This document shows positions 1 through 64,000 of a DNA stretch of 64,000 nt, piece by piece. Within the stretch, counting starts at the first letter, position 1. Each line of letters opens with the position of its first letter. Under the pieces are notes generated by a model. The model was not told the DNA's origin, ran no database searches, and worked only from the letters and a program-made list of their open reading frames with translations. The stretch comes from Hyphobacterium sp. CCMP332 (GTDB taxonomy: Bacteria > Pseudomonadota > Alphaproteobacteria > Caulobacterales > Maricaulaceae), in contig NZ_CP058669.1 of NCBI RefSeq assembly GCF_014323565.1, positions 709,501 to 773,500 of the forward strand, given 5' to 3'. Position numbers and translations under genes: made by a program.

Positions 1-1
1 A

Positions 2-265
2 CTCTATGGTCTGATGACCAGCCCGGATGTCTGGCCCTATGCGCGTCTCTGGCTGGAGATCGCGGCCGGAGCCGCTGGCGGCGATGACACGCTGCGCGAG
101 ATTGGCGGTGCTATTGGGCGGGGTTTTATGGAATGGGGCGGCGCCCAGCTTGATTGCGCCGAGGCAGGCCGGACCGCCGAAGCGGCCCGCCTGCTGGTCA
201 CGGTCGAAGGCATGATTTTGCTGAAAAGCCTAGGGTTGGAAGACGTCAACGCCGCCCTGCGCTAG
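2..265 (+). CDS. TetR-family regulator, C-terminal part only (cut by window edge)
   Basis: The reading frame is open from the first bases of the window, so the gene starts outside it; an internal ATG at 14 is unlikely to be the true start. About 87 residues are visible. The segment reading ARLWLEIAAGAAGGD, followed by a helix with FMEWGG and a closing leucine-rich helix, resembles the ligand-binding C-terminal region of TetR/AcrR repressors. The DNA-binding helix-turn-helix is not visible, so the family call rests on this half alone. Its stop overlaps by three bases the stop of the convergent membrane-protein gene, whose promoter carries two 16-bp palindromes of the TetR operator type. The likely job is repression of that gene (inference). 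Confidence 0.6.
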   Translation, partial: LYGLMTSPDVWPYARLWLEIAAGAAGGDDTLREIGGAIGRGFMEWGGAQLDCAEAGRTAEAARLLVTVEGMILLKSLGLEDVNAALR

Positions 266-663
266 TCGGCCTTGTTCATGAAGAAGGCGATGACGAGCCC
301 GACGCCACCACCCCACAGGATGGTGCCTCCCGCACCGGCGTGTAGCGCGACTGTCGGACCATAAAGCTGCGGATACCAGGCCAGCGCAGCCCCGTCGCAC
401 AGAATGGCCGCTGCTGTACCGACAGAGACGCCCAGCGCGACTTGTTGGCGGCTCAGTCCGGCAATCTTCTGAAACAGGATCATGAAGGGAATCGTGCCGG
501 GAATGATCGCGATATAGAGCAGCACCCGCGCCAGTCCGTCATAAATACCCATCGGTCCCATGAAGCGCAGCATTATGGCGGCAACGAACCAGAGGATGAC
601 ACCCATCAGGGCAGATAACCAGAGTTGACGGCCAGTCAGGCCAAGGCGGGAGGCGAGATTCAT
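262..663 (-). CDS. Small four-helix membrane protein, DUF5367-like
   Basis: 133 residues, almost all hydrophobic, with about four predicted transmembrane helices (roughly residues 15-37, 45-65, 73-92 and 108-128). The pattern of ILWFVAAIMLRFMG near the N-terminus, followed by IPGTIPFMILF, resembles the DUF5367 family of small inner-membrane proteins, whose function is unknown. The ATG at 663 has an AGGAG ribosome site about nine bases upstream. Two perfect palindromes (675-690, 706-721) lie just before it, one overlapping the leader and one in the promoter region, so the gene is probably under tight repression. The adjacent convergent TetR gene is the obvious candidate repressor. The family assignment is from memory and moderate. 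Confidence 0.65.
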   Translation of the reverse strand: MNLASRLGLTGRQLWLSALMGVILWFVAAIMLRFMGPMGIYDGLARVLLYIAIIPGTIPFMILFQKIAGLSRQQVALGVSVGTAAAILCDGAALAWYPQLYGPTVALHAGAGGTILWGGGVGLVIAFFMNKAD

Positions 664-674
664 TGATGAGCTCC

Positions 675-690
675 TGTAGCGATTGCTACA
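675..690. promoter_or_regulatory. Palindromic operator 1 (TGTAGC-N4-GCTACA)
   Basis: Perfect 6-bp inverted repeat TGTAGCGATTGCTACA. It lies 12 bases upstream of the ATG at 663, in the leader of the leftward membrane-protein gene. It matches the second palindrome at 706-721, whose centre is 31 bases away, about three helical turns. Size and symmetry fit a TetR-family dimer site. Confidence 0.7.
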
Positions 691-705
691 GACTCTCTAT
701 CAGAA

Positions 706-721
706 TGTAGCGTTCGCTACA
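706..721. promoter_or_regulatory. Palindromic operator 2 (TGTAGC-N4-GCTACA)
   Basis: Perfect inverted repeat TGTAGCGTTCGCTACA with the same half-site as operator 1; the arms extend to 7 bp if the flanking G and C of the spacer are counted. It would cover the -35 region of the leftward gene ending at 262. The paired sites suggest cooperative repressor binding. Confidence 0.7.
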
Positions 722-825
722 ATAATGAATTCACGACTGCGACCGTCATCGCTGTAAATGCGCGCATCATCTCGACAAGTCGATGGTTCTCGGCGTTTAT
801 TCCTCTCCAATCAGGAGAAAACATC

Positions 826-1182
826 ATGACTTATGTGGATGGTTATGTGATCGCCGTGCCGATGGCGAATAAAGAAGCCTATCGGAAAGTCGCCGAGGCC
901 ATGGTGCCTATGTTCAAGGATCACGGCGCACTCAGTGTCACCGAATGCTGGGGCGATGATGTGCCGGCGGGAGAGGTGACGTCCTTTCCAATGGCGGTGA
1001 AAGCCACAGCGGATGAAACGGTGGTGTTTTCGTGGATCACCTGGCCGGACAAGGCGACGCGCGATGTCGGCATGAAAGCGGCGATGGAAGATCCGCGCAT
1101 GGCAGGTATGGACCCGGCGAACATGCCCTTTGATGGCAATCGCATGATCATGGGCGGGTTTGAAGTGATTGTGGACGCCTAG
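826..1182 (+). CDS. DUF1428 family protein (YbaA-like)
   Basis: 118 residues, the usual size of the DUF1428 (YbaA) family. It opens with MTYVDGYVIAVP, has the central GALSVTECWGDDVP and VVFSWITWPDKATRD segments, and ends with the PFDGNRMIMGGF motif; all are hallmarks of the family. These are small cytoplasmic proteins with a ferredoxin-like (dimeric alpha/beta barrel) fold. Their biochemical role is unknown. The ATG has a good AGGAG site at 812-816. The gene stands alone and its stop overlaps by four bases that of the convergent LytTR gene. Confidence 0.9.
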   Translation: MTYVDGYVIAVPMANKEAYRKVAEAMVPMFKDHGALSVTECWGDDVPAGEVTSFPMAVKATADETVVFSWITWPDKATRDVGMKAAMEDPRMAGMDPANMPFDGNRMIMGGFEVIVDA

Positions 1183-2699
1183 TCCGCCAACGCGCTTCGC
1201 ACCCGTGGCATGATGCGACGACTGACCGGAATTTCCGCGCCTGAGGAGAGCGTCAGCGTGCCGACGCCTGATGCATCACGCACCAGTTGATCAATAAAGG
1301 CGGTGTTGACGATGTGGGAGCGATGGACCCGCAAGAAGGTGTCCGGCAGCTTGTTTTCGATCTCGTTGAGGCTGCTGGTGAACAGCGCGGATTTTCCGCC
1401 TTTGAAGTTTAGCTCGACATAATCTCCCGCCGCCTGGATGTGGGCGATGCGCGCGGTGTCGATGCGCTCCACCTTGCCCGCGCTGGTCAGTTGAAGCTGC
1501 GTCGGGTCTGATTTCTGTTGCGCCTGTTGCAGCGCCATTTCCAGCCGTTCGGCGCGTGCCGTTTGCGATTTTGCGCTGCGTCGCGCCCGGATCAGGGCGA
1601 TTGCCTGTTCGAAGAACAGCACCAGCATCAACGCCGCCGCGAAATAGTAGATATAGACGTCGAGTATCCAGAACGGGTTGATCCGGAAAGCGATGCCCGT
1701 TGCCAGTAGCAGCGCCAGATAGATCATCGCGGAGCGATCACGTTTCACACCGCGCATGATCAGGCCCGGTATCGTCGCGGCAGCGGGAATGACCAACGCC
1801 ATAATAGTCTTGGGATCATAGCCGGGCGTGCTGAAAATCACGCCGAGTGTAAGGACCGCCACGAGCGCGGAAATGCCCCAGCGAATTTGCCACCGCCAAC
1901 CGGAAAACCGTTTCAGCACATGCGCCAGAAAAAGCAGGCCGGAGCCAGCTGCAAAGCTGGTCACGCCTATCATGCGCCAGCCATGCAAGGGATAGGCATA
2001 GCCAAAAAGGCCGCGACTGGTCTCCGTGACCAGTTGAGCGGTGATGACAAGCGCAAATAGTGTGAGAATGATCCCGGCTTCCCGGTCTTCACCCCGCACC
2101 GCGGAAACACCGAAGATGACAATGCCCAGCGTCAGAATGCCCAGATTGATCAGGGCCGGCCAATAGGCCCGGATGATCCGTTCCGTTGGGCTCGCAAAGT
2201 CGCCAAGCGCCAGAATATGTATCGGGTTTTCAAACGCGATGGGGCCGTGATGGGCCGACATCAGCAGGGCTAGCTCATTGACCCCGGCATGAAGCGCGGA
2301 GGGCGGGACAAAGATCACCGAATCCATTGCGCCGGGAATTTCGCTCGCCCTGTTCTGTCCCGGTTGTCCGTTTTGTCCCAGAAACTGGCCATCCATATGA
2401 ACCGCCGTCGACATGGCGCCGGAGACGAAAAAGCCGAGTGGCCGATCCTGCGTAATTTGCTCCTGCGTCAGGGTGAGTGTTCCTGCCACCCAGATCATCC
2501 GGCCTTGGGGGTCAACATCGGCCAGGGCTGTATCCGTGCAATCAGGTGCGGTGAAGTCCGGCACCTCGCGGTCATCGCTGGCCGGGCAGACCCGTGCCGT
2601 TTCCATATCCATCCAGATCAGGGATTGGGCTTCGGCCTTTGACCCGGTCACGAGAAGGCAAAGGATGGCGAGGGGGAGGAGGATTGGAACAAATCTCAT
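1179..2699 (-). CDS. Membrane-anchored LytTR transcription regulator with periplasmic sensor domain
   Basis: 506 residues in three parts. A signal peptide (about 1-24, ending GSKAEA) is followed by a periplasmic domain to about residue 190, rich in beta strands and reminiscent of the jelly-roll 7TMR-DISM extracellular domains. Next come about seven hydrophobic helices (roughly 190-395) and a short coiled coil (ARRSAKSQTARAERLEMALQ). The C-terminus (about 405-503) is a LytTR DNA-binding domain with IQAAGDYVELNF and TFLRVHRSHIVN. This makes it a one-component regulator that would sense a periplasmic ligand and bind DNA from the membrane. No histidine kinase or receiver domain is present. It is divergent from the S33 hydrolase gene, a possible target (inference). 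Confidence 0.85.
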   Translation of the reverse strand: MRFVPILLPLAILCLLVTGSKAEAQSLIWMDMETARVCPASDDREVPDFTAPDCTDTALADVDPQGRMIWVAGTLTLTQEQITQDRPLGFFVSGAMSTAVHMDGQFLGQNGQPGQNRASEIPGAMDSVIFVPPSALHAGVNELALLMSAHHGPIAFENPIHILALGDFASPTERIIRAYWPALINLGILTLGIVIFGVSAVRGEDREAGIILTLFALVITAQLVTETSRGLFGYAYPLHGWRMIGVTSFAAGSGLLFLAHVLKRFSGWRWQIRWGISALVAVLTLGVIFSTPGYDPKTIMALVIPAAATIPGLIMRGVKRDRSAMIYLALLLATGIAFRINPFWILDVYIYYFAAALMLVLFFEQAIALIRARRSAKSQTARAERLEMALQQAQQKSDPTQLQLTSAGKVERIDTARIAHIQAAGDYVELNFKGGKSALFTSSLNEIENKLPDTFLRVHRSHIVNTAFIDQLVRDASGVGTLTLSSGAEIPVSRRIMPRVRSALAD

Positions 2700-2837
2700 G
2701 ACCCATCCTAACCCCGTTCAACGGCAAGGTCCTTCCGTTTACCGAAAAGTCACTGCCGTTCGACGTTTTGACCCCGAACCGCGCCGGAAAATCGGGCAGG
2801 CATTTCTCCGTCCACAAATGGTCGATTGGAGATTGAA

Positions 2838-4301
2838 ATGAAAACTCTGCTGATGGCCGGTCTGGCTCTTATCGCCGCTCCCGCGCTTGCCTTGGCTCAA
2901 AGCGGCCCGCGCCCCGGCGAGGTCGAAATCGAATTCACACCGGGCAATGGCGATCCTGTCACGGCGTATCAGGGCCACTTCGAGGTGCCGGAGTATCGCG
3001 CAGATCCGAATACGCGGATGATCGAACTTGGCTATGTACGCTTTCCTGCGACAACGAATAATCCCGGTTCGCCCATCATCTATCTTTCGGGCGGGCCCGG
3101 CGGCACCGGGACAGGAACAGCCCGCGGCCCGCGTTTCCCGCTTTTCATGGATATGCGGCAACACGCCGATGTCTACGCATTCGACCAGCGGGGAACGGGC
3201 CTGTCCGATAATGACATCCCGGTTTGCGTCTCCTCCGTCGCAGACACGGTGGCGCAGGCCGTAACCGATGCAGAATGGGCTGTTTCCCGTCAACGGGCGG
3301 CGGTGGAGTGCGCAGCATTCTGGGCGGATCAGGGCATTGACCTGCGCGGCTATACGACGATGGAGAGCGTCCACGATCTGAGTGATCTGCGTCGGCACCT
3401 CGGTGCGGACCGGATTTCCCTGTGGGGGATTTCCTATGGCAGTCATCTCGCACTGGCGGCTTTGAACACGATCGACGCCGAACTGGACCGGGTGATCATC
3501 GCCAGCGCCGAAGGCTTGGATCAGACCGTCAAACTGCCTTCGCGCACTGCCGCCTATTTCCAGCGCTTGCAGGATGCAATCAATGCCCAGCCTGCCGTTG
3601 CGGCTGCCTATCCGGATGTGGTCGGCCTGATGCACCGCGTCCATGACCGGCTGGATGAAGCGCCTGTCTTACTCGACATCCCGCAGGCCGATGGCTCGAC
3701 CAAAGCTTTCATGCTGCAACGCCGCGATGTGCAGGCTCTGGCCGGTGGTGCCCTCGCAGACCCGACCAATGTCGGTCTTGTTCTGGCGCTCTATTCGGAA
3801 CTCGATCGTGGCGGATACGTCATCATGACCGCGCTGATTCAGCGCTTCATGGAAATTCGCGAAACCATTGATTTCAGGGCAATGCCGCTGGCGATGGATC
3901 GCGCTTCTGGCATCACGGAGGAACGCCTGGCTTTGTTCAACGCTCAGCTGCCGCAATCGCCCATCGGGGCATTCCTCAACGCGCCGATGCCACAGCTTTT
4001 GCCTGTTCTGACCGAGCTGGATCTGGGCAATAATTTTCGCACGCAATTGTCAGGAGAGACACCGGTTCTGTTGCTCACCGGAACGCTGGATGGTCGCACC
4101 TATATCGAGGGACAGGCCGAGGCGGTGCAAGGGTTGTCAAATGTTACACAGATTATGATTCACAATGCCGGACACAATCTGTTCATGCTGTCTCCAGATA
4201 TTCAGAGTGTCATGCACGCCTTCATGCAGGATGAAGCGGTGGCTGATTCAGATATCTGGCTAGATGCGCCGGACTTTCTTGCCAATCCATTCGCTCAATA
4301 G
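2838..4301 (+). CDS. Secreted alpha/beta hydrolase, peptidase S33-like
   Basis: 487 residues. The ATG at 2838 is preferred over an in-frame TTG at 2826 because GGAG lies six bases upstream and a clean signal peptide (MKTLLMAGLALIAAPALALA) follows. The mature protein is an alpha/beta hydrolase: oxyanion segment SGGPGG (84-89), FDQRGTG (115-121), nucleophile elbow GISYG with Ser199, likely acid Asp418 in GTLDG, and His446 in NAGHNLF. This arrangement is that of S33 proline iminopeptidase/tripeptidyl aminopeptidase relatives, so a periplasmic or secreted aminopeptidase is the best guess; esterase activity cannot be excluded. It is divergent from the LytTR regulator across a 138-base gap and is followed by a hairpin terminator. 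Confidence 0.85.
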   Translation: MKTLLMAGLALIAAPALALAQSGPRPGEVEIEFTPGNGDPVTAYQGHFEVPEYRADPNTRMIELGYVRFPATTNNPGSPIIYLSGGPGGTGTGTARGPRFPLFMDMRQHADVYAFDQRGTGLSDNDIPVCVSSVADTVAQAVTDAEWAVSRQRAAVECAAFWADQGIDLRGYTTMESVHDLSDLRRHLGADRISLWGISYGSHLALAALNTIDAELDRVIIASAEGLDQTVKLPSRTAAYFQRLQDAINAQPAVAAAYPDVVGLMHRVHDRLDEAPVLLDIPQADGSTKAFMLQRRDVQALAGGALADPTNVGLVLALYSELDRGGYVIMTALIQRFMEIRETIDFRAMPLAMDRASGITEERLALFNAQLPQSPIGAFLNAPMPQLLPVLTELDLGNNFRTQLSGETPVLLLTGTLDGRTYIEGQAEAVQGLSNVTQIMIHNAGHNLFMLSPDIQSVMHAFMQDEAVADSDIWLDAPDFLANPFAQ

Positions 4302-4616
4302 CCGGCGTGGCAGGTGACTTAGTGGCGGCAAGCTCGGAGCATTGCGCTTCAACCTGATTCAGAACTTCAACTTGAATCGATACTTGAAGGGCGGACGTTT
4401 AGGCGGCCGCCCTTTTCATGTCCGGCTCTGGGCGCGAAGCTGAAAAGCGATTCTTCGTCAGGGACCTGGGAGCAGACCCGGACTCATTTTCTCATCCTGA
4501 TGCGGGAAGACGGTCACCCCGAGATGCGGTTTCTTCACACCGCCTGCCTCCAATCCGGTTTCCGGTGGCCACTTGTCCTGTGAACGGCGATATTGCCGGG
4601 TCGATTGGAGGGAATC
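4302..4616. other. 315-base gap without a recognised gene
   Basis: The gap between the S33 hydrolase and the first sigma-factor cassette. It contains the hairpin terminator at 4389-4416. Before that is a stretch with CTTCAA and TTGAAG half-sites (4346-4390) that could form a weak inverted repeat. An open frame at 4418-4642 has no ribosome site and no recognisable domain, so I do not call it. The promoter of the downstream cassette should lie in the last 150 bases, but I see no convincing -35/-10 pair. Confidence 0.4.
4389..4416 (+). terminator. Rho-independent terminator candidate after the S33 hydrolase
   Basis: Six-base arms GGGCGG (4389-4394) and CCGCCC (4407-4412) with a 12-base loop, followed by TTTT. 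It lies 88 bases past the hydrolase stop. The T-tract is short, so strength is uncertain. Confidence 0.5.
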
Positions 4617-5033
4617 ATGGATACGTTCGGCGATCTTTTTGAAAGTTACTGGTGGCTGCTTTTCCCGCTCGCCTTCTTTGTGGCCGGCGGATGGAACAGT
4701 CTGATGGGCTATCAGCGCACCAAGGCAAAGGTCGAGGTGCTCAAGGCCTATGCCCAGTCCGGCAAGGAACCGCCCGCAGAACTGATCCGTGCGCTGGAGT
4801 CGGACAACGACAAGTCTGACGGCAATTGGTCAGACGACGGCAAGGACGAAGGCAGCGGCAGCGGCGTCTTCCTGGTCGTCCTGTTTTCCGGTCTCAGCGC
4901 GGTGTTCGCCTTTGTCGGCTATTCCGGCTGGCTGGGGGATGAAACCGCGATGTATTTCGTGTCGATGATCCTCGGCGTGCTCGCCCTGGCCTTCCTCGCC
5001 TCCTCGCTCTTTGGCAAACGCCGCAAGCGCTGA
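4617..5033 (+). CDS. DUF6249-like membrane protein of sigma-factor cassette 1
   Basis: 138 residues from the ATG at 4617, which has GGAGGG eight bases upstream; a longer frame from 4593 lacks a ribosome site. Layout: N-terminal transmembrane helix (about 10-28), a cytosolic segment KVEVLKAYAQSGKEPPAELI, an acidic glycine/serine linker, two more helices (about 83-102 and 112-130) and a basic tail KRRKR. The segment Q-SG-xxPxxLIxAL followed by two helices resembles DUF6249, a family often found beside ECF sigma factors. The same layout recurs at 7308-7694. The gene is two bases from the sigma-factor gene and probably co-transcribed. Molecular function is unknown. Confidence 0.75.
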   Translation: MDTFGDLFESYWWLLFPLAFFVAGGWNSLMGYQRTKAKVEVLKAYAQSGKEPPAELIRALESDNDKSDGNWSDDGKDEGSGSGVFLVVLFSGLSAVFAFVGYSGWLGDETAMYFVSMILGVLALAFLASSLFGKRRKR

Positions 5034-5035
5034 TC

Positions 5036-5569
5036 ATGTCAGCGGCGAGCGACGCCGATCTGGTGAACGCTGCACGGCTTGGGTCCGATGCGGCGTTCGG
5101 ACAGCTCGCCCGGCGCCACAGCGCAGCCCTGCGGAGTTTTCTCCGCGGGGTTTGCCGCGATCACGCGCTGGCAGACGATATCGCACAGGACGCCCTGATC
5201 CGCGGCTGGCAGAGGCTGGATCAGTTGCGCGATCCGGCCGCGTTCAGAAGTTGGCTGATCGGCACGGGATGGCGGCTGGCCTCGGAAGAGCGCCGCGCCA
5301 CCGGCCGGCGCGCCCGGCGCGAACAGGAATGGTCGGACACACAGGACCAGATGCGGCCCGAGGGCATCAGCCTCGGCGAGAATATGGCGCTGGAGGCGGC
5401 GATGCAGGACCTCACGCCGGACCAGCGCGCCTGCATCTCCCTCTGCCTGGCAGGGGGGTGGTCGCATGGCGAAGCGGCCGAGGCACTGGACATGCCGGTC
5501 GGAACGATCAAATCTCATATCAAGCGCGGCCGGGCCAGACTGCTCGCCGTGCTGGGAGGTGACTCATGA
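5036..5569 (+). CDS. RNA polymerase sigma factor, sigma-70/ECF type (cassette 1)
   Basis: 177 residues, the usual ECF size. Region 2 (about 18-75) includes FGQLARRHSAALRSFL and the DDIAQDALIRGW helix that contacts core polymerase and the -10 element. Region 4 (about 120-170) includes LTPDQRACISLCLAGGWSHG and the recognition helix MPVGTIKSHIKRGRARL. It should direct polymerase to a small regulon, probably including its own operon. It sits between a DUF6249-like membrane protein (2-base gap) and a short membrane protein whose start overlaps its stop (ATGA). That context suggests membrane-linked control. It is related to the second sigma factor at 7710-8258. Confidence 0.92.
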   Translation: MSAASDADLVNAARLGSDAAFGQLARRHSAALRSFLRGVCRDHALADDIAQDALIRGWQRLDQLRDPAAFRSWLIGTGWRLASEERRATGRRARREQEWSDTQDQMRPEGISLGENMALEAAMQDLTPDQRACISLCLAGGWSHGEAAEALDMPVGTIKSHIKRGRARLLAVLGGDS

Positions 5570-5883
5570 GCGCAGAGAACAAGCTGAACGCCTTTCTTCA
5601 GGCCGATGCCGCACCGGCGCGGGATCCGGCCTTCATGGCGGATCTGGAAGGGCGCATGGCCCGCATTCGCTTTGCCGCGCAGCTGCGCCGCAATGGCATC
5701 ATTGCGATTGCCGCAACCGCCATTCTCTTCGGTCTGGTGAAAGCATCGGGCCTCAGCCTTGTGGGCGCCGCGGCACAATTTGCGGCGGATATGGCGGGCA
5801 CGCCGGGCCTCGCGCTCGCCGCACTCATTGTCGCAGTCGCTGTGTGGCTGCCGCGGATATTGCCGCGAAGCGCGCGCGCCTGA
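5566..5883 (+). CDS. Short membrane protein, putative anti-sigma factor (cassette 1)
   Basis: 105 residues. The soluble N-terminus (1-45) contains AENKLNAFLQADAAPARDPAFMADL. Two hydrophobic helices follow (about 46-64 and 82-99), and the protein ends in a basic RILPRSARA. The start overlaps the sigma-factor stop by four bases (ATGA), so the two are translationally coupled. A short cytoplasmic N-terminus plus membrane anchor right after a sigma gene is typical of anti-sigma factors, but there is no zinc-binding ZAS motif, so the role is inferred from position only. The same arrangement recurs at 8255-8587. Confidence 0.7.
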   Translation: MSAENKLNAFLQADAAPARDPAFMADLEGRMARIRFAAQLRRNGIIAIAATAILFGLVKASGLSLVGAAAQFAADMAGTPGLALAALIVAVAVWLPRILPRSARA

Positions 5884-5916
5884 CGGCTTGCGGGCCGGAT
5901 AGACGTCGCGGCAGTA

Positions 5917-5933
5917 TTGGCATATATTGCCAA
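5917..5933. promoter_or_regulatory. Palindromic operator/promoter of the ParD-ParE pair
   Basis: Perfect inverted repeat TTGGCA-TATAT-TGCCAA, 20 bases upstream of the ParD start. The centre TATATT could serve as a -10 element, so a bound ParD dimer would block the promoter. Ribbon-helix-helix antitoxins characteristically bind such sites to repress their own operon. Confidence 0.6.
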
Positions 5934-5953
5934 CACCCTGGCAGGAGACCGAA

Positions 5954-6211
5954 ATGGCCACGCGCAATGTCGTCTTGACCGAATCCCAGACACGGCTGGT
6001 CGATCAGCTGGTTGCATCGGGACGGTATCAGAATGCCAGCGAAGCGCTGCGCGCTGGATTGCGGCTGCTTGAACGTGAAGAGGCTGAAATCGGTGCCCTT
6101 CAGGTCCGGCTTCAGTCCGGCCTCGACCAGGTGCGCAGCGGTGATTTCGCGGCGGGCACCGGAGAGGACGCCATTCGCCGCGCCTTTTCGAGAGCCGGGA
6201 AGCCGGCCTGA
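5954..6211 (+). CDS. parD: ParD-like ribbon-helix-helix antitoxin
   Basis: 85 residues from the ATG at 5954, chosen because AGGAG precedes it at 5943-5947; an upstream in-frame start at 5927 falls inside the operator palindrome. The N-terminus RNVVLTESQTRLVDQLVASG is the DNA-binding strand and first helix, followed by RYQNASEALRAGLRLLE, the diagnostic ParD segment. The C-terminus, with GDFAAGTGEDAIRRAF, would wrap the toxin. The protein should neutralise the downstream ParE and repress the operon through the 5917-5933 palindrome. The stop overlaps the toxin start by one base. Confidence 0.92.
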   Translation: MATRNVVLTESQTRLVDQLVASGRYQNASEALRAGLRLLEREEAEIGALQVRLQSGLDQVRSGDFAAGTGEDAIRRAFSRAGKPA

Positions 6212-6549
6212 TGATCCGCCGCTGGCGGCTGACACGCCAGGCGGAAGACTCCCTCGCCGAAATCGCCGACTGGACCTTTGCCACATTTGGCACCCGTCAG
6301 GCGGAGGCCTATGCCGCCGATCTGATCGGGACCTGCCGGGAGATCGCCGCGGGCCATGTTATCACCCGTTCCTGCGGACAATTGGCGGGCAGTACCGTGC
6401 CGGAGGATTTGCGCTATGTGCGTTGCGGGCAACACTATGTTGTTTTTGTTGAAGCAGCGGACCAGATCAGCATCGTCGATTTCCTGCATGTCAGGGTCGA
6501 TCTGCCTGGAAAACTCGCTGCGCTCTCGAGGGCTGAGCCCGGCAGATGA
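6211..6549 (+). CDS. parE: ParE-family toxin
   Basis: 112 residues of the RelE/ParE fold: RRWRLTRQAEDSLAEIADWT at the N-terminus, the middle AYAADLIGTCREIAAG and the closing strand QISIVDFLHVRVDLP. The ...LRYVRCGQHYVVFVE segment corresponds to the characteristic beta strands. ParE toxins usually act on DNA gyrase; that target is family knowledge, not visible here. The ATG overlaps the ParD stop (TGATG). A second, unrelated ParE with a different antitoxin lies at 20688-20981. Confidence 0.9.
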   Translation: MIRRWRLTRQAEDSLAEIADWTFATFGTRQAEAYAADLIGTCREIAAGHVITRSCGQLAGSTVPEDLRYVRCGQHYVVFVEAADQISIVDFLHVRVDLPGKLAALSRAEPGR

Positions 6550-6661
6550 AGCCGACGGGTAGTAACAGTCTTGCCACGGATATGGCCGTTCAATTTTCTG
6601 CACAAACCTCGCCAAGCCCGGCAGACTCGGACTAGTCTCACCGGGTCGAGGGGGACATGGC

Positions 6662-7222
6662 ATGATTTTTCTGATTATCGGTCTGGTTCTGTTTCTGGGC
6701 ATCCATTCCGTCCGGCTGGTGCCGGGCGGACGCAACGCCATGATATCCGGCTTCGGGCCGGGCGGGTTCAAGGTCCTCTATTCGCTGATTTCGATTGTCG
6801 GCCTCGGCCTGATCATCTTCGGCAAGATACAGGCACATCCGTCCGATATGCTATGGGAGGCGCCGGAATGGGGCCGCCTGGCGGCGCTGATTGCCGTGCC
6901 GGTATCCCTGATCCTGATTGTGGCGGCCAATACGCCCAGCCATATCCGGCGCTTTGTCCAGCACCCCATGCTGATCGGTGTTCTGCTCTGGTCCGGCTCG
7001 CATCTGGCCGCGAACAGCGAACGCGCAGCGGTTTACATGTTCGGTGCCTTTTTCGCCTGGTCACTGGTCACCCTGATCGCTGCCTTCATCCGCGGGGACC
7101 ACGCGCCCGTGCCGCCCAAGGGCTGGGGAGGGGATGTCGTGGCGATCGTGATTGGCGCGCTCGTGGCCGTTCTGCTGGCGCGGTTTCACCTTTACCTCTT
7201 TGGCGTCGGCATTATCGGATAG
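6662..7222 (+). CDS. NnrU-family integral membrane protein
   Basis: 186 residues with about five or six transmembrane helices. The N-terminal FLGIHSVRLVP, the central WGRLAALIAVPVSLILIVAA and the HPMLIGVLLWSGSHLAANSE segment are the conserved core of the NnrU family, including histidines that are heme ligands in the related plant carotene isomerase Z-ISO. NnrU was named from denitrification clusters, but most members lie outside such clusters, as here. The ATG at 6662 has GAGGGGG upstream. It lies between the two sigma-factor cassettes with its own short leaders, so it may or may not share their control. Confidence 0.88.
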   Translation: MIFLIIGLVLFLGIHSVRLVPGGRNAMISGFGPGGFKVLYSLISIVGLGLIIFGKIQAHPSDMLWEAPEWGRLAALIAVPVSLILIVAANTPSHIRRFVQHPMLIGVLLWSGSHLAANSERAAVYMFGAFFAWSLVTLIAAFIRGDHAPVPPKGWGGDVVAIVIGALVAVLLARFHLYLFGVGIIG

Positions 7223-7307
7223 CGCGCTGCATCCAAAACCGATCGACGATGCATCTTGATTTCGAGAAGCGCAGTTGAGCGCTTTCGAGACACGAAAGGA
7301 AATCCCC

Positions 7308-7694
7308 ATGGGACCCGATGTACTTGCCCCTCTTACCGTTTTTGGATCCGTCGTTCTGATCGTATGGATCGTCTATCATCATGGCGCAAAAAACCGCCGC
7401 GAGGTGTTGGAAACCGTCCGCCAGGCCGCCCAGAGCGGTACCCAGCTGACGCCGGACGTCATCAAGGCCCTCGGCATGCCGCAAAAGAAAAAAGGCGGCG
7501 ACATCCGCGCCGGGATCATTCTTCTGGCCATCGCGGCCGCCTTCATCACGCTCGGTTACACGATCGGTGCTGTGGAAAATGATTTCGAGGCACTCGGCAT
7601 CATGGCCGGCGTGGCGTCTTTCCCGGGTTTTGTCGGCATCGCCCTGATCGTCATGGGCGTAATGTTCCGCGACAAGCCGAACGACGCCGAATAA
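7308..7694 (+). CDS. DUF6249-like membrane protein of sigma-factor cassette 2
   Basis: 128 residues from the ATG at 7308, which has AAGGA seven bases upstream; an in-frame TTG at 7275 is less likely. It begins with a helix (residues 5-22), then a cytosolic RREVLETVRQAAQSGTQLTP and VIKALGMPQKKKGG, then two helices (about 67-85 and 98-120). The order matches the protein at 4617-5033, and both place a QSG...P...IxAL segment between the first and second helices, so I read them as paralogues. It lies 15 bases before the second sigma factor. Function unknown. Confidence 0.78.
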   Translation: MGPDVLAPLTVFGSVVLIVWIVYHHGAKNRREVLETVRQAAQSGTQLTPDVIKALGMPQKKKGGDIRAGIILLAIAAAFITLGYTIGAVENDFEALGIMAGVASFPGFVGIALIVMGVMFRDKPNDAE

Positions 7695-7709
7695 CCGGAG
7701 GACGCTGAC

Positions 7710-8258
7710 GTGTCTCGGGGCGCATCGGACGAGGAATTGATCGCATTGGTCGTCGCCGCCAGGGACGGCGCGGCCTTTGGCGAGCTCGTCCGCCGGCACC
7801 AGGGCGTTGTGCGAGGGATGATGACCCGCATGTGTGGCAATCACGCCCTCGCAGACGATCTGGCTCAGGAAGCCTTCATCAAGGCTTTTAACAAGATCAA
7901 CAGCTATACGGGCAGTGGATCCTTTCGGGGATGGCTCTGCCGGATAGCCTACAACGAATTTCTGATGTCCGCGCGAAAGCGCAAGGCAACAGACAAGGCC
8001 ATGGAACGCTTCAAGCAGGATGTCGATGATGTCGAGAAGCCGCGTGACATGGGATCGGTGGTCGATCTCGACCGCGGATTGAAAACACTGAAGGAAGACG
8101 AACGGGTGTGTGTTGTGCTGTGTTATGCGAGCGGAATGTCTCATGCCGAGGCATCGGAAGCGACGGGCATGCCTCTGGGAACCGTGAAGTCACACGTTAA
8201 CCGGGGACGGGAAAAGCTGAAGGCCTGGTTCGAGGCCGAGGAGGCGATGGTATCATGA
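7710..8258 (+). CDS. RNA polymerase sigma factor, sigma-70/ECF type (cassette 2)
   Basis: 182 residues from a GTG start at 7710 with GGAGG upstream. Region 2 (about 20-80) has FGELVRRHQGVVRGMM, the DDLAQEAFIKAF core-binding helix and FRGWLCRIAYNEFLM. Region 4 (about 125-175) has LKEDERVCVVLCYASGMSHA and MPLGTVKSHVNRGREKL. It aligns throughout with the first sigma factor, especially in NHALADD and in the region 4 helix. Gene order around it is also the same, so the two cassettes arose by duplication or from a common ancestor. Confidence 0.92.
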   Translation: MSRGASDEELIALVVAARDGAAFGELVRRHQGVVRGMMTRMCGNHALADDLAQEAFIKAFNKINSYTGSGSFRGWLCRIAYNEFLMSARKRKATDKAMERFKQDVDDVEKPRDMGSVVDLDRGLKTLKEDERVCVVLCYASGMSHAEASEATGMPLGTVKSHVNRGREKLKAWFEAEEAMVS

Positions 8259-8587
8259 CCATGAATGACCCATTTGAAGATCGTCTGCGTTCCGCGTTTG
8301 CGGCCGCCGAACCCGATCACAGCGATGCCGAAGACTTTGTCCGCAAGGTGCAAGGCCGGATCAAGCGCCCCGACCGCCGCCGCGCGCTGGTTCTGGGCGG
8401 GGCCGGTTCGACCGGGTCTGCTGTGGCCGGCACCCAGCTGGAAGGTTTTTTTTCCAACCCGGACCTGCTGCCCGTGGACGGGATTGCCGGACAGGTCTTC
8501 GCCTACACCTCCCCGGAAATGCTGGCGGCCGGTATCCTCGCGATCATGATCGCCGGATTTGCAATCGTCATTCCGAAGCAGATTTAA
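8255..8587 (+). CDS. Short membrane protein, putative anti-sigma factor (cassette 2)
   Basis: 110 residues. The N-terminal half (MNDPFEDRLRSAFAAAEPDH, then EDFVRKVQGRIKRPDRRR) is soluble and charged. A weakly hydrophobic region with GGAGSTGSAVAG follows, and one clear helix lies near the end (about 88-106). The start overlaps the sigma-factor stop by four bases. Position and topology match the protein at 5566-5883, though sequence similarity is limited. No known anti-sigma motif is present, so the role is inferred from context. Confidence 0.7.
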   Translation: MTMNDPFEDRLRSAFAAAEPDHSDAEDFVRKVQGRIKRPDRRRALVLGGAGSTGSAVAGTQLEGFFSNPDLLPVDGIAGQVFAYTSPEMLAAGILAIMIAGFAIVIPKQI

Positions 8588-8634
8588 CCAGCCGGACGCT
8601 ATCGCCGGAGCGGCTCTTCGGTTATGACGCCGCC

Positions 8635-9462
8635 ATGTCTGCTCAAAACAAGATCAAACGGATCGGAGTGCCGGATATTCGTGCCCGCAAGGGCGGCGAG
8701 CCTCTGGTCTGCCTGACCGCCTATGATGCGCCGATGGCGCGCCTGCTGGACCCGCATTGCGATGTGCTTCTGGTCGGCGACAGCCTCGGCATGGTCGTCC
8801 ACGGCCTCGATTCCACCATTGGCGTCACGCTCGACATGATGATCCTGCACGGTCAGGCCGTCATGCGTGCCGCAAAACAGGCGCTGGTCGTGATCGACCT
8901 GCCGTTTGGCACTTACGAAATGTCACCGGAACAAGCGTTCGAGAGTGCCTCGCGTGTGCTCGCGGAAACCGGGGCGCAGGCGGTGAAGATTGAAAGCGGC
9001 GTCTATGCCGCCGACACGATCCGCTTCCTGACGGAGCGCGGCATCCCGGTGATGGGCCATGTGGGCTTACGCCCGCAGGCGGCCCTGAATGAGGGCGGCT
9101 TCAAGGCCAAGGGCCGCGATGACATGGAACGCACCCGCGTCTTCAATGAAGCCCGCGAAGCCGATGCCGCAGGCGCCTTTGCCATTGTCATCGAGGGCGT
9201 GGCGGAAAATCTGGCGCGGGAAATCACCGGCGCGGTGAAGGCGCCGACCATCGGTATTGGCGCCTCGGCCGCCTGTGACGGGCAGATTCTGGTGACGCAG
9301 GATATGCTGGGTCTGTTCGACTGGACGCCCAAATTCGTCCGCCGCTATGCGCAATTGTCCGGTGTGGTGGAGGCGGCGGTTGAAGCCTTCGCTGCCGATG
9401 TGAAATCGCGCGCCTTTCCGGCAGATGCAGAAACCTATTCCTTCAAGCCGAAGAGCAGTTAA
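8635..9462 (+). CDS. panB: 3-methyl-2-oxobutanoate hydroxymethyltransferase
   Basis: 275 residues, the normal PanB length. It transfers a hydroxymethyl group from methylene-tetrahydrofolate to alpha-ketoisovalerate, the first committed step of pantothenate synthesis. The signature LTAYDAPMARLLD, the metal-binding VGDSLGMVVHG (Asp and Ser), DLPFGTYEMSPEQA and the GHVGLRPQ segment are all present. The C-terminal region contains GIGASAACDGQILVTQDMLG. It stands at the head of the rightward block with the YfgM-like, bamB and der genes; panC is not in the window. Confidence 0.97.
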   Translation: MSAQNKIKRIGVPDIRARKGGEPLVCLTAYDAPMARLLDPHCDVLLVGDSLGMVVHGLDSTIGVTLDMMILHGQAVMRAAKQALVVIDLPFGTYEMSPEQAFESASRVLAETGAQAVKIESGVYAADTIRFLTERGIPVMGHVGLRPQAALNEGGFKAKGRDDMERTRVFNEAREADAAGAFAIVIEGVAENLAREITGAVKAPTIGIGASAACDGQILVTQDMLGLFDWTPKFVRRYAQLSGVVEAAVEAFAADVKSRAFPADAETYSFKPKSS

Positions 9463-9534
9463 CCGCGGTTGCCGCTGGGGCGCAGCGCGGCTAGTGTCCG
9501 GCTCCGATTGACCAGAGATAACAGGGCGTTTCCC

Positions 9535-10404
9535 TTGGCCGACATTTTCCACGAAGTTGAAGAAGAGCTCCGCAAGGACAAGTATAACGATCTCCTGCGC
9601 AAATGGGGGCCTTTGGCCCTTGGCGGCGCATTCGCGATTGTTGTGACCGCTGCGGCCTGGCAAGGCTGGGACTACTGGCAGACCCAACGGTCACATGCCA
9701 TGTCGGATCGTTATTTTGCGGCGCTGGAACTGGTTGAGGACGAGCGCCTGACCGAAGCCGATCTCGCCTTGCAGCAGATTTCCGAAGACAGCGCGAGCGG
9801 ATATGCGGCCCTGGCGCTTATGCAGCGCGGTGAACTCGCGCTTCAGGGCGGTGATGCCGCAACGGCCGGCTATTTCTTCGAGCAGGCGGCGGACCGGTTT
9901 TCGACAGTCGCCTTCTCCGATCTGGCGCACGTCAAGGCGGCGATGGCCCAGTTCGAGGAATTGTCGATCGACGATCTGCAGAACCGTCTTGGTGACATGA
10001 TGCAGCCGGAGCGCCCGTATCGCCTTCTGGCGATGGAAGTGATCGCGGCGAAAGCCTTTGCCGAAGGCGACCTTGATCGCGCCCATACCGAATACAGTGC
10101 GATTGCCGGCGATATTGACGGCCTCGCTCTTCCGGTGTCGCAACGCGCGCAAGCCGCCGTTGATCTGATCGAGCGCCTTCAGCAACAGGCAGCTCTGGAT
10201 AGCCCGGTGACGGACGACGCCATGACGATGCCGGCACTGCCGGACACACCGGATGTCGATCCGGCGACTTTTGATCTGGGAGATGTGCTGGACCGCGTCG
10301 ATGAAGAGACCGGCACGCTGACGACCGACAGCCCGCAATTGCCGGACGCTACCAGCTTGCTGGACACGAATGACAATGACTCTGCCGAAGACGGACAGGA
10401 CTAA
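9535..10404 (+). CDS. YfgM-like membrane-anchored TPR protein
   Basis: 289 residues from the TTG at 9535; the family starts with (M)ADIFHEVEEELRKDK, and residues upstream of it in the open frame look non-coding. A cytosolic N-terminus is followed by one transmembrane helix (about 28-45, LALGGAFAIVVTAAAWQGW) and then TPR-like helices in the periplasm (ALMQRGELALQGGDAATA, AFAEGDLDRAHTEYSAIAG). The C-terminal third is acidic and probably disordered. YfgM-type proteins act with the Sec translocon and periplasmic chaperones, and they commonly precede bamB and der, as here. The stop lies four bases before the bamB start. Confidence 0.85.
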   Translation: MADIFHEVEEELRKDKYNDLLRKWGPLALGGAFAIVVTAAAWQGWDYWQTQRSHAMSDRYFAALELVEDERLTEADLALQQISEDSASGYAALALMQRGELALQGGDAATAGYFFEQAADRFSTVAFSDLAHVKAAMAQFEELSIDDLQNRLGDMMQPERPYRLLAMEVIAAKAFAEGDLDRAHTEYSAIAGDIDGLALPVSQRAQAAVDLIERLQQQAALDSPVTDDAMTMPALPDTPDVDPATFDLGDVLDRVDEETGTLTTDSPQLPDATSLLDTNDNDSAEDGQD

Positions 10405-10408
10405 GCTG

Positions 10409-11776
10409 ATGACATTTTCGAACCCGGGCCGGTATTTCCTGCTGGCCTCTCTGGCCTTCCTTGCCGGTTGTTCCACCATTCAGGACACGGCCGCTCAGAT
10501 CAATCCCTTCGTTCTTCTGGAGGAAGAGGATCCCGAACGGCCACCCGAAGACGAACGCGTCTCCATCCTGTCCTTCGAGCAATCCTTGCAGGCCGACCCC
10601 GACGCAGCCGCGACGCCCGTTGAGCTGCCCACCGCCTATCGCAACACCATCTGGGCGCAGCCGGATGGCTATCCGACCCACGCCATGCAGCACACCCAGG
10701 CGACCGGAAATCTGGACGTTCTTTTCCGCAACCGGTTTGGCGAGGGCTCGGATCGCTCCAGCCGGATCAATGCCCGGCCGGTTTTTGCCGATGGCCGCGT
10801 TTACGCCATGGACGGTCGCGGCCGTGTCTTTGCTCTGGATCCCGAATCCGGTTCACAAATCTGGGAGGCCCGCCTGCGGTCCGGCTTCCGCAATGACCGC
10901 ACAACATTCGGCGGCGGCCTCGCTTTTGACGGCGGCCGGCTCTTTGCGCACAACGGCAATCGTTTCATTGCAGCGCTGGATGCCGCCACGGGCGCCGAAA
11001 TCTGGCGTACGGAATCCCTGACGCCTTTCCATTCCGCTCCGACAGCGGTCAACGGCATGATCTTTGTGTCGACCGATGACAATGAGCTTTACGCGATCGA
11101 GCAGGACTCCGGTGATATCGTCTGGAATCATCAGGGCATCTCCGAACCGGCGCGCCTTCTGACGTCACCGAGCGCGGCCGTGCTGGGTGAAACCGTGGTG
11201 GTGCCCTATGCCTCCGGCGAGCTCGTGGCGCTGCGTATCCAGAACGGCAATCCGATCTGGACAGATGCGCTGACCCGCACGGGCGGCCTGACCCCGATTT
11301 CCGCGATCAATGACGTGGCGGGCAGCCCCGTGATCGTCGATGATTTCGTCTATGCCATGAGCCATTCCGGCATTCTTGCGGCGTTCAACCTGCGGACGGG
11401 TGAGCGTCTCTGGACCCAGCCGGCGGGTGGATTGCATGCCCCGTGGGTGGCCGGCAACTATCTTTTCCTCGTGACGTCTGACGGCGAAGTCGTCTGTGTC
11501 GAGCGCGTCACCGGCGCCATCCAGTGGATCACCCAGCTGCAGCAGTTTGAAAGCGAACGCCGCCGCCGCGACCGTATCGCATGGTCAGGCCCGATCATGG
11601 CGGGTGGGCGTCTGGTTCTGGCCGGATCGCATGGCCGCGCCGTCATTCTGTCGGCAATTGATGGCAGTATTCAGCGAGACGTCAATCTGGGTGGTCCGGT
11701 CTTTGTCGCCCCGATCATCGTCAATGAAACGATCTATGTCGTGACCGATGAGGCACGTCTGGTCGCGCTGCGATAA
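10409..11776 (+). CDS. bamB: Outer membrane protein assembly factor BamB
   Basis: 455 residues from the ATG at 10409, chosen because it gives a lipoprotein signal with lipobox LAGC (Cys21). After a linker come repeated PQQ-like beta-propeller blades: RVYAMDGRGRVFALDPESG, NRFIAALDAATGAEIWRTE, ELYAIEQDSGDIVWNHQ, VVCVERVTGAIQWITQ. BamB is the lipoprotein of the BAM complex that scaffolds outer-membrane protein insertion. It follows the YfgM-like gene by four bases and precedes der by four, an order common in Proteobacteria. Assembly partners SurA and LptD are encoded elsewhere in this window. Confidence 0.95.
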   Translation: MTFSNPGRYFLLASLAFLAGCSTIQDTAAQINPFVLLEEEDPERPPEDERVSILSFEQSLQADPDAAATPVELPTAYRNTIWAQPDGYPTHAMQHTQATGNLDVLFRNRFGEGSDRSSRINARPVFADGRVYAMDGRGRVFALDPESGSQIWEARLRSGFRNDRTTFGGGLAFDGGRLFAHNGNRFIAALDAATGAEIWRTESLTPFHSAPTAVNGMIFVSTDDNELYAIEQDSGDIVWNHQGISEPARLLTSPSAAVLGETVVVPYASGELVALRIQNGNPIWTDALTRTGGLTPISAINDVAGSPVIVDDFVYAMSHSGILAAFNLRTGERLWTQPAGGLHAPWVAGNYLFLVTSDGEVVCVERVTGAIQWITQLQQFESERRRRDRIAWSGPIMAGGRLVLAGSHGRAVILSAIDGSIQRDVNLGGPVFVAPIIVNETIYVVTDEARLVALR

Positions 11777-11780
11777 CGAT

Positions 11781-13142
11781 ATGGCTGTCCCCACAATTGC
11801 GGTGGTGGGCCGCCCGAATGTCGGCAAGTCGACGCTTTTCAACCGGCTTGCAGGCAAACCACTGGCCATCGTCGATGACATGCCGGGCGTCACACGCGAC
11901 CGGCGCGAAGCGCATGGCCGCCTCGGTGACATTCCCTTGCGGATCATCGACACGGCCGGCTTTGACGACGCCGACGCCACCAAGCTCGGCACCGATATGC
12001 GCGCCCAGACAGAGCTCGCTCTGGCCGATGCCGATGTCTGCCTCTTCGTCATTGATGCGCGTGAAGGCGTTACCGCGCTGGATGAGGCGTTCGCCGATGT
12101 AATCCGCCGCTCCGGCACGAAGGTTGTGCTGGTCGCCAACAAGGCGGAAGGCCGTGCCGGTCTGGTCGGGATATCGGAAAGTTATGCGCTGGGCTTTGGC
12201 GAGCCGGTCGGATTTTCGGCCTCGCACGGCGACGGCATTGGCGATCTTTATGCCGCCGTTGGTGAAGCGCTGGGCGATTTTGAAAATCTCAAGGATGATC
12301 GCAGCGAGGAACCGCCGCTGCGGATCGCGGTCATTGGCCGCCCGAATGCGGGTAAGTCCACGCTGATCAATTCGCTCATCGGACAGGATCGCCTCATCAC
12401 CGGTCCGGAAGCCGGTGTGACGCGGGATGCCATTGCCGTCGACTGGTTCTGGGACGGGCGGCGCGTGCGCCTCCACGACACGGCCGGGCTCCGCAAGAAG
12501 GGCAAGGTCAGTGACCGGCTGGAGCGGATGAGCGTTGCCGACACGCTGCGGGCCATCAAGTTTGCCGAAATCGTGCTTTTGCTGACCGATTCCGAACACC
12601 CGTTCGAAAAGCAGGACCTGACGCTGGCCGATCTGGTCCTGCGCGAGGGGCGGGGCCTGGTCATGGTGCTGGCGAAATGGGATCTCGTCTCCAACCGCCA
12701 TGCCGCCCTGAAGGAGCTTCAGTACGAATTTGAACGCCTGCTGCCACAGGCCAAGGGCGCGCCCTTGGTGCCGGTCTCGGCGCTGAAGATGAAGGGGCTG
12801 GACGACATCATGCCGGCGGTCACCCGCTTGCACAAGGACTGGTCCGCCAAGATCAAGACCCGCGATCTCAATGACTGGCTGCAGGAGATGACGGCCCGGC
12901 ATCCGCCGCCCGCCGTCAACGGCCGCCGCATCAAGCCGCGCTATCTGACGCAAACGAAATCACGCCCGCCGACCTTCGTTTTGATGTGTTCGCGCGCGGC
13001 GGACCTGCCGGAAAGTTACAAGCGCTATCTGGTCAACGGTCTGCGCGAAGCCTTCGACATGCCGGGCGTACCGATCCGCCTGATCGTGAAAGCCGGCAAG
13101 AACCCCTATACCGATGGCGCCCGCGGCGGCAGCGGGAACTAG
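11781..13142 (+). CDS. der: Ribosome-assembly GTPase Der (EngA)
   Basis: 453 residues with two consecutive GTPase domains, unique to Der. The first has GRPNVGKS (about 8-15), the switch region PGVTRD and NKAE; the second has GRPNAGKS (about 188-195), DTAGLRKKGKVSD and AKWD. A KH-like C-terminal domain (about 355-450) closes the protein. Der is an essential factor for 50S subunit maturation. The ATG at 11781 starts the family's AVPTIAVVGRPN; an upstream in-frame start at 11748 would overlap bamB. Palindromic repeat A lies just downstream and may end transcription. Confidence 0.97.
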   Translation: MAVPTIAVVGRPNVGKSTLFNRLAGKPLAIVDDMPGVTRDRREAHGRLGDIPLRIIDTAGFDDADATKLGTDMRAQTELALADADVCLFVIDAREGVTALDEAFADVIRRSGTKVVLVANKAEGRAGLVGISESYALGFGEPVGFSASHGDGIGDLYAAVGEALGDFENLKDDRSEEPPLRIAVIGRPNAGKSTLINSLIGQDRLITGPEAGVTRDAIAVDWFWDGRRVRLHDTAGLRKKGKVSDRLERMSVADTLRAIKFAEIVLLLTDSEHPFEKQDLTLADLVLREGRGLVMVLAKWDLVSNRHAALKELQYEFERLLPQAKGAPLVPVSALKMKGLDDIMPAVTRLHKDWSAKIKTRDLNDWLQEMTARHPPPAVNGRRIKPRYLTQTKSRPPTFVLMCSRAADLPESYKRYLVNGLREAFDMPGVPIRLIVKAGKNPYTDGARGGSGN

Positions 13143-13202
13143 TTTTGGTTCATTTCAGCTCACTAAAATAAAAACAAGATCAGGTTTGAATTAAAGGCCT
13201 CC

Positions 13203-13296
13203 TTCGAGGCTCGCTAACGCGAGCGCCTCAGGATGAGGTGTTTTGCAAATTCAAACTTACCTCATGCTGAGGTGCCGACCATTGGTCGGCCTCGAA
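13203..13296. repeat. Palindromic intergenic repeat, copy A
   Basis: About 94 bases bounded by inverted arms TTCGAGGC (13203-13210) and GCCTCGAA (13289-13296). Inside are a hairpin CTCGC/GCGAG (13210-13223), two small palindromes of type CCTCA-N3-TGAGG (13226-13238 and 13260-13272), and a second hairpin CCGACC/GGTCGG. The same plan recurs at 28095-28194 and 40020-40122. It sits between the convergent ends of der and the SDR gene. Similar CCTCA/TGAGG palindromes are common in alphaproteobacterial genomes. Confidence 0.85.
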
Positions 13297-13321
13297 GCAC
13301 GACGGACCGAGAAAGCGGGAA

Positions 13322-14041
13322 CTAGCTCTCGCTCGGAAAGTCCACCCATTCGCGGTGGCGCGTATTTTCCGGAGACACCAGCGACAGGACGAGCGGCACC
13401 AGCGCTTCGGGCGGGGGCAGAGCATCGCGGTCTTCACTGGGGAAGGCCTTCTTGCGCATGGCCGTCCGCATCGGGCCCGGATTGACCAGGTTGATCCGCA
13501 GATCGGACGTGTTGTGCTCGTCCGCCCAGGACATGACCAGCGCATCCAGTGCCGCCTTGCTGGCGGCATAGGGCGCCCAATAGGCGCGGCAGGATTTCGA
13601 GGCGCCGGATGTCAGGAATACGGCCCGGCCAGCCTCGGATTTGAGCAATAGCGGCTCGAAAGCCCGGATCAGACGGGCCGGGGCGATCGCATTCACGCCC
13701 ATGACTTCATTCCAGGTTTTCGCCGTCACCTGATAGGCCGGCGTGAGTTCGCCGAGCTGACCGGCGGCCGCGACCAGAATGTCCAGCCGCCCCCAACGCT
13801 CGTTGATAACTTCCGACAGCTTTTCAATGCCTTCCGGATCCATCTGATCCAGCGGCACCAGCGTGCATTTGCCGCCCGCAGCCTTGATCTCGTCGTCCAG
13901 TTCTTCCAGCCCGCCCTGCGTGCGCGCTGTGGCGATCACATGCGCGCCGTCTTTGGCCAGACCAACCGCGATAGCGCGGCCAATACCGCGGGATGCGCCG
14001 GTGACCAGCGCAATCTTGTCATTCAACATCGGATTACTCAT
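13322..14041 (-). CDS. Short-chain dehydrogenase/reductase next to purF
   Basis: 239 residues with the classical SDR plan: TGASRGIG cofactor loop (about 14-21), the NAG-equivalent region VAAAGQLGE, serine in FLTSGASKSC and the catalytic YAASK (Tyr then Lys four residues on). NADP is likelier than NAD, given the ATART basic position after the second strand (inference). The ATG overlaps the purF stop by four bases (ATGA), so it is co-translated with purF. This SDR-after-purF arrangement is common in Alphaproteobacteria, but the substrate is unknown. Confidence 0.9.
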   Translation of the reverse strand: MSNPMLNDKIALVTGASRGIGRAIAVGLAKDGAHVIATARTQGGLEELDDEIKAAGGKCTLVPLDQMDPEGIEKLSEVINERWGRLDILVAAAGQLGELTPAYQVTAKTWNEVMGVNAIAPARLIRAFEPLLLKSEAGRAVFLTSGASKSCRAYWAPYAASKAALDALVMSWADEHNTSDLRINLVNPGPMRTAMRKKAFPSEDRDALPPPEALVPLVLSLVSPENTRHREWVDFPSES

Positions 14042-15510
14042 GCATCGACCAGCAGGGAAAGCTGCCGGTCCTTGTCGGAGGCCGCGCGCTCATGGTCGAG
14101 CAGGCGGGTCGGATACTGGCCGGTGAAGTAGTGATCGGCCATTTGCGGGGTTTTGTCGTTGCGCGCCTCGCCGAGCACAGCCTGATAGAGGCCGTTGATC
14201 GATAGGAAGCCGAGACTGTCGGCTTTCAGCGCGCGCGCCATTTCCTCGCAATTGAGAGCGGAGGCCATCAACTCGTCCGTGCGCGGCATATCAATGCCGT
14301 AGAAATCCGGGCTGACAATAGGCGGGCAGGCGGAGCGGAAATGCACTTCTGTCGCGCCGGCATCGCGCATCATGTCGACAATCTTCCGCGAGGTCGTGCC
14401 GCGCACGATGGAATCGTCCACCAGAAGCACGCGTTTTCCCGCGATGACGGACCGGTTGGCCGAGTGTTTGCGGCGGACGCCGAGATCACGCTTCGCCTGG
14501 GTCGGCTGAATGAAGGTCCGGCCGACATAGTGACCCCGGATAATGCCCATCTCGTACGGTACGCCGGCCGCTTGCGCATAGCCCAGAGCCGCGGGAACGC
14601 CGCTATCGGGCACCGGAATGACGACGTCCACATCCGCCGGGGCATCCCGGAAGAGCTGACGCCCCATTTCCTTGCGGGCTTCATAGACGCTGATCCCGGA
14701 AATGATCGAATCCGGGCGGGCAAAATAGATGTATTCGAACGCGCACGGCCGGGAGGGCTGAACCGGCGCAAAGCGTTCCGACTTGATCCCGTCCTCGCTG
14801 ACGACAATGGCTTCGCCCGGTTCGATGTCGCGGATATATTTCGCTCCGATCACATCGAGTGCGCAGGTTTCAGATGCGAGGATGACCGCGCCGTCCAGAT
14901 CGCCCAGCACCAGAGGCCGGATCCCGAACGGGTCGCGCGCCGCGACCAGCTTGCCATTGACCAGAGCGACAAGGGCAAAAGCCCCTTCGATCTGCTTCAG
15001 AGCCGACAGGAAGCGCTTGGACGCGCTGGTGCGTTCCGAACGCGCGGCGATCTGCAGAATGACTTCCGTGTCGCTGGTAGACTGGAAAATGGCCCCGCTG
15101 GCGACCAGATCATTCCGCAGCGTGCGCGAATTGGTGAGATTGCCGTTATGCGCCACGGCTATGCCGCCGCCACGGACATCGGCATAGAGCGGCTGAATAT
15201 TGCGTGTGATCGTCGCGCCCTGCGTGGAATAGCGCACATGGCCGATGCCCACGGACCCCGGCAGGCGGTGATGGGTTTCGCCATCGGCAAAATGTTCGCC
15301 GACCAGTCCCATATGCCGTTCCGCATAAACCCGCGATCCGTCATGGGTGACGATGCCGCAGCTTTCCTGCCCGCGGTGTTGCAGGGCATGAAGACCCAGC
15401 GCGATCAGCAGTGCTGAATCAGCTGCGCCATACACGGCGAAAACGCCGCATTCTTCCCGCATATGGTCCGAAGCCGGATCATAGGCGAGGGGGGGAGCCG
15501 GAAATATCAT
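14038..15510 (-). CDS. purF: Amidophosphoribosyltransferase
   Basis: 490 residues. PurF makes phosphoribosylamine from PRPP and glutamine, the first step of de novo purine synthesis. The N-terminal nucleophile glutaminase is visible as ECGVFAVYG; with the start at 15510 the catalytic cysteine is preceded by a 20-residue propeptide to be removed. HALQHRGQES and GHVRYST are the conserved glutaminase loops. The PRPP motif VLLVDDSIVRGTTS lies near residue 360. The start overlaps the cvpA stop (ATGA) and the stop overlaps the SDR start, forming a chain. The cvpA-purF pairing is widely conserved. Confidence 0.97.
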   Translation of the reverse strand: MIFPAPPLAYDPASDHMREECGVFAVYGAADSALLIALGLHALQHRGQESCGIVTHDGSRVYAERHMGLVGEHFADGETHHRLPGSVGIGHVRYSTQGATITRNIQPLYADVRGGGIAVAHNGNLTNSRTLRNDLVASGAIFQSTSDTEVILQIAARSERTSASKRFLSALKQIEGAFALVALVNGKLVAARDPFGIRPLVLGDLDGAVILASETCALDVIGAKYIRDIEPGEAIVVSEDGIKSERFAPVQPSRPCAFEYIYFARPDSIISGISVYEARKEMGRQLFRDAPADVDVVIPVPDSGVPAALGYAQAAGVPYEMGIIRGHYVGRTFIQPTQAKRDLGVRRKHSANRSVIAGKRVLLVDDSIVRGTTSRKIVDMMRDAGATEVHFRSACPPIVSPDFYGIDMPRTDELMASALNCEEMARALKADSLGFLSINGLYQAVLGEARNDKTPQMADHYFTGQYPTRLLDHERAASDKDRQLSLLVDA

Positions 15511-16121
15511 CCGTCATCATCCTCACTGGCATTGCCAATTAATTCATCAAGCCGATTGCGGTCGCGGTCTTCATACGATCCTTCGTCCGGACTGTCCGGA
15601 ATTTCTGCTGGTGATATGGGATCACTCCGGCCGATTTGCGAATCCCCCGGCGCAAGCGATTGCAGCAATCGGGCGGATGTATTCACCAGCGGATAGAGCC
15701 GCGCATCTGTCAGCTGACCCGGCGGCTGACCCTGATTGGCCAGACTCGCAATGATCAGGAAGAAGCCGAGCGCCAGCAATGCCCGCGCAATGCCGAAGAA
15801 AAACCCCAGCATGCGATCGAGAAATCCGACGTCGTCGCCGCGTTTGACATTGGCGCGCATCGGCGCGGTCAGGAAGCTGACGGCCATGAAAACCAGCGCA
15901 AACACCACCGCGAGCGTGATCAGATTGGCCATCCATCCCGACGGTACGAAATCATCGGCCAGTGTTACAAAGAGCGGTCGGCTCCACAGTGCCGCAATGG
16001 CGGCGACAATGGCAGCCGTCATCGACAGGGCTTCGCTGACGAAACCACGCACCAGCGCGTGATAGGCCGACGCTCCGATGAAGAGGAGGATGGCGCCATC
16101 GATCGGGGTCAGGCCGCCCAT
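15507..16121 (-). CDS. cvpA: CvpA family membrane protein
   Basis: 204 residues with four hydrophobic helices (about 8-25, 30-47, 65-85 and 105-127), then an acidic hydrophilic tail from about 150. The GGLTPIDGAILLFIGASAYHALVRGF opening and GFLDRMLGFFFGIARALL match the CvpA family, named for colicin V production in E. coli and usually found next to purF. It begins three bases after the radA stop and overlaps purF by four bases. Its role in the cell is not settled; envelope maintenance has been proposed for relatives. Confidence 0.93.
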   Translation of the reverse strand: MGGLTPIDGAILLFIGASAYHALVRGFVSEALSMTAAIVAAIAALWSRPLFVTLADDFVPSGWMANLITLAVVFALVFMAVSFLTAPMRANVKRGDDVGFLDRMLGFFFGIARALLALGFFLIIASLANQGQPPGQLTDARLYPLVNTSARLLQSLAPGDSQIGRSDPISPAEIPDSPDEGSYEDRDRNRLDELIGNASEDDDG

Positions 16122-16124
16122 TCG

Positions 16125-17501
16125 TTATTCCTCCAGCTGCCAGGCGCTGATCGTGGCCACAAGATCAGCGACGCCGCCCAGTCCACGCACGGAAACGGGT
16201 GCATGTCCCTCGCTGGCGGCCAGCGGGGCGAGCGCCTGTAAAAAACCGAGTTTCGCTGCTTCTTTCAAACGCGCCTCACTCCGGCCTACGGCCCGAATAT
16301 CACCCGAAAGGCTCATCTCGCCAAATACCACGGCATCCACGGGCAAGGGCGCGTTGAGCGCAGAGGAGATAATCGCCGCCGCTACGGCCACATCCGCCGC
16401 CGGTTCGCCGATCTTCAAGCCCCCTGCAACATTCAGATAAACGTCACGCCCGCCAAATGAAAGCCCGCATCGCGCTTCGAGGACGGCAAGCACCATGGAA
16501 AGGCGTCCGGAATCCCACCCCACAACGGTTCGGCGCGGTGTGCCCAGCGGCGAAGCCGCCACCAGCGCCTGGATTTCGGTCAGGACGGGGCGTGTGCCTT
16601 CCATACCGGCAAAGACCGCCGCCCCCGGTGTCTGGTTGCCGCGGTCATTGAGAAAAAGGGCGGAGGGGTTTTCAACTTCCTGCAGTCCGGCTTCGCCCAT
16701 CTCGAAGACGCCGATCTCGTCAGTCGGACCAAAGCGGTTCTTGACCGCCCGCAGTATCCGGAACTGGTGTCCGCGCTCGCCTTCAAAATACAGGACGGCA
16801 TCCACCATGTGTTCGACGACGCGTGGCCCGGCAATTTGCCCGTCCTTGGTCACATGCCCGACCAGCACGACCGCACTGCCCGATTTCTTGGCAAAGCGCA
16901 CCAGCTCCTGAGCACAGGCGCGGACCTGCGCCACCGTGCCGGGCGCGGCAGCCAGCTGATCGGTCCACAGGGTCTGGATGGAATCGATAATAGCGATCTG
17001 CGGCTTTTCGGCTTTCAGCCCGTCGAGAATGTTTTCCAGATTGGTTTCCGCGGCCAGCGCCACCGGCGCATCCGCCAGACCCAGACGCCGCGCCCGCCGC
17101 CGGACCTGATCCACGGCCTCTTCGCCGGAGATATAGATGGTGCTGACATTATTGTTGGCGAGATTGGCGACGGCCTGCAGGAGGAGCGTGGACTTGCCAA
17201 TGCCGGGATCGCCACCCACCAGCAGGGCCGAGCCGGGCACAATGCCGCCGCCGCAAACGCGATCGAACTCGGCAATGCGGCTTTCATGACGCGGCAACTC
17301 GCCGCCATCTCCATCCAGCGTGACCAGCTCCAGACGCCCGCGGCGTCCGGCCTTTTTTGTCTTGGCCGCTGTGCCGACAGGCGCCGAAGCGACCTCCTCG
17401 ATCAGCGTATTCCAGGACCCGCAATCATCGCAGCGGCCGGCCCATTTCGCATGAACAGAGCCACAAGACTGACAGACATACTGATTGTCGGCACGCGCCA
17501 T
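16125..17501 (-). CDS. radA: DNA repair protein RadA
   Basis: 458 residues. The N-terminal zinc finger CQSCG...CDDCG (about 9-28) is followed by a RecA-like ATPase core with Walker A GGDPGIGKST (about 97-106). The RadA-specific KNRFGPTDEIGVFEM (KNRFG motif) comes next, then a Lon-protease-like C-terminal domain with GGLKIGEPAADVAVAAAI. RadA drives branch migration during recombinational repair. It lies 61 bases after dnaB and 3 before cvpA, in the leftward run from rpsF. In many Alphaproteobacteria an alanine racemase gene stands between dnaB and radA; here there is none. Confidence 0.97.
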   Translation of the reverse strand: MARADNQYVCQSCGSVHAKWAGRCDDCGSWNTLIEEVASAPVGTAAKTKKAGRRGRLELVTLDGDGGELPRHESRIAEFDRVCGGGIVPGSALLVGGDPGIGKSTLLLQAVANLANNNVSTIYISGEEAVDQVRRRARRLGLADAPVALAAETNLENILDGLKAEKPQIAIIDSIQTLWTDQLAAAPGTVAQVRACAQELVRFAKKSGSAVVLVGHVTKDGQIAGPRVVEHMVDAVLYFEGERGHQFRILRAVKNRFGPTDEIGVFEMGEAGLQEVENPSALFLNDRGNQTPGAAVFAGMEGTRPVLTEIQALVAASPLGTPRRTVVGWDSGRLSMVLAVLEARCGLSFGGRDVYLNVAGGLKIGEPAADVAVAAAIISSALNAPLPVDAVVFGEMSLSGDIRAVGRSEARLKEAAKLGFLQALAPLAASEGHAPVSVRGLGGVADLVATISAWQLEE

Positions 17502-17562
17502 AACGAATCATCTCTCCCGAACGGGTGTCAGTGTCCGTTCCACCTTTCGCATCCGCAAGGCG

Positions 17563-19047
17563 CTAGTGCGCCGCCCCGTCATAGCGGTCATCGCGAATGC
17601 GGTCGGAGAATTTCGTCCGTGCACCATCAAAGGCCAGTTCGACTGTGCCAATCGGGCCGTGACGCTGCTTGCCGATAATGACTTCGGCATTGCGTTCAAT
17701 CTGGCGGAATTCCTCTTCCCAGGCGAGATATTCCGGCGTGCCTTCGGTCGGCTTCTCGCGTTCCTTGTAATAGGCCTCGCGGTAAACGAACATCACCACG
17801 TCCGCATCCTGCTCGATCGAGCCGGATTCGCGGAGGTCAGACAATTGCGGCTTCTTGTCCTCGCGTTGCTCCACCTGGCGCGAGAGCTGGGACAGGGCGA
17901 TCACCGGAACGGATAATTCCTTGGCCAGCGCCTTCAGCGCCTGCGTTACTTCCGAGACTTCCTGAACCCGGCCCTGACTGGCCTTGTTGGCGGACGCTGT
18001 CACCAGTTGCAGATAGTCGACCACGATGACGTCCAGCCCGTGCAGGCGTTTCAGGCGACGGGCCCGGGCGCACAGCGCACCAATGGACAGGCCACCGGTA
18101 TCGTCGATGTAGAAGGGTAGGCTCTGGATATCGAGCACCGCATCGCGAATTTCTTCATACTGGGCCGGGTCGATATCGCCGCGGCGGATCTGATAACCGG
18201 GAATGCCGGTATAATCCGCGATCAGACGCGTCGCCAGCTGTTCCGCGCTCATCTCCAGAGAGAAGAAGCCGACCACGCCGCCGCTTTCCGTTTTCTTCGC
18301 GCCATCGGGCATCGTCTGATACTGGTAGGCGCGCGCGATCGAGAAGGCGATATTGGTCGCCAGCGCCGTCTTCCCCATGGAGGGGCGGCCGGCGAGAATG
18401 ATCAGATCGGACGAGTGCAGACCGCCAAGTTTGGCATCCATCGCCTTGAGGCCGGAGGATATGCCCGACAGCCCGCCTTCGCGCTCATAAGCCGCTGCGG
18501 CCATGTTCACGGATTCCGTCAGCGCGTCCTTGAAGCTGATGAAGCCGCGCTGATTACCGCCGGTTTCCGCCAGCTCGAACAGCTTGCGTTCGGCGCTCTC
18601 GATCAGATGCCGCGCATGGGTGTCCGGCGTCGCGTCGGTGGCCTCGTGCGAGAGCTCCGCACTGACCCGGATCAGCGCGCGCCGCAGCGCCAGATCATAG
18701 ATGAGCTGGGCATATTCAATGGCCGCAACCGCGTCCGAGGCACTCTCCAGCAAGAGCGCCAGATAGGAGGCGCCGCCGATCTCCTTCAGACCGCCATCGC
18801 GCTCGAAATCCGATTTAAGAACGATGGCATCTGCCAGTGCGCCGCGCTGGATACGATCTGAAATCGCCTGAAAGATACGGCCATGAACCGGGTCATAGAA
18901 ATGCTCGGCACGAAGCCAGTCACTGACCCGGTGCAGCACTTCATTGTCATACATGAGCGCACCCAGAAACGCCTGCTCGGCCTCGATATTGTGAGGGGCC
19001 GCGTCGGTTCCGGTGTCGTCCGGATGGGGGAGGTCATGTATCGCCAT
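17563..19047 (-). CDS. dnaB: Replicative DNA helicase DnaB
   Basis: 494 residues. The N-terminal primase-interacting domain begins with PHNIEAEQAFLGALMYDNEV. The RecA-like motor has Walker A GRPSMGKTAL (about 221-230), Walker B VIVVDYLQL and the arginine-finger region near RESGSIEQDADVVMFVYR. DnaB is the ring helicase of the replication fork. No intein or other insertion is present. The upstream 190 bases hold a TTAA-N7-TTAA box (19058-19072), a perfect DnaA box (19141-19149) and a GAGTC methylation site (19153-19157), all suggesting cell-cycle control. No strong ribosome site is visible before the ATG. Confidence 0.97.
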   Translation of the reverse strand: MAIHDLPHPDDTGTDAAPHNIEAEQAFLGALMYDNEVLHRVSDWLRAEHFYDPVHGRIFQAISDRIQRGALADAIVLKSDFERDGGLKEIGGASYLALLLESASDAVAAIEYAQLIYDLALRRALIRVSAELSHEATDATPDTHARHLIESAERKLFELAETGGNQRGFISFKDALTESVNMAAAAYEREGGLSGISSGLKAMDAKLGGLHSSDLIILAGRPSMGKTALATNIAFSIARAYQYQTMPDGAKKTESGGVVGFFSLEMSAEQLATRLIADYTGIPGYQIRRGDIDPAQYEEIRDAVLDIQSLPFYIDDTGGLSIGALCARARRLKRLHGLDVIVVDYLQLVTASANKASQGRVQEVSEVTQALKALAKELSVPVIALSQLSRQVEQREDKKPQLSDLRESGSIEQDADVVMFVYREAYYKEREKPTEGTPEYLAWEEEFRQIERNAEVIIGKQRHGPIGTVELAFDGARTKFSDRIRDDRYDGAAH

Positions 19048-19057
19048 GAGTGATGTC

Positions 19058-19072
19058 TTAACGATGTCTTAA
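19058..19072. promoter_or_regulatory. CtrA-like box (TTAA-N7-TTAA) before dnaB
   Basis: TTAACGATGTCTTAA, an exact match to the full CtrA consensus TTAA-N7-TTAA, ends 10 bases before the dnaB start. In the dnaB direction it is also part of an 11-base tandem repeat (TTAAGACATCG then TTAAGACATCA). CtrA is the cell-cycle master regulator of Caulobacter relatives. At this position, near or below the transcription start, binding would more likely repress than activate. Confidence 0.5.
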
Positions 19073-19140
19073 GGCGCGACAAGCGCGCGTTTGGAGTTGA
19101 CATTGGGGTTTTTCAGATCGCCAACAGGAAACTGCACGAC

Positions 19141-19149
19141 TGTGGATAA
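19141..19149 (-). promoter_or_regulatory. Perfect DnaA box before dnaB
   Basis: TTATCCACA on the minus strand, the strongest consensus DnaA box, 94 bases upstream of the dnaB start. No cluster of further boxes or AT-rich unwinding element is near, so this is a regulatory site rather than an origin. A GAGTC site (GANTC, the CcrM target) lies four bases away at 19153-19157. Confidence 0.55.
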
Positions 19150-19178
19150 CTCGAGTCGTGAGTATCTGTCAGGCGCAA

Positions 19179-19208
19179 GAAAAAAGGCGGGCCAAGCGAC
19201 CCGCCTTT
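19179..19208 (-). terminator. Rho-independent terminator after rplI
   Basis: On the minus strand GGCGGG (19205-19200), an eight-base loop and CCCGCC (19191-19186) are followed by a run of six T residues. It begins about 27 bases past the rplI stop and is the clearest terminator in the window. It separates the ribosomal-protein operon from dnaB. Confidence 0.85.
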
Positions 19209-19234
19209 GATCCGTGCAAGGATAGAGAAAAGGC

Positions 19235-19876
19235 TTACGCCTTGTCGTCTTCCCCGGCTGCTTCTGCCTCGGCTTCCGCCTCGATTTCAGCATTTTCTTC
19301 AGCCGCGATCAGATCTTCCGGCTCGGCACCGGCTTCAAACAGTTCGGCCGCCTGGGCTTCGGCAATGGCGCGATCTTCGTCAGCCTGCGCTGCGATCACG
19401 TCTTCACCCAAGGCCTGACGCTCGGCTTCGTCTTTGGTCCGTGCGATATTGATCGTCACGGTGATCGTCACTTCCGGGTGCAGCTTGATTTCGATGTCAT
19501 GCAGACCCAGCGTTTTGATCGGGACGTTCAGAACGACCATGGAGCGGCCAACCTTGACGGCATCCGTGGACACAATGTCGGCAATGTCACGGCTCGTGAC
19601 CGAGCCATAAAGCTGGCCGGTTTCGCCTGCCTGACGGATCATGATGAAGGATTCTCCATCAATGCCCTCAGCCGACTTGGCCGCTTCATCGCGACGTTCT
19701 GCGTTGCGCTTTTCAAGGATTTCGCGTTGCGCTTCGAAACGCTTGCGATTGGCTTCGTTGGCACGAAGCGCCTTTTCCTGCGGCAGAAGATAGTTGCGGG
19801 CGAAGCCGGCTTTCACCGTCACTTCGTCGCCAATACCGCCCAGTGTTCCGACGCGTTCAAGAAGAATAACTTGCAT
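19235..19876 (-). CDS. rplI: 50S ribosomal protein L9 with long acidic tail
   Basis: 213 residues. The L9 N-terminal domain [19 protein letters not shown]...[13 protein letters not shown] is textbook, followed by the connecting helix and the C-terminal domain ending near residue 150 ([20 protein letters not shown]). Beyond it lies an extra tail of about 60 residues, very rich in Glu and Ala. Bacterial L9 is usually near 150 residues; extended acidic tails occur in some Alphaproteobacteria. The ATG has AAGGAG seven bases upstream. It is third in the rpsF-rpsR-rplI operon and followed by a strong terminator. Confidence 0.97.
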
Positions 19877-19887
19877 CGTCTCTCTCC

Positions 19888-20142
19888 TTAATCGACCGCG
19901 TAGGGCAGGATTGCCATCTGGCGGGAGCGCTTGATGGCGCGGGCCAGTTCACGTTGCTTCTTGGCCGAAACAGCGGTGATGCGGGCCGGGACGATCTTGC
20001 CCTTTTCCGACATGTAGCGCTGCAGCAGCTTGGGATCCTTGTAGTCGATCGCCGGCGCATGTTCGCCAGAGAACGGACAGACTTTCCGGCGGCGCTGGAA
20101 TGGGCGGCGGGCCGGAATATTGGAAATATTCAGATCAGACAT
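19888..20142 (-). CDS. rpsR: 30S ribosomal protein S18
   Basis: 84 residues from the ATG at 20142 ([20 protein letters not shown]); a longer open frame upstream lies in the rpsF-rpsR gap and is not conserved-looking. The core [26 protein letters not shown] and [19 protein letters not shown] is diagnostic of S18, which pairs with S6 on the small-subunit platform. The gap to rpsF is 16 bases and to rplI 11 bases. Confidence 0.97.
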
Positions 20143-20158
20143 GTGTGTCTCCCTTCGC

Positions 20159-20512
20159 CTAGCGACGCTGTTCCCGGCGGCGCCGGTCGTCTTTTTTGGA
20201 CAGGATGGCAGATTGCTCTTCCGTGTGCGCATCGACCTTCACCGTCATGTGACGGATCACGTCGTCCGACAGGCGCTGACGGCGGTCGAGCTCGTTGAGC
20301 ACGTCGCCATTGGCGTCGATGTCGATCAGGCCGTAATGGCCCTTGCGGTGCTTGTTCACGCGGTAGGCGAGGTTGCGAAGACCCCAGTATTCGGTCTTGC
20401 CGACTTTGCCGCCTTTTTCCTCGATGAGGGTTTTGAGCTCTTCGGTCAGAGACTCAACCTGCGCCGGAGAAATGTCCGGACGCGCAATGAATACATGCTC
20501 ATACAGAGCCAT
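20159..20512 (-). CDS. rpsF: 30S ribosomal protein S6
   Basis: 117 residues from the ATG at 20512 ([18 protein letters not shown]), preceded by a GGGAG ribosome site. [22 protein letters not shown] is the characteristic S6 core, written here in part: [20 protein letters not shown]6 forms a heterodimer with S18. A promoter-like pair at 20648-20676 would give a leader of about 130 bases; in many bacteria such a leader binds the S6:S18 dimer for feedback control. Confidence 0.97.
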
Positions 20513-20647
20513 GTCGGTACTCCCTTCTCTCATGAATGCGGCGCGGATCAACCGAAGGGTCGGGATGATCTGCGGTGGCTCCTTTTCCCATGCGCCCGAT
20601 GCGCACGTTACAGACGGGAGAAAGGACCGCATTCGTTCGAAGCCGGG

Positions 20648-20676
20648 CGTATAGGGGAAAGCCTGTGGCAAGGCAA
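20648..20676 (-). promoter_or_regulatory. Sigma-70-type promoter candidate of the rpsF operon
   Basis: Minus-strand TTGCCT (20676-20671), a 17-base spacer and TATACG (20653-20648). It should start transcription near 20640, leaving about 130 bases of leader before the rpsF ATG. The match is good for an alphaproteobacterial housekeeping promoter. Confidence 0.5.
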
Positions 20677-20687
20677 GTGGGGAAGGG

Positions 20688-20981
20688 CTATTCGCGCAGC
20701 CGGTCGGGCAATTGGCTGAAATGCAGGATCGCCCGGATCAGTACACGATCAGCTTCGATGGAATAATATACGACATGATGGGCGATGATGAGTTTGCGGA
20801 CGATATCATCGCCGATCATTATTTCCGGCGCTCCTTCGGGCCATTCCATAGCCTGTTCGATGCGTTGAAGCAGCTCACCTACATATTTATCGGCCTGCTG
20901 GGCACCCCAGTTAAGGATCGTATAGCGGCCGATGTCTTTGATATTGGCCCGGGCGCGCTCCGAATACTCAACTTTCGGCAT
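20688..20981 (-). CDS. RelE/ParE-family toxin, partner of a Phd-type antitoxin
   Basis: 97 residues: PKVEYSERARANIKDIGRYT at the N-terminus, NWGAQQADKYVGELLQRIEQ, and the closing strand RVLIRAILHFSQLPDRL, all typical of the ParE fold. The HHVVYYSIEADRVLI segment corresponds to the toxin core sheet. The start overlaps the antitoxin gene by 14 bases, so the pair is co-translated. It resembles only weakly the other ParE at 6211-6549. The target is not visible from sequence; ParE relatives usually act on gyrase. Confidence 0.9.
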   Translation of the reverse strand: MPKVEYSERARANIKDIGRYTILNWGAQQADKYVGELLQRIEQAMEWPEGAPEIMIGDDIVRKLIIAHHVVYYSIEADRVLIRAILHFSQLPDRLRE

Positions 20982-21249
20982 CTAACTTGGCCTGTTCGAG
21001 CATTTCCCTGACCTCGGCGTGAACCTGTTCCATGGGAATTGTCCACCCGGCGTCGATATCACGCTGGCTTTCCGCCAGCATGTCCCGCAAGGCCCGTTCC
21101 TTTTGCGCTTGAACGATCTCGTAATCGGCTTCGGACACGACATAGGAGGAGCCCCGCCCGTGCTTTTCGATCCGCACCGGCCCGCGCTGGGCATCATCCA
21201 GCAATTGCCCGAACTTGTTCTTGGCTTCCGTCGCGGTGTAGGTCTTCAT
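20968..21249 (-). CDS. Phd/YefM-family antitoxin
   Basis: 93 residues. The N-terminus MKTYTATEAKNKFGQLLDDA followed by GPVRIEKHGR and YVVSEADYE is the Phd/YefM DNA-binding fold. The C-terminal third is helical and charged and would block the toxin. It precedes and overlaps the ParE-type toxin by 14 bases, a Phd-ParE hybrid pairing. Three TAGCT-containing repeats spaced nine bases apart (21265-21290) lie just before its start and are likely its operator. Confidence 0.9.
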   Translation of the reverse strand: MKTYTATEAKNKFGQLLDDAQRGPVRIEKHGRGSSYVVSEADYEIVQAQKERALRDMLAESQRDIDAGWTIPMEQVHAEVREMLEQAKLDAES

Positions 21250-21264
21250 GGGCTTTGTCCAGAA

Positions 21265-21290
21265 TAGCTAATTTAGCTAAAATAGCTTAA
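21265..21290. promoter_or_regulatory. Operator of the Phd-ParE pair: three 9-base-spaced repeats
   Basis: TAGCTA at 21265, TAGCTA at 21274 and TAGCTT at 21283, spaced exactly nine bases apart in an AT-rich tract. Each TAGCTA is itself palindromic, and the middle one extends to a near-perfect AATTTAGCTAAAAT. The block begins 16 bases upstream of the antitoxin ATG, where autoregulation by Phd-type proteins is expected. Confidence 0.6.
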
Positions 21291-21312
21291 AATCGAAACA
21301 CGATCAACGCCG

Positions 21313-21498
21313 TCATGAATCTTGTGAAGCATCCGCCTCCTCGCACCACCGTCCGTCCCAATGCCAGATGCCGCCGCGCTCCACGCAGCGCTCGGGCGGG
21401 TTCTGCCACCAGGCGATGGCCATCAGCACCGCCGAGCCGATCACGAAGAAGATCGCGGCGTAGAGGAAACGGCGGGCGAGGGGAGACCGGGTGCGCAT
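21313..21498 (-). CDS. Small single-helix membrane protein, unknown function
   Basis: 61 residues from the ATG at 21498 (MRTRSPLARRFLYAAIFFVI); a start six codons earlier at 21516 is also possible. One transmembrane helix (about 11-28) follows a basic N-terminus. After it comes CVERGGIWHWDGRWCEE, two cysteines bracketing a tryptophan-rich stretch that would lie in the periplasm. Small alphaproteobacterial proteins with this C-x(n)-GG-x-W...C pattern are known but uncharacterised. Coding potential looks real in this frame, but no strong ribosome site supports either start. Confidence 0.5.
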   Translation of the reverse strand: MRTRSPLARRFLYAAIFFVIGSAVLMAIAWWQNPPERCVERGGIWHWDGRWCEEADASQDS

Positions 21499-21681
21499 GC
21501 CCGAATGCTGACGCATTTCCTGCTGCACACAAGCCTTGCCGTGCGGGCCGGGATCGGGCGATAGGCGCGGCCGCGGGCTGCAACCTTCACATGCTGGGCG
21601 GCAGCGGGGGCAATCTGTTAGTCTTTTGGTGCCGGGGGAGGGGCGCCAGCCGGTTTTTGATCCTGTGAAGGGATGACACTG

Positions 21682-22074
21682 ATGCCCTGTACCATTCGAT
21701 ACCTGCCTGAACACAATGTCTTCGAAATGCGCACCCACGGCAAAATGACCGTGGACGAGATTGCCGCCTATATTCCCGACTGCATGGCGCGGCCGGAATG
21801 GAATGAAGATAGCCAGATCCTCGGCATTGCCAGTGCGGACGCCGATTTCAGCGATTTCACAATTCAGGGCTATAGTGATGTCCTCATACCGGCGATGGTG
21901 CAGGCGCGGGCGGGCAAGTACAAGGGATTGAAAGAAGCCATTCTGGTCGAAAAAGACCTCGATCTGGCCATTATCAAACTGTTCGAAATGATGGCCACCA
22001 GCGGGCCGGATCTGAAATGCTGCGTCTTCCGGGACCGCGATGAGGCCATCGCCTGGCTGACCTCCGGCGATTGA
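21682..22074 (+). CDS. Hypothetical protein, possibly STAS/SpoIIAA-like fold
   Basis: 130 residues from the ATG at 21682, favoured because GAAGGGA lies eight bases upstream; the ATG at 21673 overlaps that site. The opening CTIRYLPEHNVFEMRTHGKM, the start of a helix at TVDEIAAYI and the closing FRDRDEAIAWL resemble small STAS/SpoIIAA-like proteins. The fold call is tentative. No signal peptide or membrane helix. It lies just ahead of fabD with a 54-base gap, so co-transcription is possible. Confidence 0.6.
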   Translation: MPCTIRYLPEHNVFEMRTHGKMTVDEIAAYIPDCMARPEWNEDSQILGIASADADFSDFTIQGYSDVLIPAMVQARAGKYKGLKEAILVEKDLDLAIIKLFEMMATSGPDLKCCVFRDRDEAIAWLTSGD

Positions 22075-22128
22075 TTAAACCGGCTGCGCTGTTTATCGAG
22101 TCCCTGCATGAAGTTGAGGGAGCACGCC

Positions 22129-23079
22129 ATGACATTGGCATTCGTATTTCCGGGACAGGGCTCGCAGGCCGTGGGCATGGGCACGGAGCTGGCCGGAGCC
22201 TTTCCGGCAGCGCAGGACGTGCTTGACGAAGTCGACGAGGCGCTGGGCCAGAAACTCTCTCACCTGATGGCGGATGGTCCGATTGAAGACCTCACCCTGA
22301 CAGAGAATGCCCAGCCGGCCATCATGGCCGCGTCTCTGGCTGTGATGCGGGTTCTGGAAACCCAGTTCAAGATAGATGTGTCCGCCGCAAAATTTGTCGC
22401 CGGGCACAGCCTCGGTGAATATTCCGCACTGGCGGCGGCCGGCTCGCTGTCCATCACCGATGCGGCCAGGCTGCTGAAGCTGCGCGGCAAGTCCATGCAG
22501 GCCGCCGTTCCGGTGGGCGAGGGGGCAATGGCCGCCCTGATCGGTGCCGAAATGGACACCGCCGAAGCGGCCGCAGCAGCGGGCGCTGAACATGGCGTCT
22601 GCCAGGTCGCCAATGATAATGCGCCGGGCCAGATCGTTATTTCCGGTGCCAAAGCCGCCGTCGATGCCGCCATTGCCTATGCCCAGTCGCAAGGCGTCAA
22701 ACGCGCCATGACCCTGCCGGTTTCCGCACCCTTTCACTGCACGCTGATGCAGCCGGCCGCCGATGCCATGGCTGCAGCATTGGCCGCAGCAAAAATCAAT
22801 GCGCCGCGCGTTCCGGTCGTCGTCAATGTGCGCGCCGCGCCGGAGAGCGACCCGGACACGATCCGCCAGCTTCTGGTCGAACAGGTGACGGGCCGCGTCC
22901 GTTGGCGCGAGAGTGTGCAATGGATGGCGGGCGAGGGCGGTATTACGGAATTTGCGGAAGCGGGCGGGAAAGTCCTGTCCGGCATGCTGCGCCGCACCGC
23001 ACCGGATGCGAGTGGAACGCCGCTCATCACCCCTGAAAATCTGGAAGCCTTCGCCGCTTCCCTCAAAGGAGCCAACTGA
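22129..23079 (+). CDS. fabD: Malonyl-CoA:ACP transacylase
   Basis: 316 residues from the ATG at 22129 (MTLAFVFPGQGSQAVGMG), with a GAGGGAG ribosome site. FabD loads malonate onto acyl carrier protein. PGQGSQ at the N-terminus, the nucleophile elbow GHSLGEYSAL (Ser about 90), and the histidine in SAPFHCTLMQPA (about 200) complete the active site. It leads a fatty-acid synthesis run with fabG, acpP and fabF, and its stop overlaps the fabG start by one base (TGATG). Confidence 0.97.
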   Translation: MTLAFVFPGQGSQAVGMGTELAGAFPAAQDVLDEVDEALGQKLSHLMADGPIEDLTLTENAQPAIMAASLAVMRVLETQFKIDVSAAKFVAGHSLGEYSALAAAGSLSITDAARLLKLRGKSMQAAVPVGEGAMAALIGAEMDTAEAAAAAGAEHGVCQVANDNAPGQIVISGAKAAVDAAIAYAQSQGVKRAMTLPVSAPFHCTLMQPAADAMAAALAAAKINAPRVPVVVNVRAAPESDPDTIRQLLVEQVTGRVRWRESVQWMAGEGGITEFAEAGGKVLSGMLRRTAPDASGTPLITPENLEAFAASLKGAN

Positions 23080-23816
23080 TGTTCTCACTGGATGGAAAAA
23101 CCGCGCTGGTGACCGGCGCAACGGGCGGCATTGGCGGGGCGATTGCCAGGGCCCTGCATGCGCAAGGTGCAACGGTTACGATTTCCGGCACGCGTCAGGA
23201 AAAGCTCGACGAATTGAAAGCCGAGCTGGGTGAGCGGGTTCACGCTATTGCCTGTAATCTCGGCGATGGAGCGGCGGTCGATGCGCTGCCCAAACAGGCC
23301 GCAGAGGCCATGGGTGGTCTCGATATCCTTGTCGCCAATGCCGGCATCACCAAGGACGGCCTGTTGATGCGCATGAAGGACGAGGACTGGGAGCAGGTCC
23401 TGAAGATCAATCTGGAAAGCTATTTCCGCCTCTCGCGCGCGGCCATGCGCGGCATGATGAAGGCGCGCTTTGGCCGCATCATCGGGATCACCTCCGTGGT
23501 CGGCGTGATGGGCAATCCGGGACAGGCAAATTATTGCGCCTCCAAGGCGGGCATGATCGGCTTTTCCAAATCTCTGGCCCAGGAAGTCGCGGCGCGCGGC
23601 GTCACCGTAAACTGTGTGGCCCCCGGCTTTATTGCCTCTCCAATGACCGATGCACTGAACGAGCAGCAACGCGAGGCCATCCTCTCGAAAATCCCGGCCA
23701 ATGATCTCGGCTCGGGCGAGGATATTGCTGCAGCAGTGGCGTATCTCGCGAGTGATGAGGCGCATTACGTCACGGGCCAGACCTTGCACGTCAATGGCGG
23801 CATGGCCATGATCTGA
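23079..23816 (+). CDS. fabG: 3-oxoacyl-ACP reductase
   Basis: 245 residues, the standard FabG length. TGATGGIGGAIAR (about 12-24) binds NADPH; LVANAGITKDGLLMRM contains the NAG motif and the FabG-typical KDGLLMRM; the catalytic residues are Ser in ITSVVGVMGNPGQ, Tyr and Lys in YCASKAG; and the protein ends LHVNGGMAMI, as FabG does. It reduces beta-ketoacyl-ACP in fatty-acid elongation. Start overlaps fabD stop. Confidence 0.96.
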   Translation: MFSLDGKTALVTGATGGIGGAIARALHAQGATVTISGTRQEKLDELKAELGERVHAIACNLGDGAAVDALPKQAAEAMGGLDILVANAGITKDGLLMRMKDEDWEQVLKINLESYFRLSRAAMRGMMKARFGRIIGITSVVGVMGNPGQANYCASKAGMIGFSKSLAQEVAARGVTVNCVAPGFIASPMTDALNEQQREAILSKIPANDLGSGEDIAAAVAYLASDEAHYVTGQTLHVNGGMAMI

Positions 23817-23980
23817 TAACGTCCGGGCAGAGCAAGGCGCAGAGCGTCTGGTCAAGCTCGATTTTGCGTGCTAACTGCCCGGCACCATTTATTTCGGGGG
23901 AGAGGCGTCTGTACTCGGCGCTTCACGGCTCGCCCGGCCCCGCTTAAGGTTTCACGAAGGATTGCAGAAGGGAATCGCTT

Positions 23981-24217
23981 ATGTCCGACGTTCTTGCCCG
24001 CGTTAAAAAAATTGTTGTCGAGCACCTCGACGTTGAAGAAGACAAGGTCACGGAAGCCGCGTCTTTCATCGACGATCTCGGCGCTGACTCTCTCGACAAT
24101 GTCGAGCTGGTCATGGCGTTCGAGGAAGAGTTCGACATTGAAATCCCGGATGATGCTGCAGAGCATATCTCGACGGTTGGTGCTGCTGTGAAATTCATCA
24201 GCGAGAAAACCGGCTAG
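23981..24217 (+). CDS. acpP: Acyl carrier protein
   Basis: 78 residues, acidic, with the phosphopantetheine attachment site [20 protein letters not shown] (Ser about 37). It carries the growing acyl chain for FabD/FabG/FabF. A 164-base gap separates it from fabG, long enough for its own promoter, which fits the very high expression expected. An AAGGG-like site lies upstream of the ATG. Confidence 0.97.
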
Positions 24218-24228
24218 TCTCGGATATC

Positions 24229-25509
24229 ATGCGCCGCGTTGTTGTTACCGGACTGGGAATCGTTTCGCCGCTGGGATGCGGAGTCGAGCCTGTCTGGAAG
24301 CGGCTTTTATCCGGACAATCGGGCGTAAAGCCCATTGAACATTTTGATGCCAGCGATCTCGCAAGCCGGATCGCTGGCATTGTTCCACGCAAGGATGGCC
24401 GGGGCGGCGGTGCGGATGATCCGCATGCCTTTGATCCCGATGCCACCATGGCGCCGCGTGAACAAAAGCGCATCGACGAATTCATTCTCTACGGCATTGC
24501 TGCGGCCGATCAGGCCATCGCACATTCCGGCTGGAAAGCCGAAACCGATGAACAGGCTGAACGCGCCGGCGTGATGATCGGGTCCGGCACGGGCGGGCTG
24601 AGCACCATCTATGAAACATCGGTCCTCCTGAATGAGCGCGGACCGCGCAAGATTTCGCCTTTCGTGATTCCCGGCATCATCATCAATCTGATTTCCGGCC
24701 AGGTCTCGATCCGGCACGGGCTGAAAGGCCCGAACCACTCTGTCGTCACGGCCTGTTCCACCGGCGCGCATGCCATTGGCGATGCCGCGCGGATGATCAA
24801 ATACGGCGATGCTGACATGATGGTCGCGGGCGGCGCGGAAGCCGCCATCTGCCGCCTCGGCGTGGCCAGCTTCGTGGCGGCCCGCGCCATGTCAACCGGC
24901 TTCAATGACACGCCGGAGAAGGCCTCGCGCCCTTATGACAAAGATCGCGACGGCTTTGTCATGGGCGAGGGTGCGGGCGTGCTCGTGCTGGAAGAATATG
25001 AAAGCGCAAAAGCGCGCGGCGCGACCATCTATGCAGAGGTCGCGGGTTATGGCCTGTCCGGCGATGCCTTCCACATCACCGCCCCGGCGGAAGACGGCAA
25101 TGGCGGCTATCGCTCCATGCGCGCCGCGCTCAAGGATGCCGGGATGGAGCCGTCAGATATCGATTACGTCAACGCCCATGGCACCTCGACCCCCAAGGGT
25201 GACGAGATCGAACTCAAGGCGGTGGAGCGTCTGTTTGGCGATGCGGCGGGCGATATCGTCATGTCCTCGACGAAGTCCTCCATCGGCCACCTTCTGGGCG
25301 CAGCGGGGGCGGTCGAGGCGATCTTCTCCATTCTCGCCATTCGAGATGGCATGTGTCCGCCGACGCTCAATCTTGACAATCCCTCCGTCGAGACCCCGAT
25401 CAATCTCGCGCCGCATACGGCGGTGAAGAAGCCCGTGAAAGCGGCCCTGTCCAATTCCTTCGGATTCGGCGGCACGAATGCGTCTGTCATCTTCCGCGCT
25501 GTCGATTGA
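24229..25509 (+). CDS. fabF: Beta-ketoacyl-ACP synthase II
   Basis: 426 residues. FabF condenses malonyl-ACP with acyl-ACP. The catalytic triad is visible: Cys in VTACSTGAHAIGDA, His in NAHGTSTPKGD, and His in SSTKSSIGHLLGAAGAVE. The C-terminal NSFGFGGTNAS is the usual family ending. It follows acpP by 11 bases and precedes mltG by nine, a layout often seen in Proteobacteria. Confidence 0.97.
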   Translation: MRRVVVTGLGIVSPLGCGVEPVWKRLLSGQSGVKPIEHFDASDLASRIAGIVPRKDGRGGGADDPHAFDPDATMAPREQKRIDEFILYGIAAADQAIAHSGWKAETDEQAERAGVMIGSGTGGLSTIYETSVLLNERGPRKISPFVIPGIIINLISGQVSIRHGLKGPNHSVVTACSTGAHAIGDAARMIKYGDADMMVAGGAEAAICRLGVASFVAARAMSTGFNDTPEKASRPYDKDRDGFVMGEGAGVLVLEEYESAKARGATIYAEVAGYGLSGDAFHITAPAEDGNGGYRSMRAALKDAGMEPSDIDYVNAHGTSTPKGDEIELKAVERLFGDAAGDIVMSSTKSSIGHLLGAAGAVEAIFSILAIRDGMCPPTLNLDNPSVETPINLAPHTAVKKPVKAALSNSFGFGGTNASVIFRAVD

Positions 25510-25518
25510 TCCGCGGCG

Positions 25519-26550
25519 ATGAGCGAGCAAAAGCCGAAAAAGAAATCCTCCGGCCTGTTGGGCAAAATCCTGCTCTGGCTGCTGGTCCTGATTGTTGTGG
25601 GCGCAATCGCCGTCGCCGCGAGCGCCTGGTTCAGCTGGCAATGGCTTCAAAACGAGGTGGCCGATAGCGGCCCCGCAGAGACCGAAACCGTGCTGACCCT
25701 GCCACGCGGAGCAGGCCTGATCGCCATCGCCAACCAGCTGGAACGCGAAGGTGTCATCGAGGATGCGCAAATCTTCCGGCTCTGGGTCACGATCGACGGT
25801 GGCGACCGTGATCTGCAGGCCGGGGAATACGCCATCCCGGCCCGATCGAGCATGCTCGACATCTATGATCAGCTCCGCGAGGGCGAGACGCTGTCCTATC
25901 CGGTGACCGTGCCGGAGGGCCGCACTAGTGCGATGATCGTCCGGATACTCGAAGACTCCGATGTGCTCACCGGCGCAATTGCGGAGACACCGCCCGAAGG
26001 CACGCTCCTGCCGGAGACCTATTTCGTGCAACGCGGCACATCCCGTCAGGATGTCCTGGATCGCATGCGCGCCGACCAGCAAGCCCTGCTGGATCAGCTC
26101 TGGGCCGGGCGCGCAGAGGATCTGCCGTTCGAGACGATTGAAGAGGCCATTATCCTCGCTTCCGTGGTGGAGAAAGAAACCGGCATCGCCTCGGAGCGTC
26201 CGCTCGTGGCCTCTGTCTTCGTCAATCGCCTGCGCCGGGGCATGCGGCTGGAAAGCGACCCGACCATTATTTACGGCATCACCGGCGGCGAACCGCTGGG
26301 CCGCGGGATACGTCGATCCGAACTGGATAATGCGAACAATCCCTACAACACCTATTTCGTCGATGGCCTGCCGCCGACGCCGATTGCCAATCCGGGGCGT
26401 GATGCCATTGCCGCCGTCCTCAACCCGCCCGAATCCGATTATCTCTTCTTCGTGGCGGACGGAACAGGCGGGCACGCCTTTGCCGCCACCTATCGCGAAC
26501 ACCAGCGGAATGTGGCGAACTGGCGCCGCATCGAAAGGGAGCGTCGCTGA
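25519..26550 (+). CDS. mltG: Endolytic murein transglycosylase MltG
   Basis: 343 residues. A basic N-terminus (KPKKKSSG) is followed by a single transmembrane helix (about 15-38), a LysM-like subdomain with LPRGAGLIAIANQLEREGVI, and the YceG catalytic domain. The catalytic glutamate lies in LASVVEKETG, followed by VFVNRLRRGMRLESDPT and PYNTYFVDGLPPTPIANPG. MltG cuts nascent glycan strands at the inner membrane and is thought to end their synthesis. Its stop overlaps the yicC start by one base (TGATG). Confidence 0.96.
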   Translation: MSEQKPKKKSSGLLGKILLWLLVLIVVGAIAVAASAWFSWQWLQNEVADSGPAETETVLTLPRGAGLIAIANQLEREGVIEDAQIFRLWVTIDGGDRDLQAGEYAIPARSSMLDIYDQLREGETLSYPVTVPEGRTSAMIVRILEDSDVLTGAIAETPPEGTLLPETYFVQRGTSRQDVLDRMRADQQALLDQLWAGRAEDLPFETIEEAIILASVVEKETGIASERPLVASVFVNRLRRGMRLESDPTIIYGITGGEPLGRGIRRSELDNANNPYNTYFVDGLPPTPIANPGRDAIAAVLNPPESDYLFFVADGTGGHAFAATYREHQRNVANWRRIERERR

Positions 26551-27431
26551 TGGCCCGGCTTTCCGGAATGACAGGCTTTGCCCGTGCCAGCGGGCAGTTG
26601 GCGCAATGGACCTTCATTTGGGAATTGAAGAGCGTGAATGGCAAGGGGCTGGAGGTGCGCTTTCGCACACCGCCCGGCTATGACGCGCTGGAGCAGGCAG
26701 CGCGCGAGCGCGCCAAGGCGACCTTCTCGCGCGGAAACATCCAGGCCAGCCTGACCCTGTCACGCGATCAGTCCGACGGCGCGATTGCCATCGACACGGC
26801 GCGTCTGGAAGGACTGATTGCGGCAAGCCGTGACTATGTTGCCCGCGGCGATGTCAGCCCACCGAGCTTTGACGGCCTGCTGGCGATCAAGGGTGTGCTC
26901 AGATCCGAGGAGGAGGCCAGCGAGGACGATGCCGAGGCCCTGCACGGTGCCATTCTCGTTTCTTTCGACGAAGCCCTCGCAGCGCTGAACGCGGCGCGCC
27001 GGGAGGAGGGGGCTGCCCTGTCTGGAATCCTGATCACCGTGCTGGACGAAATTGTGGCGTTTCGCGAACAGGCCGCCAGTCTGGCGGTGACCCGGCCCGA
27101 CATGATCCGCGACCGGTTCCGCGCCAAGCTGCAGGACTTTCTCGACAGCGATATTCCCGAGGAACGTCTGGCCCAGGAAGCGGCCATGCTGGCGGTCAAG
27201 GCCGATATTCGCGAGGAACTGGATCGCCTCACGGCCCATATCGACAGCGCCCGTGATCTGTTGGCGCAAGGTTCCCCTGTGGGGCGCAAGCTGGATTTCC
27301 TGTCTCAGGAGTTCAATCGCGAGGTCAACACGCTATGCTCCAAGTCCGGCGATTCGGAGCTGACCCGTATCGGGTTGGCGCTGAAGGCGGCCGTGGATCA
27401 GTTCCGGGAGCAGATACAGAATGTCGAATAG
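26550..27431 (+). CDS. YicC-family endoribonuclease
   Basis: 293 residues. The N-terminal SGMTGFARASG and WELKSVNGKGLEVRFRTP, and the C-terminal DIREELDRLTAHI and GRKLDFLSQEFNREVNT followed by CSKSGDSELTRIGLALKA, are the two conserved YicC/YloC blocks. The family includes RNases implicated in small-RNA decay and stationary-phase survival. It is coupled to mltG upstream (one-base overlap) and gmk downstream (11-base overlap); the yicC-gmk linkage is widespread. Confidence 0.94.
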   Translation: MARLSGMTGFARASGQLAQWTFIWELKSVNGKGLEVRFRTPPGYDALEQAARERAKATFSRGNIQASLTLSRDQSDGAIAIDTARLEGLIAASRDYVARGDVSPPSFDGLLAIKGVLRSEEEASEDDAEALHGAILVSFDEALAALNAARREEGAALSGILITVLDEIVAFREQAASLAVTRPDMIRDRFRAKLQDFLDSDIPEERLAQEAAMLAVKADIREELDRLTAHIDSARDLLAQGSPVGRKLDFLSQEFNREVNTLCSKSGDSELTRIGLALKAAVDQFREQIQNVE

Positions 27432-28083
27432 CCGACCGTCCGCGCCGCGATTTCGTGGCGGCCGCCGTGGCATGATGCTGGTTCTGTCCAGCCCGTCCGG
27501 TGCCGGTAAGACGACCCTCTCCAAACGCCTGATCATGCATAATCCCGACGTTGTCCTGTCCGTTTCGGCCACAACGCGCCCGGCGCGGCCCGGCGAGGTC
27601 GACGGTGAGGATTATTTCTTCACCGATCATGCCGCCTTCGAAAAGCAGATCGCCGAGGACGGTTTCTTCGAGCACGCCAGGGTTTTTGACCATTATTACG
27701 GCACGCCGAAAGACGCGGTCGAGGAGGCCCTGTCAGTGGGCCGCGACGTGGTCTTCGACATTGACTGGCAAGGCGCCCAGCAGCTGGCCAAAAAGGCGCC
27801 GCGCGATGTTGTCCGGGTCTTCATCCTGCCGCCGTCGCTGAAGCTTCTGGAAGACCGTCTGCGCAAGCGGGCGCAGGACTCCGAAGAGACCATCAATGGC
27901 CGCATGGAACGCGCTGAAGCGGAAATCTCCCATTGGGAAGAATATGACTATGTCATCGTCAATGAGGACTTTTCCGGCGCTCTCGAAGAACTCGAAATGA
28001 TCCTGCGCGCCGAACGCCTGCGCCGGACGCGCCGCCCGTGGCTGCGCGGTTTCGTCAAGGAATTGATGAAAGAGCGGGGCTAA
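27421..28083 (+). CDS. gmk: Guanylate kinase
   Basis: 220 residues from the ATG at 27421; a start at 27472 (MMLVLSSPSGAG) would be shorter and is also possible. P-loop LSSPSGAGKTTLS (about 21-33), TTRPARPGEVDGEDYFF for GMP binding, and VVFDIDWQGAQQL are diagnostic. It phosphorylates GMP to GDP. With a start at 27421 it overlaps yicC by 11 bases. Repeat B begins 12 bases past the stop. Confidence 0.97.
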   Translation: MSNSRPSAPRFRGGRRGMMLVLSSPSGAGKTTLSKRLIMHNPDVVLSVSATTRPARPGEVDGEDYFFTDHAAFEKQIAEDGFFEHARVFDHYYGTPKDAVEEALSVGRDVVFDIDWQGAQQLAKKAPRDVVRVFILPPSLKLLEDRLRKRAQDSEETINGRMERAEAEISHWEEYDYVIVNEDFSGALEELEMILRAERLRRTRRPWLRGFVKELMKERG

Positions 28084-28094
28084 ACCTTGCGTGC

Positions 28095-28194
28095 TTCGAG
28101 GCTGACCTGCGGTCAGCACCTCAGCATGAGGTGGGCACATGAATTCACCTCACCCTGAGGTGTGACCCCGGATTTTATCCGGGGGAGCCTCGAA
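28095..28194. repeat. Palindromic intergenic repeat, copy B
   Basis: 100 bases bounded by TTCGAGGC (28095-28102) and GCCTCGAA (28187-28194). Internal hairpins are GCTGACC/GGTCAGC (28101-28117) and CCCCGGAT/ATCCGGGG (28166-28184). Palindromes CCTCA-GCA-TGAGG (28119-28131) and CCTCA-CCC-TGAGG (28148-28160) lie between. The flanks CTTGC and GCAAG extend the symmetry. The stems differ in sequence from copies A and C but pair just as well. It lies between the convergent ends of gmk and rsmA. Confidence 0.88.
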
Positions 28195-28212
28195 GGGCGA
28201 GGTGCAAGACCC

Positions 28213-29061
28213 TTAGCCTCTCGCCGCCCGCCACGCCTTTGCCAATGCAAAAAAACCGTCCGGCGGAATGGTTTCCGCCCGCGCACCGGGATCAATACCG
28301 GCGGCCGTCAACAAGGTTTCCGATGAGGTGTTGGCCCGGCCCGCGGCCACGCCGAGGCTTTTGCGCAGCGTCTTGCGCCGCTGGCCAAAGGCGCTCTCGG
28401 TAACCGCTTCCACTGCGGCAAGATCGGTAAAGCGCTGACCCTCTGGCAGCGGCTCGACAACGATCACTGCGCTTTCCACCTTCGGCGGCGGCGTAAAGGC
28501 CCGCGCCGGAGCTTTCAGGACGATGCGCGCCCTGGCCACCGCTGCTGTCAGAATGGCCAGCCGTCCGTAGGACTTGGATCCGACCGGCGCGACGATGCGT
28601 TCGGCGACTTCCTTCTGGAACATCAGGACCAGACGCCGCCAGAAAACGGGGTCCGCCTTGAGCCATTTGATGAAGAGCGGCGTGCCGACATTATAGGGCA
28701 GGTTGGAGGCGATAATGGCCGGGCCATCGCCAATGATGGCCGCTTCGTCCACTTTCAGCGCATCCCCTTCGATGATCTCGAACGGCGTCGCGTAGTATTC
28801 GCCGGTGGCTTCCAGCGCCGGAATGAAGCGCCGGTCCATCTCGATGGCGACCATCCGTTTCGGTCCCAGTTCCAGCAAGGGACGGGTCAGTCCGCCGGGG
28901 CCGGGGCCGACCTCGATCAGGGTGACATCGGAGACGTCTTCGCACAGGCTGGCGATCTTTCCCGTCAGGTTGAGATCGAGAAGGAAATGCTGACCAAAGG
29001 ATTTGTCCGCGCGCAATCCGTATTCCGCGATCATGTCGCGCAGGGGCGGGGGCGTGGTCAT
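28213..29061 (-). CDS. rsmA: 16S rRNA dimethyladenosine methyltransferase
   Basis: 282 residues. RsmA (KsgA) dimethylates two adjacent adenines near the 3' end of 16S rRNA during 30S maturation. DKSFGQHFLLDLN, the SAM motif VGPGPGGLTRPLL and catalytic NLPYNVGTPLF are present, with a helical C-terminal domain (RRKTLRKSL). The start overlaps the pdxA stop by four bases (ATGA). It is the last gene of the lptF-lptG-lptD-surA-pdxA-rsmA run, as in other Proteobacteria where surA-pdxA-rsmA are linked. Confidence 0.97.
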   Translation of the reverse strand: MTTPPPLRDMIAEYGLRADKSFGQHFLLDLNLTGKIASLCEDVSDVTLIEVGPGPGGLTRPLLELGPKRMVAIEMDRRFIPALEATGEYYATPFEIIEGDALKVDEAAIIGDGPAIIASNLPYNVGTPLFIKWLKADPVFWRRLVLMFQKEVAERIVAPVGSKSYGRLAILTAAVARARIVLKAPARAFTPPPKVESAVIVVEPLPEGQRFTDLAAVEAVTESAFGQRRKTLRKSLGVAAGRANTSSETLLTAAGIDPGARAETIPPDGFFALAKAWRAARG

Positions 29062-30041
29062 GCCGCGCGCCGTGCGGCCATATCGGCGGCCAGACGGATG
29101 GCGGCGATCAGGCTGTCAGCCCGCGCCACGCCTTTGCCGGCGATGTCGAATCCGGTGCCGTGATCCGGCGAGGTCCGGATCACCGGCAGGCCAAGCGTCA
29201 CATTCACGCCGCCCCAGAAATCCAGCGCCTTGAACGGGATCAGACCCTGATCGTGATAGAGGCAGATCGCGGCATCGTATTTCGCGCGCGCTTCTTCATG
29301 GAACATGGCATCCGGCGGCAGCGGGCCAACAATATCAATGCCTTCATCGCGCAGCGCATTCGCGGCGGGTTCTATAATGGTGATCTCCTCCCGCCCGAGC
29401 GAGCCGCCTTCACCGGCATGCGGGTTCAGGCCTGCCAGCGCCAGCCGGGGGGCCTTGATGCCGAAATCCTGTTGCAGGGTGTAGGCGGTGACGCGGGCGG
29501 TGTGGATGATGGTCTCCGCATTCAGACCGGAAATCGCTTCTTTCAGCGAGGTATGGATACTGACGAGGGCGACCCGCAATTGCTTTCCGGCCAGCATCAT
29601 CACCGGACCGCGCGGCCCGGACTGTTTGAGATTTTGCGTCAGCATGGCCACAAATTCGGTATGGCCGGGATGCTTGAATCCCGCCGCATACAGCACGGAT
29701 TTCGATATCGGATTGGTCACAAGGCCGGAGGCGAGGCCGCTGGCAGACATCTCGACTGCCATTTCGATGGACGAAAGGATCGCCGCCGCATGCGCGCTAT
29801 CCGCTGCGCCCGGAATGGCCGGCTTTCGAAGCAGGACCGGCAGGACCGGCAAGGCCGAGGAAAAGATATCAGCGGCTTGCGTCGGGCTCTGAATGACTTT
29901 GACCGGGCTATCATAGAGCGCGGGATCACCGATCACGAAAAACGCGGGCCCGCCGTCCTTTAGTGCATTCCAGGCGACGGTCGTGATCTCGGGACCGACC
30001 CCGGCCGGATCGCCCATCGTCAGCGCCAGTGGCGCCGTCAT
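29058..30041 (-). CDS. pdxA: 4-hydroxythreonine-4-phosphate dehydrogenase
   Basis: 327 residues. PdxA oxidises 4-phosphohydroxythreonine in the DXP-dependent vitamin B6 pathway. TMGDPAGVGPEI at the N-terminus and metal-binding histidines in HPGHTEFVAML, NPHAGEGG and YHDQGLIPFK are all in place, as is TSPDHGTGFDIAGKG near the end. The start overlaps the surA stop by one base, the stop overlaps rsmA by four. Confidence 0.97.
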   Translation of the reverse strand: MTAPLALTMGDPAGVGPEITTVAWNALKDGGPAFFVIGDPALYDSPVKVIQSPTQAADIFSSALPVLPVLLRKPAIPGAADSAHAAAILSSIEMAVEMSASGLASGLVTNPISKSVLYAAGFKHPGHTEFVAMLTQNLKQSGPRGPVMMLAGKQLRVALVSIHTSLKEAISGLNAETIIHTARVTAYTLQQDFGIKAPRLALAGLNPHAGEGGSLGREEITIIEPAANALRDEGIDIVGPLPPDAMFHEEARAKYDAAICLYHDQGLIPFKALDFWGGVNVTLGLPVIRTSPDHGTGFDIAGKGVARADSLIAAIRLAADMAARRAA

Positions 30042-31276
30042 TAGCGGATTTCGATCGTCGAATCGCGACGCAGGTCGCGCAACCAGCGGCGCGACAGCAT
30101 GGAAAGCTGCTGATTGCGCAGCTGACGTTCGATATCGTCACGGCTGGGAACGCCCGGACCACCAATGGCGCGGTCACAGACAAAATAGACCTGCCGGCCG
30201 GCAGCCGATTCCAGCACCCCGGTATTCTCGCCGACGGCGAGGCCGGACAGCGGGTCGGCGACCTGCGGCAGCAGGGCATCGAGGGAAATCTGTCCGAGAC
30301 GGGAAGAGAAGGCACCGTCGACATCTTCAATCGCAGCATCAATCTGATCGCAATTGGAAATCCGGGAAATCGCACGTTGAAGGGCGGCGACCGAGTCATC
30401 ATTCACCCGGCTGGTCGGCATGGTAACCTGGACCAGATCATACATGATCGAGGTCGTGCCTTCGCGCTGGTCGATGAGGGCAATGATCATCAATCCACCC
30501 GGTACACGGAATGGACGCGAAAGCTGGCCCGGCTGCAGGGCTTGAGCGACCTGTGCGACTTCAGGGCGCATCTGGCCGGTCAGGAGCCAGCCGATTTCCC
30601 CGCCATTGGCGGCAGAGGGCGCATCCGAGAATTGCTGGGCGACGGCCTGGAACGGCGCGCCCTGGCTGAGCTGCGTCATCACCGCAACTGCGCGCTGCTG
30701 GGCTTGGCCTTCATCGGAGGAGACCGGGATCTCCAGGAAAATCTCGGCCAGCCGGTATTGCGGTTCGGAGGCAGATTCGGCAACGCGTTCCAGCGTGCCC
30801 TCAATCTGCTGGGTCGAGATCCGGATACGGCTATTGTATCGGCCGCCCACCAGAATCTGCCAGGCGATTTCGGCTTCCAGCTGACGGCGGAGTGTCGAAA
30901 CGGCAATACCGCTTTGCGCCAGATCGCGCTCGATCTGAGCCGGATCTGTATCGTTCTGGACGGCGATATTCTGGATGGCGGCATCGACCTCGGCCGGGTC
31001 AACCGCGACTTCATATTCCACAGCCGCTTGTAATTGCAGGGTTTCATCGACCAGAGACCGGATCGCCTGATCCTGAATCCGGCCCAGCGCTTCCGGCGTG
31101 GGCTCAACCCCCGCAGAGGCAATGATCAACCGCATGCGGTCGCGCACATCCACAGTCGTGATGGGATAATCATTCACCAGAGCGGCAATGCCCTCAATTT
31201 GCTGGGCGTGGGCGCAGGCGCTGCCAACTGCGGAGAGCGCCAGGGCAATTGAGGCGGTTAAAAATCGTTTCATCAT
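30041..31276 (-). CDS. surA: Periplasmic peptidyl-prolyl isomerase/chaperone SurA
   Basis: 411 residues from the ATG at 31276 (MMKRFLTASIALALSAVGSA, a signal peptide ending near AHAQ); longer frames would run into lptD. The N-terminal chaperone domain begins IEGIAALVNDYPITTVDVRD. A parvulin-type PPIC domain (about 195-300) includes LAEIFLEIP, FSDAPSAANGGEIGWL and LSRPFRVPGGLMII. SurA escorts outer-membrane proteins, including LptD, to BAM. It lies between lptD and pdxA, the conserved arrangement. The short gap from the lptD stop (80 bases) contains no clear promoter. Confidence 0.93.
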   Translation of the reverse strand: MMKRFLTASIALALSAVGSACAHAQQIEGIAALVNDYPITTVDVRDRMRLIIASAGVEPTPEALGRIQDQAIRSLVDETLQLQAAVEYEVAVDPAEVDAAIQNIAVQNDTDPAQIERDLAQSGIAVSTLRRQLEAEIAWQILVGGRYNSRIRISTQQIEGTLERVAESASEPQYRLAEIFLEIPVSSDEGQAQQRAVAVMTQLSQGAPFQAVAQQFSDAPSAANGGEIGWLLTGQMRPEVAQVAQALQPGQLSRPFRVPGGLMIIALIDQREGTTSIMYDLVQVTMPTSRVNDDSVAALQRAISRISNCDQIDAAIEDVDGAFSSRLGQISLDALLPQVADPLSGLAVGENTGVLESAAGRQVYFVCDRAIGGPGVPSRDDIERQLRNQQLSMLSRRWLRDLRRDSTIEIR

Positions 31277-31355
31277 CAAGGCCGATTGTTTCTGGTCCGG
31301 TTCGAAAATACTCATACGCGCGCGCGGCGCAACGATGCCACGCTTCTCATGGCAG

Positions 31356-33566
31356 TTATTCGGAGCCAATACCACCAAGCGTGAACAGCGTAACGCGGAA
31401 TTGGATCGATTCCGACGGGCCGAGATTGCCGATATTCAGGTTTTCGCGCTGATAGACGACTTCGAAGTCTGTGCAGAAGTCGCGATAGCGGAAGCCGATC
31501 TCCTGACGCCGGTTGACACCCTGATCCATGTCACGTTGCAGATTGTAGACAAGGCTCCAGTCGTCGGTCAGCCGGGTTTGGGACACCAGCTGGAGTTCCT
31601 CGCTGGTGCCAAGACGGTTCAGGGAATCGTCAAAGCTGAAATAGCGGATCTGTCCGGAAACCCGATCACCATAATAGGAGGCCACCAGATCAATGCGGTT
31701 CAGCGTGCCATCATCGGCATCGACGCGCGTCCGGGCCATGATGCCGAAGGAGCCCAGATCGATCTCTCCGGCAACGATGATGTCGGAATCATCCTCGAAC
31801 AGGCCGCTATTGGTGGCGAAGACCGGATCGCCGTCGATGCGGCGGCTCTGGCCGATAAAGCCGCGCAATTGATTGCCATCGCCCCAGAAGGTTGTTGAAC
31901 GCAGGCCATAGGTCAGCCGTGTGCCGCTTTCCCAGAGATCATAGCCCGCCGCGCGGTTGTGATCGAAGAGCAGGGTTTCGTCGAGCTCGGCCGTTCGGCT
32001 GTCCTCATTGATGATACGGGCCGATTCGCTGTCATCGGAAGCGACCAATGCCTGCACCATGGGTTCCAGAATGGTATCTGTTGCGCCGCTGGTATTGATC
32101 AGCGGCCAGCTCAACTCGGCGCCGGCATAGCCCAGAAAACGCCCGAAGGAGTCTGCGGTCACGGCGTTGCCCGGCAAAACGCCCGGAACATCCGAGAAGC
32201 TGTAATAATCGGCTCGCCCGGCGGCGAATGGTTCAAACACCAGTCCGCCCGGTGAGATGAACTGGGCCTGCCAGTCCACGGAGGCAGAGGCGCGCTGATA
32301 ATCGACGCCATCATTTCGCGTCAGGACGGCGGTCGACGCAATCGTCCTCAGTCGGCCGAAATGTTCGCCTGCCGCCGTTGTCAAACGCAATTCGCCCAAG
32401 GGCGCCATGACCGGAAGCCGGTCATCGATTTCAAATTCACGCAGGCTTTGCACGCCGGACGCAATGACTTCGGCATAGTAGGTGTCGGTTCGGCCGCTGA
32501 CATAAATCTGATTCATCAAACGGCGCGGGGCGGGCTGGATGATGCCTGGATATTCCTCATAGTTTTCAGAGATGTCGTAGGTGCGAAGATGGAAATCGTC
32601 CGAGGCCAGCTGGACGCCGAAGCCCCAGACCCAGTTTTCGGAAATGTCAAACCGACCGCCGCCAAAGATGTGCCAGCGATGCTCGGCATCATTCAACTTG
32701 TTACCGTCGCTATCGAGATCACGTTCATTCGTATAGCTGGTCTCGAACTCCAGATCGCCCGACCAGAAGCGGCGGCGGTATTGCAGTTCCACCAGGGGAT
32801 TGGCATTGGCCATGGCGCGCGGTGTGAGGGTCAGATCCTGATGCGGCGAGATCACCCAGTAATAGGGCTGGCCGTAAAACGCCCCCAGACGCGATGACAG
32901 GCCGAATTCGGGAAACAGCAAGCCGGAACGGCGTTCTGATGACGGATCGGCGTGGGCGAAGGTCGGGGCATAGGCCACGGGCACGCCGAGTACTTCCAGT
33001 CGCACATCACGGTAATAGATCATTTCAGCTTCGGTATCCTGCACGGCGCGGGCGGCGCGCAGACGCCAGGTCGGCGCATCCCCGCCTTCTTCAAAGCGGC
33101 AGGCGGTGTAATAGGCGTTGGTCAGTTCCAGCGAGCCATTGGCGCGGCGCACGGCAAAGGCGGCAGCGGCGCGTCCATTATTCTCCAGCAAGGTGGAAAA
33201 CCCGACGGCCAGACCTTCGCCCAGCGCGTCGTCCAGCTCGATTTCGTCGGCATATTGCGGCGGGGCATTGTCAGAGAAAATGGCAACATTTCCGCGCGCG
33301 ATCACGCGGTTGGATCCGGGCCGGTATTCCAGCTCGTCGGCCTCCACGGTGCGGCCATTCTGACGTGCAACAACATTGCCGCGCGCAATATAGCTGCCGG
33401 CTTCCCGGTTTTCGATCAGCGTATCGGCTTCGATATAGACCGGTTGTTCGCCGGTACCGGACAGAAGTCCGCCGTCAGTATCCTGCGTCACCGCGCAAAT
33501 GGCGGCGTCGGCTATGCCGGGAATGAGAGCGCTGGCACAAACCGCAGCGAGAAGCAGGGACCGCAT
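31356..33566 (-). CDS. lptD: LPS-assembly outer membrane protein LptD
   Basis: 736 residues from the ATG at 33566, which has AAGGAG seven bases upstream and begins a signal peptide MRSLLLAAVCASALIPGIADA. The OstA-like jelly-roll (about 50-160) contains YIEADTLIENREAGSYIARG and VIARGNVAIFSD; the beta-barrel part has FPEFGLSSRLGAFYGQPYYW and ends EIGFRYRDFCTDFEVVYQRE. LptD inserts lipopolysaccharide into the outer leaflet. Cysteines near the N-terminus (AAICAV), mid-protein and in RDFCTD are potential disulfide partners. It lies between lptG and surA. Confidence 0.96.
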   Translation of the reverse strand: MRSLLLAAVCASALIPGIADAAICAVTQDTDGGLLSGTGEQPVYIEADTLIENREAGSYIARGNVVARQNGRTVEADELEYRPGSNRVIARGNVAIFSDNAPPQYADEIELDDALGEGLAVGFSTLLENNGRAAAAFAVRRANGSLELTNAYYTACRFEEGGDAPTWRLRAARAVQDTEAEMIYYRDVRLEVLGVPVAYAPTFAHADPSSERRSGLLFPEFGLSSRLGAFYGQPYYWVISPHQDLTLTPRAMANANPLVELQYRRRFWSGDLEFETSYTNERDLDSDGNKLNDAEHRWHIFGGGRFDISENWVWGFGVQLASDDFHLRTYDISENYEEYPGIIQPAPRRLMNQIYVSGRTDTYYAEVIASGVQSLREFEIDDRLPVMAPLGELRLTTAAGEHFGRLRTIASTAVLTRNDGVDYQRASASVDWQAQFISPGGLVFEPFAAGRADYYSFSDVPGVLPGNAVTADSFGRFLGYAGAELSWPLINTSGATDTILEPMVQALVASDDSESARIINEDSRTAELDETLLFDHNRAAGYDLWESGTRLTYGLRSTTFWGDGNQLRGFIGQSRRIDGDPVFATNSGLFEDDSDIIVAGEIDLGSFGIMARTRVDADDGTLNRIDLVASYYGDRVSGQIRYFSFDDSLNRLGTSEELQLVSQTRLTDDWSLVYNLQRDMDQGVNRRQEIGFRYRDFCTDFEVVYQRENLNIGNLGPSESIQFRVTLFTLGGIGSE

Positions 33567-33639
33567 ACTAGACTCCTTCGGGGTGGGCCGGTGTCCAACC
33601 CGCATAAACACTTATACCGCGCGCGTCCACGCCGCGCTG

Positions 33640-34743
33640 CTAACCATCTTCTGTCGAGGCGATATAGGCAAGGGCCAGCAAGGTGGTGATCAACGGTGCC
33701 GCCCAGGCCGCCGTGAGCGGTGGCAGCGTGCCATTCTCACCCAGAGTGCGCAAAACCTCCTGCACGAAATAGACAAGAAAACCCGCTGCGCCCCCTGTCA
33801 GGGCGAACGCCGCCGCGCCGCCGAGCCGGTACAGCCGGAGCGTGGCCGCGGCTGCAATCAGGCTCGCCGCAATCAGGGTCAGGGGCAGGGTCAGCAAACC
33901 CTGCCAGCGAAGGACAAAGCGCTCGGCAGCAAGGCCGGAGGCTTCCGCCGAGGCAATCAGGCCCGGCAAATCCCAGAAAGACACGCCACGCGGCGACCGG
34001 ATGCGTTCAAACAGGGATTGCCGGTCAATACTGGTTGGCAAGGAGACCGCGCCAATCTCGACCGGCTCGGCACCCGGAGTGCGCTCGACGGCCTCTTCCA
34101 GTGTCCAGAAACCGGCGGTCAGTTGCGCCGAGGAGGCGGATATACGGCGGTCCAGTTCCGGCCGGCCTGTCTCACTGGTCGTGTAGAAGTGGAAAACAGG
34201 GGCGTCCAGCTCGCGGGCATTTTCTTCCAGCTGCCGGGCATTGATGACGATGAAGCCGTCATTCGTCGTCTCCCGGAGCCAGACGGTTTGCGCCTGCGGC
34301 ATGGCCGCCTGCACCTGTGTCAGCATATCCCGGCGGGCCTCGAACTGGGCATTCAGGGCTGACCCGATCGGATTGAGCAAGGTGGCGGCCAGGACGCCGA
34401 AGACAAGGGCAATGATGACTGCGGGAGAAACAATGCGCCAGGCCGAATAGCCCGAAGCGCGCATGACAATCAGCTCGCTGCGCCGGTTGAGCCGGAAGAG
34501 CGCGAACAGAACACCGAACAGGAAAATGAAAGGCAGCGTCTCCTCGACCAGCAGGGGCGCGCGCATCAGCGTCAGGATCAAAAGATCAAAGGCCGAGACA
34601 TCGACCCGCGTACCGACGGCGCGCGATTGTTCCACAAAGTCGACCAGCAGAATGATCGTTGTCACAACGCCGGCCGCGACAAAAATCCCGAACAGGATCT
34701 GGACCGCCAGATAGCGGGCAAGGCGAGAGCGAAGCGGGTTCAA
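33640..34743 (-). CDS. lptG: LPS export ABC transporter permease LptG
   Basis: 367 residues from a TTG start at 34743 that overlaps the lptF stop (TTGA); no later start would keep the first helix. Three N-terminal helices (about 12-35, 58-80, 98-120), a periplasmic beta-jellyroll (about 130-270) and three C-terminal helices give the LptF/LptG fold. The N-terminal half has LPFIFLFGVLFALFRLNRRSE (shown as LFGVLFALFRLNRRSE) and MRASGYSAWRI, the coupling helix to LptB. It forms the inner-membrane gate of the Lpt bridge with LptF; lptB is not in the window. Confidence 0.94.
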   Translation of the reverse strand: MNPLRSRLARYLAVQILFGIFVAAGVVTTIILLVDFVEQSRAVGTRVDVSAFDLLILTLMRAPLLVEETLPFIFLFGVLFALFRLNRRSELIVMRASGYSAWRIVSPAVIIALVFGVLAATLLNPIGSALNAQFEARRDMLTQVQAAMPQAQTVWLRETTNDGFIVINARQLEENARELDAPVFHFYTTSETGRPELDRRISASSAQLTAGFWTLEEAVERTPGAEPVEIGAVSLPTSIDRQSLFERIRSPRGVSFWDLPGLIASAEASGLAAERFVLRWQGLLTLPLTLIAASLIAAAATLRLYRLGGAAAFALTGGAAGFLVYFVQEVLRTLGENGTLPPLTAAWAAPLITTLLALAYIASTEDG

Positions 34744-35861
34744 GCGCCCGCTCCAACCGGTTCGGCGGCGGCGCGCGGTTGGCCGCGTCTCCGCCAGATC
34801 AGCACCAGCGCGCCGATCATCACCACAAGCGGGATGGCATACTGGACAAGATTATAGCCAGGATCGTCCGTCGCAGCTGATTGGGCTGCAAAACCGGCCA
34901 ACCGCACGGTCAGTGCTATACTGACGGCGATAATCACATTGCGGGAATTGCCCAGCCGCGAGTGCGTACCCGCCATGAACGCCGCCGCAGCAATCAGCGC
35001 GAGCGCGATATTGTAGAGCGGGGCGGACATTCGATAGTGCGCTTCCGCCAGCAGGCGTTCCGTGCCCCGGGCGCGGGAGAGGGCCGAGGAGTCCGGATAA
35101 AAGAGCTCATGCAGAAAGAGGTCGGATTCCTTGAAGAAGAAAATCAGCTGCGGGTCGACGAAATCGCCCAGATCGAATTCATACCGGTCGAAGGTCAGAA
35201 AGCTCAGCTCTCCGAATTCATCGACCTGTTGCACATTGCCGTCAATCAACACCATCGTCGGGCGTACTTCGCCGCGCACAATGACGCCTTCGCGGGCTGC
35301 ATAGGTGGAGACATCGTCCGGATCACGGGAATCGTGGATGAAGATATCCGCCATGCGGCCACTGCCATCGGCTTCGCGGGCATAAAGCGTCACGCCTGCC
35401 GCCAGGTTGGCGAACTCGCCGGGGCGAACGAGGCTGGCGGCGACATCCGTGCGCAGCTCGTAAACGCTACGCCGCATTTCCTGATAGGCGAGGGGCTGGA
35501 CGAAGAGATTGACGCCGAGATTGAGCATGGCCGCCAGAACCGCCAGCCGGATCACCGGCGACAGGACGCCCCAGCGTGACAGGCCCGCCGCGGATGCGAC
35601 GGTCGCTTCCGAATCCGCATAAAGGCGCGACAGGCCCGCCAGCACGGCGATGAAAAGCGCGAAGGGCGACAGAAGCGCGACGAGTTGCGGCAAGGCCAGC
35701 AAGGTCACCTTGATGAAAGTAAAGGCGGTTTCGCGGTAATTCGAGATGAATTCGATATTCGTGAGACTCTGGGTCAGCAAGGCCAGCGCCGCAAACGCAG
35801 AGGCGGCGGTGACAAAGGGCATCAACAATTGCCGGAACATATAGCGCTGAACGAGAATCAT
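34740..35861 (-). CDS. lptF: LPS export ABC transporter permease LptF
   Basis: 373 residues from the ATG at 35861 (MILVQRYMFRQLLMPF); the longer frame to 35942 would run into the pepA promoter region. Six transmembrane helices flank a periplasmic domain, with FALFIAVLAGLSRLYADSE and ASAAGLSRWG as the LptB-contacting region. With LptG it pulls lipopolysaccharide from the inner membrane. It heads the leftward operon lptF-lptG-lptD-surA-pdxA-rsmA and is divergent from pepA across 119 bases. Confidence 0.94.
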   Translation of the reverse strand: MILVQRYMFRQLLMPFVTAASAFAALALLTQSLTNIEFISNYRETAFTFIKVTLLALPQLVALLSPFALFIAVLAGLSRLYADSEATVASAAGLSRWGVLSPVIRLAVLAAMLNLGVNLFVQPLAYQEMRRSVYELRTDVAASLVRPGEFANLAAGVTLYAREADGSGRMADIFIHDSRDPDDVSTYAAREGVIVRGEVRPTMVLIDGNVQQVDEFGELSFLTFDRYEFDLGDFVDPQLIFFFKESDLFLHELFYPDSSALSRARGTERLLAEAHYRMSAPLYNIALALIAAAAFMAGTHSRLGNSRNVIIAVSIALTVRLAGFAAQSAATDDPGYNLVQYAIPLVVMIGALVLIWRRRGQPRAAAEPVGAGA

Positions 35862-35980
35862 CGGGCCTGCAGACTCATGCGGTTGTGGCCTTCTATAACA
35901 CCCTGCGATCGGATACCACTTCGGCGACACAGCTTCGCACACCCATTCGGGGTGTGGCGATCCACAACAGAGGGTGAGGC

Positions 35981-37453
35981 ATGAAAATCAAGTTTGCAGA
36001 CGCTCCCGCCAAGGGTTCGATTGCGGTTCCGGCTTTTGAGAAGGCGGCCCTGTCCGATACGGCCAAGACCGTTGATACAGCGACCGCAGGCGCGCTGACC
36101 CGCGCCATCAAATCCTCCCGTTTCAAGGGCGGGGCCGGTGAGGCGCTGGTGATCAATGCGCCGTCCGGTATCGAAGCCGATCGTATCGTCGTGTTCGGCG
36201 TTGGCAGCAAGAAGACGGACGGTAATGCGCTGGAACAGGCCGGGGCCGGTCTGGTCAAGGCGCTGCTGACCACGGGCGAAAAGGAACTTCACGTCCATCT
36301 GGAAGGCATTGCCGATGCCGAAGGCGCATCGCGTTTCGCGCTGGGCGGCATGATGGCAGCCTACCGTTTCGACAAATTCCGCACCAAGCTGGCCGAAGAC
36401 AAGAAGCCGTCGCTGAAATCCGTGACCATCTCGGCGGATGATCAGAAAGCCGCCAAGGCCGCCTGGAAAGACTGGTCGGCAGTGGCTGAAGGCGTCTATC
36501 TCGCCCGTGACCTCGTCAACGAGCCGTCCAACTTCCTGCGCCCGCCGGACTATGCCAAGCGCATCGAGAAGCTCGCCGATACCGGTCTTGAAATCGAAAT
36601 CCTCGGCGAAAAGGAAATGACCAAGCTGGGCATGCACTCGCTGCTGGGTGTGGGGCAGGGCTCGGTTGCCGAGAGCAAGATCGCCATCATGAAATGGAAT
36701 GGCGGCAAGAAGGGCGACAAGCCGCTCTGCTTTGTCGGCAAGGGCGTCACTTTCGACACCGGCGGCATCTCGCTCAAGCCGGGCGCCGGCATGGACGAAA
36801 TGAAGGGCGATATGGGCGGCTCGGCTGCCGTTGTCGGTCTGATGACCACACTTGCCAACCGCAAGGCCAAGGTGAATGCGGTCGGCCTGGTCGGGCTCGT
36901 GGAAAACATGCCCGACGGCGACGCACAGCGTCCGGGCGATGTGGTTACCTCCATGTCCGGCCAGACCATCGAAATTCTCAATACCGATGCGGAAGGCCGC
37001 CTCGTTCTGGCCGATGTGCTCTGGTATGCGCAGAAAGAATATGATCCGGAATTCATCATTGATCTGGCCACACTGACCGGGGCGATCCTGATCGCGCTGG
37101 GTCATGAGCATGCGGGCATTTTCTCGAACTCCGACAAGCTGTCTGACCAATTGTCCAAGGCTGGTCTGGCGTCGGACGAGAAAGTCTGGCGTCTGCCGAT
37201 CGGTCCGGAATATGACCGCCAGATCGACAGCCCCATTGCCGACATGAAGAATATCGGCGAGGGCCGCCTGGCCGGGTCCATCACCGCGGCGCAATTCCTC
37301 CAGCGCTTCGTCAACGACAAGCCCTGGGTCCATATTGACATTGCCGGCTCCGGCATGTGGTCGGGTGCCAAGGATGCGCGTCTGCCGACCTTCGGCACGG
37401 GCTATGGCGTGCGCCTTCTGGACCGCTTCGTGCGGGACAATTACGAGGGCTAG
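35981..37453 (+). CDS. pepA: Leucyl aminopeptidase (M17)
   Basis: 490 residues. The M17 signature NTDAEGRLVLAD is present with the metal-binding block VGKGVTFDTGGISLKPG, MKGDMGGSAAVVG and the catalytic lysine and arginine regions. The N-terminal macro-like domain precedes it. This hexameric two-metal exopeptidase removes N-terminal residues; in E. coli PepA also binds DNA. The ATG at 35981 has a GAGG ribosome site. It is followed four bases later by holC, the common proteobacterial pairing. Confidence 0.97.
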   Translation: MKIKFADAPAKGSIAVPAFEKAALSDTAKTVDTATAGALTRAIKSSRFKGGAGEALVINAPSGIEADRIVVFGVGSKKTDGNALEQAGAGLVKALLTTGEKELHVHLEGIADAEGASRFALGGMMAAYRFDKFRTKLAEDKKPSLKSVTISADDQKAAKAAWKDWSAVAEGVYLARDLVNEPSNFLRPPDYAKRIEKLADTGLEIEILGEKEMTKLGMHSLLGVGQGSVAESKIAIMKWNGGKKGDKPLCFVGKGVTFDTGGISLKPGAGMDEMKGDMGGSAAVVGLMTTLANRKAKVNAVGLVGLVENMPDGDAQRPGDVVTSMSGQTIEILNTDAEGRLVLADVLWYAQKEYDPEFIIDLATLTGAILIALGHEHAGIFSNSDKLSDQLSKAGLASDEKVWRLPIGPEYDRQIDSPIADMKNIGEGRLAGSITAAQFLQRFVNDKPWVHIDIAGSGMWSGAKDARLPTFGTGYGVRLLDRFVRDNYEG

Positions 37454-37457
37454 GTAA

Positions 37458-37910
37458 ATGGCCGGCGAGCTGTGGTTCTACCATCTTGAGCGAACCACGC
37501 TCGCCGATGCCTTGCCGGAATTGCTGGAAAAGACGCTTGAAAAGGGCTGGCGCGCTCTGGTGCGCACCGGCCATGCCGATCATATCAAGGCGCTGGAATC
37601 GACGCTGTGGACCGCGAAGGAAGACAGCTTCCTCGCCCACGGCCGCGCCGACGAACCGGATCCGGACCGCCAGCCCATTCTTCTATCGCTCACCGAAGAC
37701 AATCTGAACAAGGCGCAAATCCTGTTTGCACTGGATGGTGTGGATGTCGAGAACCCCGACGGGTTCGAGCGCGTCTGCGTCATGTTCGATGCCAGTGACG
37801 AGCCAGCGATTGCCGCCTCCCGCGCGCTCTGGAAACAAGCCAAGGCGGACGGGCGCTCCATCGCCTATTGGCAGCAATCCATTGAAGGGCGCTGGGAAAA
37901 GAAGGCCTAG
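37458..37910 (+). CDS. holC: DNA polymerase III subunit chi
   Basis: 150 residues. ELWFYHLERTTLADALPELL at the start, GWRALVRTGHADHIKALEST, and FLAHGRADEPDPDRQPILLS are the HolC blocks; the end has SIAYWQQSIEGRWEKKA. Chi links the clamp loader to single-stranded DNA-binding protein at the fork. The gene follows pepA by four bases. The partner psi (HolD) is usually absent outside Enterobacteria. Confidence 0.95.
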   Translation: MAGELWFYHLERTTLADALPELLEKTLEKGWRALVRTGHADHIKALESTLWTAKEDSFLAHGRADEPDPDRQPILLSLTEDNLNKAQILFALDGVDVENPDGFERVCVMFDASDEPAIAASRALWKQAKADGRSIAYWQQSIEGRWEKKA

Positions 37911-37982
37911 GCTTTCTCGCCAAATTGTAAGTTGTAACGATCGCCTGCTTCCGGCAAGCCTCGAACAGGATCGGGGGCGAAG

Positions 37983-38504
37983 ATGAAACATTTCATTCCA
38001 TTATTGGCATTGCTGGCCGCCGCCTGCGGGCCCGGCGCGCCGCGCGAAGGCTCCATAGAGTATTTCGCCGAGGAAACGCGCGCGGCCATTCTGGCCCGCG
38101 ACATGGATTTCTTCCGCGCCCACGGGGTCAGCGAGTGGCATTTCGAGGGCGACGGCTTTGCCGAGCCGGTCGAGGCATGGCTCTACGATGATACGTGGCT
38201 GGCCGGGCGGGAGGGCGATGATCGCTATACGTCCGTGGCATCGATCCTCGCACAGGAAGGCGGGGTCGAACTCATCCGCAGTCATCGCAATTTCAACGAG
38301 GACGGGCTCCGCACCGATCTGATCATCTTCTTCACCGGCGAGGATTTCTGGGATCATCACCCGGTCAACGACTACATGATCGGCTTTGCCATCGTCGAAG
38401 TGGTGCAACTGGACGGAGAATGGGTGTATATTGATCCCTTCTTTGCGTCGCTCCGAGGCCACTGGCTGCGTAGCGACTATGACCAGCCTCTGGAAGCACT
38501 TTGA
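37983..38504 (+). CDS. Lipoprotein of a three-copy tandem family (paralogue 1), unknown function
   Basis: 173 residues with a lipoprotein signal (MKHFIPLLALLAAAC, Cys15). The mature part shares a pattern with the next two genes: FAEETRAAILARDMDFFRAHG, then a WLY segment with ...VASILAQ, then LIIFFTGEDFWDHHPVNDYM, and an end resembling PFFASLRGHWL. I know no family for it. The conserved motif E-T-R-x-A-I/V-L-x-R-D-x-x-F-F could be an amphipathic helix. The three copies probably act in the envelope. It lies 72 bases after holC and may have its own promoter. Confidence 0.8.
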   Translation: MKHFIPLLALLAAACGPGAPREGSIEYFAEETRAAILARDMDFFRAHGVSEWHFEGDGFAEPVEAWLYDDTWLAGREGDDRYTSVASILAQEGGVELIRSHRNFNEDGLRTDLIIFFTGEDFWDHHPVNDYMIGFAIVEVVQLDGEWVYIDPFFASLRGHWLRSDYDQPLEAL

Positions 38505-38584
38505 GACTTTAAGTTTCAAGCTTAAGCTCGCGCCGGAACGACGCATGGATTGCGGATATTTTTCAGTGTCGAGGTAAAGCCCCC

Positions 38585-39169
38585 ATGAACTCGCTTATTT
38601 TGCTGTTGATGTTCAGCGGTCAGTCAATGGGACTGACGCATGATGCCAGACTAGAATCATTTTTGGCCGAAACAGGCCGGGCCATCGTTGAGCGAAATGA
38701 TGATTTCTTTACCCAAGATGATGAGCTCGACTTGCTGGCTGCCGAAACTCGCAGGGCCGTCCTTGAGCGGGATTATGAGTTCTTCCGGGCAAACGGTGCT
38801 GGGGAAGAGAGCTTCAGGATAGAGTTCAACAATCACTCACGGGATTTAGACGATACCGTTGTGGCAAGTTATGTCCCGTCGTTGGAAGGCTGGCTTTACC
38901 AGGGTAACAGCAATCGCCGTCCAGTCGCGGATATCCTGGCCAACCCCGACGTGAATGTTCGCATTGTTCGGCGTTACGGCGGTCTCGTGGACGACAATTT
39001 TGTTATGTTCATTTACTTTATTGGTGACGAATTGGCAGACATCGATGTGGTCGACGGTTACATGCAAACCTACTGCGTAACGCTGGTCTATGAGGTGATT
39101 GGTTTTCGCGCTTTCAGCTTCCCCCTGTTTCAATTTGAATCCGGCCACCCTTTTAAAGATGACAATTGA
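38585..39169 (+). CDS. Secreted protein of the tandem family (paralogue 2), unknown function
   Basis: 194 residues with a short hydrophobic N-terminus (MNSLILLLMFSGQSMG) that may be a signal peptide. The family helix occurs twice, as FLAETGRAIVERNDDFF and LAAETRRAVLERDYEFFRAN, so this copy has an internal duplication. Then come WLYQGNSNRRPVADILANPD, FIYFIGDELADIDVVDGYMQ and an end ESGHPFKDDN shared with paralogue 3. Base composition is visibly more AT-rich than the neighbours, for example in the first 60 and last 150 bases. It may be decaying, recently acquired or under different selection. No known domain. Confidence 0.75.
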   Translation: MNSLILLLMFSGQSMGLTHDARLESFLAETGRAIVERNDDFFTQDDELDLLAAETRRAVLERDYEFFRANGAGEESFRIEFNNHSRDLDDTVVASYVPSLEGWLYQGNSNRRPVADILANPDVNVRIVRRYGGLVDDNFVMFIYFIGDELADIDVVDGYMQTYCVTLVYEVIGFRAFSFPLFQFESGHPFKDDN

Positions 39170-39183
39170 AGGAAGCCCAACGC

Positions 39184-39711
39184 ATGAAACATCTGGTTTC
39201 CCTTCGGACTCTGACGGTGGTGATTGCGGCGAGCCCGGCCAATGCTAGAGCGCAAACACCCGACAATACTTTCGCAGAACAGACCCGGCAGGCCGTATTG
39301 AGCCGCGACTATGCTTTCTTCGGTGATCGGTTTTCCGACGTGGAAAGCTTTGCCGTTGAGCCGGCAAGCGATACCGTGGACAGTGACGGCGTTGCCGTCA
39401 CGGGCTTTTCGGCTTCGGTCGCCGACTGGATTTATGAAGGTGGGCCGGACCGGAGGTCGGCCGAGGCGATTCTCTCCAGCCCGGACCTACGAATGGAATT
39501 GCTGGAAAACTGGATACAGTCAGAAAACCCGGACGAGGTCGTTCATCTGATCATTTATTATACGGGTGAGTTCGAAGATATTGATTGGGTCGCTGATTAC
39601 ATGCAGCGCTTTTGTGTGACGGAAGTATCGCTTGAGGCTGGGCAATGGCGATTTCGCCATTCGCTGTTCAGATCAGAATCGGGCCATCCATTTGTCGGAG
39701 ACTATGGCTAG
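39184..39711 (+). CDS. Secreted protein of the tandem family (paralogue 3), unknown function
   Basis: 175 residues from the ATG at 39184 (MKHLVSLRTLTVVIAASPAN, signal peptide), with AAGGAAG upstream overlapping the end of paralogue 2. The mature part has TFAEQTRQAVLSRDYAFFGD, WIYEGGPDRRSAEAILSSPD, LIIYYTGEFEDIDWVADYMQ and SLFRSESGHPFVGDYG, matching paralogue 2 best. A single cysteine sits in the conserved YMQRFCVTEV. No known domain; role unknown, extracytoplasmic location likely. Confidence 0.78.
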   Translation: MKHLVSLRTLTVVIAASPANARAQTPDNTFAEQTRQAVLSRDYAFFGDRFSDVESFAVEPASDTVDSDGVAVTGFSASVADWIYEGGPDRRSAEAILSSPDLRMELLENWIQSENPDEVVHLIIYYTGEFEDIDWVADYMQRFCVTEVSLEAGQWRFRHSLFRSESGHPFVGDYG

Positions 39712-39720
39712 GATGAATTC

Positions 39721-40008
39721 ATGAAAAAATATCTCGCTCTTGTTCCGATCCTCGCACTCGCCGCCTGTGCGACGCCGCAACCCGCCGAGCCCGGGATCGA
39801 GACGCCGGTGCTAGGCGAGGGCGGATGCGATGCCGAAATGCTGTTCTATCTGGTCGGCCAGGATATCAACGAGATCGATGTCGCCACCCTGCCGCAACCT
39901 CGCCGTATCATCCCGCCGGGCACGGCCGTGACGATGGATTACCGCGCCGATCGTACGAATATTGAACTCGATGATGGGGACCGCGTCGTGCGCGTCTATT
40001 GCGGGTAG
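39721..40008 (+). CDS. I78-family peptidase inhibitor lipoprotein
   Basis: 95 residues: lipoprotein signal MKKYLALVPILALAAC (Cys16), a short linker, then CDAEMLFYLVGQDINEID and LPQPRRIIPPGTAVTMDYRA followed by DRTNIELDDGDRVVRVYCG. The pattern of CDA...VG...LP...RII.PG..VTMDYR.DR.NI....G....V.CG is that of the I78 (elastase-inhibitor) family, with two cysteines likely bonded. It probably guards the cell envelope against foreign serine proteases. It ends the tandem-family block, 9 bases after paralogue 3, and is followed by repeat C. Confidence 0.88.
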   Translation: MKKYLALVPILALAACATPQPAEPGIETPVLGEGGCDAEMLFYLVGQDINEIDVATLPQPRRIIPPGTAVTMDYRADRTNIELDDGDRVVRVYCG

Positions 40009-40019
40009 GCCTTGCGTGG

Positions 40020-40122
40020 TTCGAGGCTCGCCTGCGGCGAGCACCTCACCATGAGGTAAGTTTGTTCTCCACCCACCTCATCCTGAGGTGCGATCCCGGA
40101 TCGAGTCCGGGAGAGCCTCGAA
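40020..40122. repeat. Palindromic intergenic repeat, copy C
   Basis: 103 bases bounded by TTCGAGGC (40020-40027) and GCCTCGAA (40115-40122). Hairpin 1 is GCTCGCC/GGCGAGC, hairpin 2 CCCGGA/TCCGGG. Palindromes are CCTCA-CCA-TGAGG and CCTCA-TCC-TGAGG. Upstream CCTTGCGTG is shared with copy B. It ends eight bases before the stop of the convergent ABC-F gene. Confidence 0.88.
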
Positions 40123-40129
40123 GGACGGC

Positions 40130-42007
40130 TTAACTCTCCGCCGCTTCCAGCTTCTCCATCGCGTCGAGCCAGTTTGTCTCGGCGGCGTCAATCAGCTCGA
40201 CAGCCTTTGCGCGTTTGACCTGAAGATCGGTCGCGGTTTTCGGGTCTTTTTCATAAAGCCCTGGAGCGGCGAGACCCCTGTCGATGGTCTCCAGAATACC
40301 GCGCAGACGCTCGGCTTCCTTTTCCCATTTGCGCGCTTCCAGTTTCAAGGGCTTGATCGCATCGCGCTGACTGGCCTTGTCGCGGCGGCGTTCCGATTTC
40401 TCGTCCGTGGCAGTGCGCGTTCGCGTGCCGCGGCTCTCCTTCGGCGCCTTGCCGGTGACCAGAAGGCGATAATCCTCCATATCGCCGTCATAGGGCTCGA
40501 TGCCGCCATCGGCACACAGCCAGAGCCGGTCCACGCAGCTTTCCACCAGATGCCGGTCGTGCGCGATCAGGATCACCGCGCCGTCATAGGTGTTGATGGC
40601 ATCGATCAGGGCGGCGCGCGCATCCATATCCAGATGGTTGGTGGGCTCATCGAGGATCAGAAGGTGCGGCCCGTCAAACACGATCAGATTGAGCAACAGG
40701 CGGGCCTTCTCGCCGCCGGATAATTGCTTTGCTTTGGTTTCCTGCAAATGGATGGGCAGGCCGAAACGGGCCAGACGCGCGCGGCGCTGGGCTTCGGTGG
40801 CATCCGGCATCCGGTCCAGTACATGGTCGTAGGCGGATTTTTCCGGCGGCAGCACATCCATCTGATGCTGGGCAAAGAAGGCGGTCTGGATTTTCTTGTG
40901 ACGGCGGAAATGGCCCTGCATCGGCTCCAGCCGTCCCGCCAGCAGTTTGGCAAAGGTCGACTTGCCCGAGCCATTGCGGCCGAGCAGGGCGATGCGGTCA
41001 TCCGGGTCTATGCGCAGATTGAGCCCGCGCAGGATGGGCTTGCCGGGCTCATAGCCGAGATCCAGCCCCTCGATCCGCATCAGGGGCGGGGCCATCTGTT
41101 TTTGCGGGGCCGGAAATTCGAACGGCGAGACCGGATCATCGACGATAGTCGCAACGGGTTGCATCTTTTCCAGGCGTTTGACCCGGCTTTGCGCCTGTTT
41201 GGCCTTGCTGGCCTTGGCCTTGAAGCGGTCGACAAAGCTTTGCAGGTGACGGCGCTCATCGTCCTGCTTGGCCTTCAGCTTCATCTGCAGGCGCTGATTT
41301 TCCGCCAGCTGGCGCTCGAAGACGTCATAGCCGCCTTCATAGATGCCGATCTTCTTCACCCGCAAATGCGCGATCTTGTCCATGGCATTCAGAAGGTCGC
41401 GGTCGTGAGAGATGACCAGCGCCGCACCGGGGAAGGTTTTGAGATAGCTTTCCAGCCAGATCGCGCCTTCCAGATCGAGATAATTGGTCGGCTCATCCAG
41501 CAGCAGGAGATCCGGCTGGGCGAAGAGGGTCGCGGCCAGAGCCACGCGCATGCGCCAGCCACCGGAAAATTCCGAACACGGCCGCAATTGTTCCGCGGCG
41601 GTAAAGCCGAGTCCTGACAGGATAATGCCCGCGCGCGCTTCGGCGGAATGGGCTTCGATATCCGCCAGCCGAGTCTGGATGTCGGCGATGCGGGTGGGAT
41701 CGGTGGCGGTTTCCGCTTCGGCCAGAAGGTCGGCGCGTTCGGTATCGGCGGCGAGCACCACCTCCATCAGGCTTTCCGGACCGCCCGGCACTTCCTGATC
41801 CACCGTGCCGACGCGCGCGCCCTTGCGGATGCGGACATCGCCGCTTTCGGCCGCGAAGGTACCCTTGATCACCCGGAACAGGGTCGACTTGCCCGAACCA
41901 TTGCGGCCCACCAGCCCCATGCGGCAGCGTGGCGGCAGATGAAACGTCGCCTGATCAATCAGCAGGCGGCCTTCCATCCGGCAGGTGAGGTTGTTGACGT
42001 GTAACAT
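40130..42007 (-). CDS. ABC-F family ATPase
   Basis: 625 residues from the ATG at 42007 (MLHVNNLTCRMEGRLLID); the frame extends further but lacks support. Two ATP-binding cassettes with Walker A GRNGSGKST in each, signatures FSGGWRMRVALA and LSGGEKARLLL, and DEPTNYLD and DEPTNHLD. The linker is charged (DRFKAKASKAKQAQSRVKRL), and a coiled-coil C-terminal domain follows (about 530-625). There are no membrane domains. ABC-F proteins act on ribosomes, freeing stalled complexes or protecting from antibiotics; the C-terminal coiled coil suggests the Uup/YheS-like branch. Convergent with the I78 gene. Confidence 0.93.
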   Translation of the reverse strand: MLHVNNLTCRMEGRLLIDQATFHLPPRCRMGLVGRNGSGKSTLFRVIKGTFAAESGDVRIRKGARVGTVDQEVPGGPESLMEVVLAADTERADLLAEAETATDPTRIADIQTRLADIEAHSAEARAGIILSGLGFTAAEQLRPCSEFSGGWRMRVALAATLFAQPDLLLLDEPTNYLDLEGAIWLESYLKTFPGAALVISHDRDLLNAMDKIAHLRVKKIGIYEGGYDVFERQLAENQRLQMKLKAKQDDERRHLQSFVDRFKAKASKAKQAQSRVKRLEKMQPVATIVDDPVSPFEFPAPQKQMAPPLMRIEGLDLGYEPGKPILRGLNLRIDPDDRIALLGRNGSGKSTFAKLLAGRLEPMQGHFRRHKKIQTAFFAQHQMDVLPPEKSAYDHVLDRMPDATEAQRRARLARFGLPIHLQETKAKQLSGGEKARLLLNLIVFDGPHLLILDEPTNHLDMDARAALIDAINTYDGAVILIAHDRHLVESCVDRLWLCADGGIEPYDGDMEDYRLLVTGKAPKESRGTRTRTATDEKSERRRDKASQRDAIKPLKLEARKWEKEAERLRGILETIDRGLAAPGLYEKDPKTATDLQVKRAKAVELIDAAETNWLDAMEKLEAAES

Positions 42008-42187
42008 GGCGCATTGCGGGTAGCCGAGCGCGCAGCGCCATGCAAGCGGCAGGCTCGGGGGCTTCCTCCATTTGGATGCAAGCAAATTGCGGGATTGTCA
42101 GCCTGACCATCCCGCTACCGGTGGCCGGGGCCGCGGGGCAAGACGGTCCGGCGCTTGGGGGTGCACAAGAAAAACAAAGGAAAATCC

Positions 42188-42910
42188 ATGTTGATCCTTG
42201 CCGCAGGTGCCGCTTTGGCGCTGATCCAGGCCGCCGACCCGGTCGCCACCGAATTCCAGTCCAACGAATACCACACCTTCACCGACGCCGAGATGAGCCT
42301 GATCGACGATGTACTCGACGCCACGCATGCCGAGGTCGAGGCCGTCTTCCCGGAACTGGCCGACACGATCTCCGTGACGGTCATGCCGGTTCAACGCCCG
42401 GCGCTGGATGCGCTCGGCGGAGTCACGGGCCGCGCCGAGCGGCCGGACGAGCTGATCATCGAGGTGTCCGTCACCTATCCCGGCGGCATCGAGGCGGCCA
42501 TCGAGAACGGCCTGCGCGCCACGGTCGCGCACGAGTTGCACCATACGGTCCGCGGCTGGCTGATGCAGGGCAATCATTTCGGTCACGGTATCCAGATAGC
42601 TGTTATCAATGAAGGCCTCGCAACGGTGTTTGCCGAGGAGCTGACAGGTGAAACCAACCCGTCCGACCTTCCGCCGGCAAACGTCTCGGACTGGGCGCTG
42701 GAAGTCCTCGCCCTGCCGCAGCGGTCCGACTACGCGCAATGGATGTTCGTGCATCCGGATGGGCGCGAAGCGATCGGTTATCGCACCGGCCGCTGGGTGG
42801 TCCGTCAGGCGATGGCGAATTCCGGCTTGGATATCAGCGAACTAAGCGACCTGACACCGGCGGCAGTTTGGGCACTGGCCGGATTCGATTGGGATCGGGT
42901 GATGCGCTAG
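42188..42910 (+). CDS. DUF2268-like secreted zinc metalloprotease
   Basis: 240 residues from the ATG at 42188, with AAAGGAAAA upstream. A signal-like hydrophobic N-terminus (MLILAAGAALALIQAA) is followed by a domain with the zinc motif HELHH (in ATVAHELHHTVRGWLM) and a third ligand candidate in INEGLATVFAEELTG. This pairing of HExxH and NEGLA is typical of DUF2268 (YjaZ-like) putative gluzincin proteases. Substrate unknown. It is divergent from ABC-F and precedes ndk by 108 bases. Confidence 0.8.
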   Translation: MLILAAGAALALIQAADPVATEFQSNEYHTFTDAEMSLIDDVLDATHAEVEAVFPELADTISVTVMPVQRPALDALGGVTGRAERPDELIIEVSVTYPGGIEAAIENGLRATVAHELHHTVRGWLMQGNHFGHGIQIAVINEGLATVFAEELTGETNPSDLPPANVSDWALEVLALPQRSDYAQWMFVHPDGREAIGYRTGRWVVRQAMANSGLDISELSDLTPAAVWALAGFDWDRVMR

Positions 42911-43018
42911 CCGCGTGGAGTCGTGACGAGCCGCGCACCCGGCTTCACAAGGAGCGAAAGCGCCTCTATAAGCCCGCGCGACTCGTCAAACCTCCCCGAA
43001 CGCTACGGAGTTTCTCAA

Positions 43019-43441
43019 ATGACCACGCAACGCACATTCTCGATCATCAAACCCGACGCCACCGCGCGCAATCTGACCGGCAAGATCAACGCCGTCATCG
43101 AAGGTGCCGGCCTGCGCATCATCGCGCAAAAGCGCATCCACATGAGCAAGGAGCAGGCTGAAGGCTTCTATGGCGTTCACAAGGAACGTCCCTTCTTCAA
43201 CGACCTTGTCAGCTTCATGATCTCCGGCCCGGTCGTCGTGCAGGTGCTCGAAGGTGAGAACGCCATCGCGAAATACCGCGAAGTCATGGGCGCCACCAAC
43301 CCGGAAAATGCCGATGAAGGCACGATCCGCAAGATGTTCGCCGAATCCATCGAAGCCAATTCGGTGCACGGCTCCGACGCCCCGGAAACCGCGGCAGAAG
43401 AAATCAAATTCTTCTTCTCCGACGAAGAAATCGTCGGGTAG
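43019..43441 (+). CDS. ndk: Nucleoside diphosphate kinase
   Basis: 140 residues from the ATG at 43019 ([18 protein letters not shown]), with GGAG upstream; the longer open frame from 42923 is leader. [24 protein letters not shown], and the active-site histidine region [12 protein letters not shown] are classical. It equilibrates NTP and dNTP pools, partnering with gmk and nrdJ here. The inverted repeat bounding the DUF559 gene begins 25 bases past its stop and could serve as terminator. Confidence 0.97.
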
Positions 43442-43465
43442 AGTAGAACGAGCGCTAACCAGATT

Positions 43466-43532
43466 CCCTCTCCCTTGAGGGAGAGGGGGAGGATGGCTTT
43501 CATTCCTGAAAGCCGTCCTCAGGGTGAGGGGG
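43466..43532. repeat. Left inverted repeat flanking the DUF559 gene
   Basis: A perfect nine-base stem CCCTCTCCC/GGGAGAGGG with a TTGA loop (43466-43487), then a 14-base imperfect hairpin (43489-43520) with loop TTCC and one G-T wobble, ending in AGGGTGAGGGGG. The first stem and the terminal AGGGTGAGGGG reappear, inverted, at 43902-43937. The repeat covers the last seven codons of the DUF559 gene. Confidence 0.8.
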
Positions 43533-43880
43533 TTGCTGGACGTGCTGCAACGCTCGCAATGCATCCGCGACCTGGTCATAAACGCCGTCCATGGCTTCAT
43601 GGACGTCAATGTTCCAAAATCGGATCACTGTCCTTCCAGCCGCTTCCAGCTTGAGTGTCCGGGCGTCATCCTCGGCATTTTCGAAATGCTGCCCGCCATC
43701 GACCTCGATGATCAGCTTCACTTCAGAGCAAGCGAATTCAGCGATATGGCCTTCGACGGGTTGCTGCCGCCGGAATTTGAATCCCAGTGGCCGCTCGCGC
43801 AGCATGTTCCACACCTTGCGCTCTGCATGCGTTGCTTCGCGGCGTAGTCGCCGGGCGAGCGGTGTTAGACGTTCAGGCAC
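43500..43880 (-). CDS. DUF559 endonuclease-like protein (Vsr-related fold)
   Basis: 126 residues. LARRLRREATHAERKVWNML, then FKFRRQQPVEGHIAEFACSE, LIIEVDGGQHF and the closing VIRFWNIDVHEAM are the DUF559 signature. These proteins have the PD-(D/E)xK-like fold of very-short-patch-repair nucleases; the Glu and Asp of IIEVDGGQH are the likely metal ligands. Activity of this family is not well established. Unusually, the gene lies inside a pair of inverted repeats, and its 3' end is made of repeat sequence. It is convergent with ndk. Confidence 0.88.
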   Translation of the reverse strand: MPERLTPLARRLRREATHAERKVWNMLRERPLGFKFRRQQPVEGHIAEFACSEVKLIIEVDGGQHFENAEDDARTLKLEAAGRTVIRFWNIDVHEAMDGVYDQVADALRALQHVQQPPHPEDGFQE

Positions 43881-43901
43881 TGGCGAAGGTTATCACAAAG
43901 A

Positions 43902-43937
43902 CCCCTCACCCTAACCTTCTCCCTGAAGGGAGAGGGA
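43902..43937. repeat. Right inverted repeat flanking the DUF559 gene
   Basis: CCCCTCACCCT (43902-43912) followed by a hairpin CTTCTCCC/GGGAGAGG with TGAA loop (43916-43935). Read on the other strand it repeats the outer parts of 43466-43532: the CCCTCTCCC stem and AGGGTGAGGGG, but without the central 14-base hairpin. It lies 22 bases upstream of the DUF559 start. Confidence 0.8.
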
Positions 43938-43965
43938 AATAGCGCCGGGCTTTTTGTTTGCGGGA

Positions 43966-44385
43966 CTAATCCTCCCGTCCCGGTTTGCGCCGCATCGCCT
44001 TTTTCTGCCCCTGCTTGGCCTTGGCCTCCTTGACCTTCCGGATCGACGACAGCGAGGGACGCGAAGCCTTGCGCGGCTTGGGCCGGTGCGAGGCCTTGAG
44101 GATCAGCTCCGCCAGTTTCTGACGCGCCGCCGCGCGGTTGCGCTCCTGCGATCGTGATCCGTCCGCCTCGATCACCAGCACCCCGTCCTTGGTCAGGCGG
44201 CGTCCGGCGACCCGCCTCAGGCGGAATTTGATCTCGGCAGACAGGCTGGGTGAGCTGGCGGCATCAAAGCGCAGCTGCACGGCCGAGGACGTCTTGTTGA
44301 CATGCTGCCCGCCCGGACCGGAGGCGCGCACAAACCGCTCCTCCAGCTCGCTTTCATCGATGAATATGGCGTCGGTGATCTGCAT
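43966..44385 (-). CDS. arfB: Alternative ribosome-rescue factor ArfB (YaeJ)
   Basis: 139 residues. ASGPGGQHVNKTSSAVQLRF holds the catalytic GGQ of class I release factors, here near residue 26, without a codon-recognition domain. A long basic tail (RKVKEAKAKQGQKKAMRRK) would enter the empty mRNA channel. ArfB hydrolyses peptidyl-tRNA on ribosomes stalled without a stop codon. The gene is divergent from the DUF1232 gene across 81 bases. Confidence 0.95.
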   Translation of the reverse strand: MQITDAIFIDESELEERFVRASGPGGQHVNKTSSAVQLRFDAASSPSLSAEIKFRLRRVAGRRLTKDGVLVIEADGSRSQERNRAAARQKLAELILKASHRPKPRKASRPSLSSIRKVKEAKAKQGQKKAMRRKPGRED

Positions 44386-44466
44386 GACGTCTCTGCCGGC
44401 TTTCCTATTTCTGCCTCAATTGGGCCTACCCTGTGCCGGGCTAAAGCGATCCGCAAGGAGCCCGTC

Positions 44467-44760
44467 ATGGATCATGCCCGTCATTTCAGTGCCGGTAAAT
44501 TCACCTCCAAGCTGAAGCATATCAGCGGTGTGGGGCAATTGGTCGACCAGGCCAGCTCGCTTTACGGCCTGCTGCGGGATCCCGAAACCCCGCGCTGGGT
44601 GAAAGCAACCTGCCTCAGCGCGCTGGGCTATCTCATCCTGCCGACCGATGCCGTGTCCGATTTCATTCCCGTGGCGGGCTATATCGATGATGCCGGCATG
44701 ATCAGCGCGGCCATCGCGGCGCTGGGGAGTCAATGGCAGAAAAAGCAGGCGGCGCAATAG
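44467..44760 (+). CDS. DUF1232 (YkvA-like) protein
   Basis: 97 residues from the ATG at 44467, with AAGGAG seven bases before. The diagnostic segment LSALGYLILPTDAVSDFIPV, followed by AGYIDDAGMISAAIAAL, defines DUF1232. The segment is weakly hydrophobic and probably membrane-associated. Function unknown. It is convergent with purN. Confidence 0.9.
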   Translation: MDHARHFSAGKFTSKLKHISGVGQLVDQASSLYGLLRDPETPRWVKATCLSALGYLILPTDAVSDFIPVAGYIDDAGMISAAIAALGSQWQKKQAAQ

Positions 44761-44773
44761 GCTAACGCGTTCG

Positions 44774-45346
44774 CTACGCCTGCGAGACAAGTCTCAGCAA
44801 GCAATCCGGATAGAGCGTGTGCTCGGCTTCGCGCACCCTGTCCTCCAGCGTCTCCGCCGTATCGCCGGGCAAAACGGGCACGCGCGCCTGACCGATAATC
44901 TCCCCCGCATCCATCTCCGGCACCACATAATGCACCGTGCAACCCGCCTCGGCATCACCGGCATCGAGCGCGCGCTGATGCGTTTTCAGGCCGGGATATT
45001 TCGGCAAAAGCGAGGGGTGGATATTGATCAGCTTGCCCGCCCATTTTTCGACGAAGCCGGGAGTCAGCAAACGCATGAAGCCGGCAAGGCAGATCAGGTC
45101 GGGCTGCGCTGCCGATAGTTCGGCATCCAGCGCTGCATCAAACGCCTCACGGGCCTCATATTGCGTATGATCGATAACGGCATGTGGAAGGCCCTCGGCG
45201 CGGGCATAGTCCAGCCCCGCCGCATCCGGGCGGTTGGAGAGGATCAGCACAGGTTTCGCCGGAAAATCCGGTGAGGCCATCGCCTCGCACAGTGCGCGCA
45301 TATTGCTGCCGCGCCCGGAAATCAGGATGGCAACGCGCTTTGTCAC
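44774..45346 (-). CDS. purN: Phosphoribosylglycinamide formyltransferase
   Basis: 190 residues from the GTG at 45346, where GTGA overlaps the purM stop by four bases; a GTG at 45367 is possible but would overlap by 25. KRVAILISGRGSNMRAL at the start, LAGFMRLLTPGFVEKW, and INIHPSLLPKYPG with the catalytic Asn and His followed by HYVVPEMDAGEII are diagnostic. It adds a formyl group from formyl-THF in step 3 of purine synthesis. It follows purM as in many Proteobacteria. Confidence 0.96.
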   Translation of the reverse strand: MTKRVAILISGRGSNMRALCEAMASPDFPAKPVLILSNRPDAAGLDYARAEGLPHAVIDHTQYEAREAFDAALDAELSAAQPDLICLAGFMRLLTPGFVEKWAGKLINIHPSLLPKYPGLKTHQRALDAGDAEAGCTVHYVVPEMDAGEIIGQARVPVLPGDTAETLEDRVREAEHTLYPDCLLRLVSQA

Positions 45347-46371
45347 TTGGCGACGAGTTGCCCGCACACGAAGGCGTCTTCGCCCGCATCATGCAATGCC
45401 ACGGTGATCGCTTCGGCATCATCAGCCGCCACGGCCAGCAGCATGCCGATACCGCCATTGAAGGCCCGGCGCATTTCGCTTTCGTCGATCCCGCCAGTCT
45501 CGGCCAGCCAGTCGAACACGGCCGGGCGTTGCCAGCTGGAATAGTCCAGCTCGAAGCCCAGATGATCCGGCAGCATGCGCGGCGGATTTTCGATCAGCCC
45601 GCCACCGGTGATATGGGCGAGACCTTTGACAAGGCCTTCCTTGATCAGCGGCACAACGGATTTGATGTAGAGTTTTGTCGGCGTCAGCAGAGCTTCGCCT
45701 ACTGACTGGCCGGGCGCAAACGGCGCATCATCCGTCCATGTCAGCCCGGACATCTCCACCACCTTGCGGATCAGCGAATAGCCATTGGAATGCGGCCCGG
45801 AGGAGGCCAGCCCGATCAGAACATCACCGGCCTGCATGTCATCGAGCCGCGGCAGGAGCGAGCCGCGTTCGGCAGCGCCAACGACAAATCCGGCGAGATC
45901 GAAATCATCGCCCGAATACATGCCGGGCATTTCCGCCGTTTCGCCGCCAATCAGCGCACAGCCCGACTGACGGCAGCCTTCGGCAATCCCGGCGACAATG
46001 GCTTCGCCGCGTACGGGGTCGAGCTTGCCGGTCGCGAAATAGTCCAGGAAAAACAGGGGCTCCGCACCCTGCGCCAGAACGTCATTGGCACACATGGCGA
46101 CGAGATCAATGCCGATTGTGTCAAACCGTCCGGTTTCAATCGCGATGCGCAATTTTGTGCCCACCCCGTCCGTGCCGGAGACCAGGATCGGATCTTCATA
46201 GCCTGCCGCTTTCAGATCGAATGCGCCGCCAAATCCGCCGAGAGCGACCTCTGCGCCCGGACGGGCCGTCGACTTGGCGTGCGGCTTGATCCGGTCGACC
46301 AGCGCGTCCCCGGCATCAATGTCCACTCCGGCGTCGGCATAGGTCAGGCTGTTGCGGCGTTTGTCGGTCAT
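45343..46371 (-). CDS. purM: Phosphoribosylformylglycinamidine cyclo-ligase
   Basis: 342 residues from the ATG at 46371 (MTDKRRNSLTYADAGVDID), with AGGAA upstream. LVSGTDGVGTKLRIA, the ATP-binding ALIGGETAEMPGMY and LAHITGGGLIENPPRMLP are the PurM motifs. It closes the imidazole ring to give AIR. It is the first gene of the purM-purN pair and divergent from the DUF2066 gene. Confidence 0.97.
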   Translation of the reverse strand: MTDKRRNSLTYADAGVDIDAGDALVDRIKPHAKSTARPGAEVALGGFGGAFDLKAAGYEDPILVSGTDGVGTKLRIAIETGRFDTIGIDLVAMCANDVLAQGAEPLFFLDYFATGKLDPVRGEAIVAGIAEGCRQSGCALIGGETAEMPGMYSGDDFDLAGFVVGAAERGSLLPRLDDMQAGDVLIGLASSGPHSNGYSLIRKVVEMSGLTWTDDAPFAPGQSVGEALLTPTKLYIKSVVPLIKEGLVKGLAHITGGGLIENPPRMLPDHLGFELDYSSWQRPAVFDWLAETGGIDESEMRRAFNGGIGMLLAVAADDAEAITVALHDAGEDAFVCGQLVAK

Positions 46372-46441
46372 GGCAGGCGCTTTCCTGAGTCGTTCGGGAG
46401 CTACTTCTCCCCAAAAGGCAGTTTTCGCGCAAGACGCGGGC

Positions 46442-46469
46442 TTCACCGCGCGCGTAAGGCGGGTATAAC
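46442..46469 (+). promoter_or_regulatory. Promoter candidate before the DUF2066-hdaA-ppk-ppx run
   Basis: TTCACC (46442-46447), a 16-base spacer and TATAAC (46464-46469), with the ATG 35 bases on. Just downstream is a palindromic GGATATATCC (46474-46483) of unknown meaning. The -10 match is good, the -35 moderate. Confidence 0.45.
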
Positions 46470-46503
46470 GGGGGATATATCCGAATGCGAAGAGGAACGC
46501 GCC

Positions 46504-47577
46504 ATGATGCGTCAGATTTTTGCAGCCATTGCCGCGCTTACCGTCTGGACCGGCCTTGCCGCTGCCGACTCACCCTACACAGTTGTGGGCGTGCCGATTG
46601 ATGCCACGGCCTCAAATGCTCTGGAAGCCCAGACACTTGCCATGCAGAACGGGCAGGTGGCCGCCGTCCGGGCGCTGGTTGAACGCCTGACCCTGCCGGA
46701 AGATCGAGCACTGGTGCCGGACATCAGCAATGATCAGGCCGCCATGATGATTGGCGGACTTCAGGTCCGCAACGAGCAACGCAGCGCCACGCGCTATCTC
46801 GGCGAGCTCACCGTCACCTTTGATCCGCGCGCCGTGCGCAGCTGGCTCAACGGGCTGGGCGTTCCCTTTGTCGAGGGGCAGGCCCGCGAGATTCTGGTGC
46901 TGCCGGTCCTGCAGACCGGCAATGGCTACTGGCTCTGGAATTCCACCAATTCCGAGACCGGCGAGACCAACGAAAATCCCTGGCTGATGGAATGGCGCAC
47001 AGGCGGCTATCAACACGCCCTCTCTCCGGTCAGCGCGCCGTCCGGCGATGCGGGCCGCATGCTGATTGATGGTGCCGGCGCCGCACAGATGAATGAGGAC
47101 CAGCTGCGTTCTGTCGCGCAGGCCTACGGCGTGTCGCGTGTGGCGGTCATGATTGCCAATCGCTCCGAAGGCGGTATTCGCGTTGACGGGCGTCTGTTTT
47201 CCTTTGATGGCAGCGGTGAGGTGACCAGCCTGTCCATCCCGACCATGGCGGCTCAGACCTACCGCACGGCGGCGCGCCGATTTGTCAGTGCGCTTGAAGC
47301 GGACTGGAAAGCGGAAGCCATTGTGCGCGGCGGCATGGCGGAAACCCTCACCGTGACCGTGCTCTATAATTCGCTCGCCGAATGGCAGCGTTTGCAAAAC
47401 GCTCTGACCGGTGCGTCTCTGATCAGTTCGGCCCAGCTGGATGCCATCGCGCCGACCGGCGCCATGATGACGCTGCAATATCGCGGAGCCATGAGCCAGC
47501 TGCAACGCGAACTTGATGCCCGCGGTGCCCGCCTGATGGAAGATGCCGAGCTCGGCCTTGTGGTGCGTTCGCGCTAG
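46504..47577 (+). CDS. DUF2066 periplasmic protein
   Basis: 357 residues from the ATG at 46504 with a GAGGAA ribosome site. A signal peptide (MMRQIFAAIAALTVWTGLAAA) is followed by YTVVGVPIDATASNALEAQT and VRALVERLTLPED, typical of the DUF2066 N-terminal region. It has an extracytoplasmic mixed alpha/beta layout and no membrane helix after the signal. Function unknown; it is 13 bases ahead of hdaA, and this neighbourhood is conserved in related Alphaproteobacteria. Confidence 0.88.
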   Translation: MMRQIFAAIAALTVWTGLAAADSPYTVVGVPIDATASNALEAQTLAMQNGQVAAVRALVERLTLPEDRALVPDISNDQAAMMIGGLQVRNEQRSATRYLGELTVTFDPRAVRSWLNGLGVPFVEGQAREILVLPVLQTGNGYWLWNSTNSETGETNENPWLMEWRTGGYQHALSPVSAPSGDAGRMLIDGAGAAQMNEDQLRSVAQAYGVSRVAVMIANRSEGGIRVDGRLFSFDGSGEVTSLSIPTMAAQTYRTAARRFVSALEADWKAEAIVRGGMAETLTVTVLYNSLAEWQRLQNALTGASLISSAQLDAIAPTGAMMTLQYRGAMSQLQRELDARGARLMEDAELGLVVRSR

Positions 47578-47590
47578 AAAGTGAATACCA

Positions 47591-48268
47591 ATGGGTGAAC
47601 AGCTCGCGCTCGGCCTTCCGCCTCGTGAGGACTACAGCGCGGAAAGCTTCGTCGATGGCGAAGCCAATGCCTCTGCCCGCTGGGCGCTGGCGGGCTGGCG
47701 GGCATGGCCCGGCCGGGTATTGGTGCTTTACGGTCCTCCGGGCACGGGCAAGACCCATCTGACCCATATGTGGGCGCGCGAAAGCGGCGGTCTCGTATTG
47801 AGCGGCCGCGATCTGGCGAATGCGCTGGAGGGCCTGCCGGACGCAAAGCCTGTCGCGATCGAGGATGCCGATCGCTTTGCCGATCGGGCAGCCCTGTTTC
47901 ATCTGATGAACCGGGCGCAGCGCGAAACCATTCCAGCGCTGCTTTTGACGGCGCGTGAAGCTCCGGCCCGCTGGCAGACTGATATTCCGGACCTGCAATC
48001 GCGGCTGAAAGCGGTCTCGACCGCCGAGCTGCAGGAGCCCGATGACGCCTTGCTGGCGCGCTTGTTGAAGAAGCTCTTCAAGGATCGGCAATCGCCGCTC
48101 GTGGAGGGTCTGATTGACTATCTTCTGCCGCGAATGGAGCGTTCGGTTGAAGGTGCGCGGCGTCTGGTGGACGAGCTGGATCGCGAAGCGCTGGCGCGCC
48201 GCACCACGATCAATCGCGGTGTTGCACGGCGCGTGCTGGACGAACAGGGCGCGGTTGGAGAGGATTGA
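47591..48268 (+). CDS. hdaA: DnaA-related regulatory ATPase HdaA
   Basis: 225 residues. The N-terminal clamp-binding motif QLALGLP (4-10) is followed by an AAA+ domain with Walker A GPPGTGKT (48-55) and Walker [10 protein letters not shown], and sensor regions [12 protein letters not shown] and [13 protein letters not shown]. It lacks the DnaA helix-turn-helix domain. By family knowledge it works with the sliding clamp to trigger ATP hydrolysis by DnaA, preventing re-initiation. The stop overlaps the ppk start by one base, linking it to polyphosphate metabolism, the order also found in Caulobacter. Confidence 0.93.
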
Positions 48269-50481
48269 TGGGCGTTATTCCGGGCACGGCCTCGTCCGAA
48301 TCGAGTGAAAGTATGATCATGGATGGCCAGCCGTCAGAATTGTCAGCGTCGACCGACCGGTTCTTGAACCGCGAATTGTCGTGGCTGCAATTCAACATGC
48401 GTGTTCTGGAAGAGGCCGCCAACAAGGATCATCCGGTTCTGGAGCGGCTGCGCTTTTTGTCGATTTCGGCCAGCAATCTGGATGAATTCTACATGGTCCG
48501 CGTGGCGGCCTGCCGGGCGCAGGTTCGCAATGGCGTCAACACGCCCTCCATAGATGGCCTGACCCCGGCCGAACAGCTGAAGCGGATCCATCAGTTCGCG
48601 GGCGAATTGATGGATGAACAGCTGATCCGCTGGCGGCAGCTGAAAAACGAACTGGGCCGTGCCGGCGTCAAATTGCTGAGCGAGACCGAGATTTCAAAGC
48701 AGGACAAGAATTGGCTGTCCGAGGATTTTCTCCAGCACATATTGCCGGTCATCACCCCGTTGGCCATTGATCCGGCTCACCCGTTTCCATTTATCCCCAA
48801 TCTCGGCTTTTCGTTGGTCCTGAAGCTGCGCCGTCAATCCGACCGCAAATTGATGACGGCGTTGGTGCCGATGCCTAACGGGGTCAAGCGCTTCATTGAA
48901 CTGCCAGATCGCCGCTTCAACAAGGCGGGTAAGCCGATCAAGCGCTATGTGGCGCTGGAAACCGTGCTGACGCTCTTCCTCGACAATCTGTTTCCGGGAC
49001 ATGACCTGGAAGGGAAGGGCACATTCCGGATCATTCGTGACAGCGATATCGAGATCGAGGAAGAAGCCGAGGATCTTGTTCGGGAATTCGAGCAGCTTCT
49101 GAAAGAGCGCCGTCGTGGTCAGCTCGTCCGGCTGAAACTCGATGCCGGTATGCCCGAGGATCTCAAACGCTTTATCGCCGGGCATCTGAAGGCGGATAGC
49201 GCAGACACGATCGAGGTCGATGGCATTCTGGGCATGGCCCAGCTTTCCCAGCTGATCCCCGAGGATCGCAATGACCTCGCCTTCGAGCCCTATGAACCGC
49301 GCTTTCCCGAGCGTATCAAGGACCATGGCGGCGATTGCTTCGCAGCCATCCGGGCCAAGGATATTCTGGTTCACCACCCCTATGAGAGTTTTGACGTGGT
49401 GGTGCAATTCCTGCGTCAGGCGGCCGCCGACCCCGAAGTCGTGGCGATCAAGCAAACGCTCTATCGCACTTCCAAGAATTCGCCGATTGTCGCCGCCCTG
49501 ATCGAAGCGGCAGAAAGCGGCAAGAACGTAACCGCATTGGTCGAACTGAAGGCCCGCTTCGATGAAGAGGCCAATCTCAAATGGGCGCGCGATCTGGAGC
49601 GCGCCGGCGTTCAGGTCGTCTACGGGTTTATCGAATACAAAACCCACGCCAAGATCAGTCTTGTGGTCCGCCGCGAGGCCGGGGAGCTCCAGACCTATGC
49701 GCATTTCGGCACCGGCAATTACCACCCCATCACCGCCAAGGTTTATACGGATTTGTCGCTGTTTACGGCCGACCCGGCCTTTGGCCGTGATGCCGGGCGT
49801 ATCTTCAACTATGTCACCGGTTATGCGCGTCCGGAAAACCTCGAACGCCTGTCGATCTCGCCGATCGGCATGAAGGAATTCCTGATCCGGCATATCGACC
49901 GGGAGATCGAGAATGCCCGTGCCGGAAAAGCATCCGGCATCTGGGCCAAGCTCAACTCCATCACCCACCCCGAAATCATTGATGCGCTCTACCGGGCCAG
50001 TCAGGCCGGCGTCCGGTGCGAGCTCGTCGTGCGCGGCATTTGCTGTCTTCGCCCCGGAATGCCGGGCCTGTCGGACAATATCCGCGTCAAATCCATTGTC
50101 GGGCGGTTTCTGGAACATTCGCGCATTGTCTGCTTTGCCAACGGCGCGGACATGCCAAGTCCGGCAACGAAAGTGTTCATCTCTTCGGCCGACTGGATGC
50201 CGCGCAATCTTGATCGCCGGGTAGAGGTGCTCACGCCCATCCAGAACCCGACCGTCCATCGCCAGATTCTGGACCAGATCATGGTCGCCAATCTCAACGA
50301 TGATGACCAGAGCTGGTATATGCAGGCCAATGGCGAATACGAGCGCGTGGATACCGGCGACCTCAACAAGCGTTTCTCGGCGCATGATTATTTCATGACC
50401 AATCCGAGCCTGTCGGGCCGCGGACAGGCCTTAAAAAATGATCAGCCGCTGACCTTGCCGTATTCAGGTCCGCGTCTTTGA
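48268..50481 (+). CDS. ppk: Polyphosphate kinase 1
   Basis: 737 residues from the ATG at 48268, one base overlapping hdaA (TGATG); an ATG at 48313 would give a shorter protein. The N-domain has [20 protein letters not shown], the head domain [16 protein letters not shown], and the catalytic region IKQTLYRTS and [18 protein letters not shown], with the autophosphorylated histidine in the latter, and [18 protein letters not shown] near the end. It polymerises ATP phosphate into polyphosphate. It precedes ppx with a four-base overlap (TTGA), so synthesis and breakdown are co-expressed. Confidence 0.97.
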
Positions 50482-51995
50482 CCCGACCGTGTAAAATTCT
50501 CACCGGCGAGAATGCCGTAGAGCATGATCTTGCTGTCATCGATATCGGCTCCAATTCGGTCCGCCTGGTGCATTTCCGTATTGAGGGCCGCGCGCTCTGG
50601 CCGGTTTTCAACGAGAAGACCAGCGCGGGCCTCGGCAAAGGGGTTGGCGAGACCGGCAAGTTGAACCCTGAAGGGGTGGAGGCGGCCTTACGCACGTTGC
50701 GCCGCTTTGCCATTCTGCTGGATGCCAAAGGGGTTAGCGACCGGATCGTGCTCGCGACGGCCGCTGTGCGCGATGCGAAGGACGGACCGCAATTCATCAA
50801 GCGCGCGAAAAAAGAGGCAGGCGTCGATATCGCCGTGCTGTCGGGCGCCGAGGAAGCGCATCTGGCGGGCATGGGCGTGATTGCCGGCGCGCCGGACGCG
50901 ACAGGTGCCGCTGCTGATTTGGGCGGGTCGAGTCTGGAAATCGTGCCGGTTTCGCGTGGAATGCCCGGCGAGGGGATCACCCTGCCGCTGGGACCGCTGG
51001 CGGCGCCGGATAATCTGATGCTTGATCGCAAGGCCGCGAAAGCCTGGATCGACAGGATATTGAAACCGGCGACACCGGTTCTGAAGCAATGCGGCGACAC
51101 GCTCTATGCCGTTGGCGGCTCATGGCGCGCGCTGGCGCATCTCGCCATTGCCGAAGCGGACTATCCCTTGCGCGTCATTCATCAATTCCAGCTCAGCCGG
51201 ATGGCGGCCAGGGAGATTGCGGATCTGGCTTCCCGGCTCAGCGTGGTCTCTCTGACCGGCATCCCCGGTATTTCCGCGCGCCGCGCCGCCATGCTGCCCT
51301 ATGCCGGGCTGTTGCTGAAACGCCTGATGAAGAAGGGCAAGTTCAATCGCGTGGTCTTTTCCGCTTTCGGGGTCAGGGAGGGCGCGGTCTTCAATACCCT
51401 GCCCGAAGCGGTGCGGGGTGTGGACCCGCTCCTGTCCGGCGCTGAAGCCGTTGCGCGCCCGGCGGCTCCCAGTCCGGGCTTTGGCCGGGCAATTGCCAAT
51501 TGGCTGGAGCCGGTCTTTGTCGAACGCGATACGATTTTCGGCAATCGCAGCCCGTTGATCCGCGCTGCCGCTGCGCGGCTCTGCGATGTCGGGGCGCGCC
51601 ATCACCCGGATCACCGCGCCGCACTGGCGCAGGAATTGGCCCTCTATGCACCTTTCGCCGGCATCGCGCATGCCGAGCGGGCCTATATGGGGCTGGCGCT
51701 GTACCATCGATATGATGGCAAGAAAGCCCCGGCGGATGACCGCGTCTTCCTGCATTTGCTGGATGAGGAAACCCGCCAATGGGCATTGGCCTATGGTTTG
51801 GGCTTGAGGTTCTCGGCGGCGCTGTCAGGACGCTCGGAAGCCTTGCTCAGCCGGTTCTCGCTGTCATGCCATGATCGCCGCCTTGTCCTCAGCGCGCCGC
51901 AAGCCGACGCTGATCTGGTGGTGGAACGCGCGCGTTATCGCTTCGAGCAACTCGCTGAATCGCTGGATCTGGAACCGGTGGTAAAGAGCCTTTAG
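50478..51995 (+). CDS. ppx: Exopolyphosphatase (Ppx/GppA family)
   Basis: 505 residues from a TTG start at 50478 inside the overlap TTGA; there is no later in-frame start before the conserved [16 protein letters not shown]. The phosphate loop [13 protein letters not shown] and [17 protein letters not shown] are Ppx/GppA features, with a C-terminal HD-like region (HHPDHRAAL). The family degrades polyphosphate or pppGpp; next to ppk, exopolyphosphatase is the better name. It ends convergently with rnd. Confidence 0.94.
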
Positions 51996-53143
51996 AGCCG
52001 CTTTCCGACGACCTTGCCTTTTTCCAGAACCAGCCCGATCTTGCCGTGCTTGAGGGCGAGGGCCGCCTCGCCAAACAGCTCGCGCCGCCAGCCCTTCAGC
52101 GCCGGAACATCGGCGGTGTCGCTGGTGGCGATCGCTTCCAGATCGGGCACCGTAGCAATCAGCCGTGACGCCACATCGGCCTCTTCGGCAACCAGTTTCA
52201 GCAGGACTTTCAGCAATTCAACGATCGCGCTGGCACCTTCGGGACGCCGGGGCGGTGGCGGCACATCCGGCGCATAGGCTTTCGGATCGGCCAGCGCCGG
52301 GGCCAGCTTTTCGATCAGGCGCTGGGCCGGGGCCGAGCGCTCGAAGCCGCGCGGCAAAGCGCGCATGCCTGTAAGATCGTCGGGCTTGGTCGGGGCCGCA
52401 TGAGCGATCTCATAGAGGCCTTCATCCTTGACGATGCGCTGTCGTGGAATGTCGCGGGTCTGCGCCTCTTCCTCGCGCCAGGCCGCAGCCGCTTTCAGCC
52501 CGGCCAGCCATTTAGGACTATTCTTGCGAACCTTCAGCCGTTGCCAGGCATTTTCCGGATGCTGTTCATAAGTCGCCGGATTGGTCAGGATCGCCATTTC
52601 CTCGGCCACCCAGCTGATCCGTCCGGCCTTTTCCAGCCGGTCGCGCAGGATCGGATACATGTCGCGCAAATGCGTCACATCGGCGAGCGCATAGCCCGAT
52701 TGCGCCGGTGTCAGCGGACGCCGCGCCCAGTCGGTAAACCGCGAACCCTTGTCGATCGGATGCTTCAGCAGCGCCATGACCAGCTTGTCATAGGCAATTG
52801 AATCGCCGAGTCCGAGCGCCATTGCGGCGACCTGGCTGTCGAAAATCGGTGCCGGGATCATCCCGTCAGCCATGTGATAGAAAATTTCCAGATCCTGACG
52901 CGGCGCGTGGAAGACCTTCATGATCCGGTCGTCCGCCAGAACGTCGTAGAAGGGCTCCAGATCAATCCCCTCGGCGAGGGGATCGATGAGCACTTCGGTT
53001 TTGCCGCCGGCCGCCTGGATCAGGCAGAGCTGGGGCCAGAAGGTGCTTTCGCGTATGAATTCGGTGTCCACTGCAATGAAGTCACATTGCACCAGCGCAT
53101 CACACGCGGCCTCGAGTTCCTGGTTCGTTGTAATCAGTTTCAT
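51992..53143 (-). CDS. rnd: Ribonuclease D
   Basis: 383 residues. The DEDD exonuclease motifs are visible: FIAVDTEFIRESTFW (Asp and Glu), VFHAPRQDLEIFYHM (Asp), YALADVTHL (Tyr and Asp). An HRDC domain follows (about 210-290, with DLTGMRALPRGFERS) and a second helical domain. RNase D trims tRNA 3' ends. It is convergent with ppx (four-base overlap) and transcribed alone; in Caulobacter relatives it lies near ppk and aspS, as here. Confidence 0.96.
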   Translation of the reverse strand: MKLITTNQELEAACDALVQCDFIAVDTEFIRESTFWPQLCLIQAAGGKTEVLIDPLAEGIDLEPFYDVLADDRIMKVFHAPRQDLEIFYHMADGMIPAPIFDSQVAAMALGLGDSIAYDKLVMALLKHPIDKGSRFTDWARRPLTPAQSGYALADVTHLRDMYPILRDRLEKAGRISWVAEEMAILTNPATYEQHPENAWQRLKVRKNSPKWLAGLKAAAAWREEEAQTRDIPRQRIVKDEGLYEIAHAAPTKPDDLTGMRALPRGFERSAPAQRLIEKLAPALADPKAYAPDVPPPPRRPEGASAIVELLKVLLKLVAEEADVASRLIATVPDLEAIATSDTADVPALKGWRRELFGEAALALKHGKIGLVLEKGKVVGKRL

Positions 53144-53189
53144 CGAGACCGCGTTTAAACGCCTTCGCTCAACTTGGCGAGAGGCCTGT

Positions 53190-54500
53190 TCAGCCCGCTT
53201 CCTGCTTCAATTTGCGATGCCAGTAGAGCGTATAGAGGGCGATCATGGCGCTGATCGCTGCAACCAGCAGGAAGGCAGCCGGAATGGGCAAGGTGAGGGC
53301 CAGAACGGCGGGCAGGGCGAAATTGCCAATCGTGGCGGCACCCGCATTCAGAATGCTGCCAACCGACAGCAGCCGGCCGCGCAATTCCTGGGGCGCACGG
53401 CGTTGGGCCATGGCCTGTAACGGCACGACAAACAGACCGGCCGACACGGCGGCGAACACCAGATCGCCAAGGATGCGCCAATTGGCAGGATCCGCGATGA
53501 AGGCAGACACGCCCATCAGGGCAGCATCATCGGCCAGAACCGGCCGGTTCATCGTATAGAGCGCGATGTCGGTCGGGAATACGACAAGGCCGATGGCTCC
53601 GATGACACTGAAGATCAGCGCATTGCCCCGGCCGCTCAGCGCGCCGCAGAGAATGGCGCCCAGTGCGCCGCCAATCGTGAAGGAGGCATTGAACAGCGAG
53701 AGCACATTCTGATCGCCGCCCAGAACGCCGGAGGTAAAGGTCGGCATGACCGAGAATACAATCGCCGCGCCCAGCATCCAGAACCAGGCCACGCCCAGCA
53801 TGGGCCGCAAAACGCGCGGATAGTCACCGGCAAAACGAAGCACACGCCAGGTCTCGCCGACAAAGTTCCAGCTCATTTTCATGTCGGGATTGGCGGCCGG
53901 AATGGATGGCAATTGCCGGATGCTGACCCAGCCCAAAATGGCAACCCCCACCAGAATGCCGCCAACAATCATCGCCCCCTGATGGGATCCGGCGAGTAAT
54001 GTGCCAACCACGATCCCCAGCAGGATCGACATGTTCAGAGATCCGGAAAGGAAGGCATTGCCCGGCACCAATTCATGATCTTCCAGAAGATTGGGCAGGG
54101 CCGCATTCTTGGTCGGCGCGAAGAAGGCGGACTGCATGCCCATGAAGAACAGGGTGACCACCAGCAAAATGCCCGATTGCAGGAAAAACCCGACCGCAGC
54201 CAGCAGCATCAGCCAGATTTCCGCGAACTTCGTGAAACGTAGAATGCGCGTCCGGTCGTATTTGTCGGCCACGCGCCCGGCGATGGCAGAGAATAGGAAC
54301 ATGGCCAGCGTGAAGGCGGTGGCGGCCGTCGGGTTCATCCATTCCTCGCCGCGGCCAAGAAGCGTCAGCGAGCTGTAGGTCGCCAGCGAGATCAGTGAAA
54401 AGCGGAACAGATTATCGTTGAAGGCCCCCAGCGACTGGGCGACGAGCATGGGCCAGTAGCGGCGTTGACCGATCAGGCTGACAGCGATTTTTGCGCTCAT
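53190..54500 (-). CDS. MFS transporter, LplT-like (probable lysophospholipid flippase)
   Basis: 436 residues with about 12 transmembrane helices. MLVAQSLGAFNDNLFRFSLI near the N-terminus is the hallmark of the LplT/Aas group of the major facilitator superfamily, with the loop motif GRVADKYDRTRILR. LplT moves lysophospholipids inward for reacylation by an acyltransferase; in E. coli lplT lies next to aas. Here it overlaps a PlsC acyltransferase gene by four bases, reproducing that partnership with separate proteins. A drug-efflux role cannot be excluded. Last gene of the TetR-plsC-MFS operon. Confidence 0.85.
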   Translation of the reverse strand: MSAKIAVSLIGQRRYWPMLVAQSLGAFNDNLFRFSLISLATYSSLTLLGRGEEWMNPTAATAFTLAMFLFSAIAGRVADKYDRTRILRFTKFAEIWLMLLAAVGFFLQSGILLVVTLFFMGMQSAFFAPTKNAALPNLLEDHELVPGNAFLSGSLNMSILLGIVVGTLLAGSHQGAMIVGGILVGVAILGWVSIRQLPSIPAANPDMKMSWNFVGETWRVLRFAGDYPRVLRPMLGVAWFWMLGAAIVFSVMPTFTSGVLGGDQNVLSLFNASFTIGGALGAILCGALSGRGNALIFSVIGAIGLVVFPTDIALYTMNRPVLADDAALMGVSAFIADPANWRILGDLVFAAVSAGLFVVPLQAMAQRRAPQELRGRLLSVGSILNAGAATIGNFALPAVLALTLPIPAAFLLVAAISAMIALYTLYWHRKLKQEAG

Positions 54501-55204
54501 GATTGCGCCTCCTCTTCAAGTTGGCGCGACCGCGCTTCAACTGTGGTTTCCAGCGTGGCCATGAAGCTGACCCCGTCAAGCTTGGGCGAGATCGGTTCCA
54601 TGAATTCGATGATGGCGGTGCCGGGATGTTTGGCCCATTCCTGCTGGGCCCAGAAACAACCCAGATTGGTCGCGACCGGCACGACCGGGCGGTTCAGGCT
54701 GGTCGCGAGGCGATAGACGCCCTTGCGATAGGGTTTGCCGGTGCCGACGGGCGTGAGATGTCCTTCCGGATAGATCAGGATGGGGCGGGTTTCGTCTTGT
54801 GAGCGCGTGATGCCGTCATTCAAGGATTCGAGCGCTTTGCGGCCGCCATTATTGTTGACCACGATGGCCCCGGCGCGTTTCAGCACCCAGCCGATCAGCG
54901 GGAATTTCAGCATGTGATCCCCGACCACGAAATTTACATTGCCGGTCTTGGCGATCATCACGATGCCATCGCCCCAGGACTGGTGCTTGGCGGCGATGAT
55001 GACCGCCTTGTTCTTTGGCCGCTGTCCGCGCACCTCGACCCTGATGCCGCAAATGACGCGCATCATCAGGACGACGAGGCGGCAATAGGACCGCACGCCA
55101 TGCATCAGAAAGAATTTGCCGGGGATCAGGGCGAGAATGGCGCAAAGCACGCCGTACAGGCCGGAGACCGTCCAGTAGAGGATGTTGAAGATTGTCGAGC
55201 GCAT
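54497..55204 (-). CDS. plsC: 1-acyl-sn-glycerol-3-phosphate acyltransferase (PlsC family)
   Basis: 235 residues from the ATG at 55204 (MRSTIFNILYWTVSGLYG). An N-terminal hydrophobic anchor precedes the acyltransferase motif HQSWGD (H-x4-D) in AAKHQSWGDGI. The second motif appears as YPEGHLTPVGTGKP, in place of the usual PEGTRS. The enzyme transfers an acyl chain to lysophosphatidate or another lysophospholipid. It lies between a TetR regulator (11-base gap) and the LplT-like transporter (four-base overlap), so reacylation of imported lysolipids is a plausible special role. Confidence 0.9.
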   Translation of the reverse strand: MRSTIFNILYWTVSGLYGVLCAILALIPGKFFLMHGVRSYCRLVVLMMRVICGIRVEVRGQRPKNKAVIIAAKHQSWGDGIVMIAKTGNVNFVVGDHMLKFPLIGWVLKRAGAIVVNNNGGRKALESLNDGITRSQDETRPILIYPEGHLTPVGTGKPYRKGVYRLATSLNRPVVPVATNLGCFWAQQEWAKHPGTAIIEFMEPISPKLDGVSFMATLETTVEARSRQLEEEAQS

Positions 55205-55215
55205 GGGAAGTCTCC

Positions 55216-55842
55216 TTATGCGGCCTTCAGAACGGCCATGACGCCGTCGGTGAACGTATCGATGAGGTCGGTAAGGGGCGTCGTGATGCGGCCATAGAGG
55301 CGATATTCCGCCGCCTGCATGACCACGCCGAGCGCCATCGCCGATTTCAGTTCCGGATCGCCCTTGGGAATGTCGCCCGCACCCATGGCCGCCTCGATAC
55401 GGCGTGCCATCAGGGAGGAGGGGTCGGCTCCGCCATCGCCGGCGCGCGCCAGCACGGTGTTGCGGGCGGTGAGGTGATAGGCGAAGGCGGCAGGGTCCTG
55501 CTCGGCCAGCTCGCAATAGGCGGTGACCATGGCGCGCACGGTCGCTTCCAGCCCGTCATGAGGCGAGACGTTCTCTTGCAGCATGGCCAGCAGATTGGCG
55601 TGGATCGCCTGGAACAATGTGTGTGCCAGCGATTCCTTGCTGTCGAAATGGCGATACATCGCCCCGTCGGAAATGTCGCACGCCCTGGCGATTTCCTTGA
55701 TCGAGACGCCATCGACACCTTGTGCGGCAAACAGTTTCAACGCCGCACGCTCGATTCGCGCCTTGGTCGACCCCGGCTTTCCGGTAATACCGATACCGTC
55801 CGGGCCGCGCTCCAGAAGGGTTTTGTCGAGATAGGTTTCCAT
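55216..55842 (-). CDS. TetR-family regulator of the plsC operon
   Basis: 208 residues from the ATG at 55842, which has GGAGG nine bases upstream; the frame extends to an ATG at 55878, but that codon lies inside an operator palindrome and lacks a ribosome site. The helix-turn-helix is STKARIERAALKLFAAQG, then VDGVSIKEIARACDISDG and AMYRHFDSKESLAHTLF. The C-terminal ligand domain is about 140 residues and may sense a fatty-acyl or lysolipid compound (inference). It should repress its own operon through palindromes at 55867-55882 and 55914-55929. Confidence 0.92.
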   Translation of the reverse strand: METYLDKTLLERGPDGIGITGKPGSTKARIERAALKLFAAQGVDGVSIKEIARACDISDGAMYRHFDSKESLAHTLFQAIHANLLAMLQENVSPHDGLEATVRAMVTAYCELAEQDPAAFAYHLTARNTVLARAGDGGADPSSLMARRIEAAMGAGDIPKGDPELKSAMALGVVMQAAEYRLYGRITTPLTDLIDTFTDGVMAVLKAA

Positions 55843-55866
55843 TTTTCTGGCCTCCAGAAGGGGTAT

Positions 55867-55882
55867 GTGATCGTTCATTCAC
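55867..55882. promoter_or_regulatory. Operator candidate 1 of the TetR-plsC operon
   Basis: GTGA-N8-TCAC (GTGATCGTTCATTCAC), 24 bases upstream of the chosen TetR start. On the minus strand it reads GTGAATGAACGATCAC, sharing GTGAAT and TCAC with the second site at 55914-55929. Confidence 0.45.
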
Positions 55883-55913
55883 AATCTGGATAATCGACCC
55901 TGGAAAAGATTGC

Positions 55914-55929
55914 AAGTGAATAATCACTT
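55914..55929. promoter_or_regulatory. Operator candidate 2 of the TetR-plsC operon
   Basis: Perfect inverted repeat AAGTGA-ATAA-TCACTT, 71 bases upstream of the chosen TetR start. Its size fits a TetR dimer. The remaining sequence up to 56134 belongs to the leader of the rightward secreted-protein gene, and I see no other clear signal there. Confidence 0.6.
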
Positions 55930-56134
55930 ACATTCTGGATATTCTCAATTTGGGTTTCTGGGAGAGGGGCTGTGATCAGGTGGACAAGCGAATTTCGCGA
56001 ACTTTCCACGCCGATGGAAGCAGCAGGAAATTCGGTGCGTGCGATAAGAGTTGACCCGCAAACGAGGCCTCGGGCAATATTGGATGTGTCGGGGGACTTT
56101 CGCCTGATAAGTTCAGATAATTCAGGAACCTCCA

Positions 56135-56779
56135 ATGTTGTCCACGCAGTCGCTACGAACGCCCCTGTTTTCCCTGTCGGCTTTGACCGTCATCGCCATG
56201 ACGCCTCCGCTCAATGCGCAAGAGATCACGGTCACGCCTGCGCCAGAGGTTTCTGCCTTGATGGCCGTCTGCACCCCGATCGATGCCCAGGGACCGGCCA
56301 TTCGCGATCACATGATGGAGCGCGGATGGACTTCCGTTCCGTCCGAGGATCAAGCCACCGTTATCCCGGCTTTCAGCGCCGCGCTTTTCTGGTCGTTCAT
56401 GCCGGATCTGCCGCCAACGGCCCGTGAGGCAAATTTTGACCGGCTGATCGCGGGCGTGACCGGCGCGGTCAATTCGGAAACATCCAGCTTCCTGTCCCAT
56501 AACGGTGAGTACGTGCTGCTTTTGTGGAATGGCGACAGCCTGTCTTGCATCTGGGCCGGGCCTCAGACCGACGCCATCGACACGCTGGCTGTCCAGCTGG
56601 GCGGATTTCCGGCAAGCGACGGTGTCACGACAGCCGGTATCCAACAGCGCGTCGAGGCGGGTGGGCGCGAATGGGCGCGCGGCATGTCCGTCGGGCGCAC
56701 GCCAGTGGACGATTTGCCGGCAGCCGTGGCCGGAAGCACGATCACCGATTCCGCCCGGCTCGACAGGTCACCGCTCTGA
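56135..56779 (+). CDS. Secreted protein of unknown function
   Basis: 214 residues. A signal peptide (SLRTPLFSLSALTVIAMTPP, ending near LNAQ) precedes a mature domain of about 180 residues with no family I recognise. Two cysteines (LMAVCTP and LSCIWAG) may bond. Tryptophan-rich strands (FWSFMPDLPP, LLLWNGDSLSCIWAG) suggest a compact mixed fold. The ATG has an AGGA site. It stands alone between the divergent TetR operon and aspS. Confidence 0.75.
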   Translation: MLSTQSLRTPLFSLSALTVIAMTPPLNAQEITVTPAPEVSALMAVCTPIDAQGPAIRDHMMERGWTSVPSEDQATVIPAFSAALFWSFMPDLPPTAREANFDRLIAGVTGAVNSETSSFLSHNGEYVLLLWNGDSLSCIWAGPQTDAIDTLAVQLGGFPASDGVTTAGIQQRVEAGGREWARGMSVGRTPVDDLPAAVAGSTITDSARLDRSPL

Positions 56780-56929
56780 CGCGCCGCACGCTGATTCCAT
56801 TTTCGGACCTGTTCCCGTCTTACGCGCACTTGGACCGGCCCGAAACACACCCCAATTCTTGACAACAGGCGGGCTTCTCCGCCATGTCGCGCCGATCAAA
56901 TTCACGCGCTTTCCGGAACGGATTTCACC

Positions 56930-58729
56930 ATGCACGCTTACCGCTCGCACACTTGCGCCCAGCTTCGCGCCAGCGACGTTGACACCACGGCCCGGATTTC
57001 CGGCTGGATCCATCGCAAACGTGACCATGGCGGCCTGCTCTTCATCGATTTGCGCGACCATTACGGCCTGACCCAGTGTGTGCTGGAGCCGGAAAGCCCG
57101 CACTTTGAATTGCTGGAGCGCGCGCGCGTTGAAAGCGTGGTCACCATCACAGGCAAGGTCGTGGCGCGGTCTTCCGAGGCGATCAATCCGAACCTTCCCA
57201 CGGGTGAGATCGAATTGCGCGTCGAAGACGTCGCCGTCCAGTCGGCCGCCGAAGAATTGCCGATGCCGGTGTTCGGCGAGCCGGAATGGGCCGAGGAAGT
57301 GCGCCTGAAATACCGATTCCTCGATCTGCGCCGCGAAACGCTGCATTCCAACATCATGAGCCGCGTGGCGATCATTCGCGCCATGCGCGACAAGATGGCG
57401 GCGGCCGGTTTCTTCGAATTCGCCACGCCTATCCTGACGGCCTCGTCACCCGAAGGCGCCCGCGACTTCCTCGTGCCCAGCCGCATCCATCCGGGCGAAT
57501 TCTACGCCCTGCCGCAGGCCCCGCAGCAATACAAGCAATTGCTGATGGTCTCCGGCTTTGACCGCTATTTCCAGATCGCACCCTGCTTCCGGGATGAAGA
57601 TCCGCGCGCAGACCGTCTGCCGGGTGAATTCTACCAGCTCGATGTCGAGATGAGCTTCGTTGAAGAAGAAGACGTCTTCACGACGATGGAGCCGGTTATC
57701 CGCTCCGTCTTCGAGGACTTTGCCAACGGCAAGCCGGTGACCGCCGACTTGCCGCGCATTCCCTACGATGTTGCCATGGCCAAATATGGCAGCGACAAGC
57801 CGGATCTGCGTAACCCGATCGAGATGCAGAATGTGACCGAGCATTTCGCCGGCTCCGGCTTCAAGATTTTCGCCGGCATGATCGAGAAGAACCCGAAAGT
57901 GGAAGTCTGGGCGATCCCGGGGCCATCTGGTGGCTCTCGTGCGTTCTGCGACCGGATGAATGCCTGGGCGCAGAAAGAAGGTCAGCCGGGACTGGGCTAT
58001 ATCTTCTTCCGCGACGGAGAGGGTGCCGGTCCGGTCGCCAAGAATATCGGTGAAGATCGCACCGCGGCGATCCGCAATCAGCTCGGTCTGGACGATGGCG
58101 ACGCCGTCTTCTTTGTCGCCGGTGTACCAAAAGACTTTGTCAGCTTTGCCGGCAAGGCGCGGGATCGCGTGGGCGCGGAGCTGAATCTGGTCGACCAGGA
58201 CCGCTTCGCCCTGGCGTGGATTGTCGACTTCCCGATGTATGAGTGGGATGAAGACCACAAGAAGATCGATTTCTCGCACAACCCCTTCTCCATGCCCAAG
58301 GGCGGCATGGCGGCACTGGAAGCCGCCGAGGCCGAAGGCACGGATGCCTTGCTGGCGCTGAAAGCCCAGCAATACGACCTGGTCTGTAACGGGTTTGAAA
58401 TCGCGTCCGGCTCTATCCGGAATCACATTCCGGAGACCATGATCAAGGCCTTCGGCATCACCGGCCTCGGTCCGGACGTGGTGAAGGAGCGCTTTGGTGC
58501 ACTCTATCGCGCCTTCAAATATGGCGCGCCGCCGCACGGCGGTATGGCCGCCGGCGTGGACCGCATCGTCATGTTGCTCGTTGGTGCGAAAAATCTGCGC
58601 GAAGTCTGCGTCTTCCCGATGAACCAGCAGGCCGCAGATTTGCTGATGAATGCGCCGGCGAAAGCCGACCCGGCGCAGCTGAAGGAACTCAGCCTTCGCG
58701 TGGTCGCTCAGGACCCCAAAAAGAGCTGA
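56930..58729 (+). CDS. aspS: Aspartyl-tRNA synthetase
   Basis: 599 residues, the size of bacterial AspRS with GAD insertion. The N-terminal OB-fold anticodon domain has [20 protein letters not shown]. Class II motif 2 is [16 protein letters not shown], motif 3 [14 protein letters not shown], and the GAD insert spans about 300-420. It charges tRNA-Asp; whether it also charges tRNA-Asn cannot be told without comparison. The stop abuts directly on that of the convergent pentapeptide gene. Confidence 0.97.
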
Positions 58730-60097
58730 TCAATTCGGGTCTGAAGGTTCGGGCATTTCGCCCGGACCCTTCGGGCCGAGCGGGTCGACAGGCGCTTCGG
58801 GCCGGGACGGTGTGCTCGGCGGTGCCGGCATTTCAAAAACCCAGCGATACCGGCCATTCAGCTGATAGCGATTGCCGTCAATGACGACAGATCCGCTATT
58901 GGCATTGCCGGAGATGATGTCGGCATCTTCACGATAGACCAGCCGCTCTCCGGAGTTGCGCACAACCCGCAACAGATCCGGGTTGTCGCGCAATTGCTCG
59001 ACGATTAGGGCGCGCTGTTGCTGGAGTTCTGCCTCGGCGGATTCGACCTCTTCCATGCGCCGTTCGGCCGCCTGCATCATCTCTTCGCGTATTTCGGCAT
59101 CAACATGTTGCGTGGCAACCTGAGCCTCGGCGATAGCTCTGCGGGTCATTTCCAGCGCTTCGCGGGTGACCTCGAATTCTGCAATGGCGCGTGCCTGCTC
59201 TTCGCGGATCAGCTCCAGTCGAACGACGCCGTCGCCCCGCGGTGCGGCGGGGCTGGCCTCATTGATCCGCCGCTGCGATACGGTGAAGGTCAGGGTCTGG
59301 GGCCGGTTGCCGGAAGACGCAGCCTCCATCGGCAATTCGCCGCAATCAGACAATTCCAGCCCTTCGGGCAGGCGGCTCTCGGCATCCCGGCAGGCGTCCT
59401 GCACGGCATCCGGCGTCAGTCCTCGGACATCAATCAGAATCGCACCGGCCAACCGGGCGCCACTCAGATTGGCACCTTCGAAATTCGCCTCGGTCAGATG
59501 TGCGCCTGACAGGTCGGCACCGCGCATGTCCGCGCCGACAAAAAACACATTATGACCGTGTGAATTGCGCAGAATGGCTCCCGGCAATCGCGCATCGGTG
59601 AAGTCGGCCTCGTCCAGAATTGCCGCATCAAACCGGGCATTGAACAGCCGCGCCGAGCTGAAGTCAGCGCGGCTGAGATCGGTTTCGATAAAGCTGGCCA
59701 GAATCATCAATGAACGTGTCAGGTCGGCATCCGCCATGTCAGACGCATCAAAGCGGACCCGTTCGCCCCGGGAATGAGAAAAATCCGCGCCCTGAAGGGA
59801 TGATCCGTGAAAAATCACACCGGACAATCGGGACCGCGTAAAATCTGCCGCGTTCAATTGCGATCCCATGAAGCGGGACTCGACAATGACGGACTGGGTC
59901 AGATTCGCGCCATCAAAATCGGCATCGACAAACAGGGCGCCGAGAATTTCCGCCCCGTAGAGGTTTTCCCGCGCAAGCTCGCAACTGCGGCATTCACCTG
60001 AAATCGTGATGGTTCTGTGCGGATGTTCGTCGCCTGCAAGGGCAGACCCCGCCAGAAGGCCAAACAAAGCCAGAAGAGAGAGGGTAATTTTTTTCAC
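58730..60097 (-). CDS. Secreted pentapeptide-repeat protein with C-terminal coiled-coil extension
   Basis: 455 residues from a GTG start at 60097 that begins a signal peptide (MKKITLSLLALFGLLAGSALA). After a CRSCEL pair of cysteines come about 30 pentapeptide repeats of the A(D/N)LxX type (about 45-215), e.g. ANLTQ, ADFTR, ADLSG. They are capped by GLTPDAVQDACRDAESRLPEG and a cysteine. A long glutamate-rich helical region follows (about 280-385), then a proline-rich tail. Pentapeptide repeats form a right-handed quadrilateral helix. The cap is also found in the next gene, so the two are relatives. Periplasmic or outer-membrane role unknown. Confidence 0.88.
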   Translation of the reverse strand: MKKITLSLLALFGLLAGSALAGDEHPHRTITISGECRSCELARENLYGAEILGALFVDADFDGANLTQSVIVESRFMGSQLNAADFTRSRLSGVIFHGSSLQGADFSHSRGERVRFDASDMADADLTRSLMILASFIETDLSRADFSSARLFNARFDAAILDEADFTDARLPGAILRNSHGHNVFFVGADMRGADLSGAHLTEANFEGANLSGARLAGAILIDVRGLTPDAVQDACRDAESRLPEGLELSDCGELPMEAASSGNRPQTLTFTVSQRRINEASPAAPRGDGVVRLELIREEQARAIAEFEVTREALEMTRRAIAEAQVATQHVDAEIREEMMQAAERRMEEVESAEAELQQQRALIVEQLRDNPDLLRVVRNSGERLVYREDADIISGNANSGSVVIDGNRYQLNGRYRWVFEMPAPPSTPSRPEAPVDPLGPKGPGEMPEPSDPN

Positions 60098-60168
60098 GGG
60101 TTAAGGAAGTAGAGCAATTTCAGCAAAAATTCGACTTAAATCGCTGTAAGTCATCGGTTAGCTGACGG

Positions 60169-60654
60169 TTAGCAAACCGGAATACGCAAGCCGGCCGGAA
60201 GCCGTGTCTCCTGATCCCCGCAGGCCGTGTCCAGTTGCGCTTGTGTCAGGCCCCCGACCCGCTCCATTTCGGCGCCGGAGAGAATAGCGCCGGTCAGATC
60301 CGCACCTGCAAAGTTGGCGCTGCCGAAATAGGCACCGACCAGATTGGCGTTTTGCAGATTGGCGTGGGCGAAACTCGCCCCTGTGAAGCGTCCCCCGAAC
60401 AGATCCGACACCGACAGGTCAGCGCGGCTGAAATTGGCCCCGTTCATGGTGGAGAGACTGAGATTCGCCTGCCGCAGGCGAGCGCCCGACAGGTTCACGT
60501 TCGGCAGGTCCCGATAGGCCAGGTCGGCCTGAAACAGATTACATCCCGCACAGGACGAGCCGGCCTGCACACGGGCAATCTCGCCGGCGTTCTGGCCCAT
60601 GGCCGGTGCTGCGAGCGTAACGATGGCGGCGGCGATGAGTGCAAGGCGTTTCAT
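60169..60654 (-). CDS. Secreted pentapeptide-repeat protein
   Basis: 161 residues from the ATG at 60654 with AAGGGAG upstream. Signal peptide MKRLALIAAAIVTLAAPAMG, then the paired cysteines SSCAGCNLFQ, about 15 repeats such as ANLSL, ADLSV, ADLTG (about 40-130) and the cap GLTQAQLDTACGDQETRLPA, ending in a cysteine. The C-x2-C start and the capped end match the longer protein downstream. Probably a secreted quadrilateral beta-helix of unknown function, transcribed before the larger one with a 71-base gap. Confidence 0.88.
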   Translation of the reverse strand: MKRLALIAAAIVTLAAPAMGQNAGEIARVQAGSSCAGCNLFQADLAYRDLPNVNLSGARLRQANLSLSTMNGANFSRADLSVSDLFGGRFTGASFAHANLQNANLVGAYFGSANFAGADLTGAILSGAEMERVGGLTQAQLDTACGDQETRLPAGLRIPVC

Positions 60655-60784
60655 TCTGGATCGCTCCCTTCAGGATTTCGCCTGAGACGTGCAAGCCCGG
60701 TGCCGGACTCAACTCCCGCATTATTACCGGAATTCGTTGAGTTAATTCTTAATCCGTGTCATTTCAGGGAATAGGGGGAAATCC

Positions 60785-60868
60785 ATGAGTCAGCTTTTGC
60801 GGGAATTGCAGCGCCGGAACGTCATCCGCGTGGCCAGACTTGGCTGTTCCCCGCTGAAGGCCCATTAA
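60785..60868 (+). pseudogene. Truncated N-terminal remnant of a TolB-like/TPR gene
   Basis: A 27-codon frame (MSQLLRELQRRNVIRVARLG then eight more residues, stop TAA at 60866-60868). It aligns with the first 15 residues of the next gene ([17 protein letters not shown]) and then diverges into unrelated sequence. It has the stronger ribosome site (AGGGGGAAA), whereas the intact gene three bases later has only a weak, distant GAAGG. It may be the 5' stump of a lost paralogue, now perhaps serving as a leader peptide for translational coupling. Confidence 0.6.
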
Positions 60869-60871
60869 CGG

Positions 60872-62764
60872 ATGGGACGGTTTCTGCTCGAGCTCAAACG
60901 CCGGAATGTGTACCGGTTTGCCGCCGGGTATCTGGCGGTGGCCTGGGTGACATTCGAGGTGGTGCAGGGTGTCGAGGGCGCCGCCGGCCTGCCGGTCTGG
61001 GCCGATAGCGTGGCGCTGATCCTTCTGGTGGCCGCATTCCCGGTCGTCCTGTTCGTTGCCTGGACGTTCGAATTGACGCCGGACGGCATACGCGCCACGC
61101 GCCGCCTTGATGCCGATGAAGCCGAGGCATTGCCGCCACCGCGCCCCATCGATTATGTGATGATGGGCGGTATTGTGCTGTTTGCAGGCTTGCTCGCCTG
61201 GCAGCCCGTCAGCCACACGATTCGCACCGGCGCACCACCTCTGGCGCGCAATGACAGCGAGGTGAACATTGTAACCCCCGCTGCCGGCACAGCCACCCAG
61301 GCGAGTGAATTGGTGCCGCCAGTGCCGCCGGAACTTTCCGTTGCCGTATTGCCCTTTCTGCCCTTCACCGATGACCGGGATGATGCCTATTTTGCCGATG
61401 GCCTGACCGAGGAAATTCTGAATTCCCTGGCAGCTTTGCCGGATCTGCGCGTGACGTCGCGAACCTCGGCTTTCCAGTTTCGCGGCCGCGACCTGCCGTC
61501 CATTCCGGAAATCGCGGCCAGCCTCGGCGTCGCGCATGTCATGGAAGGATCGGTCCGCCGGTCCGGTGAACAGGTTCGCATCACCGTGCAGCTGATCCGC
61601 GCATCCGACGATGTTCATCTTTGGTCCCAGACCTATGACCGGACCATGGAGAATGTTTTCGAGATACAGGAAGACATCGCTGAGAATGTCGCGGCCGTGC
61701 TTGATGTCGTGCTCAGCGAAGAAAACCGCCGCCAGATGCGCAATTCCGGAACGCGCAATATCGATGCCTTCATCGCATTCCAGCAGGGCCAGCGCCTGTG
61801 GGACCGGGCGCACGAGGAGGAGGACACCAATCGCTTTCTCGAACAGGCAGATGCGTTTTTTGCCCGCGCCACCGAACTCGCGCCGGATTTCTCCGAAGCC
61901 TATCTCCTGCAGAGCGACTGGTACGGTCATCTTCTCAGCGAGGGCACGCTGGCCGACGATGAGGCGGCGCGTGAGCAGGCGCGGGCCCGCCACGGTGAAT
62001 TGCTGCAGCTCGCCTATGATACGGCGACCAGTGACGCAAGGCGCGCCATCGCCTCGGTGAATGACCTGTTATTTGCTGACAACTGGACCTATGCCAGCGA
62101 AACGCTAGAGCTGGCGGTCACGTCGGACATCTGTGCCCATGACAACTGGACCCAGGATTTCGCCTATCTCTACGGCAATCTGGACCAGCGCCTGGCCTAT
62201 GCTGCCCGGCTGGTCGCCTGCGATCCGCTCAACCCCTTAACCCGGCTCTATTATGGCAACACGCTCCTCGTGCGCGGCGATTTTAATGCGGCCCTCGAAT
62301 GGGCCGAGGATTTGAGCGCGCGCGGCATGGATTATGAGGCGGAAGTGATCGGCTTTGATGCGCTCCTGGGCCTCGGCTTGCTGGATGAGGCCGAGGCTCA
62401 ACTGCAGCCGCACTGGGAATGGGAATCGCTCCGGCTGGCCGCCCGCCGCGGCGGCGATACGGCCAGAGAGGCGCTGACGCCATTCCTGTCCGAGGACGCT
62501 GACTGGTTCAATCTCATTCTGCTGGCCTGGATGGGCGACACGGAGGCAGCCAACGCCGTGGCGGCCGAAATCGACGCCCGGCCCTATGGTTATCTTGATC
62601 TGATGACCGCCATCGATTCCTGCCGATGCGGCGCGCCCTTTGATCGCGATGCGGTTCCGGATTTTTCACGCCGTCTGGCTCAGGGCGGTTTCGACTGGCC
62701 GCCGGAAGGCGATCTGGGCTTTCCACGCGTCCCGTTCGGTCGTGTCGAAGTAATTGAAAACTAG
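60872..62764 (+). CDS. Membrane-anchored TolB-like/TPR protein (FlgO-like domain)
   Basis: 630 residues. The N-terminal [21 protein letters not shown] and two or three helices (about 15-33, 46-66, 94-110) anchor it. The TolB-like domain (about 155-285) has [53 protein letters not shown] and [23 protein letters not shown]. The rest (about 290-620) is TPR-like helices. Such proteins often act as accessory domains of adenylate cyclases or as sensors, but no cyclase or kinase domain is present. Ends convergently with nrdJ (four-base overlap). Confidence 0.88.
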
Positions 62765-63999
62765 CCGCTATTGCTGCCGCTGATCTTGGTCCACCCGCAG
62801 GCCTGACAATCCAGAGTGCCGTCATTCAGGCGCGCAACGGTGAAGTGCCCGCATTCCGGGCAGGGATCGCCATCATAGCTGTCAGGCGGCAGGACGTCCT
62901 GCGCGATCGGCGCCTCGGCCTCCCGCTCGTCCGCCTTGGCCTTGCGCATATCCGCCGTCAGCATGACCACATTGTCGGGCAGCTGGCCGCGTGAAAAGCC
63001 CTTGGAAATATAGCGCAGCGCGTCTTCCTGCAGCGTTTTCTCCCGGGCGACACCGCGGCCGATCCCGCCAGTCATGTCCGGCTGGACCTCGGCCAGATCA
63101 TTGCGCCCCAGATAGGACACGGCCAGTTCACGGAAGAGATAGTCGAGGATGGAGGTGGCATGGCGGATGGAGTCATTGCCTTCCACCTCGCCGGCGGGCT
63201 CGAAGCGCGTGAAGACGAAGGCATCGACGAATTCCTCCAGCGGCACGCCATATTGCAGGGCGATGGAAATCGCGATGGCGAAATTGTTCATCAGCGAACG
63301 GAAGGCCGCGCCTTCCTTGTGCATGTCGATGAAGATTTCACCCAGCTCGCCGCTGTCGAATTCGCCGGTGTGCAGATAGACCTTGTGGCCGCCGACGGTC
63401 GCTTTCTGGATATAGCCCTTGCGGCGATCCGGCATTTTGCGGCGATTGACCGGCTTCTCGACGATCTTCTCGATGATTTTTTCAACGATCCGTTCTTCGC
63501 CGGGCTCCAGGTCTTCGTCAATCTCGTCCAGAAGGCCCGTCAGACCGGCTCCCTGATGCTCGATCTTCAGGCTCGAAAGCCCGGCCTTGCCAGCCTGCCG
63601 CATCAGGCGGGCGACCTGATCCGGCCCGGCATCAGCCGGAAGTGTGAGGATGGCGGGGGCCGGTCCGTTGATGTCAGCTTCCAGAGCTGCTGCGAGCGCG
63701 ATCACGGCGTCCGGTGCAGGGCGCGCAAAAGCGGTCATGGCGCCCTTGTCAGTCAGGCCGAGGCCAAGGTGTTTCAATCCGGTGATGACGCTCGGTCGCA
63801 ATTCCCGGCCGGTGGCGGTCTGCACCAGAACGTCATTCAGGGGCGCGATGCCGCGCGAATCCGCCTCCATCAGACGCGCGACGACGCCCTCGGGCTCTAT
63901 CGCGGAAATGGTGACGCGTGCGCCCGCGGCCAACATCGCCGCCCGGGCGATATCGGCGGCGAGGTTGCGCGCTTCATCGCTGTCATAGGGGAGGCCAAG
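62761..63999 (-). CDS. nrdJ: Vitamin B12-dependent ribonucleotide reductase, C-terminal part (cut by window edge)
   Basis: The frame is open to the right edge, so the start lies outside; about 412 residues are seen of some 1200 expected. [18 protein letters not shown] at the edge, [17 protein letters not shown]-like segment (as [18 protein letters not shown]), [20 protein letters not shown], and [19 protein letters not shown] are class II RNR blocks. The C-terminus [15 protein letters not shown] with CQACGWTK is the redox-active zinc-ribbon-like end. The enzyme makes deoxynucleotides with adenosylcobalamin and so works with or without oxygen. Confidence 0.95.
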
Positions 64000-64000
64000 C

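Follow-up and report, generated by a model that had tools for sequence, protein, structure and literature searches.

Organization of the locus

Within the 64-kb window, by which we mean the whole stretch of 64,000 nucleotides analysed here from the 2.69-Mb, single-contig genome of Hyphobacterium sp. CCMP332, a DUF559 gene lies on the minus strand (43500-43880) between ndk (43019-43441, plus strand) and arfB (43966-44385, minus strand, from the ORF annotation). The two neighbours are host genes that served as markers of the site, and ndk occurs in one copy in each of 80 relatives. The DUF559 gene encodes a protein of 126 aa of the PD-(D/E)XK type, similar to Vsr and I-Bth0305I (PF04480, E = 4e-32; active-site residues invariant), and is enclosed by two inverted hairpin ends. 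Together they make up a unit of 477 bp (43464-43940, minus strand), the extent of which was taken from the homology block common to its other copies; the first-pass annotation had come close with about 470 bases. The left terminal repeat, at the 3′ side of the gene (43464-43531, plus strand), reads towards the gene as a stem, an inner hairpin and AGGGTGAGGGG. Its outer hairpin stem, CCCTCTCCCTTGAGGGAGAGGG (43466-43487), is perfect (CCCTCTCCCT/AGGGAGAGGG), the inner hairpin (43489-43520) has arms of 14 bp (43489-43502 and 43507-43520), and the G-rich tail AGGGTGAGGGG (43521-43531, plus strand) points into the unit. The last codons of the nuclease gene and its stop fall within this inner hairpin, just as had been claimed on first inspection. 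The right terminal repeat, at the 5′ side of the gene (43902-43938, minus strand), is an inverted copy without the inner hairpin, with its tail CCCCTCACCCT at 43902-43912 and its stem at 43915-43936. Such terminal inverted repeats are also found in insertion sequences and MITEs.

Compared with shuffled sequences, the left end is strongly folded (z -6.4), into a pair of adjacent hairpins, and the right end forms a single hairpin, the fold energy of which is not unusual on its own (z -1.1). In the predicted fold the tail of the right end, GGGTGAGGGG (43902-43938, minus strand), can pair with the CCCTC strand that is used by the outer hairpin, and on this prediction the right end could switch between two folds. 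The inverted repeat of the locus scores 24; of 1927 placements made at random in the window, 4 matched or exceeded this value. An inverted pair of this kind is thus uncommon at a single locus, borderline and not decisive; it becomes certain because the repeats and the DUF559 units recur in the genome, and this recurrence ruled out a chance origin. On the right of the unit, GCGCCGGGCTTTTT (43942-43955, plus strand) is the leftover 3′ arm of the ndk terminator, as recognized by comparison with intact terminators at other loci (L070, L078 and L069); the 5′ arm is missing beside the insertion in the Hyphobacterium genome.

The DUF559 protein belongs to a family of predicted nucleases

The protein scores 110.6 bits against PF04480, for which the curated cut-off is 20.6, and its AF2 model (pLDDT 88) contains a PD-(D/E)XK domain. 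The closest solved folds are those of gonococcal NGO0050 (Z 16.0), I-Bth0305I (Z 14.6) and Vsr (Z 11.0), with the proviso that the absence of a structural family from this fold list proves nothing. An independent profile search found 3hrl and 3r3p, the latter (I-Bth0305I) with an E of 2e-4. Among 86 DUF559 proteins, residues E20, Q39, F49, E59, D61, G62, R74 and R87 are invariant and D48 and H65 nearly so; this conservation fits an active enzyme, as expected, and nuclease activity is inferred from it. E. coli YcjD, which is annotated as DUF559, had earlier been placed in the PD-(D/E)XK superfamily (PMC1189080). For Caulobacter VsrA, another DUF559 protein, DNA damage responses have been described when the cytosine methyltransferase is missing (PMC12907096). 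We rejected a defence system as an explanation, as the window protein gave only a weak match in PADLOC (E 0.0018).

The gene and its ends are dispersed as one unit

The Hyphobacterium genome contains four DUF559 genes, and three of them (at 286, 753 and 826 kb) share their ends. Compared with the window unit, the 826-kb copy is 86% identical over 477 bp and the 286-kb copy 81% over 486 bp. The pairwise identities of the three (86%, 82% and 81% over 477-486 bp) begin and end at the hairpins, and the flanks are not homologous. The fourth gene, at 1661 kb, encodes a more distant protein (46% identity), and its unit has another end sequence in the same layout of hairpin, inner hairpin and G-rich tail. 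Comparable units were found in relatives. In G031, two units at unrelated sites share 98.8% identity across 672 bp; in both, the gene is enclosed by a composite repeat of ~125 bp, present in direct orientation on either side. In Robiginitomaculum, which is represented among the fetched family relatives by, for instance, R. antarcticum (order Maricaulales), three units (two from R. antarcticum, one from a metagenome bin) agree over ~450 bp, and this shared block coincides with the inverted ends. The DUF559 gene and its ends have therefore been dispersed as one unit, and the bracketing proposed from the single locus held, with recurrence in the same genome.

The ends themselves are more numerous than the units. 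The stem sequence occurs at 9 sites in the Hyphobacterium genome versus 0 in a reversed-pattern control, and AGGGTGAGGGG at 23 sites versus 1. The repeats are not confined to the unit and occur genome-wide. A nuclease-free pair of inward-facing ends is located at 207119-207195, and gene-free outward composites around the shared stem are present at 117468-117581, 235351-235459, 2527079 and other positions. The nuclease-free pairs of relatives consist of a long-hairpin and a short-hairpin end, and the distance between the two hardly varies; in G078, for instance, it is repeatedly 19 bp.

Nuclease-free pairs of this kind are similar to MITEs and REPINs, for which mobilization in trans by transposases is the accepted view (PMC3733652; PMC3116915), and the gene and repeats might accordingly be moved by another transposase, a RAYT or IS enzyme, with DUF559 as cargo. 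We regard this as quite improbable. The sole gene of the unit is DUF559 and an HUH tyrosine (IS200/IS605-type) transposase is absent from it; the tetranucleotide GTAG, the tag of RAYT-linked REPs (PMC3733652), is absent from 43464-43531 and from 43902-43938; and the gene that is repeatedly bracketed is DUF559, with the restriction that the RAYT genes of these genomes were not surveyed. Membership in REP/RAYT was itself rejected, as both defining features, the enzyme and the GTAG tag, fail.

Insertion sites in relatives are empty, decayed or gene-free

The ndk-arfB gap of G028 holds no element and has an intact ndk terminator, and the element is also absent downstream of ndk in G005. In the closest sister, G006, only the right hairpin is left at this site, and G003 and G007 carry a nuclease-free pair of the second end type there. 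The 826-kb site is empty in G003 and occupied in G004 by a nuclease-free pair, with ends similar to the ones on a DUF559 unit of G001; at the 286-kb site, G006 has no element and G005 has a left end on its own. Empty sites, suggested as a check for the ndk-arfB gap, thus exist there and at the other two insertion sites, nuclease-free hairpin copies are present as well and are commoner in genomes with DUF559, and fixation of the gene at this locus in all relatives, which would have refuted the idea, is not seen. The gene occurs in several copies and is distributed patchily in closely related genomes. None of the sites tried (the ndk locus, two further loci in the genus, pSymB of S. meliloti and plasmids of Azospirillum) gave a base-exact empty site, because either the flanks are too diverged or the insertion is common to all genomes compared, and five pairs of junctions showed no target-site duplication. 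The stretch that separates ndk from its terminator contains hairpin elements that differ among species of the genus (L068 and L069, both at 1880-2080), as if the gap were an insertion hot spot.

These distributions bear on a conservative explanation, namely that DUF559 is a resident Vsr-type repair enzyme or a solitary defence nuclease and the hairpins are ordinary terminators or mRNA-stability elements. The hairpins do adjoin gene ends, the fold is similar to that of Vsr (Z 11), and Caulobacter VsrA works with a cytosine methyltransferase (PMC12907096). However, the hairpins are mutual inverted copies that travel with the gene as a unit, the same ends stand alone at many places, the gene is neither single-copy nor evenly distributed, and the PADLOC match is weak. 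The explanation was already weakened by the unit-wise dispersal, and we consider it very improbable; ordinary terminators in particular were rejected as the full story, given that the ends copy each other and move with the gene.

Repeat numbers follow the DUF559 gene

We counted the ends with two end patterns in the 80 relatives, of which 51 are DUF559-positive and 29 negative. The first pattern had no reversed-read match in any genome, and the second had some background, mainly in the genus of the window. Positive genomes contain on average 18.9 ends (median 12) versus 2.8 (median 0) in negative ones. This excess holds when two ends are deducted for every gene (p 1e-4), and with the same deduction the number of ends correlates with DUF559 copy number (rho 0.51); the p-values are optimistic because the genomes are related. 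Of the 12 genera that include both kinds of genome, 9 have more ends in the positives and 2 have fewer. Many copies of the ends (16 to 22) without a detectable DUF559 gene were observed in G011, G030 and G045, possibly as remnants after gene loss or mobilized by something else. The finding that had been named in advance as refuting, repeats occurring genome-wide without a tie to DUF559 genes, is strictly speaking not met, as the repeats are genome-wide yet tied to the gene.

Similar nucleases also have similar flanks. At 68 loci of the order, the observed similarity was reached in 0 of 1000 permutations within families and in 3 of 1000 when swapping only within one genome; the former figure could in part reflect flanks that orthologous insertions have in common. 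Phylum-wide and with a cruder measure of the ends, nuclease and end similarity were uncorrelated (rho 0.04). A phylum-wide co-divergence was not found with that measure, and the nuclease-end link is readable only among closer nucleases.

The left end furthermore matches the Rfam family RF01762, whalefall-1, over the full model with 25.9 bits (E 1.4e-4), which is below the gathering score of 37. The relatives have 82 such matches in 17 genomes, 16 of them DUF559-positive, and a few, including matches in G067 and G043, surpass the gathering score. A DUF559 domain is situated within 350 bp of 18 of the 82 matches, where 0.09 are expected. Published as a noncoding RNA only in whale-fall metagenomes (PMC2864571), whalefall-1 has a likeness to our ends in the full-length match and the adjacency to DUF559; it differs in having been described as an RNA, whereas here it is a DNA repeat at the ends of an element. 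This suggests that the Rfam candidate RNA whalefall-1 is a DUF559 element end. Rfam matches to mir-3059 and mir-2545 were regarded as chance.

Bracketing repeats recur across bacteria

For a wider sample we combined 60 DUF559 loci of the order with 79 from a phylum-wide search, nearly all of them outside the order, and determined for each locus the highest-scoring repeat shared by its two 250-bp flanks, setting the threshold at the 99th percentile of the controls. In Pseudomonadota, inverted repeats exceeded the threshold for 77 of 139 DUF559 genes versus 7 of 834 control placements, and inverted or direct repeats for 86 of 139 versus 7 of 834 (p 7e-37); ndk, used as a control gene, was bracketed in 0 of 29 cases. 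DUF559 genes with matching flanking hairpins, which the first-pass annotation had proposed to search for, are thus common, and 53 of the 139 have no bracketing repeats detectable in the 250-bp flanks. Among six examples from Deinococcus and cyanobacteria, four have strong inverted repeats and a fifth has a strong direct repeat, and the DUF559 gene of N. gonorrhoeae has direct repeats at its flanks. The DUF559 copies of K. pneumoniae and Azospirillum were not bracketed by flank repeat scoring. The orientation of the ends around the gene varies (inward, outward or direct repeats) and the end sequences differ greatly between units, while the layout of outer hairpin, inner hairpin and G-rich tail persists. 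The inner hairpin covaries, with 86% paired versus 58% when shuffled and 29-40% when slid. The set for this analysis was hand-picked, some of it from searches with the outer stem fixed, so only the inner hairpin was tested.

On cyanobacterial plasmids (L334, L330) and in Deinococcus (L331-L333), the bracketing sequences are C-rich/G-rich palindromes, that of Pseudanabaena being CCCCCTAAATCCCCCAATTCTGGGGG, and Deinococcus DUF559 genes lie inside hpa and paa gene clusters. No inverted repeat brackets E. coli ycjD (score 19), and this gene was not counted as support. We also rejected it as a strain-level empty-site polymorphism, as in the strains opened the locus held other genes (efflux; SMI1/KNR4). 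The sapF-ycjD-fabI region (L318, L325) is covered to at least 80% in 3361 of 5426 E. coli genomes, and BoxC-like palindromes are present downstream of ycjD, a likeness noted without comparison to the consensus. Several plasmid records in PLSDB, among them NZ_CP119142.1, NZ_CP141089.1 and CP125156.1 (L315, L318, L319), are as large as chromosomes (2.2 to 5.4 Mb) and seem to be mislabelled ones.

A rival reading gives the nuclease no role in mobility. The repeats could spread by other means and DUF559 be moved merely by homologous recombination via the repeats at its flanks. In G031 and N. gonorrhoeae, the gene is enclosed by complete repeats in direct orientation, an arrangement expected from recombination, and the repeats far outnumber the genes and occur in some DUF559-free genomes. 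Yet repeat counts track the presence and copy number of DUF559, similar nucleases have similar ends even when swaps are restricted to one genome, and unrelated classes and phyla show bracketing too, by ends that are unrelated in sequence. We therefore judge such a passive role of the gene unlikely.

Discussion

Here, we describe a DUF559 gene between hairpin repeats that is best read as a REP/RAYT-like element, the enzyme of which is a homing-type nuclease and not an HUH transposase. That the unit is a miniature mobile element, a DUF559 endonuclease between palindromic ends that serve as recognition and joining sequences, appears to us probable, with considerable doubt remaining. The observations behind this reading are the architecture, the unit-wise dispersal, the empty sites, the nuclease-free relatives, the association of gene and repeats, the local co-variation of nuclease and ends and the conserved active-site residues. 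How the element would move is inferred, without biochemistry. DUF559 may recognize the extruded or single-stranded hairpin ends by their stem, inner hairpin and G-rich tail, and may nick or break the DNA there or at a corresponding repeat in another place; the repair machinery of the host, with the repeats providing homology, would then copy the unit or a nuclease-free pair into a new intergenic site. The unit would also feed a nuclease-free population of solitary ends and end pairs, and would thus parallel REP/RAYT in its population behaviour and a homing endonuclease in its chemistry. We derive cleavage at hairpins or a matching repeat, followed by copying through repair, from the relationship to a homing endonuclease, the structure-conserved hairpins and the copying to non-allelic places; recognition, cleavage, the copying step and the nuclease as driver are all parts of this inference. 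The variable end orientation counts against the mobile element, as fixed transposition chemistry would not predict it; in our interpretation, this variability and the lack of visible target duplications suit repair-mediated copying more than classical transposition. The link of VsrA to cytosine methylation and DNA damage, not to mobility (PMC12907096), also counts against it. So do the 53 DUF559 genes without detectable bracketing, the missing target-site duplications and base-exact empty sites, the absent phylum-wide correlation in the cruder comparison and the repeat-rich genomes that lack DUF559. Of the compact mobile or selfish module with REP/RAYT-like logic that had been suspected from the sequence, dispersal, empty sites and gene-free copies are borne out, while selfishness and a nuclease that moves the repeats have not been demonstrated.

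The intergenic DNA of many bacteria is full of short palindromic repeats, and for few of them, beyond the RAYT-linked ones, is an enzyme known. The pairing of gene and hairpins in many bacteria hints at what spreads a large class of these unexplained repeats; a large uncharacterized nuclease family gains a genomic role, and orphan repeats gain a candidate enzyme. It is conceivable, and we propose it only tentatively, that DUF559 units form a new class of mobile elements found in several phyla. In it, a hydrolytic nuclease of the Vsr/homing type would, on its own, recognize hairpin ends and drive not only its own dissemination but also that of a large fraction of the palindromic repeats between bacterial genes, whalefall-1 among them. 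If the nuclease were shown to drive mobility, the element would be categorically new. The idea is testable with one small protein and a DNA hairpin of 40-60 nt, and laboratory Caulobacter carries DUF559 genes. We found no report linking DUF559 to repeats in the open-access literature; preprints and most subscription journals were outside this scope, and the priority of the link is not certain.

Among known systems, the nearest characterized relative of the protein in both profile (E 2e-4) and fold (Z 14.6) is I-Bth0305I (PDB 3r3p). This homing endonuclease is intron-borne and homes to allelic sites (its PDB label is mobile intron protein), whereas DUF559 units are located at non-allelic intergenic sites between hairpin repeats. 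Vsr and Caulobacter VsrA share the PD-(D/E)XK core (fold Z 11), but Vsr nicks DNA at mismatches, is linked to a methyltransferase and is not known to be mobile. The CGTC REPs, for which no partner transposase has been reported (PMC3733652), E. coli BoxC and Rhizobium RIME are similar in being short intergenic palindromes without a known mobilizing enzyme; the CGTC REPs look like a family separate from the DUF559 ends. Repeats of the GTCATCCCTGCGAAAGCAGGGACCCAG type, which resemble CGTC REPs (PMC3733652), occur near DUF559-type ends (L014, L034, central parts). The arrangement also resembles REP/RAYT (REPtron, REPIN), the setting of which we found in a gene bracketed by a repeat that has solitary and paired copies elsewhere in the genome: in both, a small gene lies in palindromic repeats, gene-free copies are solitary or paired and intergenic, and the copy number tracks the gene. 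The DUF559 units differ in having a PD-(D/E)XK nuclease instead of an HUH tyrosine transposase, and many of their ends consist of two hairpins and a G-rich tail.
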